The notes under the pieces are model-generated. The model saw only the letters and a list, made by a program, of their open reading frames with translations. It did no database searches and was not told the DNA's origin. This document shows positions 1-36,734 of a stretch of DNA of 36,734 nucleotides, in pieces. The stretch covers positions 2,415 through 39,148 of the forward strand of contig PNAR01000292.1 of assembly GCA_003169715.1 (NCBI GenBank). The letters run 5' to 3'. The stretch is from Acidobacteriaceae bacterium. GTDB taxonomy: Bacteria > Acidobacteriota > Terriglobia > Terriglobales > Acidobacteriaceae. The number at the start of each line of letters is the position of its first letter. Within the stretch, counting starts at the first letter, position 1. Both the position numbers and the translations under genes were made by a program.

Positions 1-942
1 CGGTTTGGTGTGCTGCAAAGATTCAGGTTGATGAAGAAAAGTGGCGATGATCATCCGCCGGTCGGCCTAAAGGCGCGCGATGAAGCCCCGTCCGCCGAAC
101 CGGACGTTCTGGTGATGACGGCGACTCCAATTCCTCGCACCCTCGCGCTGACTATATACGGCGATCTTGACGTGAGCGCGCTTGACGAAATGCCGCCGGG
201 ACGCACGCCGATTGTTACGCGGCGCGTGTCCGATGAGCGGTCCAGCGATGTGTGGGAATTCGTCCGCAAACAAGTCGCCGCAAAACATCAGGCCTACGTT
301 GTGTATCCCGTGATTGAGGAGAACGAAGAGAGCGAACTGAAGGCCGCGATCAAGATGTACAAAGAGTTGAGTAATAAGATTTTTCCAGAATTACGCGTTG
401 GGCTTTTACATGGGCGGTTGGATTCCGATTTAAAAGAGCAGGTCATGCGGCTATTTCAAAGCGGAGGCATTGATATCCTTGTCGCAACTACCGTGATTGA
501 AGTTGGCGTGGACGTGGCCAATGCAACGGTGATGGTGATCGAACATGCCGAGCGCTTCGGACTGGCACAACTGCATCAATTGCGAGGACGCATTGGTCGC
601 GGCGCCGCCAAGTCCTATTGCATTCTGATGACAGGAGGCAAAGTTTCCGAAGATGGAGAGCGCAGGCTGGACGCGCTGGTCCGTACCACCGATGGCTTTC
701 AACTCGCCGAACTCGATCTCGAACTTCGAGGGCCAGGAGAGTTTTTTGGCACGCGCCAGGCCGGGATGCCAAGCTTCCTCGTCGCAAGCTTAACCCGGGA
801 TCGTGACTTGCTGGAAGCTGCCAGGCGGGAAGCCGCCGCTGTGTTGGATGATTCAGCCATACCTTCTGATGAGATCACTCGCGCCCAACTCCACATGAGG
901 ACACGCTGGCAGAAGAGTTACGGACTGGTCGAAGTAGGATAG
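1..942 (+). CDS. recG: ATP-dependent DNA helicase RecG, C-terminal part (5' truncated by window edge)
   Basis: Frame open from base 1 (RFGVLQRF...), helicase motifs VLVMTATPIPRTLAL, GLLHGRLDSDLKEQVM, VATTVIEVGVDVANATVMVIEHAERFGLAQLHQLRGRIGRG; RecG-like C-terminus. Confidence 0.95.
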   Translation, partial: RFGVLQRFRLMKKSGDDHPPVGLKARDEAPSAEPDVLVMTATPIPRTLALTIYGDLDVSALDEMPPGRTPIVTRRVSDERSSDVWEFVRKQVAAKHQAYVVYPVIEENEESELKAAIKMYKELSNKIFPELRVGLLHGRLDSDLKEQVMRLFQSGGIDILVATTVIEVGVDVANATVMVIEHAERFGLAQLHQLRGRIGRGAAKSYCILMTGGKVSEDGERRLDALVRTTDGFQLAELDLELRGPGEFFGTRQAGMPSFLVASLTRDRDLLEAARREAAAVLDDSAIPSDEITRAQLHMRTRWQKSYGLVEVG

Positions 943-976
943 GTGCGTTTATCCGGTCGCCGATGGGATAATCAGT

Positions 977-2419
977 GTGAAAGTGGACTCCAAATCAGAT
1001 CTCTACCGCAAACTGCCGTCCGTGGACGAATTGATCCGCGAAGCCCCGTTGTCTCAATTGATTGCGCGTGAGGGGCCTGTGGTGGTTACCGCAGCGGCTC
1101 GAACCGTTCTGAGCCGTTTCCGCGACAGCATTGCCGGCGGAGAGTTCGACGAAGAGAGCATTGTGCACGCCCTTTCAGGTTTGGCGGCCAATGTGGTGGA
1201 GGAAGTTCGCCAGGCATCGAAATACTCTTTGCGTCTGGTAATTAATGCGACGGGCGTTATTCTGCATACCAACCTTGGAAGGTCTCCTCTTACTTCCGGC
1301 GCTTTGGAGCACATACGAAACACGGCGGGCGGTTATTCGAATCTGGAATTCGATATCGAATCAGGGGAGCGCGGCAAGCGAGATGTCCATGTAGATCGCC
1401 TGTTCCGTAAGATTTTAAACGCCCGCGTAGGGACAGCCGCTCCCGGCTGTCCAGGCGAGCAAAGCTCGCCAGAAGTCTCCACCATAGTCGTCAACAACAA
1501 CGCCGCTGCCGTGCTGCTTGCTTTGAATACCTTCGCTGAGGGCGCCGAAGTAATCGTCTCGCGCGGAGAACTGGTCGAAATCGGCGGATCATTTCGCATC
1601 CCTGACGTTATGGCAAAATCCCACGCCATTCTGCGTGAGGTAGGCACGACGAATCGCACCGCGCTCAGCGACTATGAATCTGCAATTAATTCGAACACGA
1701 AGCTGCTCCTGCGAGTTCACCGCTCGAATTTCGAAATCACCGGATTCACCCAGCGCCCTCAGCTCGAAGAGTTGGTTAACTTGGCTCGCCGCCGGAATAT
1801 ACCCCTGGTGGAAGATTTGGGCAGCGGGTCTCTTTTCGATCTGCATTCCATTGGCCTGCGCGATGAACCGGGCGTTTTGGACAGTATTCACGCCGGTGTT
1901 GATGTTGTTACCTACAGCGGGGATAAATTGCTCGGGGGCCCGCAGGCGGGACTTCTGAGCGGATCGCGAGATCTTATATCGAAGATGCGCGCGAATTCCC
2001 TGTTCCGCGCGTTGCGCGTAGACAAGCTGACATACGCGGCTCTGGAAGCGACGCTGCAAGCTTACGTAAAACAGGATTACGATTCGATTCCGGCGCTGCG
2101 TATGATGCGGCTATCGAAAGATGAAATCCGGGTTCGGGCAGAAAAAATAGCGGGTAAGGTTCGCTCGCCACAGATTAGCGTGGATCTCATAGATGGAGAC
2201 TCGGTGATCGGCGGAGGAGCGGCGCCGTCAGCGGTTCTGCCAACATGTCTGCTTGCTGTTGCTTCCTCGGATTTTAGTGCTGATGAGCTTGCAGCGCGCC
2301 TTCGCAAGTCCGATCCGCCGATAATTTCGCGAGTGCAAGAAGACCGGGTTGTGCTGGACTTGCGAACGGTTTTTCACGAGCAGGACGATTCCATTGCGAA
2401 TGCATTCATGAATCTCTGA
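977..2419 (+). CDS. selA: L-seryl-tRNA(Sec) selenium transferase
   Basis: Motifs LRLVINATGVILHTNLGRSPL, VVNNNAAAVLLALNTFAEGAEVIVSRGELVEIGGSFRIPDVM, GTTNRT, TYSGDKLLGGPQAG. Confidence 0.95.
   Translation: MKVDSKSDLYRKLPSVDELIREAPLSQLIAREGPVVVTAAARTVLSRFRDSIAGGEFDEESIVHALSGLAANVVEEVRQASKYSLRLVINATGVILHTNLGRSPLTSGALEHIRNTAGGYSNLEFDIESGERGKRDVHVDRLFRKILNARVGTAAPGCPGEQSSPEVSTIVVNNNAAAVLLALNTFAEGAEVIVSRGELVEIGGSFRIPDVMAKSHAILREVGTTNRTALSDYESAINSNTKLLLRVHRSNFEITGFTQRPQLEELVNLARRRNIPLVEDLGSGSLFDLHSIGLRDEPGVLDSIHAGVDVVTYSGDKLLGGPQAGLLSGSRDLISKMRANSLFRALRVDKLTYAALEATLQAYVKQDYDSIPALRMMRLSKDEIRVRAEKIAGKVRSPQISVDLIDGDSVIGGGAAPSAVLPTCLLAVASSDFSADELAARLRKSDPPIISRVQEDRVVLDLRTVFHEQDDSIANAFMNL
1427..1470 (+). 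repeat. 44-nt double-hairpin dispersed element, copy A (inside selA)
   Basis: GTAG GGACAGCCG-CTCC-CGGCTGTCC A GGCGAGC-AAA-GCTCGCC: two perfect stems (9 bp and 7 bp). Confidence 0.8.
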
Positions 2420-2590
2420 TATCCCGGAAAGCGCAACCAAGCTGCGCGAATGTGGCTCGTTGGAAGACTGGCGGTTTGAAAGGGCTCGACTTCGGCGAGC
2501 CGTGTGTAACGGCCACTGTTTTCGGCGCAGATGAAGCCGCGGTCTTTCAAAGCGGGATTCTTTTATGATCCCCGATCGCCTTGGAGTGCG

Positions 2591-3700
2591 ATGCCTTCTG
2601 ATAGGCTTTTGTGTTTGCATCTCTCCAAAACAATTTCGCTGGTCCCTCTGCTCACCCTGAGCATCCTCAGCAGTTGCGGGACTCCCGGAATCCCGCTGCC
2701 ACCGTCTCTGGATCTGCCTAAGCCGGTCACCGATCTGCACGCAAAGCGAAAGGGAGACAAAGTTTACTTGACCTGGACCGAGCCTGCCCGGACCACGGAT
2801 CGCCAGCCAATCCGGCACTTCGGAACAACCCGCATTTGCCGGAGTGGAGACCGTCCGCTTGAGACTTGCCCGGCGATTGCCGAAGTGCCGTCTATTTCAC
2901 CGAAGATTCCGTCCAGTAAGAACGCGGCGTCGCAAACGGAAACTTACACGGATATTCTCCCGGAGTCCGCACTGACGAGCCCGTTTGCAGACCTCACTTA
3001 TGCGGTTGAAGTTATGAATGGGCGTAGCCGAAGCGCTGGGCTCTCCAACAAAGTGCTCGTCCCGGCGGCACATACTCTTCCGCCTCCGTCCAATTTTGCC
3101 GCTGAGGTTACCGCAGATGGCGTCGTCTTGAGCTGGGTGCCAGTTGCTCGACGGGTTGAAATTCCAGGATTGTATTTTCTCTATCGTATCTACCGGCGTG
3201 AAGAAAATAGCAAAATGGAAATCACAATTGGCGAGTTGCCGTTAGACGCAACACCCACGCCCCGATTCGTGGATCACAACTTCGAGTGGGAAAAGAAATA
3301 TTCGTACCACGCGGACGTGATTACGGTGATTTCCGAAAAAGCGGGGAGCGAGGCCCGGGTTGAGGGGGATGACACGCCAGAAGTGGCGGTCTTTACACAC
3401 GATATTTTTCCTCCAGCGGTGCCCTCTGGATTGCAAGCCGTGTTCGCCGAAGAAAATGGACGTCTTTTCGTTGATTTGATATGGAATCCTGGTACGGAAG
3501 GTGATATGGCGGGTTACAACATTTTCCGGCATGAACGCGGCGGGGCGGCTGTCAAGATCAACCCAGATTTGGTGAAGCTGCCGGCTTTCCGGGATATGAA
3601 TGTGACCTCTGGAAAAAAATACTATTATTCCGTTTCCGCCGTGGACGTTCGGGGAAACGAAAGTGCCGGGTCCGAAGAAGCGAATGAGGGTGTGCCGTGA
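2591..3700 (+). CDS. Lipoprotein with fibronectin type III-like domains (ORF open from 2531)
   Basis: Lipobox-like signal LVPLLTLSILSSCGTPG when starting at Met 2591; FN3-like repeats (WVPVARRVEIPGLYFLYRIYRRE; DLIWNPGTEGDMAGYNIFRHE; YYYSVSAVDVRGNESAGSEE). Confidence 0.7.
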   Translation: MPSDRLLCLHLSKTISLVPLLTLSILSSCGTPGIPLPPSLDLPKPVTDLHAKRKGDKVYLTWTEPARTTDRQPIRHFGTTRICRSGDRPLETCPAIAEVPSISPKIPSSKNAASQTETYTDILPESALTSPFADLTYAVEVMNGRSRSAGLSNKVLVPAAHTLPPPSNFAAEVTADGVVLSWVPVARRVEIPGLYFLYRIYRREENSKMEITIGELPLDATPTPRFVDHNFEWEKKYSYHADVITVISEKAGSEARVEGDDTPEVAVFTHDIFPPAVPSGLQAVFAEENGRLFVDLIWNPGTEGDMAGYNIFRHERGGAAVKINPDLVKLPAFRDMNVTSGKKYYYSVSAVDVRGNESAGSEEANEGVP

Positions 3701-3749
3701 GGTGTTTTTCCCTCCGAGATATTCGAGTCTTTGTGTTTAGATATCGGCT

Positions 3750-4550
3750 ATGAAATATTGCTGCTTTGATCTGGCAGGGAAAGCTCACTGCGGCTTGGTT
3801 GAATCGGTAGCCGGACGCGACGAAATCACCCGAGTGCTGCTGACCGCGCCCGAAGACAGTAATGGCGACCTCGAAGACATACCTACGAGACGCATAGATC
3901 ACTTGCCGCTGGCTGAGGCCGTCTTGCTGGCGCCCGTGCGTCCATCGAAGATCGTTTGCGTGGGGCGCAATTACCGGGAACATGCCGCTGAACTGGGCCA
4001 CGAGGTTCCCACCGAGCCGCTGATTTTTCTCAAGCCACCTTCGTCTTTACTGCCGCCAGGCGGGAATATTGTTCGACCGAAAATGTCCCAGCGAGTGGAT
4101 TACGAGGGCGAGCTTGGCGTGGTGATCGGTAAGAAATGTCATCAGCTTGCGGGAGACGAAGACGTGGACCCATATATTCTCGGATACACGTGCGTGAATG
4201 ACATAACTGCGCGCGATCTGCAAAATAAAGACAGCCAGTGGACGCGTGCCAAAGGCTTCGATACTTTTTGTCCGGTAGGCCCTCTCGTGACCGACGAAAT
4301 TGATCCGTGGACTGGAGTGGGCGTTGAAACTCGGGTGAACGAAGAAGTCCGCCAGCAGGGTGATACGCGAGATTTCATCTTCGCGTTGGATATTGTAATT
4401 CGCTATATCTCACAAGTAATGACGCTCTTCCCCGGCGATTTGATTTCGACAGGAACGCCGAGCGGGGTGGGACCGGTCATGGCGGGAGATGTGGTGGAAG
4501 TGACGGTGGAAGGCATTGGGACGTTAAGAAATTTCGTGGCTGACGTTTAA
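3750..4550 (+). CDS. Fumarylacetoacetate hydrolase (FAH) family protein
   Basis: [92 protein letters not shown]. Confidence 0.93.
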
Positions 4551-4599
4551 CGTCGGGCAAACTTTGCAAACACACGACTCCAGGGCATGGCAGGCGTAG

Positions 4600-4656
4600 G
4601 GGTCCTTCGACTTGGTTCTTCTTCGCAAGCGAAGAAGAACAGGCGCTCAGGATGAC
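4600..4656. repeat. Intergenic hairpin repeat (GGTCCTTCGAC ... CGCTCAGGATGAC type) with an 11-bp perfect stem
   Basis: TTCTTCTTCGC (4616-4626)-AA-GCGAAGAAGAA (4629-4639), flanked by GGTCCTTCGAC and GCGCTCAGGATGACA. Confidence 0.6.
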
Positions 4657-4794
4657 AATCGTTATATTTGTCTATATTGCTTTAATTTTTTTATTGTGCT
4701 GAGCCGGAGTGGATGGACCCGCTTTTTTCCTTCCTCTGTAAGCACCTGCCCTTCGCAAAGAACGCGAAAGGACGGCCACCCCGTATTCCGCCAA

Positions 4795-5412
4795 TTATTT
4801 CTTAATCCGAACCTGCACTTGTGTTCCCTCCGAAAGCTGGGCATCCAGGAGTTCAATCTTCCCTCCGCGGACTACTCCATTGAATTCCCGCCTCGCAGCG
4901 GATGAAACTGCTGACGAACTCGCGGGCGAGGGCGCCACACGTGCCGTCCGTCCCATTCCTTTGTCCATGGCGGCATTTGCCAGGTCGTCGGCCTCTTGAT
5001 TGTGTCCTCTCAAGACGTGGCCGATTGAAAACCAATCCAGCTGCGCGATCAAATCTTTTGCCCGGCCATGAAGCTCCTGCAAGGTGGAGTTCTTCACTTT
5101 ATAAATGCCCTTGATTTGGCGGACGAGAAGTTCGGAATCGCTGATGACTTTGAGCGCTTTGTGGTTGTGGTCCGCGGCGTATTCAAGCGCTGCGATCAAC
5201 CCCTGATATTCGGCGACGTTGTTAGTTTGATGGCCGATATATTCGCTGAGTGCGGCGACCTTCTTTCCTGTCTCATCTTGAATGACAACTCCATATCCGG
5301 CCGGACCAGGATTGCCTCGTGCGCCTCCATCGCTATAAGCAACAAGATAACGTTCAGGGGCGTTGTCACGATTCGTGCCATGAAATGGAACCGTAGCGTT
5401 TCTCGGATTCAT
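4795..5412 (-). CDS. Ribonuclease HI family protein with a C-terminal extension
   Basis: YLVAYSDGGARGNPGPAGYGVVIQDETG, NNVAEYQGLIAALEYA, VISDSELLVRQIKGIYKVKN, HVLRGHNQEADDLANAAMD. Met at 5412 overlaps the upstream gene stop as ATGA. Confidence 0.88.
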   Translation of the reverse strand: MNPRNATVPFHGTNRDNAPERYLVAYSDGGARGNPGPAGYGVVIQDETGKKVAALSEYIGHQTNNVAEYQGLIAALEYAADHNHKALKVISDSELLVRQIKGIYKVKNSTLQELHGRAKDLIAQLDWFSIGHVLRGHNQEADDLANAAMDKGMGRTARVAPSPASSSAVSSAARREFNGVVRGGKIELLDAQLSEGTQVQVRIKK

Positions 5413-6167
5413 CTTCCCGCTGCCAGCCGCGTGGCAAGACGCATGGGCAAGTTTGCCGCCATGATTCGCTCCTGCGCGCTCTTCAAATTGTAAGGCGTGC
5501 GGCAAAAGGTAACGACGCGGGAATCGGTGTCGTAGAGTGCAAACGCCGCTCGCCAGTTGCCGTCGCGAGGCTGCCCGACCGACCCAGGATTAATGAGGTA
5601 TCGAACACCATCCTTTAAAGGAAACTCGCTGGTTTCAACCTGTCCCACGGTCTGATACTCCGGATACGAAAGGTCGCCCTTGTTTTCCGGGGTAACGGAA
5701 AAGCTGCCTTGAAGATGGGTGTGACCAAAAAAAGTCAGATTACTCGAAGAAACCATTAATGGCTCGATCGCGTCGTGCAGAGTTACCAGATATTCGTCTT
5801 CATCCATCGGTGATCCGTGGACGAACTGCACTTCCTCCAATCCCTCGATTTGGGCGGGACCGCTGGGCAAGGCACGAAGCCATTCCAGATTTTCCGGCGG
5901 AAGGTGCTCGCGAGTCCATAGCGCCGCGATTCCCGCCACAGGATTGAAATCTTTCAGATCAGTGATTCCGCAGACCGCTTTATCGTGATTTCCTCGGACG
6001 AAAAACTCGCCCAATCCCTGAACGCTTTTGATGACCTCGTTGGGGCTGGCGCCGTATCCCACAACATCGCCGAGGTTTGCGACCATATCGTGGGCGGGAG
6101 CCGCTGCGAGGCAGGCCTCCAATGCTTCCAGATTGCTGTGAATATCACTCAGGATAAGTATGCGCAA
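5409..6167 (-). CDS. Metallophosphoesterase (YfcE/MJ0936-like)
   Basis: MRILILSDIHSNLEALEACL, NLGDVVGYGASPNEVI, VRGNHDKAV, FFGHTHLQGSF, YLINPGSVGQPRDGN. Confidence 0.92.
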   Translation of the reverse strand: MRILILSDIHSNLEALEACLAAAPAHDMVANLGDVVGYGASPNEVIKSVQGLGEFFVRGNHDKAVCGITDLKDFNPVAGIAALWTREHLPPENLEWLRALPSGPAQIEGLEEVQFVHGSPMDEDEYLVTLHDAIEPLMVSSSNLTFFGHTHLQGSFSVTPENKGDLSYPEYQTVGQVETSEFPLKDGVRYLINPGSVGQPRDGNWRAAFALYDTDSRVVTFCRTPYNLKSAQERIMAANLPMRLATRLAAGR

Positions 6168-6363
6168 TGGTCTCCCGGCGAAATGGCGATTATAGACCCA
6201 TGCTCAGTTCCGCGTGGAGATCGAAAGAGTTTGGTCGTGGACATAGCTACCTCCATGCCGATTTTGCGGCTAAGTATCGGCAAACAATAACTTCAATATG
6301 CCGCACAGGACTTGGCCCGTTAGTGCCATTTACCTCAAATCGCCCACCCTGTATTGTCTTTTT

Positions 6364-6432
6364 GAGCAAACTTCGGGGGAGGGTTGCTCGACCTTAACGT
6401 CCCCAGACTCTAACCGGTCTGGGGCGTTTTTT
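6364..6432 (+). ncRNA. Candidate small RNA 3' end: upstream stem-loop plus Rho-independent terminator
   Basis: Stem GAGCAA...TTGCTC (about 6364-6390), then CCCCAGAC(6401-6408)-TCTAACCG-GTCTGGGG(6417-6424)-CGTTTTTTC. Both flanking genes are on the minus strand. Confidence 0.4.
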
Positions 6433-6503
6433 CTTGCAGCACAACTTAAGCCACGGTTGCGCCACATTCCAAATCGCAACCAATTCAACGGGGAGGGCGG
6501 AGC

Positions 6504-7283
6504 TCATCGGTCCGACCTCTTGGCTGGCGATAACGCCCGCAGAAGAGACTGAAAGTCCAATGGGGCCTCGCAGTCAACAGCAGTGCTCTTCACCGAGCGG
6601 GGATGAATGAACTGAAGATGTCCCGCATGAAGAGCGACCCGGGCAATCCGCCGCTCCGACGCTTCCTCGGGGTGGTATTTTCTGTCGCCAATGACCGGGT
6701 GGCCGATCGCTGAAAATTGCACTCGGATCTGATTCTGCAATCCTGTGACCAGGGTAATACGCACGAGTGACGCGGCGCGAAGTCGGCGTTCGACGCAATA
6801 CCGCAGTTCGGCACGGGCCGCATGGGCGTCCCGCTCGGTGGTCAACTTTTGAAACATTCCCTGTCGTCGGAAATAGTGAACGAGTGTGCCTTCTTTGGCG
6901 CCGGGATGTCCTCGAACCACTCCCAGATACTGCCTCACAGGAGTGTGGCTGAGAAATTGTTTAACGATTGCATCTCGATCGCGTTCGGTTTTTGCAAAGA
7001 GCATCACCCCAGAAGTAAAACGATCAATGCGATGTACGACGAAGGCTCGTTGTCGCCGCGATTTCAATTCTGCGGAAAGCAGAGACCATGCGGATGGCGC
7101 CGTGGAGCCTTCCACGGGCACAGCATGGAGTCCGGCAGGTTTATTGACGGCCACGACCGCATCGTCTTCATAAAGGATAGCGAGTTCTTTTGCGAAACGA
7201 GGACTCCGCCGGTTCTTTCCCGAACCCTGCTTTCCTAAGCCCTGCTTCCCTGAGCGATGACTGCCTTTGCGTGGAAGTTTCAT
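6504..7283 (-). CDS. RluA family RNA pseudouridine synthase
   Basis: LYEDDAVVAVNKPAGLHAVPVEG, FVVHRIDRFTSGVMLFAKTERDRDAIVKQF, LVRITLVTGLQNQIRVQFSAIGHPVIGDRKY. Confidence 0.9.
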   Translation of the reverse strand: MKLPRKGSHRSGKQGLGKQGSGKNRRSPRFAKELAILYEDDAVVAVNKPAGLHAVPVEGSTAPSAWSLLSAELKSRRQRAFVVHRIDRFTSGVMLFAKTERDRDAIVKQFLSHTPVRQYLGVVRGHPGAKEGTLVHYFRRQGMFQKLTTERDAHAARAELRYCVERRLRAASLVRITLVTGLQNQIRVQFSAIGHPVIGDRKYHPEEASERRIARVALHAGHLQFIHPRSVKSTAVDCEAPLDFQSLLRALSPAKRSDR

Positions 7284-7306
7284 GGCTACAAGAAGTTTTG
7301 AGCGAA

Positions 7307-7930
7307 TCAGTAACGCGCAAAGCGCGATTCGCCGCGTCCTTCCGGCTTCGAAAGTGTCAGGACATCGCCCTTCACCTGAAATTTGCTATCCGTGGGTTTG
7401 GCGCCAGGCATTGCAATATGGAGCGTCGAATTAGTAATTGCGTAAAGCCCGTGCTGAGTCAGAAAGGCAATCAGCAACAGACTCTTCCCAGCCGGGTAAA
7501 AGAACCACCGCATCTCCATCTTGCGGCCATCCGTCTGGCGCGTTCCAACCCACTCACCGATGATTGTATCGGCGGCATCGCTGCGCTGCCCGATACGTGT
7601 AAGTTCGAATCCCGAAGCATCGCCCGACGCGAAATGCACTTTGTTGTCACCCAGCCACTTGATCGTCTCCTTCTGCTCAGGGCCGCCAACGGTGTCAGAC
7701 GGAACTATGAGCTGATCATTCTCGATGCGCCAGGGCATTTCGACAACCGCACCGGGACTGAAATCAACCGCCCCATTGGCGTGAAACTCATACATTGCGC
7801 CAATCCCGCCCTTAGAAGGTTCGAGCGACCGCCAACGTCCGATGATCTGAGCTGAGCAGACGCCGTCAGCAAATGCGCAAAGAATCAAAGGAAGTAGAAC
7901 GGCGTACCGGATTAGAACAGGACGCATCAT
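7307..7930 (-). CDS. Secreted protein of unknown function
   Basis: Start at Met 7930/7927 gives signal peptide MRPVLIRYAVLLPLILCAFADGVCSAQ; ORF then open to 7307. Confidence 0.6.
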   Translation of the reverse strand: MMRPVLIRYAVLLPLILCAFADGVCSAQIIGRWRSLEPSKGGIGAMYEFHANGAVDFSPGAVVEMPWRIENDQLIVPSDTVGGPEQKETIKWLGDNKVHFASGDASGFELTRIGQRSDAADTIIGEWVGTRQTDGRKMEMRWFFYPAGKSLLLIAFLTQHGLYAITNSTLHIAMPGAKPTDSKFQVKGDVLTLSKPEGRGESRFARY

Positions 7931-8142
7931 GGCATCGGTACGGCACTGACGATCAATGCCGCGAATATTCGAGATACCGCGCTTCAGTAATTGCCTCTGA
8001 AAATCTCGAATACAAACAATTAACAGCCGCACAGATACTTCCTCAAAACTTTAATGCAGATGATGCTGGTAAATCGGGTATTCTTCTCCGTGCTGCTTCC
8101 GCTCTCTCGTGACTTAGGTTACGTGCAGCAAACCTATTTATA

Positions 8143-8415
8143 TTGCATCCTATTACTGTGAAGACCTCACCGCGCAAACCGGCGCAAGGCACAAGGAGCC
8201 GAGACTTGCGATTCAGCATACAAACAGAACGCGAGACGGATGGCCGCTGGATAGCCGAAATTCCTGAAATTCCTGGCGCAATGGCGTATGGCGCTACGCG
8301 ACAGGAAGCAGCCGTCAAAGCGTACGCAATTGCGCTTCGGGCCGTCGCTGATGACGTGGAACAATCCAAAGACGAGCCGCCGAAGACGATCAATTTGGTT
8401 CGTGCCATCGCGTGA
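8143..8415 (+). CDS. hicB: HicB family antitoxin (alternative GTG start at 8158)
   Basis: LRFSIQTERETDGRWIAEIPEIPGAMAYGATRQEAAVKAYAIALRAVAD: HicB-like partial RNase H fold motif. Confidence 0.75.
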   Translation: MHPITVKTSPRKPAQGTRSRDLRFSIQTERETDGRWIAEIPEIPGAMAYGATRQEAAVKAYAIALRAVADDVEQSKDEPPKTINLVRAIA

Positions 8416-8624
8416 GCAGGTGGCCCAGCACCAGGGCCAGCGTCGTTTGCAAGGCACTTCTCCGAATAGGATGGTGCGTACTGTCTCAACGCGGTTCGCA
8501 CAAAAAACTTCGCCGTCTCGGATATCCTGATTACACTTGGGCCTTTCATGATGGAGACGAAATCGGACCCAGAATGTTGGCTAGAATCGCTAAGCATACT
8601 GGCCTGACTCCGGACGATCTCTGA
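8412..8624 (+). CDS. hicA: HicA family toxin (YcfA-like)
   Basis: GTG start overlaps the hicB stop (GTGA). VVCKALLRIGWCVLSQRGSHKKLRRLG...TGLTPDDL matches the HicA GSH...AGLT layout. Confidence 0.72.
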   Translation: MSRWPSTRASVVCKALLRIGWCVLSQRGSHKKLRRLGYPDYTWAFHDGDEIGPRMLARIAKHTGLTPDDL

Positions 8625-8776
8625 AAACCTGCCCGCCTTCCCACAACGCCATAACGACCCTCAGCGTCTCGAGTGATCCACGAATGTATCGTGAGACCAT
8701 ACACTCGACAGGTACGCTCCGCTTTCCCTTGAGTCAAGCACACAATCTTGGAAATGAGGAAAAATGATCTGAGTCA

Positions 8777-8998
8777 TTAGCTGTCCTTGCGGTACAGGAG
8801 ATTGCGCATCGCTTGCCTCCGAGCCTCGTTCGCTTCCCGCACTGTTTGGCGCTCATCGGCGTCCATGCGCCGTCCGGTTTCGGGGACGGTTGCTTCGGGC
8901 GTGCTGCACTCAGGGCAGCGGTTGGCGAAACCGGGCTTATCGGGCTTCAGCTCGAACTCTTCCGCGCAGATAGCGCAGATTATAATGGGGAAAGCCAT
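8777..8998 (-). CDS. Small zinc-ribbon-like protein
   Basis: MAFPIIICAICAEEFELKPDKPGFANRCPECSTPE: CxxC...CxxC pairs. Confidence 0.55.
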   Translation of the reverse strand: MAFPIIICAICAEEFELKPDKPGFANRCPECSTPEATVPETGRRMDADERQTVREANEARRQAMRNLLYRKDS

Positions 8999-9052
8999 TT
9001 GCACTTCATGATACGACGGTCATTATGCGCTAAGGAAGTCTGCTCGAATTCC

Positions 9053-10189
9053 TCAATCTCGTCCCGCGATAGGATAGCCTTGCCAGACGTATTGAAGGGC
9101 CTCAGGCAGGGTTTGTTGTTTCACCGCCCGGTCCACGTGCCCGGCATTGCGAGCGAAGACGAACTGATAATGATAGCCCTTCGCGGCTAGAACTTTCGCC
9201 ATGTTCTCGTTGGCGACGACCCAATCGTGCATGTTGTCGCGCATAACATTGGGATTAAAAAGGTCCCGGTCGCCTACCTCCATCCAGATTCGCAAGGGCT
9301 TGGCCGGATTATCCGGGATCAGGTGTTCATGGAATTCCCATGCGCCGTGCGGGGTCTGCGGGTTATAGGGCCATTGCTGGTTGACATAGGTGCCGGAATA
9401 TGTGAGAACGCGACGATACAGATCAGGGCGATACCAAGCCATAATCAATGCGCAAGAGCCGCCGGAACTTCCACCCATGGTGGCTCGGCCCTCGGGATCT
9501 TTCGTCAGCTTCACATGATATTGCGATTCCACGAGCGGCAGCACATCTTTCTCCACGAACTCCGCATACACTCCTGACATAGTGTCGTATTCTAGGCCGC
9601 GTTCGCTGCCCTGCGCATCGCCGCCCCCATTGCTTAAAGAGATGGCGACCATCACTGGCACCTTGTGCTCTGCGATCAAGTTATCCAGCGCAGTGAAAAG
9701 ACTGTGGTCGGGTCCGTCCGTTCCGACTATGAATGGAGCGACGGTGCCGGGTACGTATTGTTTGGGGACGTAAACTGTCACGCGCCGAGTATAGGGAGCG
9801 GGGTGGCTCGTCGTCACAATTAACTTGCCGGGGTCTCCGGGATCAACCGTGCCGAAGGTACCAGGCTCTCTTGCGATGCCAGGATAAATTTTACTGTCAG
9901 CAGAATTCATGGTGAACTCAAACACCGTTCCCTGTGGTACGCCCGGCTGCACAGACATCTCAGCCGCCGGGTTATGGGCGGGTCCGATAATAAAGTTTCC
10001 ATCGGCGTCCGCCGGAGCATTCGTGCCGTCTGGTAGTTCCCTGGCCGCGACGTAACCGGGCGTGTTGGGATCGCGCGTGGGCGGAGCCGGTCTCGCAGCG
10101 CGTGCTGGCGCGGGTGGCGCTTGAGCCATCGCCGGGCCTACTTGGGAAATCAGCGCGATCATAAATGCGATGCGTAGAGCACGGGGCAT
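9053..10189 (-). CDS. Secreted alpha/beta-hydrolase esterase (enterochelin esterase/Fes-like)
   Basis: Signal peptide; RRVTVYVPKQYVPGTVAPFIVGTDG, ATMGGSSGGSCALIMAWYRPDLYRRVLTYSGTY, FVFARNAGHVDRAVKQQTLPEALQYVW. Confidence 0.85.
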   Translation of the reverse strand: MPRALRIAFMIALISQVGPAMAQAPPAPARAARPAPPTRDPNTPGYVAARELPDGTNAPADADGNFIIGPAHNPAAEMSVQPGVPQGTVFEFTMNSADSKIYPGIAREPGTFGTVDPGDPGKLIVTTSHPAPYTRRVTVYVPKQYVPGTVAPFIVGTDGPDHSLFTALDNLIAEHKVPVMVAISLSNGGGDAQGSERGLEYDTMSGVYAEFVEKDVLPLVESQYHVKLTKDPEGRATMGGSSGGSCALIMAWYRPDLYRRVLTYSGTYVNQQWPYNPQTPHGAWEFHEHLIPDNPAKPLRIWMEVGDRDLFNPNVMRDNMHDWVVANENMAKVLAAKGYHYQFVFARNAGHVDRAVKQQTLPEALQYVWQGYPIAGRD

Positions 10190-10319
10190 TGAGACTCCTC
10201 TTTGTCGTGGTGGTTTTCATTCCCGCCGCAGGAGAATTTGCTGGTCGAGTGCCCAAATTGTAGTGGATGGAATGTTGTTTGTGCGGAGGAAGTGCCCACG
10301 CTGGCGAGCGTTCACGCGA

Positions 10320-11330
10320 CTAGACGCCGGGACTCCGATTCACGACCGGGCACCTAGCCCAATGACCGGCGCCGACTTCTACCAGCGGTGGGAACTTTTG
10401 GGCGCAGACCGGAATCCGAAAAGTACATCGCGGCTCGAATCCGCAGGCTACCGAAATGCTGTCGGCGGATGGCACTGTTCCTTCAATGGTTCGCAAGGCA
10501 GAATTGCGATCAGTTGTCAGAGTCGGCACTGCGCTCAAGAGTCCGCGAGTATAAGGATGCGCGGGGGCGCGAAAAATGTCGGCTTTCGATCCCATTTCGA
10601 CGAGGCTTCCCGCGTACATCACGGCAACGCGATCCGCGACTTGAGAGACGACAGCCAGATCGTGCGAAATGAAAAGCATTGTAAGTCCAAACTTTTTTCG
10701 CAGGTTCGCCAGCAGCTCAAGGATTTGCGCTTGAATAGTGACATCGAGAGCAGTGGTGGGTTCGTCGGCAATTAACAATTGGGGTCGGTTGACGATGGCC
10801 ATCGCAATCATGACACGTTGCCGCATTCCTCCAGAAAGTTGGTGAGGATAATCGCGGGCGCGTTGACTCGCATCGGCGATGGCAACATCGTCCATCGCGC
10901 TTACGGCGCGATCCCATGCTTCTTTTTTTGTGATCTTGTTGTGCGCCCGGACAGCTTCCGCGACTTGGTCCCCAACCCGCATCACAGGATTCAGCGCCGT
11001 GGTTGGTTCCTGAAAAATCATCGCAATTTGGGTTCCGCGCAATTGCCGCATGTTGTCTTCGGATAATTGAAGCAGGTCGCGCTGATCCTGATTTGGAAGA
11101 ACGCGAAAAATAATGTGACCGCTCACCCGGGCGCTGGGCGGCAGCAACCGCATCAAAGCTAAAGAAGTGACAGACTTCCCGGAGCCGGATTCGCCGACTA
11201 GACCGAGGACCTCTCCGGGAGCGATCTCGAAACTGAGCTCTCGAACCGCGGTGGACAGGCGGCCAGACGATGCTGTTCCGCGAACTGGAAACTCGACGGT
11301 CAAGCCGCGCACTTCAAGTAGCGAATGCAC
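10320..11330 (-). CDS. ABC transporter ATP-binding protein (dipeptide/oligopeptide, OppD/DppD-like)
   Basis: Walker A GLVGESGSGKSVTSLALMRLLP, signature QLSGGMRQRVMIAMAI, Walker B LLIADEPTTALDVT, OppD-type C-terminal Cys motif CGFEPRCTFRIPVCAQKFPP. Confidence 0.93.
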   Translation of the reverse strand: MHSLLEVRGLTVEFPVRGTASSGRLSTAVRELSFEIAPGEVLGLVGESGSGKSVTSLALMRLLPPSARVSGHIIFRVLPNQDQRDLLQLSEDNMRQLRGTQIAMIFQEPTTALNPVMRVGDQVAEAVRAHNKITKKEAWDRAVSAMDDVAIADASQRARDYPHQLSGGMRQRVMIAMAIVNRPQLLIADEPTTALDVTIQAQILELLANLRKKFGLTMLFISHDLAVVSQVADRVAVMYAGSLVEMGSKADIFRAPAHPYTRGLLSAVPTLTTDRNSALRTIEGTVPSADSISVACGFEPRCTFRIPVCAQKFPPLVEVGAGHWARCPVVNRSPGV

Positions 11331-11424
11331 TTGGTTATCGTAGCAGGGACAAATTGGAATTCTTTGATTGACTTGGCTCAGGGTCTCAATTTAGCTTCGG
11401 CAAAATGATCGTCATCCCGCACGT

Positions 11425-11468
11425 GTAGGGCGGGTGTCTTCACCTGCCCGGCGGAGCGCAAACTCCGC
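11425..11468 (+). repeat. 44-nt double-hairpin dispersed element, copy B
   Basis: GTAG GGCGGGTG-TCTT-CACCTGCCC G GCGGAG-CGCAAA-CTCCGC; same architecture as copy A. Confidence 0.75.
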
Positions 11469-11526
11469 GACTCCGTGAACTGGCGCTCACCTCCAGACGA
11501 GGGCGTCTGGGACTGCATGATTTCAT

Positions 11527-13080
11527 ATGAAAAATTGCCATCGTTCTCGAGCTGAATTTAGACACGCGAGTTTGTTTCTTTTAGTTCTGCCTTTGATGCT
11601 GGGTTGCGGTTCCAGCACGCCTTCAGAAACCACCACCACGCCGCCGTCAAATAACTTTCAGACCGTCTCCCTAACCCGGCTCAGTCAGGATACGTTTACG
11701 AACTCCACCAGCCAGCACGCCACGGAAGTCGAGCCCGGTTTGTATGCGTTTGGCTCGACCATGGTGACCGCGTTTCAGGTAGGGCGAATTTCGAGCGGCG
11801 GCGGAGCTGACATCGGATTCGCAACTTCTACCGACGCGGGAACGACGTGGAACAGCGGTTATCTTCCAGGGATCACAACCTTCCAGGGAGGGGGATCATT
11901 CAGTGCAGCCAGCGATGCCGTCGTCGCCTTCGACGCCGCCCACGCGATGTGGATGATCTCATCGCTTGGAATCAATGCTACGGCTCAGGTGCTCGTAAAC
12001 CGTTCGCCAGACGGCATTAATTGGGGAAATCCAATCGCCGTCAGCACGAATGGAGACACCGATAAGAATTGGATCGTCTGCGACAATACGCCCGCCAGCC
12101 CCTTCTACGGTCATTGTTATGTGGAATGGGATGATCCTTCGAATCAGGACATCATTGAAATGAGCACATCCAAAGATGGAGGGCTTACCTGGAGCTCCGC
12201 CCAGAACACAGCCAATTCGGCGCAGGGTATTGGGGGAGTTCCGTTGGTTCAGCCCAACGGAATCGTGGTCGTTCCGATTCTTGGAATTTCGGGCAATTCC
12301 GAGATCATCACTGCATTTACCTCTACCGATGGTGGCGGCAGTTGGAGCGCTCCAGTCACGGTCTCTCCGGTCACCGATCATCAGGTAGCCGGCAATCTGC
12401 GCACCTCCGCATTGCCTTCCGCTCAAGTGGACGCTACGGGCACGGTTTATGTGATCTGGCAGGATTGCCGCTTCCGGACTAATTGTGCGTCCAACGATCT
12501 GGTACTCAGCACTTCGACGGATGGAGTTACCTGGACCAATCCAGCGCGCGTGCCGATTGATGCAGCTACAAGCACGGTGGATCATTTCATTCCTGGATTA
12601 GGTGTTAATCCCACAACCTCCGGCGCCAGCGCTCACTTGACGTTGACTTACTATTTTTATCCCGTCTCGAATTGCGGGACCACTTGCAGCCTTGGACTCG
12701 GTTACGTCTCCTCGCAGGATGCCGGGCAGACGTGGAGTGCCCCAACTCAATTGGTTGGCGGTATGAGTCTTACCTGGCTGCCAAACACGTTTTCCGGACT
12801 CATGGTAGCCGATTACATTTCCACTTCCTTTGCAAATGGCAAAGCCTTCGGAGTATTCGCGGTCGCCAATCCCCCTAACGGAAGTGTTTTTAACGAGGCG
12901 ATATATACGACGCCGTCTCCGTTAGTCGCGGAAGAAAACGGAAGAAGGGTCAGTTCCAAACGGGAAAGCCCTATCCCGAATGCAAAATCCGATCACGGTC
13001 CGAGACGGTTCTACGATGAGGATCACGAATATCCAATCCCGCCGCCGAAAAGAGACATGAGACGGTCGGCAAGAAAATGA
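11527..13080 (+). CDS. Exported sialidase/BNR-repeat-like lipoprotein
   Basis: Lipobox LLVLPLMLGCGSS; repeated Asp-box-like STDAGTTWNSG, SKDGGLTWSSA, STDGGGSWSAP, STDGVTWTNP, SQDAGQTWSAP. Confidence 0.82.
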   Translation: MKNCHRSRAEFRHASLFLLVLPLMLGCGSSTPSETTTTPPSNNFQTVSLTRLSQDTFTNSTSQHATEVEPGLYAFGSTMVTAFQVGRISSGGGADIGFATSTDAGTTWNSGYLPGITTFQGGGSFSAASDAVVAFDAAHAMWMISSLGINATAQVLVNRSPDGINWGNPIAVSTNGDTDKNWIVCDNTPASPFYGHCYVEWDDPSNQDIIEMSTSKDGGLTWSSAQNTANSAQGIGGVPLVQPNGIVVVPILGISGNSEIITAFTSTDGGGSWSAPVTVSPVTDHQVAGNLRTSALPSAQVDATGTVYVIWQDCRFRTNCASNDLVLSTSTDGVTWTNPARVPIDAATSTVDHFIPGLGVNPTTSGASAHLTLTYYFYPVSNCGTTCSLGLGYVSSQDAGQTWSAPTQLVGGMSLTWLPNTFSGLMVADYISTSFANGKAFGVFAVANPPNGSVFNEAIYTTPSPLVAEENGRRVSSKRESPIPNAKSDHGPRRFYDEDHEYPIPPPKRDMRRSARK

Positions 13081-13372
13081 TTGTCCCGCCGAAGACCGTA
13101 AACATTGGGCGCACACCCTTTTTACACACAGCGATCTTTGGCGCGGATTCCAAACCTGTTCGCGAACATGCCCGCAAATTCCGTGTAGGTTAGCTGCCGG
13201 ATCAAGCTGCTAACGCGACTTGCACCGAATCCGGTCACAGGCTTGTGGAGAGGCTGCACTCGATTGAATCAAAGCAAGATAAAACGTCGCATTTTTCGTT
13301 GACTCTAAAAATAGAAGGAGTAAAAACATAATCGTTCTTTGACACGTTCTAAGTTTACCCGGTTGGTGCGAT

Positions 13373-13710
13373 GTCCGGGACTCAAGCGAGATCACTCAGC
13401 ACCATCGCAAGATGGAGCAGAGAGGGTCAGCAAGGGTCTAATAGCTGAGCGCTGGTTGAGGCGAACAGGAACACCATGTCAGAGGCAAGATAGAGTCCCG
13501 AGGCGTTGAACAAGTTTTTCCGGTTGGCGGTAAGCCCGGAGCCCGAGTGACGATCGCCTGTCGCAGCCGTAAGGCCGCAACAGCAGCAGGTCGGCAAGGG
13601 TCTAACGCGAGCTACTGGCCGAGACGAATACGTTCAACATCACCTCGGGACTCTTATTTTTTACGACTTGTTTACTTTCTACTCGGGACCGGCAGCCAAC
13701 CGAGTTTTTT
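13373..13710 (+). ncRNA. Candidate structured non-coding RNA with two homologous tandem domains and a terminator
   Basis: Two copies of GNRA hairpin + 9/10 nt + GGTC[A/G]GCAAGGGTCTAA (13402-13441; 13563-13605); 11-bp stem GAGTCCCGAGG(13493-13503)/CCTCGGGACTC(13643-13653) plus 6 bp TTGAAC/GTTCAA; terminator at 13681-13710. Confidence 0.7.
13681..13710 (+). terminator. Rho-independent terminator of the candidate structured RNA
   Basis: ACTCGG(13681-13686)...CCGAGT(13700-13705) followed by TTTTT. Confidence 0.6.
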
Positions 13711-13822
13711 CCTGCGACCATTGCTAACTCTCGCTCTTGAGTCGGCGCATCAGTCCTTTCAAGACTGAAATGTGCACGGCTGTTGCCAATTTAACCGAAC
13801 ACAAATAGGTATTTGTTGACGG

Positions 13823-16576
13823 CTACATTGTCGTGGGCACGATGAAGTAGGGCTGGTTCGTCAGGTCTATGGCGAAGCCTGGATAGAGCCATGCCTTTTC
13901 GGGGATCTCTCTCAACTCGAAGTAATATTGAATGGAATATTTTGACGCGGTGTAGCTCGCCGGAATAACTGTTCGATACTCACCGTGTATTTCCGGTATT
14001 TCCGGTATTTCCGCGACCTCGTACCGCTCCGCCTGATTTACATGCCGGTAATGTAAGCGGACAGAAATTGGCTTGGTTGGTTGCTTGACCGAGAGAACGA
14101 TCTCTAAATCCTTTCCTGGCAGGAAGCGGGGAGAAGGCGTATGGGAGCATGCGACGGAACCCCGCGGCGGCCGCCCGAGTGCTTCCTGAATTGCCGACCG
14201 GACTCGCGCAGGTTGCGGCTGACCTTCCTGAAGCGATTCAATCCGCTTTGCCATCAGGGCGATGTCAACATCCATAGCGAGCAAGCGGTCCAGCCAGTTG
14301 CCACGCATTCGGGGGAGGGGCCCAAATGTCATGTCGAAAACGTAAATGGCCTTGGTCTCTTCGGCGAATTGGGACCAGATTTCCCGCGCGCGGCGATATT
14401 GCTTCAACGCTTCTTCGAGTGCCGCCCGGTCAGTCGAACGCTCATGGATTGCATAAAGCGTGCCGCTGCGAAGTTCTGCGGCAAAAAAACTTCCCAGGCC
14501 GATATGAATTTTTAGATCAACCACCGCCCTGCGGAACTCTGGGTTTGTGTTTATTACAGGTTGACCATTCGTTCCGTTCGATTTGGCGCCCGCTTCAGTC
14601 AGGCGATTGTCTGCTTCTTGGGCAAGGTCCTCCAGCCATTGCGCGACTTCAACCGGAGAATATTTGCCGGAGCGTTCGCCCTTGAGCAACTCGTCCGCGA
14701 AATCGCTGATGCGAGAAAACATTTGCGGATCCAATGGGCTGACATTCCCAAATACTTTCGGCGCGGGCGTATCGCCATAAGGCTGCGGTTCGTTCGCATC
14801 CACGATTGGCTGGTTGGTGTAGAACTCGGGACCGAAGGTATCGTTGACGGCTGAGGGTAGGTGCGCCGTAGTAACGAGCGGCAGGATTCGCGTCGCACTG
14901 CTTAACGCTGCTTCGAGAGCGGGCGCGCTGCCGCCAAATTGCTTACGAAGATATCGCTGCCAAACATCAGGGTCCGCGTGCGCGTTATAAAGCAGGCGTC
15001 CCCATACGCGATAGGTGTAAAGATATTTTTCCCAATCCCGGTGAGGATTCAAAGATTTGTCAGCGTAGGCGCAGCGCCCGCCAGGTAAACCCGATCCGCG
15101 GCGGCCTTTGAAAGATAGCGGCTCGAACAATTCCGCTCCCGCACCCCCGCAAAAACGAAAGGCATGGGCGTGAGCGGCGGTCGAGATCGGATCGCCCCAC
15201 AGCAGGAACCTGTGGGTGCCGGGCCAGACACGATACATCACACTGTAAGGACGATCCCGCTTCAAGAAATCCGCATAGCCGTAACGGGTAAAAATTCTTG
15301 ATCCGGTGCTGAGGGCGGAGAAATCGTCGTGCTTGAGATCTTTCCGTGGCATTTCCAGATCGCGGATCGCCGCCTGATGGTAAGGCAAACCCATATGCTC
15401 GGCCCAGTATTTGGGCGAGAGCTTGACTGGCATGTGAGTAGCAAGAGCCTCATCAATGATGGGCTGGTCCAGGCCCTTGGTATGCAGATCAATCTCGACC
15501 TTGCGGCCAGATCGCGGCACGCCTTCGAACACGGTTTTCCAGAACGAATAACTCCCTTCGCGTACACCGCTCTCTGCGTGAGTACGCAGCGTCACGCCAC
15601 TGATATCGGGACATGCTTTCAACAATGCAGTTAGTGCATCACGGCAGTACGCAGCATGATTCGCGGGCGTTAGCCCTTCGATAACATAATTCGCGTTCGA
15701 GCTGTCCGGCCCCCACTCGTATCCGTGAGTCCAAATGCCTAGCTGGAAGTCAATCCCGTGTGCCACAGCTTGCTGGCTGATGAACTGAAGCATCTCCAGA
15801 TTTTGGTCTCGTTCCGCTTCCGGCAAGTTAGTGGCCTTCACCTCATAGCCCGGCACAGAAAGTAAAAACGGATAAGCGAAAAGAAAGTACGCATCGGCAA
15901 CGCTCTCCAAAGAGTCATAGCCGATGCCCAGCGCCAGCTGAAAACGATTAAACCGCTGCGATGCGAGCATTGAAAAGTATGCTGGCCACATCTCGCGGTC
16001 GTTGAACCAGGGCTTATCTTCGACATCGCTGACAAATAAACGTGCCACGCTTCGAACCTGATTGAAAGGCTGCTCGGCTACTGGCGCCTGCGTCTTCAAC
16101 GCCTGAATCGGATCGTCCGAGTACTTTATCCGGTCCGCTAATTCAAGAACTGCATACATCACTCCCCGCGCATCGCTGCCACATGCCAGCAGCATCGGGC
16201 TGCCCTTGTGCGTGGAAGGCACCAGGGCGAGGCACTCCGGCGCATTTGATACTGAGATATTCGCATCCTTGAGGATTTTCGAAACAGGAGGAGTGTTATG
16301 ACTACCGACCATCAAACAGAAACTGGACGGCGGACATTGATCCAGGGTATTGAACTGCCGAACGCTCATGCCGTGTTCTTCGATGGTACGGGTCAATTCT
16401 CGAATGGCCCAAGTTGCGGGAGCTGGCGACACGGCCAAGTCTGAGGGGTCTGCAACCAGGCAAATCGTAGCGTCGCCACCAGATTGCGCTGTGCCGGACG
16501 CGCCCAGCCGAAAAGCGCCGACGGACAACGCTGTCATCTGAATAAAATCGCGGCGGGAGAGATTTCTGGTTTTCAC
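13823..16576 (-). CDS. Tat-exported large protein, possible carbohydrate-active enzyme (N-terminal region resembles alpha-glucuronidase/GH20-type domains)
   Basis: Twin-arginine signal MKTRNLSRRDFIQMTALSVGAFRLGASGTAQ; SDARGVMYAVLELADRIKY block typical of such N-terminal domains; 917 aa open frame. Confidence 0.65.
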   Translation of the reverse strand: MKTRNLSRRDFIQMTALSVGAFRLGASGTAQSGGDATICLVADPSDLAVSPAPATWAIRELTRTIEEHGMSVRQFNTLDQCPPSSFCLMVGSHNTPPVSKILKDANISVSNAPECLALVPSTHKGSPMLLACGSDARGVMYAVLELADRIKYSDDPIQALKTQAPVAEQPFNQVRSVARLFVSDVEDKPWFNDREMWPAYFSMLASQRFNRFQLALGIGYDSLESVADAYFLFAYPFLLSVPGYEVKATNLPEAERDQNLEMLQFISQQAVAHGIDFQLGIWTHGYEWGPDSSNANYVIEGLTPANHAAYCRDALTALLKACPDISGVTLRTHAESGVREGSYSFWKTVFEGVPRSGRKVEIDLHTKGLDQPIIDEALATHMPVKLSPKYWAEHMGLPYHQAAIRDLEMPRKDLKHDDFSALSTGSRIFTRYGYADFLKRDRPYSVMYRVWPGTHRFLLWGDPISTAAHAHAFRFCGGAGAELFEPLSFKGRRGSGLPGGRCAYADKSLNPHRDWEKYLYTYRVWGRLLYNAHADPDVWQRYLRKQFGGSAPALEAALSSATRILPLVTTAHLPSAVNDTFGPEFYTNQPIVDANEPQPYGDTPAPKVFGNVSPLDPQMFSRISDFADELLKGERSGKYSPVEVAQWLEDLAQEADNRLTEAGAKSNGTNGQPVINTNPEFRRAVVDLKIHIGLGSFFAAELRSGTLYAIHERSTDRAALEEALKQYRRAREIWSQFAEETKAIYVFDMTFGPLPRMRGNWLDRLLAMDVDIALMAKRIESLQEGQPQPARVRSAIQEALGRPPRGSVACSHTPSPRFLPGKDLEIVLSVKQPTKPISVRLHYRHVNQAERYEVAEIPEIPEIHGEYRTVIPASYTASKYSIQYYFELREIPEKAWLYPGFAIDLTNQPYFIVPTTM

Positions 16577-16736
16577 TTATTCAAGTTGTGTCAGCGCTTT
16601 TATTTTCGGAGAACGTTGAGTATTGTACGCGCTCAGCCAGTCGGGGCAATTGCGAAGGCAACGGCTTTTTCAAGACAGCGGCAAGAAGCAGATTCCTCGT
16701 CGCTGCGCTCGTCGGAATGACAAGAGCTGAATTTGC

Positions 16737-17864
16737 TTATTTTCCCGCATTGCCGGGACCGCCGACGGGATAGATCCGTGGAATTCGCTGTTCGAGAGGG
16801 GGCAGCGCAGGAAAGGCTGCGTGTGGTTCCGTTTGATACCAATAAGCGACGGAGAAATAATTGTCAGAGCGATGGTTGGCGTGGCCGTGCTCGATCGTCG
16901 CGCGTAACGACTTGGTAAATGTGATAGGCGAATCCAGATGGAAGCGGTAGAGCGACCATCGGCCGCCGGCGACTTCCTGCCCTACTACAGGCGCCCCGAA
17001 TAGGCCATAGGAAAACGTGTGGCCGCCAAAATCCCATGCGCCGAGAAAGTAGTCTTCCGAGCCGGTTCCGTTAATGGAAGGCATTTTCTCGCCATCCACG
17101 AAGAACATGTCGTCGCCCTCGCCCCACCAGCTGTCCTGGTTTTGCAGCACGGACATTGTGACGCCCGCGAAGTGTCCCCGCCCGATGGCTTCCATCCAGA
17201 CATAGTTGCCGTCACCGTTTAAGTTTTTCTTGTCGTTTACTAGCGGATCGCCGTCCGACTTCCATTGATTCGTCCAACCCTTGGCCGGAGCGGCTTGGCG
17301 ATATTGTGCATGGAAGTACAGCGTGTCGTCAGGCAACGCCTTGGGATATACGCGGTAGTCAACGTTGAAGTAAAAAGCGTTGACCTTTTGCGTGCCTTCA
17401 TTGGTGACGGTGATGCGGGCATGTTTTTGGAATGGCATGGGGAAAAAGCAGTTCAATGCCTTGTCGGAGCCGACGGCCAGCGGAATGGATTGATACAGAA
17501 AATAATCGCCCAGTCCCAGGCCGAAGAAGTCGCCGATTGGCGCTTCGACGCTCGGCGTAGGCTCGCCGTCCCAGTACATGCGCAGCACCAGCGCCTTTAA
17601 ATGATGCGGATCATTGCTGGCAATCGTGACCCAAACGTGGCTGACGAGGCCGGGTCCAGCTTCATCGAGCAGGATTAACGTCTCTCCCGCAGCAATCTGG
17701 CGCGCGTCGGCATTGCCGCCGCTGCGGTCATAGCTGGACGATCGGTGCTGGGTGTAATCCTTTGCTTGCGGCAGCGTGGAGAGCCATCTGGTGGGGTCTT
17801 GTGCGAGGGTTAGGGAGGGTAGGATTAGCGCCGAGAGTATGACAAGAAGAAAACAGCGTTTCAT
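16737..17864 (-). CDS. DUF2961 domain-containing secreted protein (GH172-like)
   Basis: Signal peptide; LLDEAGPGLVSHVWVTIAS, LRMYWDGEPTPSVEAPIGDFFGLGLG, FFPMPFQKHARITVTNEG, GEGDDMFFVDGEKMPSINGTGSEDYFLGAWDFG. Confidence 0.88.
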   Translation of the reverse strand: MKRCFLLVILSALILPSLTLAQDPTRWLSTLPQAKDYTQHRSSSYDRSGGNADARQIAAGETLILLDEAGPGLVSHVWVTIASNDPHHLKALVLRMYWDGEPTPSVEAPIGDFFGLGLGDYFLYQSIPLAVGSDKALNCFFPMPFQKHARITVTNEGTQKVNAFYFNVDYRVYPKALPDDTLYFHAQYRQAAPAKGWTNQWKSDGDPLVNDKKNLNGDGNYVWMEAIGRGHFAGVTMSVLQNQDSWWGEGDDMFFVDGEKMPSINGTGSEDYFLGAWDFGGHTFSYGLFGAPVVGQEVAGGRWSLYRFHLDSPITFTKSLRATIEHGHANHRSDNYFSVAYWYQTEPHAAFPALPPLEQRIPRIYPVGGPGNAGK

Positions 17865-17998
17865 GAGCGGTCTCCGAGCACCGGGGTGGAGGAAGCGGCA
17901 TTTTAACTCAGGCGGCGTAACATTGCGGTTGCGTTATTGATCGTTTGGCGTCGAAGGCTTAGATTCCAACGCATCATATAAAATGCTACGATCGCATC

Positions 17999-18280
17999 AT
18001 GATTGATGTGACCCAGGACATTCATTCATTGACCACGTTCAAGCGCAATTCCTCCGGGCTGATGAAGCGCATGAAGAAGACTGGGCGCCCCCTGGTGTTG
18101 ACTGTGAATGGCAAAGCAGAGGCTGTATTGCTCGATGCCAAGGACTATCAGCACGTGGCCGATCATCTTGACGCGATTGCAAACATCCGTCAGGGACTTC
18201 TGGAGGCCGAGCGGGGCCTGGGTCAGCCCGCCAAAGAGGTTTTCGACGAGATAAGGCGTGAGACGCGATCGAGGAAATGA
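17999..18280 (+). CDS. Type II toxin-antitoxin system antitoxin, Phd/YefM family
   Basis: DIHSLTTFKRNSSGLMKRMKKTGRPLVLTVNGKAEAVLLDAKDYQHVADHLD. Confidence 0.88.
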   Translation: MIDVTQDIHSLTTFKRNSSGLMKRMKKTGRPLVLTVNGKAEAVLLDAKDYQHVADHLDAIANIRQGLLEAERGLGQPAKEVFDEIRRETRSRK

Positions 18281-18600
18281 GGTACCTCGTCGTGCTGACT
18301 CCCAGAGCAAAGCACAATCTCAGAACAGTTCATGCGCACATCTTTCATCAGGCGCCGCACGCGGCCGATGAGTGGCTGGACCGCGCCGAGTGAGCGGTTG
18401 ATAGTCTGGACCACCATCCAGAGCGTTGCCCTTTGGCTTCGGAGAGTCTTTCATTTGGCAAACCCATCCGTCAGTTACTTTTTGGCACGGGAAATCGGGG
18501 CACATATCGTCTCTTGTTCGTAGTGGCCGATCAGTCAGTTTATGTGCTCCACGTCCGTCATGGATCTCGGCTTCCGCTATCTTCTTCGGAAAAGCGAACT
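18277..18600 (+). pseudogene. ParE/RelE-type toxin interrupted by one in-frame TGA (18391-18393); 3' boundary uncertain
   Basis: ATGA overlap with antitoxin; MRYLVVLTPRAKHNLRTVHAHIFHQAPHAADEWLDRAE-TGA-AVDSLDHHPERCPLASESLSFGKPIRQLLFGTGNRGTYRLLFVVADQSVYVLHVRHGSRLPL, all in one frame. Confidence 0.75.
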
Positions 18601-18627
18601 CTTTCTGCCGGTTTTCTCACGCGTGCA

Positions 18628-20178
18628 TTACAGCGGAATATTCCCGTGCTTCTTAGGCGGATTCTTTTCCCGCTTTGTTTCCAGCATGGCCAGTGCCTGA
18701 ATCAGCTTTTTTCGTGTGTCCCGTGGCTGGATCACCGCGTCCACATATCCGCGCTCGGCGGCGACGTAAGGATTGGCGAAACGCTCGCGGAACTCTTCGA
18801 TTTTAGCTTTGCGCAAGTCGTCGCGGTTGGCGGCCGCGTCCAAATCGCGCCTGTAGACGATGTCCACCGCGCCTTCCGGGCCCATGACGGCGATTTCGGC
18901 GGTCGGCCACGCGTAGTTCACATCGGTGCGGATGTGCTTGGACGCCATCACGCAATATGCCCCGCCGTATGCCTTGCGAGTAATGACCGTTATTTTCGGC
19001 ACCGTGGCTTCGGCAAATGCGAACAACAGCTTCGCGCCGTGCCTGATGATTCCTCCATATTCTTGATTCGTTCCCGGCAGAAATCCCGGAACATCTTCAA
19101 AAGTGATTAAGGGAATATTGAAGCAGTCGCAGAAGCGAACGAACCGCGCGCCTTTGACGGACGCGTTGATGTCGAGCGTCCCGGCAAGCATCGCCGGCTG
19201 ATTGGCCACGATTCCTACGGGTTGCCCATTCAGCCGCGCAAATCCCACGACGATATTCTTCGCGTAGTGTTCATGCACTTCGAAGAAATAGCCATCGTCC
19301 GCGACGCTGTGAATCACGTCTTTCATGTCATAAGGAAGATTGGATTGCTCGGGAACAATGCTATCCAGCGCGGCATCGGCACGGTCGGACGGATCGGTGC
19401 AAGGCTTTCGCGGCGGGTCGTCGAGATTGTTCGATGGCAGAAAACTGAGCAACTCGCGCACCATCGCCAGGCATTCTTCGTCGTCGTGGGCCATGAAGTG
19501 TGCCACGCCCGAAACTTCGTTGTGAGTTGTCGCGCCGCCAAGCTCTTCTTTGGTTACGTCTTCGTGGGTGACCGTCTTGATCACGTCCGGCCCGGTGATG
19601 AACATGTACGAGGTCTTGTCCACCATCAGGATAAAATCAGTGATAGCGGGCGAATAAACGGCTCCGCCGGCGCACGGCCCCATGATCGCGGAAATTTGAG
19701 GAATCACGCCGCTGTAAAGCGTGTTGCGCAGAAAAATATCCGCGTATCCAGCGAGGGACACAACACCTTCCTGTATGCGGGCCCCGCCGGAGTCATTGAG
19801 ACCAATCATCGGCGCGCCCATCTTCGCGGCAAGATCCATGATCTTCACGATTTTCGCCGCATTAGCTTCCGACAGCGATCCGCCAAAAACGGTAAAGTCC
19901 TGCGCGAAAATAAAAACCAGGCGACCATCAATGCGTCCGTATCCGGTGATGAAGCCGTCGCCATAATATTTTTGCTCGGCCATGCCGAAGTCGGCAGAGC
20001 GGTGGGTGACGAGCTTATCGGTCTCCTCGAACGTGCCCTCATCGAGCAGGAACTCGATGCGCTCGCGGGCGGACATCTTGCCTTCTCTATGCTGCCGCTC
20101 ACGGCGTTGGACGCCTCCGCCATCTTCGGCGAGTTGATTGCGCTTCTTGAGTTCAGCCAACTTCTGTTCGAGATTCAT
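18628..20178 (-). CDS. Acyl-CoA carboxylase, carboxyltransferase (beta) subunit
   Basis: [130 protein letters not shown]. Confidence 0.95.
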
Positions 20179-20214
20179 GGCGGGACGATTATAGCGGCAG
20201 GAGGGTGTGCAACT

Positions 20215-20258
20215 GCGGAGCTTTGCTCCGCCGGACAGGTGAGGACACCTGTCCCTAC
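20215..20258 (-). repeat. 44-nt double-hairpin dispersed element, copy C (reverse orientation)
   Basis: GCGGAGC-TTT-GCTCCGC C GGACAGGTG-AGGA-CACCTGTCC CTAC; reverse complement has the architecture of copies A and B. Confidence 0.8.
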
Positions 20259-20268
20259 GTGAGTCTCG

Positions 20269-20871
20269 CTATTCCATGCTCGAGCCCATGGGCTCGTAGC
20301 GGTACTTCTTGCCATCCCAAAAAAGTACGGCGGTCATTTGGTCAGCTCCCTTTTCTTCGACGTATATGGCCATCAACTTCTTTTTCCTGATCTGATACTT
20401 CTTTACGGTGACCCCTTTGTAAGGCAAATTTACGATTACGAATTTCGCCGGAATCGCGGACGGAGTCGGAGCGCGCCAAGCTTCCTTTCCCGAACCGTGA
20501 ATGATAAGGAGCGCCAGTGCGCGGTCCTCTGGAATGTCCGTCGAGAATCCCGTGGTGACTTTTGGATTTCCATAGCCAAAAAAAGTGTAATACGGGTCAA
20601 GGACAACAAAATCCTTGTCTGCCTGGTCCGCCATTGGATTCTTGCAGCGCGCCGGAATCACAATGTCGTCCACGCCATCTCCATTGAGGTCAGCCACCAG
20701 CGGCGGAATTCCCATCAGGCTGCAACTTAAGCCGAATTCCTTTTGCACGAAGTCATTGGTAATTACAGAATCAGGGGGTTGCGGTTTGGAAGCATTTTGT
20801 TGAGCCCAAAAACTCTGTGGCTGCACCAGCAGTACGAAACTTAGAAGCAATAGAAAACGAGGTAACTTCAT
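20269..20871 (-). CDS. Secreted protein with FG-GAP/VCBS-like motif
   Basis: Signal peptide MKLPRFLLLLSFVLLVQPQSFWAQ; PPLVADLNGDGVDDIVIPARC. Confidence 0.6.
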   Translation of the reverse strand: MKLPRFLLLLSFVLLVQPQSFWAQQNASKPQPPDSVITNDFVQKEFGLSCSLMGIPPLVADLNGDGVDDIVIPARCKNPMADQADKDFVVLDPYYTFFGYGNPKVTTGFSTDIPEDRALALLIIHGSGKEAWRAPTPSAIPAKFVIVNLPYKGVTVKKYQIRKKKLMAIYVEEKGADQMTAVLFWDGKKYRYEPMGSSME

Positions 20872-20938
20872 AATCTCTACTCTAGCGCTGATCCGCGCAC
20901 GCGGGTAGAGACAATACAGATGCAGGCTCTGTTCAGTG

Positions 20939-21895
20939 TTACTTCCGGAAGTGTTCCCAACCTTTGGGGATCAATTTCTGGGACTTATTATGGCTCGCCA
21001 AGACCATCCCTCGACCACGAACAATGCGTCCGATTTCGGTGACTGGAACATTCGCAATAAGCGTTGGTACCCGCTTGCTGCCAGATGCCGTGAAGAGGAG
21101 TTCGTAATCCTCGCCCCCGTCCAAGGCTGAATGAATATCTACTTCCCTTCGCAACTTTCCATGACGAGCACGCGGGACCGCATCCGCGTTTATCTCCGCA
21201 CCAACGCCACTTTCTTGACACAGGTGGCTAAGGTCGGTGGAGGGACCGTCGCTTATATCAATCATTGCCGAGGCCAAGCTCTTTTCGCGCAGGATGCGTC
21301 CAACTTCGAGCCGCGGGGTTGGATACGAGTACTTGTCCAAGTCTTCGGACGGAATGTTTCGTTTTTGGCCCTTAAGCAGCATTCGCAGCGTGGTAGCCGC
21401 ACCTCCCAATGATCCGGTTACGTAAATGCGATCCCCCGGCTTTGCACCTGAACGAAGAATCGCCTTTCCTTTCGGAACAGAGCCGAGGACAACAATGTCA
21501 GCTAGGATTTTCCCGGGAGATTTTGCCGTATCGCCACCCGCCAGGGTGACCTTGAAGGCTCTCGCGAGATCTAGTAACCCTCGCAGAAATTCGTCGGTCC
21601 ACGCTTGCGGCAGCCTTCCGGGTAGCGCCAGAGATAGGAAAGCAGCAAGCGGTATGCCTCCCATGGCGGCAATATCACTCAGACCACGCAGGAGACATCG
21701 GTGCCCAATCGGAGCCGCGGGTTGCAATTTCCTGACGAAATGAACGCCTTCAAGGCTGAAATCGGTGGTGATGAGAGCCTCATGACCCGCAGGGATGCGG
21801 ACAGAGGCACAGTCGTCCCCAATGCCGATGATTCCCGCCGCCAGGCCAGCATGGAGGCGTATGCGGCGAATGAAGGCTTTCTCGGGAAGTAGCAA
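20939..21895 (-). CDS. thiL: Thiamine-monophosphate kinase
   Basis: GIGDDCASVRIPAGHEALITTDFSLEGVHF, RGLSDIAAMGGIPLAAFLSLALP, LAGGDTAKSPG, DISDGPSTDLSHLCQESGVGAEINADAVP, DGGEDYELLFT. Confidence 0.93.
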   Translation of the reverse strand: MLLPEKAFIRRIRLHAGLAAGIIGIGDDCASVRIPAGHEALITTDFSLEGVHFVRKLQPAAPIGHRCLLRGLSDIAAMGGIPLAAFLSLALPGRLPQAWTDEFLRGLLDLARAFKVTLAGGDTAKSPGKILADIVVLGSVPKGKAILRSGAKPGDRIYVTGSLGGAATTLRMLLKGQKRNIPSEDLDKYSYPTPRLEVGRILREKSLASAMIDISDGPSTDLSHLCQESGVGAEINADAVPRARHGKLRREVDIHSALDGGEDYELLFTASGSKRVPTLIANVPVTEIGRIVRGRGMVLASHNKSQKLIPKGWEHFRK

Positions 21896-21953
21896 GGCAA
21901 GCTAATGATATCCGACAACTATTGAAGCAACACGGTACACCCAGTTTCTTTCG

Positions 21954-21981
21954 GGACGGGCGAGGACGCCCGTCTCTCCAT
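21954..21981. repeat. 28-nt palindromic repeat GGACGGGCGAGGACGCCCGTCTCTCCAT, copy 1
   Basis: Identical over 28 nt to the reverse complement of 31152-31179; 8-bp stem GACGGGCG-AGGA-CGCCCGTC. Confidence 0.8.
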
Positions 21982-22004
21982 CATTTGAAACCGGTAATCC
22001 AGCT

Positions 22005-22260
22005 AACGGACATGGCCGATTACCCATCCTTGGTAATGAAATTTGCTTGCCCAGGCGCGTTGACACGGGGAACCTACTTTGTTACCTTTGCCCATCAGTC
22101 TCCCAGACTTGGTTTACCGGGCTAAGTGCTGTATCCAGTTTGGATTGCGGCAAAAAGCGTTGCTTTGGTAATCCTTTGGCCAGTGAATTTGTAAGGACGC
22201 GATCTTTACCGGAATGGGAACTAGGCCAGGTTCCACATTGGGCAAGGCTTTCCGTCGAGA
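22005..22260 (+). promoter_or_regulatory. Structured leader of the M23 peptidase gene; candidate c-di-AMP (ydaO/yuaA-type) riboswitch
   Basis: Long ORF-poor leader with blocks GGCCGAT (22014-), CACGGGGAACC (22065-), TTTGGTAATCC (22162-) in an order recalling the ydaO consensus; downstream gene is a cell-wall peptidase. By-eye match only. Confidence 0.35.
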
Positions 22261-22307
22261 GCCGCCGTCCGGTAGCTGGATTCAATTATTAGCGAGAGAG
22301 GAAATTA

Positions 22308-23225
22308 TTGAGTAAGCGCTGTTACATTCTTTTTGTCGCGCGGGGCGAAGATGGGCAGCTTCGGAAGATACCGATTCCGCTCAACTACCTTTACGTGCTG
22401 ACTGTGGGCATGGCCATCGGAATCTTAAGCCTTACCGGCATTGCCAGTTCGTACACGCGAATGCTGTTGAAGGTCTCGCACTACAATGAGCTGCGCACCC
22501 AAAAAGAGGCCCTTACCACACGCTATTCGACACTCGAAAAGGTGGCCCAGGAGAGAGACGTTCAAGTGGCCTCGCTCGGCTCCCTGGCAAGCGAAGTTTC
22601 CACTCTTTATGGTCTGAAGTCCGACCCCAGCTTGATGGCAGGTTCTTCCGATGCGAAGAACATCCAGGAAACGCAGGTTACCTCCTCGCTTGATCGCCTG
22701 TATGTGCTGAAAACTTCGGCTCTCAGCGGTGCAACCACCACCGGCATTTCGCTGGGGCTTACCCGCGATGCCACCACCACGGAATGGCTTCGAGCGAACG
22801 CGGCCCCGAATCTTTGGCCGGTCGAGGGCCCCGTTACCGGTTCCTTCGGAGAACGCATTGATCCGTTTAATGGCGAAGGCGCATTCCACAGCGGCGTGGA
22901 TATCGGCTCCTCTTACGGGCAGGCCATCATAGCTCCGGCAGATGGGGTGGTACAGTTCGCTGACTTCATGGGCGGATACGGACGAGCCATCGTTCTTAGT
23001 CACGGCCACGGAATCACGACGCGCTACGGGCATTTGTCGAACTTCGCCGTGGTCACCGGCCAACATGTCCGCCGCGGCGACACGATTGGATACGTCGGAC
23101 TAAGCGGACGCAGCACCGGCCCTCATTTGCATTACGAAGTCCGCATCAACGATACCCCGGTGAATCCCTACAAATACCTGCGGCTTACCGTCGCGAATGT
23201 CGGAGGTTTCTCAGCGGGAAGCTGA
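22308..23225 (+). CDS. M23 family metallopeptidase (TTG start)
   Basis: N-terminal TM segment; FHSGVDIGSSYGQAIIAPADGVVQFADFMGGYGRAIVLSHGHGITTRYGHLSNFAVVTGQHVRRGDTIGYVGLSGRSTGPHLHYEVRIND. Confidence 0.95.
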   Translation: MSKRCYILFVARGEDGQLRKIPIPLNYLYVLTVGMAIGILSLTGIASSYTRMLLKVSHYNELRTQKEALTTRYSTLEKVAQERDVQVASLGSLASEVSTLYGLKSDPSLMAGSSDAKNIQETQVTSSLDRLYVLKTSALSGATTTGISLGLTRDATTTEWLRANAAPNLWPVEGPVTGSFGERIDPFNGEGAFHSGVDIGSSYGQAIIAPADGVVQFADFMGGYGRAIVLSHGHGITTRYGHLSNFAVVTGQHVRRGDTIGYVGLSGRSTGPHLHYEVRINDTPVNPYKYLRLTVANVGGFSAGS

Positions 23226-23373
23226 GAATGTCCCGGCCGTCAAATTCCCTCTTGTATAGCGCACAGCACATTCACCTGCAAACCAACAACCTGGCCGACA
23301 AACTCATCCGCCTTATTCAATGAAACTGTCGCCGTTTGTGTTTGACAGCTGACGGCAGACCTATACTGTAGCC

Positions 23374-24915
23374 ATGCTCCCGCCCGGCGGCCTTGAAGCT
23401 GAGCTTCGCAAATATTGGGGATACAATTCTTTTCGCCCGCTTCAGGAGCGCATTGTACGCAGCCTGCTGGAGGGCCATGACACTTGCGTCGTCATGCCAA
23501 CCGGGGGTGGAAAATCTCTTTGCTATCAGTTGCCAGCTCTACTTTCCGGAAAGACCGCGATCGTCGTCTCGCCTCTGATTGCACTCATGCAGGACCAGGC
23601 CGCGCAACTGGCGCAAATGGGAATCCCAGCCGCTGTTTTGAATAGTTCGGTCACCGCTGAACAGCAAGCGGGATTGATCGGAAGAGCACAGCAAGGTGAA
23701 TATCGCCTCTTATATTTCTCACCGGAACGCCTGGCGCGCGCCGATACAATGGCTTGGCTTCAGCAGGTTCCGATCACATTCTTTGCCGTTGACGAAGCTC
23801 ACTGCATCTCGGAGTGGGGACATGAATTTCGTCCCGAATACCGTCAACTAAAGCGTTTGCGAACCTCGTTCCCTGATCGTCCGATTGCGGCATTCACTGC
23901 GAGCGCGACTCAGCGGGTCCGTCATGACATTCTGAGCCAGCTTCAACTTCGCAATCCCGATAAATACATCGCGAGCTTTCATCGGCCGAACTTGCGCTAT
24001 CTGGTCCGCGAGTGTACTGGCGCTGAACACCAGGAACTGCTGGTTGCCGCACTGCGGGAAAATTCGGAGGGAAGCATCATCGTCTATTCGCCGACCATTG
24101 ATGGAGTAAAGCTAACGGTAAATTTCCTGAAGAGCGAGGGGATTCCGGCAGTCGCTTACCACGGCAAAATGGAGGCGGACGAACGCCGGCGCACGCAGGA
24201 ACAATGGATGTCTGACGAAGTACGTGTCCTGGTCGGAACGATTGCTTTCGGATTGGGAATCAATAAGGCAACCGTTCGCGCAGTCATCCATATGTCTCTC
24301 CCGAAGTCCATCGAACAGTATTACCAGGAGGCCGGACGCGCTGGCCGTGACGGTGATCCAGCAAATTGCATTCTGCTGTGGCAAAAGCGCGACGCTGGAC
24401 TGCTGGCATACTTTATTGAGCAAGTAAGCGATCCAACGGAGAAGGAGCGGTCGTGGGAGCGATACCATACGATCCGGCGTTTCGTCGAATCGAAAAGTTG
24501 CCGTCACCGTTATATTTGTTCGCACTTTGGCGAGCGCACCAAATGGGACACTTGCGGCTCTTGTGATATGTGCGGCGCCTTGCCGGAATGGCTGGCTCCG
24601 GCCGGCAGTCCAAAGCGCAGAGCGTCGAAAGCAACTGCCGCTTCCAAAATAGCATTGGCCGTTCCACAAGCAGTCCATGGACTGCCTCCCGCCATAGCAG
24701 CCGAGTTACGGGAAAAACTCCGCCAATGGAGGCGTGAGGCTGCGAAGCAGCAGGGTGTACCAGCCTTTGTCGTGATGCACGATACGTCTCTCGAAGAGAT
24801 TTGCCGCGTCCTGCCGAGATCAACAACGGAACTGCGTCGCGTTCACGGCATCGGAGAATATAAGGCTGCCTTGTACGGAGAGCAAATTATTGAAGTGCTA
24901 AAAACGAAGTGCTGA
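23374..24915 (+). CDS. recQ: RecQ-family ATP-dependent DNA helicase
   Basis: FRPLQERIVRSLLEGHDTCVVMPTGGGKSLCYQLPAL, DEAHCISEWGHEFRPEY, IAFGLGINKATVRAVIHMSLPKSIEQYYQEAGRAGRDG, zinc Cys motif, C-terminal HRDC-like region. Confidence 0.93.
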   Translation: MLPPGGLEAELRKYWGYNSFRPLQERIVRSLLEGHDTCVVMPTGGGKSLCYQLPALLSGKTAIVVSPLIALMQDQAAQLAQMGIPAAVLNSSVTAEQQAGLIGRAQQGEYRLLYFSPERLARADTMAWLQQVPITFFAVDEAHCISEWGHEFRPEYRQLKRLRTSFPDRPIAAFTASATQRVRHDILSQLQLRNPDKYIASFHRPNLRYLVRECTGAEHQELLVAALRENSEGSIIVYSPTIDGVKLTVNFLKSEGIPAVAYHGKMEADERRRTQEQWMSDEVRVLVGTIAFGLGINKATVRAVIHMSLPKSIEQYYQEAGRAGRDGDPANCILLWQKRDAGLLAYFIEQVSDPTEKERSWERYHTIRRFVESKSCRHRYICSHFGERTKWDTCGSCDMCGALPEWLAPAGSPKRRASKATAASKIALAVPQAVHGLPPAIAAELREKLRQWRREAAKQQGVPAFVVMHDTSLEEICRVLPRSTTELRRVHGIGEYKAALYGEQIIEVLKTKC

Positions 24916-24933
24916 AAACGAAGTGCTGAAAAC
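24892..24933. repeat. Tandem repeat, 3 x 14 bp (GAAGTGCTGAAAAC) spanning the recQ stop codon
   Basis: GAAGTGCTAAAAAC / GAAGTGCTGAAAAC / GAAGTGCTGAAAAC read directly. Confidence 0.85.
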
Positions 24934-24971
24934 CGTTTCTACAGGGGCCTCGCGTTAATGCAGTTTTTATA

Positions 24972-25004
24972 TCAGCTTCGCCAAAATTACGCTGACGAAG
25001 CTGA
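24972..25004 (+). terminator. Inverted repeat downstream of recQ, possible terminator
   Basis: TCAGCTTCG-15 nt-CGAAGCTGA, followed by AAAAGACCGTTTTTC. Confidence 0.35.
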
Positions 25005-25211
25005 AAAGACCGTTTTTCTAGTCTATAATCTATTGAGAACACTAGGCTTACGCTCGTAAGGGTTTGGCATCAGACCTGTTATACGAATGTATAGATACCA
25101 GCATCTTAGGTATCGTAGTTTTCCGCCAGCGTGTCGCGGACAATTGTCTGGCCTTGGCGTCTTTGACAGCAATTCTCGGGGTATTGACCCCGCAACTTGG
25201 AGGAAGTCGAA

Positions 25212-26096
25212 ATGAAAAAGCGTGCCCTCGTAGTGTTGTTCGTTGCCGGTGCAATGTGCTTGCCGGCAGTAGCACAGCAGAATGGCTCTACAACACAAGA
25301 CCAGGTGGCTGCTCAGCCATCTCAAAATACTCAAACTTCTGACCAGATGAGTGCCACGGGGAAACCGTTACAACCGCCCGCCCGCGAAGGTTTCTGGGGA
25401 CGCGTCAATCCGTTCGCCCGCAAGAAGTATGTGCAGCGGCAGACTGGCCCGATCCGTGACCGCCTAAACGAACTGGATGACCTCACGGCTAATAACAGCA
25501 AGAACATTAAGGACGCTGATTCCCGCGCCCAGCAAGGAATCCAACTAGCCTCCGCAAAAGCCAATGAAGCCGACCAGCACGCTATTGACGCCGGGAACAG
25601 GGCGCAAGCTGCGCAGCAAACGGCCACGCAGGCAAATACGAGAATTGGAAATGTGGAGCAAGTAGTCAGCAATATTGATCAATACAAGGCATCGAATCAA
25701 ACCGAAATCCGCTTCCGCCCGGGACAGGGCGTCCTGAGCAAAAACGCGAAGTCGGCTCTTGATGATATGGCGACACCCTTAAAAGATCAGCACGGTTACA
25801 TTATCGAAGTGCAGGGTTTCTCCTCAGGAAGAGGACAGGCTGCGATCTCAACTTCGCAAAAGATGGCCGATTCAGTCGTCCGTTACCTCGTGGAGAACCA
25901 CGACGTGCCGGTTTACCGCATTTATGTGGTTGGTATGGGCAACGCCCCTGTTGCCTCCGCTGACCAGGATGCAAAGGCACGACACTCAAGCGGCGGCCGC
26001 GTCGAAATCAGCTTGTTAAAAAATAACCTTGAGCAGCTTGCCTCGTCCGAAGCCGCAGTTCCGGCAGGGCAGGATCAACAAGTTCCCGCAAAGTAA
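25212..26096 (+). CDS. OmpA family protein
   Basis: Signal peptide MKKRALVVLFVAGAMCLPAVAQ; EIRFRPGQGVLSKNAKSALDDMATPLKDQHGYIIEVQGFSSGRG...VYRIYVVGMGNAPVASADQDAKARHSSGGRVEISLL. Confidence 0.85.
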   Translation: MKKRALVVLFVAGAMCLPAVAQQNGSTTQDQVAAQPSQNTQTSDQMSATGKPLQPPAREGFWGRVNPFARKKYVQRQTGPIRDRLNELDDLTANNSKNIKDADSRAQQGIQLASAKANEADQHAIDAGNRAQAAQQTATQANTRIGNVEQVVSNIDQYKASNQTEIRFRPGQGVLSKNAKSALDDMATPLKDQHGYIIEVQGFSSGRGQAAISTSQKMADSVVRYLVENHDVPVYRIYVVGMGNAPVASADQDAKARHSSGGRVEISLLKNNLEQLASSEAAVPAGQDQQVPAK

Positions 26097-26118
26097 TACT
26101 GAAATAGCCCTCTCCCCA

Positions 26119-26150
26119 AAAAAGACTCTTGCGTCAGCAAGAGTCTTTTT
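26119..26150. terminator. Bidirectional Rho-independent terminator between convergent genes
   Basis: AAAAAGACTCTTGC-GTCA-GCAAGAGTCTTTTT. Confidence 0.9.
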
Positions 26151-26181
26151 ATTTTCGTGTTCCGAGCGTGTCCCCCAGGAC

Positions 26182-26454
26182 TTACTGGGGTGCGGTCTTG
26201 TCCTCGACTTTTTGCGCGCCTTCATCGGTTTTCTGCGCAGCCTTGTGTGTGACCTTCTTGGACGTGTGCTTTACGGCATGACCGGTCTTCTTGGCTGTTT
26301 TCTTAGTCGCGCTACCGGTGTCTTTTGCAGCATCCTTGGTTTCATGTCCCGCATCTTTCATGTCCTGTTTGGCTCCGGTATCCTGCGAAATTCCGAATCC
26401 CGTTAGAGCGGCAATGACGAGGAATGAAAAGCACATCCGTTGTACAAATCTCAT
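26182..26454 (-). CDS. Small secreted Lys/Ala/Thr-rich protein
   Basis: Signal peptide then DTGAKQDMKDAGHETKDAAKDTGSATKKTAKKTGHAVKHTSKKVTHKAAQKTDEGAQKVEDKTAPQ. Confidence 0.65.
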   Translation of the reverse strand: MRFVQRMCFSFLVIAALTGFGISQDTGAKQDMKDAGHETKDAAKDTGSATKKTAKKTGHAVKHTSKKVTHKAAQKTDEGAQKVEDKTAPQ

Positions 26455-26552
26455 ATGATTTTTCTCCGTTTAGAATCAGATTGCGGTATTGGCTTGTAAC
26501 TATACGCCACCGTCCCAGCTTGGGAAAGGCAACTTCGGCTGACGTAGTGGTT

Positions 26553-26702
26553 CTACTTTGAATCTTTCCTCGGAAGTCCCAGAGCAACAATCGCCGCGAA
26601 TATCGCGACGGAAATGATAGCCAGCCACCAAGGCTTCAAAATGATCGGAAAGAAAACAACGAAGATAATAAGCATCCACCAGCGCCACGCGGGCATTTCC
26701 AT
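26553..26702 (-). CDS. Small hydrophobic membrane protein, 49 aa (not in the supplied ORF track)
   Basis: ATG 26702 to TAG 26553: MEMPAWRWWMLIIFVVFFPIILKPWWLAIISVAIFAAIVALGLPRKDSK. Confidence 0.5.
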   Translation of the reverse strand: MEMPAWRWWMLIIFVVFFPIILKPWWLAIISVAIFAAIVALGLPRKDSK

Positions 26703-26865
26703 CACCTAGGCCACTCTTTCCGCCCTCTGCTCGTAAGATTCCCAGAGAGCTACAAGATCTGACACGTCCCACAGACGGCGATTTGGGTATATTCCGCCGG
26801 GCGCGGTAGAATTCCCAACACAATGATTTGGCATCCTAAGTTGTTCGCTAGATTCAATCGGAGGA

Positions 26866-27207
26866 ATGATGGCAGACCGTCCTAAGAGTGATTCCGTTCC
26901 GGCAGGACCAGCATCCGTTGATGAGAGCCCCAGCCCTAACAAGGCGCTGGTTCGCGTGTTTGACACGGAACAGGAATCCGAGGCATTGATTGTGAACGGA
27001 CTTCTGCAATCCGCCGGCATTCAATCGGATCTAACATCGCTGGATGCGCCTCAAGATATTCTTCCCGGCGTCGGTGGCACCGTTATTTTGGTGCGCGAGG
27101 AAGATGCACAAAGGGCGCGAGAACTCATTCAAGAATCAAGACGGGCCGCAGCCGAAGAGGACACCGCCGAGGTTGACGTCAGCGGCGATCCAACACCTCT
27201 GGGATGA
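26866..27207 (+). CDS. DUF2007-type putative signal transducing protein
   Basis: ALVRVFDTEQESEALIVNGLLQSAGIQSDLTSLDAPQDILPGVGGTVILVREEDAQRARELIQE. Confidence 0.75.
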   Translation: MMADRPKSDSVPAGPASVDESPSPNKALVRVFDTEQESEALIVNGLLQSAGIQSDLTSLDAPQDILPGVGGTVILVREEDAQRARELIQESRRAAAEEDTAEVDVSGDPTPLG

Positions 27208-29611
27208 CGTTCTTGCCATCCAGGAAAAAGCTTACTGCCCCATTCGTGTCCGTACGATAGGTACCAATTCTTCTTTGGGCCAGCCGGTCCAACACCTCTT
27301 TTCGCGGATGACCATATAGGTTGCGCGCTCCGACCGAAATCACCGCGAAACGAGGATGCACTGCGGCAAGGAAGTCGGCTGCGGTCGAAGTCGCGCTGCC
27401 ATGATGAGCAACTTTCAGAAGGTCAGCGTGCGGCTCTTCCTGGGATACGAGGTTCTCTTCTTTTCTTTCGGCGTCGCCTTCCAGAAGCGCCGATGTCGCT
27501 TTATAACTCACCTTCATCACTAGTGACGTGTCATTGGGGCGTGCTAATTCAATGTCTGGCCGCTCAACCGGGGCGAGTATGCGCACACTGGCGCCGCCCA
27601 TCTCGAAGCCTTCCCCCGCAAAATGCAGAATCACAGGGATGCGAAGACCTTTGGCGAGTTGAACGACCCTCTGCAGCTCTGGAGAAGGTGAATCCACTCC
27701 CAACCACAGTTCGCGGGGACGGAAGTTCGAGAGCACCGCGGGCATCCCTCCGAGATGATCAGCATGAGCGTGCGTAATCGCTACCATGTCGAGCCGCGAT
27801 ATTCCTCGTGACCACAAGTACGGAGAGACAACGTCTTCTCCAATGTCGAGATCGGAATGCATCCACGAAGGCAAACCGCCGGCATCAATCAGCAAAGTGC
27901 GCCCCTGGGGGAAAACCAGCAGGATTGAATCTCCCTGGCCAACATCAATTGCGGTGACCTCCAACACGCCCGCGTGGAATTCGGGGCGGGGAGGGACAAA
28001 GCTTATCCAAATAGCGGTTGCGGCGACGACCGCCAAACTTGCGGCCATGAACAGAGGACGGCTGCGTACCAGAATCATGGCCAGGACAAGCGCGCCACAA
28101 GCGGCAAGGCCGACCCAGAGTTCTGGCGTAGGTACGCGGGCATCGGCGATTCTCAGGTTGCCCATCCAATGCACCGTTGCGCCCGTGGCCCGCAGCGCGA
28201 TCGCCGTCACGAATGCGGGCAGCTTCGCGACAGCCGCCGAGACATAGCCGAACGAAATCGCGGCACCCGCGGCAACCATGATGAGTTCGGTCAAAGGCAC
28301 AACGACGATATTCGCGGGCAGAGACACAATGGTCGCGCGATGAAAGTAGAACGCCATGGGCAAAACAAATCCGGCCTGTAGAAGCACGGATATGAAAACA
28401 AAATCGCCAACTATGACAATGCCGCGGCCCACAAGTGCAATGGTCGGTAACGTGACTGTATCCCCAAGAAATCTCTTCAACCGGGCGGCGATCATTCGCA
28501 GGTCGAGTCGAAGTTGTACCAATTTTGGAGATAGCGCCAAGTCGTAAGTCGTCGAATCAAGATTCCTCAACGCTCGAGACACTTGCTTGGAAGTGCGCTC
28601 GAGTATCGGGGCGCCAATCCCACCAATCACAAGTACACATAGAAAACTCAACTGAAAGCTCGCCCCAAACAATTGCGATGGATTAACCATCAGCAGAACC
28701 AGGGCCGCTCCCCCAATGGTGTTAAGGATGGATCGCTCGCGGTAAAGCAGCCTTGCTGCCAGGTAAAAGATCAGCATCAACGTCGCTCGCCAAACCGGAG
28801 CCCCAACATCCGTGAGCACAGCATAAGAAACGGTGAAGAAAACAGTAATGCCGCTGGCAACGAAATCGTTGACGCGCAACTTACGCAGCAACCAGAACAT
28901 TACCAATGCCAGTATTCCAACCTTTAAACCAGAGACCACTAACACGTGGTAGGTACCAGTACGCTGAAAATTCGTACGTGTGGCTTTTCCAATGAAGGTC
29001 TCGTCGCCAAGCATAATGGTGTCAATCAGCGCCGCTTGTTCGGGGGGCCAGAGAGTGTGAATCTTGCCGATCAGGCTGCGGTGCAGCCGGGTTCGCCAAA
29101 GCTCAAAACGACTACCAGAAAATCCCGGAAGAATTTCTAACTCGCCGACTTTGATTGATCCAAGGGCATTGACTCCGTTTTCGGCAAGGTAGCCCACATA
29201 ATTAAACGCCCCTGGATCCCGAAAATTGCGTGGCAGAGAAAGTTTGACGGGAAAGCGTATCCGCTCGCCGTAGCGGAAAATGTCTGTCATGTTCGCATCG
29301 GCAGGCCTTTTGCGCACGTCCTGATTGAAAATAGAAATGCGCAGTCCAGCACGAACAGGCGCAGCGCTCCCTTCGTCCACGATTTGCTCTGTCTCTACGT
29401 CTATCCTTTGCACCTCCTCGCCAAGATCTTTTTCCTGCCAGGTTCCTTCCCTGATGACATGCCCCGTAACCATGACTTCATCGCCATTAGCGAATCGAGC
29501 AAGATCCGGCGGCGCAGGATTTTCAGGGCTGCCCACCTGAATCACCAATGTCCCGCAGACAAGCATCAGGCACAACATGAGGGCGAACGCGGGAATAATC
29601 CTCCTGCGCAA
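27179..29611 (-). CDS. comEC: DNA internalization-related competence protein ComEC/Rec2 (N-terminus probably extends upstream)
   Basis: Competence-domain membrane region (GTYHVLVVSGLKVGILALVMF) plus metallo-beta-lactamase-like domain (AIDVGQGDSILLVFPQGRTLLIDAGG, ITHAHADHLGGMPAVL, LKVAHHGSATSTAADFLAAVHPRFAVISVG). Confidence 0.92.
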   Translation of the reverse strand: MRRRIIPAFALMLCLMLVCGTLVIQVGSPENPAPPDLARFANGDEVMVTGHVIREGTWQEKDLGEEVQRIDVETEQIVDEGSAAPVRAGLRISIFNQDVRKRPADANMTDIFRYGERIRFPVKLSLPRNFRDPGAFNYVGYLAENGVNALGSIKVGELEILPGFSGSRFELWRTRLHRSLIGKIHTLWPPEQAALIDTIMLGDETFIGKATRTNFQRTGTYHVLVVSGLKVGILALVMFWLLRKLRVNDFVASGITVFFTVSYAVLTDVGAPVWRATLMLIFYLAARLLYRERSILNTIGGAALVLLMVNPSQLFGASFQLSFLCVLVIGGIGAPILERTSKQVSRALRNLDSTTYDLALSPKLVQLRLDLRMIAARLKRFLGDTVTLPTIALVGRGIVIVGDFVFISVLLQAGFVLPMAFYFHRATIVSLPANIVVVPLTELIMVAAGAAISFGYVSAAVAKLPAFVTAIALRATGATVHWMGNLRIADARVPTPELWVGLAACGALVLAMILVRSRPLFMAASLAVVAATAIWISFVPPRPEFHAGVLEVTAIDVGQGDSILLVFPQGRTLLIDAGGLPSWMHSDLDIGEDVVSPYLWSRGISRLDMVAITHAHADHLGGMPAVLSNFRPRELWLGVDSPSPELQRVVQLAKGLRIPVILHFAGEGFEMGGASVRILAPVERPDIELARPNDTSLVMKVSYKATSALLEGDAERKEENLVSQEEPHADLLKVAHHGSATSTAADFLAAVHPRFAVISVGARNLYGHPRKEVLDRLAQRRIGTYRTDTNGAVSFFLDGKNVIPEVLDRR

Positions 29612-29833
29612 GAAATATGTTCCTGACGCCCCGAAGACTATTGCTGCGACCAGCCACCAAGCTTCCGTATGGCAAGTATGGTTTCCAATAAACAGGCCGG
29701 CGGCAAATGCGAGCGCACTCCACAGCAGCGGCTGCCTCGGCGCGCGCGGGCGACTCTTGATTACACAAGCAGGAGCTTGGGAGGTCAGAGATTCACATCA
29801 TTCGCTGACTGCTTCACAACATCGAGAGCGCGG

Positions 29834-31135
29834 CTACCGGGTTAAATGAAATGCGCTCTCGATGTGGAAAGTTTGAGGGAAAAGATCAATTAAATGTGCT
29901 TGCTTCAATTGGTATCCCGAGTTAAGTAATCCACGCAAGTCGCGAGCCAGTGTTGCGGGATCGCACGATATGTACGTAATCTTGGGCGCGTTCAGTGCGA
30001 CTAGACCTCTCAGTGCGTTCGCGCTCAGCCCCGATCGCGGAGGATCTACGAGCACAAAATCCGGACGGAGCTTTCCCGGCACATTTTCCAAGTACTGCTC
30101 AGTCATGGCATGAACTGCTTTCACATTCGGAGCGGAATTGTATAGCAGGTCTGAATACGAAGTCGGTGACGACTCAACGGCGATTACCCGGTGGAAATCC
30201 CGATTTAGAACTGAGGAAAATAGTCCGACCCCGGCGTAAAGATCGAGCACCGTGTCTCCCGAATGTCCTTCGGTTACGATATTCACCAACTCATCAATGA
30301 GATGACGATTCACCTGAAAGAACGATCCGGCGCTGACGCGATACGAACCTTTCAGTGTTTTATATTCGATCTGTTTCTTGCCGACTGAAGCAACTTCCTT
30401 TTTCTTTTCCAGAGATGCGCTATTCGAGGCGCGATTCTTGAATGCGGCTACTCCGGCAATTGCCGGCATTCGGCCCTGGCAATCATGCCCCCATTTTTCG
30501 ATGCTGCTATTTGAGATTTCCTCTGAGCAATAAGCCTCAATCAGCAAGCTCGTATCGTCCGCATTGGCAAAAAGCTCGATCTCCCCAATCTCTTTCGCTA
30601 ACTCGCCTGCGCGGCCCATCTCCCACAAGGCGCGTAGAGCTTGATTGATGAGCGGTGAACTTATCGGGCACTGTTCGACTGGAAGCAATTGGTTCGAATT
30701 AAACTTGTGATAGCACAAGCCAAACTCCGGCTCGAACCGAACAGTAAAGCGGCTGCGATTGCGGTAATTCCATTCGGGGGATGGATGGATCGCAAGCTCG
30801 ACGTCCAATTCCAACTTCGCGATGCGTCGAAGATTTTCGCGGAGTATTGCCGCCTTGATTTCCAACTGATGAGAGTAGCTGCTCTGCTGGTAGTGGCATC
30901 CTCCACAGCGCATGAAGTATGGACAACGCGGTTCGATGCGGTGTGCCGAAGGCATCAAGATATCGTCGGCATTTCCCCGCGCAAAGCCGGGCTTTTGTTC
31001 GGTGAGTGAGATATCCACCATCTCGCCTTCGAGGACAAACGGAACAAACACGGCTTTGCCACGGCCTTGATCGTCGGCAGGGAGCCGCGCCAACCCGTCT
31101 CCCCCATAAATCAGCTTTTCGATTGTCAGTTGCAA
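29834..31135 (-). CDS. 23S rRNA (uracil-C5)-methyltransferase, RlmD/TrmA family
   Basis: TRAM-like N-terminus, CPYFMRCGGCHYQQSSYSHQLEIK, FFQVNRHLIDELV, VLDLYAGVGLFSSVL, DFVLVDPPRSGLS, ITYISCDPATLARDL. Confidence 0.92.
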   Translation of the reverse strand: MQLTIEKLIYGGDGLARLPADDQGRGKAVFVPFVLEGEMVDISLTEQKPGFARGNADDILMPSAHRIEPRCPYFMRCGGCHYQQSSYSHQLEIKAAILRENLRRIAKLELDVELAIHPSPEWNYRNRSRFTVRFEPEFGLCYHKFNSNQLLPVEQCPISSPLINQALRALWEMGRAGELAKEIGEIELFANADDTSLLIEAYCSEEISNSSIEKWGHDCQGRMPAIAGVAAFKNRASNSASLEKKKEVASVGKKQIEYKTLKGSYRVSAGSFFQVNRHLIDELVNIVTEGHSGDTVLDLYAGVGLFSSVLNRDFHRVIAVESSPTSYSDLLYNSAPNVKAVHAMTEQYLENVPGKLRPDFVLVDPPRSGLSANALRGLVALNAPKITYISCDPATLARDLRGLLNSGYQLKQAHLIDLFPQTFHIESAFHLTR

Positions 31136-31151
31136 GCAATGATTCTAAGTC

Positions 31152-31179
31152 ATGGAGAGACGGGCGTCCTCGCCCGTCC
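31152..31179. repeat. 28-nt palindromic repeat, copy 2 (reverse complement of 21954-21981)
   Basis: ATGGAGAGACGGGCGTCCTCGCCCGTCC; identical to copy 1 over all 28 nt. Confidence 0.8.
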
Positions 31180-31220
31180 AGGACGGTCAAGCCACTGTAT
31201 TGATTCATTCCTGGAATGTC

Positions 31221-31264
31221 GTTGAGCTTCGCCCAACTGGACAGCCGGGGACGTCTGTCCCTAC
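31221..31264 (-). repeat. 44-nt double-hairpin dispersed element, copy D (reverse orientation)
   Basis: GTTGAGC-TTC-GCCCAAC T GGACAG...CTGTCC CTAC; changed bases in the small stem are largely compensatory relative to copy C. Confidence 0.65.
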
Positions 31265-31275
31265 GTGAGTTCCGC

Positions 31276-31986
31276 TCACATATAGAACAAGCTCAATCTC
31301 GGCGCCTTATATTTCTCCAGTAATTTTTTATGCAGATATTGCTTCTGCAACTGTTGGATTTGTGCCGCTGGCATCCTGCTGCGGTACGGCGACAATTCAC
31401 GGTCGGCTTCAGCGCGCACCGTAACGATTTGCTCATCAGGCGTGGCAGCCAGAAGTACTGCGAACATTTTGTCCTCCAGAACCGTCAATCTTCGCTCGAG
31501 ATATTCCAACCGGGGAGACATTCCGCTGGCCTCAATTTCATTCGCAAGTTTGTATAACGTAGTAGCCGTCTCCGACGCTACCGCGTGGCCTGAAACTCCA
31601 ACTCCGTCTGGCAAATCCGCAGATTCCAGTTGCGCCGCGTTTCGTTTTAGAAAAGCTGCGACTTCGGCGGTTCGGAATCCTCGATCCGCCTGGTCGTCAC
31701 CGGCCTTGTGCGACACTCCTACCGCCGCCTCTTTCATCTCCTCAGCCGCCACCAGCACTGCTTGGGCGCAATACGCCAAACTATTAATCTTCTGTGCCTT
31801 CGATGGTCGCCGCTCGTATTTATCAAATGCGGCATCAATGCCGCGCAGCACCGCCTCCAGCGGAATACCCGCGTCCTTCCACACCTCAATCAGGGCCCAG
31901 TTTATAGGGGAAGCTATCAGCGGACTTCCACGACGACGCTGAAAATGCTCTTCGATTTCGGTGAAATAATTGAAGTAATTTTCCAC
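31276..31986 (-). CDS. Conserved-looking hypothetical protein
   Basis: 236 aa ORF just downstream of coaX on the same strand; MENYFNYFTEIEEHFQRRRGSPLIASPINWALIEVWKDAGIPLEAVLRGIDAAFDKYERR. Confidence 0.7.
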   Translation of the reverse strand: MENYFNYFTEIEEHFQRRRGSPLIASPINWALIEVWKDAGIPLEAVLRGIDAAFDKYERRPSKAQKINSLAYCAQAVLVAAEEMKEAAVGVSHKAGDDQADRGFRTAEVAAFLKRNAAQLESADLPDGVGVSGHAVASETATTLYKLANEIEASGMSPRLEYLERRLTVLEDKMFAVLLAATPDEQIVTVRAEADRELSPYRSRMPAAQIQQLQKQYLHKKLLEKYKAPRLSLFYM

Positions 31987-31992
31987 GAAGGT

Positions 31993-32937
31993 TCAGCGGA
32001 AGGGCGCCTTGCCGGGCTTGGAGTTTATCGGCCGATTCTCACCGGAATGCGCGGCGGAATTGGCTGCCAACGAATTCGTTCTTGAACGCGTAGGGACAGC
32101 CGCCCCCGGCTGTACACTTCGATCTTTGGATCTTGCTGGTGCGTTGCGTTCCCAAATGATTCTCAGCCCTTCCAGCGTCAGCAAATCGTCCACGTGTTTA
32201 ATGTATTTCGAACCTGTACCGATGAGCGGCGCCAAGCCTCCGGTCGCGACTACTACGGTTGCTTGGCCTAGTTCGGATAACAATAGCGAGAGAATTCCAT
32301 CAACCAGTCCCAGATATCCGTAGTAGAGACCGGACTGCAAGCTGCCGACGGTTGTGCTCCCAATTACAGCGTTCGGCTTTCGAATATCCACTCGTGGCAG
32401 GCGCGCCGTGCGTTCAAATAGCGCATCCGCCGAAATTCCAATGCCCGGAGAAATCACTCCACCCATGTATTCGCCTTTTGCTGACACGCAGTCGAAAGTG
32501 GTAGCAGTGCCGAAGTCAACGACCACGCAAGGCCCGCCATACTTTTCAAATGCCGCCACGGAATTCACAATGCGATCCGCACCCACCTCAGCGGGATTGT
32601 CATAGTGCACCGGCATTCCAGTCTTTACTCCGGGCTCGATAAAGAGCGGCGAGGCCCCAAAGTATTTCTCGCAAACCTGGCGCAGGACGGAATCGAGTGG
32701 CGGCACGACGGAAGAAATTACGATGCCGCTGACGCTCTTGACTTCAACATTGCCCATCGCGAAAAGATTGCGGAACAAAACGCCATACTCGTCCACTGTC
32801 TGCGTAACTACCGTGGCAACCCGCCAATTTGCCGCTAAACGCCCGTACTGATGCGAGCTCGAATCAGCACCCTTCGGTCCACGATCAAAGACTCCAAGCA
32901 CCGTGTTCGTATTTCCAACATCGAGAACTAATAACAT
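31993..32937 (-). CDS. coaX: Type III pantothenate kinase with a C-terminal extension
   Basis: MLLVLDVGNTNTVLGVF, ADRIVNSVAAFEKYGGPCVVVDFGTATTFDCVS, GGVISPGIGISADALFERTARLPRV, VVATGGLAPLI, DDLLTLEGLRIIWERN. Confidence 0.94.
   Translation of the reverse strand: MLLVLDVGNTNTVLGVFDRGPKGADSSSHQYGRLAANWRVATVVTQTVDEYGVLFRNLFAMGNVEVKSVSGIVISSVVPPLDSVLRQVCEKYFGASPLFIEPGVKTGMPVHYDNPAEVGADRIVNSVAAFEKYGGPCVVVDFGTATTFDCVSAKGEYMGGVISPGIGISADALFERTARLPRVDIRKPNAVIGSTTVGSLQSGLYYGYLGLVDGILSLLLSELGQATVVVATGGLAPLIGTGSKYIKHVDDLLTLEGLRIIWERNAPARSKDRSVQPGAAVPTRSRTNSLAANSAAHSGENRPINSKPGKAPFR
32090..32115 (+). repeat. Partial copy of the 44-nt element (copy E), within coaX 3' coding end
   Basis: GTAGGGACAGCCG-CCCC-CGGCTGTAC matches the first hairpin of copy A; second hairpin degenerate. 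Confidence 0.65.
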
Positions 32938-32951
32938 TTATTCCTTCGATC

Positions 32952-33878
32952 TCACTCAATAGTTTTTATGGACCCGCTCAAAATCGTTTGCGGACCGTTG
33001 GAGGTACGCACGTTCAAAAACCCCCGGTCGTCCAGCCCTTCGGTGACGGCTTCGAATCTGCCGCTTTCCTCTACGATTTGCACTCGTTTACCGTGCGTCA
33101 TGGAGGAACGTTCCTGAAACCTCCGCAGAATTGATTCGCGGGCGCCGGGGCCCTCCATTAACCGACGGTACTCACGATCCAGCGATTTTAACAAAGCTGC
33201 GCACAATTCGATCCTCGACCACTCAGTGCCGGTTGCGAGACGCAAAGATGTTGCGACCGATTGCAGCTGAGGCGAAAAAGTTGTCTGGTTCGCATTGATG
33301 CCAATGCCGACCACGATGTATCGGACACGTGTGACTTCGGCGTTCATCTCGGTCAGAATGCCGCAGAATTTCTTTCCGTTTATCAGCAGATCGTTCGGCC
33401 ATTTCAAGTCGGGAATTACTCTCGAATCAACTTCCTGAATGGCGTCGTAAACAGCCAATCCAGACGCAAGCGAAAGAATGAGAATTTCGGAAGGCGGTAA
33501 AGCTGGTCTCAATACGACGGAGCAATAAATTCCTGACGATTGGGCAGAATGCCATTCATTGGCCCCTCGTCCCCGGCCCGCGGTTTGCTGCTCCGCCAAA
33601 AAAACCGACCCTTCGGAAACGCCCTTAGCGGCGGCTTCCATGGCAACATCATTGGTGGACCCGATTTTGTAATAATGCGAGACCGTAGTGAAAATTGTGC
33701 CGCGCAAAAACGGCAGAAGCATATCTGGCAGCAATAAATCCGGCACCGCTTCCAGCTGGTACCCCGTCGCCGGGTGGCCTGCGATTTCTACGCCTATATT
33801 TCGCAACTGTTGTACCAGTCGCCATACCTCGGAACGGCTAATGTGAAGTTCTTCCGCGATCTTCGTGCCACTTACCAC
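32952..33878 (-). CDS. birA: Biotin--[acetyl-CoA-carboxylase] ligase (BirA-like; N-terminus probably extends upstream)
   Basis: HTH IAEELHISRSEVWRLVQQLRNIG, IGSTNDVAMEAA, AEQQTAGRGRGANEWHS, LKWPNDLLINGKKFCGILTEM, VVGIGINANQ. Confidence 0.92.
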   Translation of the reverse strand: MVSGTKIAEELHISRSEVWRLVQQLRNIGVEIAGHPATGYQLEAVPDLLLPDMLLPFLRGTIFTTVSHYYKIGSTNDVAMEAAAKGVSEGSVFLAEQQTAGRGRGANEWHSAQSSGIYCSVVLRPALPPSEILILSLASGLAVYDAIQEVDSRVIPDLKWPNDLLINGKKFCGILTEMNAEVTRVRYIVVGIGINANQTTFSPQLQSVATSLRLATGTEWSRIELCAALLKSLDREYRRLMEGPGARESILRRFQERSSMTHGKRVQIVEESGRFEAVTEGLDDRGFLNVRTSNGPQTILSGSIKTIE

Positions 33879-34164
33879 GACGGTGGCGTGGCCTGTCAGC
33901 AGCTTTATAAGCCGGCCGAGACGCGCATCTGTTTGTGGCGTTGGGGGCTTGGAGTGTGCTCTTCGGGTTGGAAGTTCTTCGGGGATGCTGGAATTATGAG
34001 CTAATGAAATTGAAACGACAAACCCGTCTACTGGCGCAGTTTGAATAGACTGGCGTCACCGGGGTCATCCCGCAGGCTTTACAGTCTGTATCGAAACTCG
34101 TTGAAAGCAAGCGAGCGGAATGGATCGTGGCAAGAACCAGCTCCGGAGGAGCGGCATAGCTTAG

Positions 34165-34184
34165 CCCCGGACGTCAGTCCGGGG
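34165..34184. repeat. Intergenic palindromic hairpin CCCCGGAC-GTCA-GTCCGGGG
   Basis: Perfect 8-bp stem with 4-nt loop in the nadC-birA gap. Confidence 0.55.
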
Positions 34185-34360
34185 TAAAAGCGGAGCGCAA
34201 TCACGCGCCCAGCGGGCGCAACGTGTTCTCGCGCAACTCGTCGCCCTGCCATGGTTCGGATCAAGGGCTTACCGAGCCTCAAAGGCGTCCTCTTCTCAGT
34301 CTTCCTCATCCTGCGAGGCCAGGCGCCGACAACGAATCGCCATATGGTCGAACAAGCCTA

Positions 34361-35239
34361 TTATTCGGGGCTCACACGCAGGCTCATGTCAACAGCGATG
34401 GCAGAATGTGTGAGCGCGCCGACTGAAATGAAATCAACTCCGGTTTCGGCGTAGGCTCTGACGTTTTCAAGAGTGATGCCGCCTGAGCTTTCCAGGGGAA
34501 TTCGCCGTTCCAGCCGGGAGCAATATTCAACCGCGAGTTTCACGTCGGGGACTGTCATGTTATCCAACAGGATTGCTTCGGCTCCATGCTCGAGCGCTTG
34601 CTTCATTTCTTCCAGCGAGCGAACTTCGATTTCGGTCGGCTGCGTGCCGCGCCGATTGCGATTTGCCCGTTCCAGCGCGGGGACGATTCCACCCGCCAGC
34701 GCGATGTGATTGTTCTTTATAAGAACGCCATCGGAAAGGTCGAGACGATGATTCTGGCCGCCCCCGCACCGCACTCCATATTTATCCAGAACTCGAAATC
34801 CGGGCACGGTCTTTCTGGTGTCCAGGATGCGGGCCTTGGTCCCCGACACCGCCTCGACAAACTTCCGCGTCAAAGTCGCAATGCCGCTCAGGCGCTGCAA
34901 AAAGTTAAGAATCACGCGCTCGCAGGAGAGGATAACCCGGGCGTTGTGACGGATAACGGCAATGGTCTGACCTTTGTGCAACCGCACCCCATCGAAGATT
35001 TCTGGATGGCTGGTAACTTCGTAGTGCGAAAGCACAGCGCCGTCGAGAACGGCGTAGACATCAAGAATGCGGGGGACGCATCCCAGGCCCGCGAGAATGC
35101 AATCTTGTTTGGCCAAAATTGTTGCGGAGGCCCGCTGTGTCGGATCAATGCACGCGTAGCTGGTCGCATCACGCGTGGCGCGGTCTTCGAGCAGCGCGTT
35201 CTCGATGATGCCGGTAATGCGTCGGCTATTCCAGTCCAT
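34361..35239 (-). CDS. nadC: Nicotinate-nucleotide pyrophosphorylase (carboxylating)
   Basis: LNFLQRLSGIATLTRKFVEAVSGTKARILDTRKTVPGFRVLDKYGVRCGGGQNHRLDLSDGVLIKNNHIALAGG, EVRSLEEMKQALEHGAEAILLDNM, LESSGGITLENVRAYAETGVDFISVGALTHS. Confidence 0.95.
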   Translation of the reverse strand: MDWNSRRITGIIENALLEDRATRDATSYACIDPTQRASATILAKQDCILAGLGCVPRILDVYAVLDGAVLSHYEVTSHPEIFDGVRLHKGQTIAVIRHNARVILSCERVILNFLQRLSGIATLTRKFVEAVSGTKARILDTRKTVPGFRVLDKYGVRCGGGQNHRLDLSDGVLIKNNHIALAGGIVPALERANRNRRGTQPTEIEVRSLEEMKQALEHGAEAILLDNMTVPDVKLAVEYCSRLERRIPLESSGGITLENVRAYAETGVDFISVGALTHSAIAVDMSLRVSPE

Positions 35240-35265
35240 AAAGTCTGTGTGGGGCGGATATCCGT

Positions 35266-35328
35266 GTAGAGACGTAGCTTGCTACGTCTAGGTCAGGACA
35301 ATGAAGACGTAGCAAGCTACGTCTCTAC
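35266..35328. repeat. 24-bp perfect inverted repeat (15-nt spacer) between valS and nadC; possible terminator or palindromic repeat
   Basis: GTAGAGACGTAGCTTGCTACGTCT (35266-35289) / AGACGTAGCAAGCTACGTCTCTAC (35305-35328). Confidence 0.85.
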
Positions 35329-36734
35329 GCTCCTAATTCGTCCAGCTTACTACGTGTCTTCTCGATCAAAGTTTCAAGTTCCTGCATCCGCCTTCGCGTT
35401 CCCTCCACCAAGTGTGCCGGCGCTCTAGATAGAAACTGTCCGTTCTGCAATTGACGTTCGCAGTTTGCCCTTTCTTTTTCGTGGCGTTCCAATTCTTTCT
35501 TCAGGCGCTCACGCTCCGCAGCGACATCGATCTTTTTTTCGTAGAGAATGTGCACATCAAAACGAGGCGTACTGCGGGTGCTCGGAAGTTTTTCCAACGA
35601 GCTTTCGCTGAACACAATGTTCTCGACATTTGCAAGACGTCCGACCGCTCCCCGATTCTGCTCAATCACACTACCCACCGCTGAATCCTCCGTGTAAATC
35701 TGGATCGGAAGTTTTTGTTTCTTCTCAACTTTCAATTCCGCCCGCAGGTTACGGACGTTCACAATCAACTCCTGAAGGATCGTCATCTCATTTTCAGCAG
35801 CAGAATCCATCTGCATCTCGTTTGCCCGGGGATATGCCGCAAGCGCAATTGACTGCAATGGCGGCTTGCCGTTGTAAACTGCATGCCATATTTCTTCTGT
35901 GATGAAAGGCATGACCGGATGCAACAGCCGCAACGAAGCATCAAAAAGCGCTACTAAGTTGATGCACGCTATTCGCACCGAGTTGCGATTTGCCTCATCT
36001 TCCGAAAGAAGGCGCGGCTTGATCAGCTCGATATACCAATCGCAGAGCTCACCCCAGAAGAAATCGTAGATAGCTCGGGCGGCATCATCGAAGCGATAGG
36101 CTTTCAAAGCCTTTTCCACATCGCCAGCGACACGATTGAATCGCGACAAAATCCAGCGGTCTTCCAGCGTGACCGCTTCAAAACCTGAAATACCAGTCGC
36201 CAAATTCCCGCTTGCCGGGAGAATCTCGCCTCCGATCCGGTCCACATTCATGAACATGAATCTGGCGGCATTCCAAATCTTGTTGGCGAATGCGCGGTAT
36301 CCCTCGGTGCGGCTCGGATTGAACGCAATATCCGTCCCCGGCGAAGACATGGACGCCAGCGTAAAGCGGGTCGCATCGGTACCGTATTTTTCGATCACTT
36401 CAATGGGATCGAGCACGTTGCCCTTGGTCTTCGACATCTTTTGCCGGTCCGCATCACGAACTAACGCGTGGATATAGACTTCGCGGAAAGGCACGCTCTC
36501 TCGCAATGCATCTTCTGGGGAAGACTGTTTCTCTCCGTCATGCAAAGACCGGTGAGGCGGACTCATAAACCAGCACCCCAACATGATCATTCGGGCGACC
36601 CAAAAGAAAAGGATGTCGAACCCGGTGATGAGTAGTGATGTCGGATAGAAGGCATCTAGATCGGGAGTGGCGTCCGGCCATCCTAGAGCGGTGAAGGGCA
36701 ATAATCCCGAAGAGAACCATGTGTCGAGCACGTC
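35325..36734 (-). CDS. valS: Valyl-tRNA synthetase, C-terminal part (5' truncated by window edge)
   Basis: MLDTWFSSGLLPFTALGWPD, ITGFDILFFWVARMIMLG, VRDADRQKMSKTKGNVLDPIEVIEKYGTDATRFTLA, C-terminal coiled-coil arm. Confidence 0.95.
   Translation of the reverse strand, partial: DVLDTWFSSGLLPFTALGWPDATPDLDAFYPTSLLITGFDILFFWVARMIMLGCWFMSPPHRSLHDGEKQSSPEDALRESVPFREVYIHALVRDADRQKMSKTKGNVLDPIEVIEKYGTDATRFTLASMSSPGTDIAFNPSRTEGYRAFANKIWNAARFMFMNVDRIGGEILPASGNLATGISGFEAVTLEDRWILSRFNRVAGDVEKALKAYRFDDAARAIYDFFWGELCDWYIELIKPRLLSEDEANRNSVRIACINLVALFDASLRLLHPVMPFITEEIWHAVYNGKPPLQSIALAAYPRANEMQMDSAAENEMTILQELIVNVRNLRAELKVEKKQKLPIQIYTEDSAVGSVIEQNRGAVGRLANVENIVFSESSLEKLPSTRSTPRFDVHILYEKKIDVAAERERLKKELERHEKERANCERQLQNGQFLSRAPAHLVEGTRRRMQELETLIEKTRSKLDELGA

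Follow-up and report, generated by a model that had tools for sequence, protein, structure and literature searches.

A stand-alone structured RNA gene of two similar rods, absent from the public RNA catalogue, in an Acidobacteriaceae genome

What is encoded by an intergenic gap that holds two copies of one structured motif, and what its product may do, is the question raised by this locus. The gap, of 742 bp, occupies positions 13081-13822 of the window, by which we mean the whole 36,734-nucleotide stretch of DNA that was analysed, and is bordered on the left by a BNR-repeat protein gene (11527-13080, + strand) and on the right by a 917-aa gene without Pfam match (13823-16576, - strand). A preliminary description of this DNA had read in it a structured RNA, as yet unexplained, in which two homologous domains stand in tandem. 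Here, we describe a stand-alone structured RNA gene of about 330 bases, which consists of two similar rods and is absent from the public RNA catalogue; the family is secure, but what we say of its function is purely inferred. The RNA has the look neither of a protein gene nor of a riboswitch or a mobile element, and its gene looks functional and ancient. Acidobacteria are among the most abundant soil phyla, and the catalogue has lacked this RNA gene of theirs, which is conserved, under strong selection and equipped with a promoter and a terminator of its own. In addition, the number of domains varies between sister families while each position is conserved, which provides a natural experiment in the growth of large RNAs by domain duplication, and the rod-by-rod build gives a clear handle for finding the partner and the function.

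Extent and transcription signals of the gene

The limits of the gene were inferred from an alignment of its copies. The conserved promoter includes a -35 box (TTGACT, 13299-13304, + strand), and TTGAC occurs 29-34 nt upstream of position 13330 in all 82 copies (at -31 or -30 in 75 of them), compared with 2/82 copies in a control stretch from -120 to -60. After a 16-nt spacer there is a -10-like box (TAAAAA, 13321-13326, + strand), the consensus of 81 copies being TTGACT..aAaaatagaAGGaGTAaAAacA, and the alignment shows a conserved GTAaAA box downstream of TTGAC. At the other end, the 3' arm of the domain 2 closing helix and a U-run (TTATTTTTT) form an intrinsic terminator at 13643-13662 (+ strand); the 8 nt that follow this helix contain at least five T in 75/78 copies, compared with 10/77 in a control further downstream. 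It was the comparative alignment that revealed both signals, whereas a generic sigma-70 promoter scan did not call the -10-like box or a promoter and a generic terminator scan was likewise empty. Because of the TTGAC/-10-like promoter and the domain 2 helix with its U-run, we place the transcription unit between ~13333 and ~13662; the ends of this predicted + strand transcript (about 13333-13662) are thus inferred from promoter spacing and the U-run and were not measured.

Conservation in the alignment fades beyond about 13662. The RNA had been assigned to 13373-13710 and its terminator to 13681-13710, and of this assignment the location in the gap and the + strand hold, but the limits do not: the hairpin and T-run at 13681-13710 (+ strand) are specific to the window and could serve at most as a back-up terminator. 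The + strand folds better than shuffles (z -3.1) and the - strand is nearly as good (z -2.7); both strands fold well, and therefore folding energy alone does not decide the strand.

Rod structure and covariation

Both domains are predicted to fold as long rods, in which the closing helix is followed by a CCGGUUGG/CUGGYYGAG helix that contains a bulged A; an internal loop, a helix of 4 bp, a further internal loop (AA/AA) and a GC step come next, and the tip, capped by a GNRA loop, is variable. Domain 1 (13332-13490, + strand) is closed by helix 1 (13332-13343 with 13478-13490; 97.4% of cells paired), and its rod core (13351-13467, + strand; 98.3 bits with model R3, whose training set includes this domain) passes from the CCGGUUGG/CUGGUYGAG helix, which carries the bulged A, through an internal loop, the 4-bp helix and the AA/AA loop to the apical helix. 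Domain 2 (13490-13656, + strand) is closed by helix 9 (13492-13503 with 13643-13654), of whose 12 pairs 8 changed on both sides and in which 99.6% of cells pair, and its core (13512-13630, + strand) scores 104.5 bits with R3. The hairpins and motifs quoted in the preliminary description were found in place by direct reading, all on the + strand: the apical hairpin CCATC-GCAA-GATGG at 13402-13415 (helix 8, a variable tip with 4/4 pairs changed on both sides) and the motif GGTCAGCAAGGGTCTAA at 13425-13441 in domain 1, and the apical hairpin GCAGCC-GTAA-GGCCGC at 13563-13578 (helix 15, one A.C mismatch) and the motif GGTCGGCAAGGGTCTAA at 13589-13605 in domain 2. The pairing of GGTCRGC with CTGGYY that had been proposed for both copies was unsupported; the partner of CTGGYY is instead CCGGTTGG, which lies upstream of it (A2 columns 30-41 with 134-146), and that of GGTC is RTC at 13391-13393, where the first pair is G-C in 50, A-U in 20 and G-U in 6 copies.

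Covariation was assessed in an alignment of 79 full copies scored against the consensus fold. Pairing was retained in 96.7% of cells (38-48% in slid controls), and 52 pairs changed on both sides, compared with a mean of 25.6 after shuffling and 23-30 in slid controls; double changes numbered 498 cells, and 147 when shuffled. When scores were corrected, 13 of the top 21 for covariation fell on predicted pairs and a further 3 on neighbours of such a pair. Covariation of the predicted fold across these 79 sequences is therefore overwhelming. The likeness of the two domains is also far beyond chance: the covariance model of domain 2 recognised domain 1 with 65 bits (E 3e-15), whereas unrelated places in the 36.7 kb reached 12.5 bits at best, and the domain 1 model (R2) recognised domain 2 with 65.6 bits (E 1.6e-15), so that the homology of the tandem domains, claimed at the outset, was borne out from both sides.

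In some relatives (L043, L048, L050, L051, L054 and L057) a multi-branched hairpin tree takes the place of the domain 1 tip, with the remaining rod kept; variation of the tip is therefore tolerated, and it is probably the rod body that does the work. These expanded tips, of 60-300 nt with strong hairpins (for example L057 2365-2972 and L050 8075-8770), are striking and unexplained. We rejected the reading of such inserts in f1 copies as extra domains, since they fold as multi-branched domain 1 apices and match the rod model poorly. A conserved 5' segment, CGUUCUUUGACA, resembles boxA, and its sole exact match in the window's incomplete genome is the RNA locus; boxA was rejected as the main cause of its conservation, because the segment is an arm of helix 1 that pairs with GUCARAGG and co-varies with it, as in the change of UUCGGCA together with UGCUGAA in L036.

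Distribution, genomic setting and the five-rod version

Well over 100 homologues were found in Acidobacteriota subdivision 1. A search at the DNA level covered 61 genomes and found the RNA conserved in 22 of them (that of the window being one), all from the window's family and often with two copies, and the domain 2 covariance model found the RNA in 76/151 genomes of this family (60/111 of good quality), most often in one or two full copies. Roughly half the genomes of the family have no match, which implies that the RNA can be dispensed with over evolutionary time. A pattern scan of GTDB genomes gave at least 120 stretches; among the matches listed, all were from Acidobacteria, and those named further belonged mostly to subdivision 1 (Korobacter, Sulfotelmatobacter, Angelobacter, Acidobacteriaceae and Terriglobales). 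Phylum- and class-wide samples (396 and 400 genomes), searched with stricter filters, contained the RNA in the window's family and a single sister family and nowhere else. In another order of the class a lax search was empty, but it covered only two genomes and shows little. A viral origin was rejected, as viral contigs gave no match to the one pattern tried.

The sister family carries a five-domain version of the RNA, which lay beyond what the preliminary description could see. Its distant matches were obtained by a lax search, and the sequence around them folds as a row of rods. A core-domain model was built from the rods of both families; five evenly spaced rods are present in genome G041 (62154-62901) and five, the last cut by the contig end, in G044, neither genome having been used in model building, and a further two genomes have five rods, also evenly spaced (G043), and two rods at a contig start (G050). 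In the domain alignment of the two families, 25 of 33 pairs changed on both sides (12.7 when shuffled). The five-rod RNAs are ~1 kb long, with a TTGACG promoter-like box and a terminal helix followed by a U-run, and an Rfam scan of the array returned only matches far below the cut-offs, none of them credible. In a tree of 49 domains, grouping is by position: the 7 groups require 6 changes, the smallest number that they allow, although the shortness of the domains leaves many inner branches weak; this grouping indicates that the rod positions are old and that the rods are not recent repeats. A folded 5' region before the first recognised rod of the sister-family RNA (L224 9790-9920, - strand; L237 about 5990-6130, + strand) may be a sixth, degenerate rod. 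In G043 the five-rod RNA is preceded at a distance of ~1.6 kb, and on its own strand, by an RNase P RNA (L224 11589-12006, - strand).

Two ancestral RNA loci are recognisable in the window's family, one with an adenosine-deaminase-like gene before the RNA and one with the order phosphoesterase, oligopeptide ABC, Band 7, RNA and carboxyltransferase. Synteny of the RNA loci is maintained over genera, with few copies per genome, and comparison has shown vertical inheritance of the RNA, with these two ancestral loci. Flanks of both loci are mixed at L121, L116, L115, L143 and L135, which is best explained by recombination between RNA copies, suggesting chromosome rearrangement of the kind seen with rRNA operons. 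Copies within a genome are 80-98% identical, and two genomes reach 96% and 98% compared with a between-genome maximum of 86% in the same set, pointing to occasional gene conversion; several contigs end inside RNA copies. The neighbouring genes are housekeeping or unrelated and vary between loci, and therefore no cis target is seen, in keeping with the original impression that no neighbour obviously explains the RNA. The downstream gene usually lies on the opposite strand, and its kind is not conserved.

At about 15 RNA loci a DUF5131 gene, with or without TcmP, lies downstream on the opposite strand, that is, convergent (for example L028 9706-11311, L042 7248-8066 and L056 3375-4918). DUF5131 is radical-SAM-like, with weak similarity to the NCBI 'radical SAM mobile pair protein A'. 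It tracks the carboxyltransferase-side flank of one ancestral locus and is present in both flank combinations, and it appears to be an old insertion on that flank. Genome G106 has two short partial rod-core matches (C31, 28037-28101, and C10, 299951-300015; 33 bits), one of them ~1.5 kb from a DUF5131 gene, which are possibly decayed copies.

Possible roles and relation to known RNAs

The preliminary description had held that a confident hit to a known Rfam class would remove the novelty and that a lack of covariation, or a conserved reading frame, would refute the RNA interpretation, and neither outcome occurred. Scanning of the RNA against Rfam 15, a check it had also proposed, gave no match at the gathering threshold nor at E<=5, and the whole gap 13081-13822 was likewise empty at that level. 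HEARO/IscB omegaRNA and group II introns were rejected, as there was no Rfam match and no nuclease or reverse-transcriptase domain among the neighbours checked. A Y RNA with a Ro60 partner was also rejected: TROVE occurs in 32/151 genomes, of which 16/32 have the RNA, equal to the base rate of 76/151. The literature searched contains no description of the RNA, although its coverage lacks some RNA-discovery papers, including a 2017 catalogue of 224 candidate RNAs. We know of no counterpart to a tandem-rod build with a family-specific number of rods. No catalogued RNA family matches it; its biochemical role could still be of a known kind.

What has been shown, as far as comparative sequence evidence reaches, is a predicted RNA with its own promoter, two homologous rods, a terminator formed by the last rod's closing helix, strong covariation and a five-rod sister version. 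We favour, without claiming quite an even chance for it, a free-standing, trans-acting structural RNA of a new family that acts as an ordered multi-site scaffold or RNP core. Each rod would present one copy of a conserved docking site, which is inferred, no partner having been identified; the candidate is a helix rich in G.U pairs, CCGGUUGG/CUGGYCGAG, which contains the bulged A and adjoins the 4-bp helix and AA/AA internal loop, the GNRA-capped tip being variable. The RNA would then be an ordered multi-site protein scaffold, or the core of an RNP, with a valence fixed by duplication of domains in the distant past. A stand-alone RNA that acts in trans is what the evidence supports. The further reasoning is that the rods are repeated, fixed in number per family and conserved by position, which suggests an ordered scaffold by inference, and that each rod position is an old separate lineage, so that each rod probably has a set place that the others could not take, like the parts of an assembled particle and unlike loose repeats. 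Against the scaffold stand the absence of expression data, an identified partner or a phenotype, the many family genomes in which the RNA is unmatched, and the fact that a sponge titrating a protein, or an oligomer made of RNA alone, could well have this anatomy too. Somewhat more tentatively, the RNA may represent a new modular architectural class in which a ~155-nt rod was duplicated and the copies specialised by position, so that Acidobacteria would have a defined particle of two or five parts, either an RNP or one of RNA only.

A sponge of the CsrB/RsmY style, in which equivalent repeated sites soak up a regulatory protein and the number of rods tunes the capacity, is unlikely but cannot be set aside. 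Tandem homologous domains whose number differs between families (2 and 5), in a stand-alone gene with its own promoter and terminator, fit it, and CsrB/RsmY-type RNAs serve as a working analogy for repeated binding sites. However, within either family the number of rods is stable, and every position forms an old lineage of its own, unlike the freely expanding repeats of sponges, and the conserved unit is the whole rod in a fixed position, not a short loop motif: inspection of the alignment found no CsrB/RsmY-type GGA loop conserved across domains, and the CsrA-like GGA of domain 2 (CCCGGAGCC) is missing from domain 1 and from the corresponding loops of the sister family. A further possibility, which we consider doubtful, is that the rods pack against their own copies, as OLE, ROOL and GOLLD form RNA-only homo-oligomeric complexes (PMC12286853). 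Those RNAs are similarly large, stand-alone and highly structured bacterial RNAs of poorly understood function, and the rod-like shape, long quasi-continuous helices, GNRA tips and ornate apices of some relatives would suit such packing. Unlike them, however, the tandem-rod RNA is built of repeated copies of one rod, lies on host chromosomes and not in phages as far as the one pattern tried on viral contigs shows, was found here only in two related acidobacterial families, has no pseudoknot shown and matches none of their Rfam models even at E<=5; moreover, the self-complementary CCGG of an internal loop, an obvious kissing site, is not retained in the sister family.

The remaining explanations carry little weight. 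Long imperfect hairpins in a stand-alone gene recall 6S RNA (RF00013), and the RNA could be a second regulator that targets RNA polymerase or the ribosome; this is improbable, because it lacks a single large central bubble and 6S RNA is present elsewhere in 12/13 family genomes tested, seven of which also carry the tandem-rod RNA. Identity with 6S RNA itself was rejected, as RF00013 matches at other loci of the same genomes and not at this element, and a two- or five-rod architecture is, to our knowledge, not known for 6S RNA. That the RNA is a substrate or partner of the DUF5131/TcmP pair is very improbable: the pair's convergent position at about 15 loci and the presence of the RNA in 33/52 DUF5131-positive genomes, compared with 76/151 overall, speak for it, but DUF5131 follows the carboxyltransferase-side flank in both flank combinations, as expected of a hitchhiker, and none was shown in 43/76 RNA-positive genomes, including the window's own incomplete one. 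We therefore treat DUF5131 as a hitchhiker, its linkage being explained by the shared flank. A cis-regulatory element (riboswitch, attenuator or leader) or a mobile or REP-like element is scarcely credible. The terminal helix is indeed a terminator and copies seemingly recombine between loci, yet there is no coherent same-strand set of downstream genes, the neighbours being variable and mostly convergent, and the few copies per genome and their synteny over genera are not those of a mobile element.

Non-coding RNAs already known from Acidobacteria include Acido-1 and Acido-Lenti-1 (RF01686, RF01687; PMC2864571). Neither matches the tandem-rod RNA, and the Acido-Lenti-1 model covers only 46 nt. 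The sole Rfam match in the window is an Acido-Lenti-1 RNA, a member of this known orphan family, at 34139-34184 on the - strand (RF01687, 56.3 bits).
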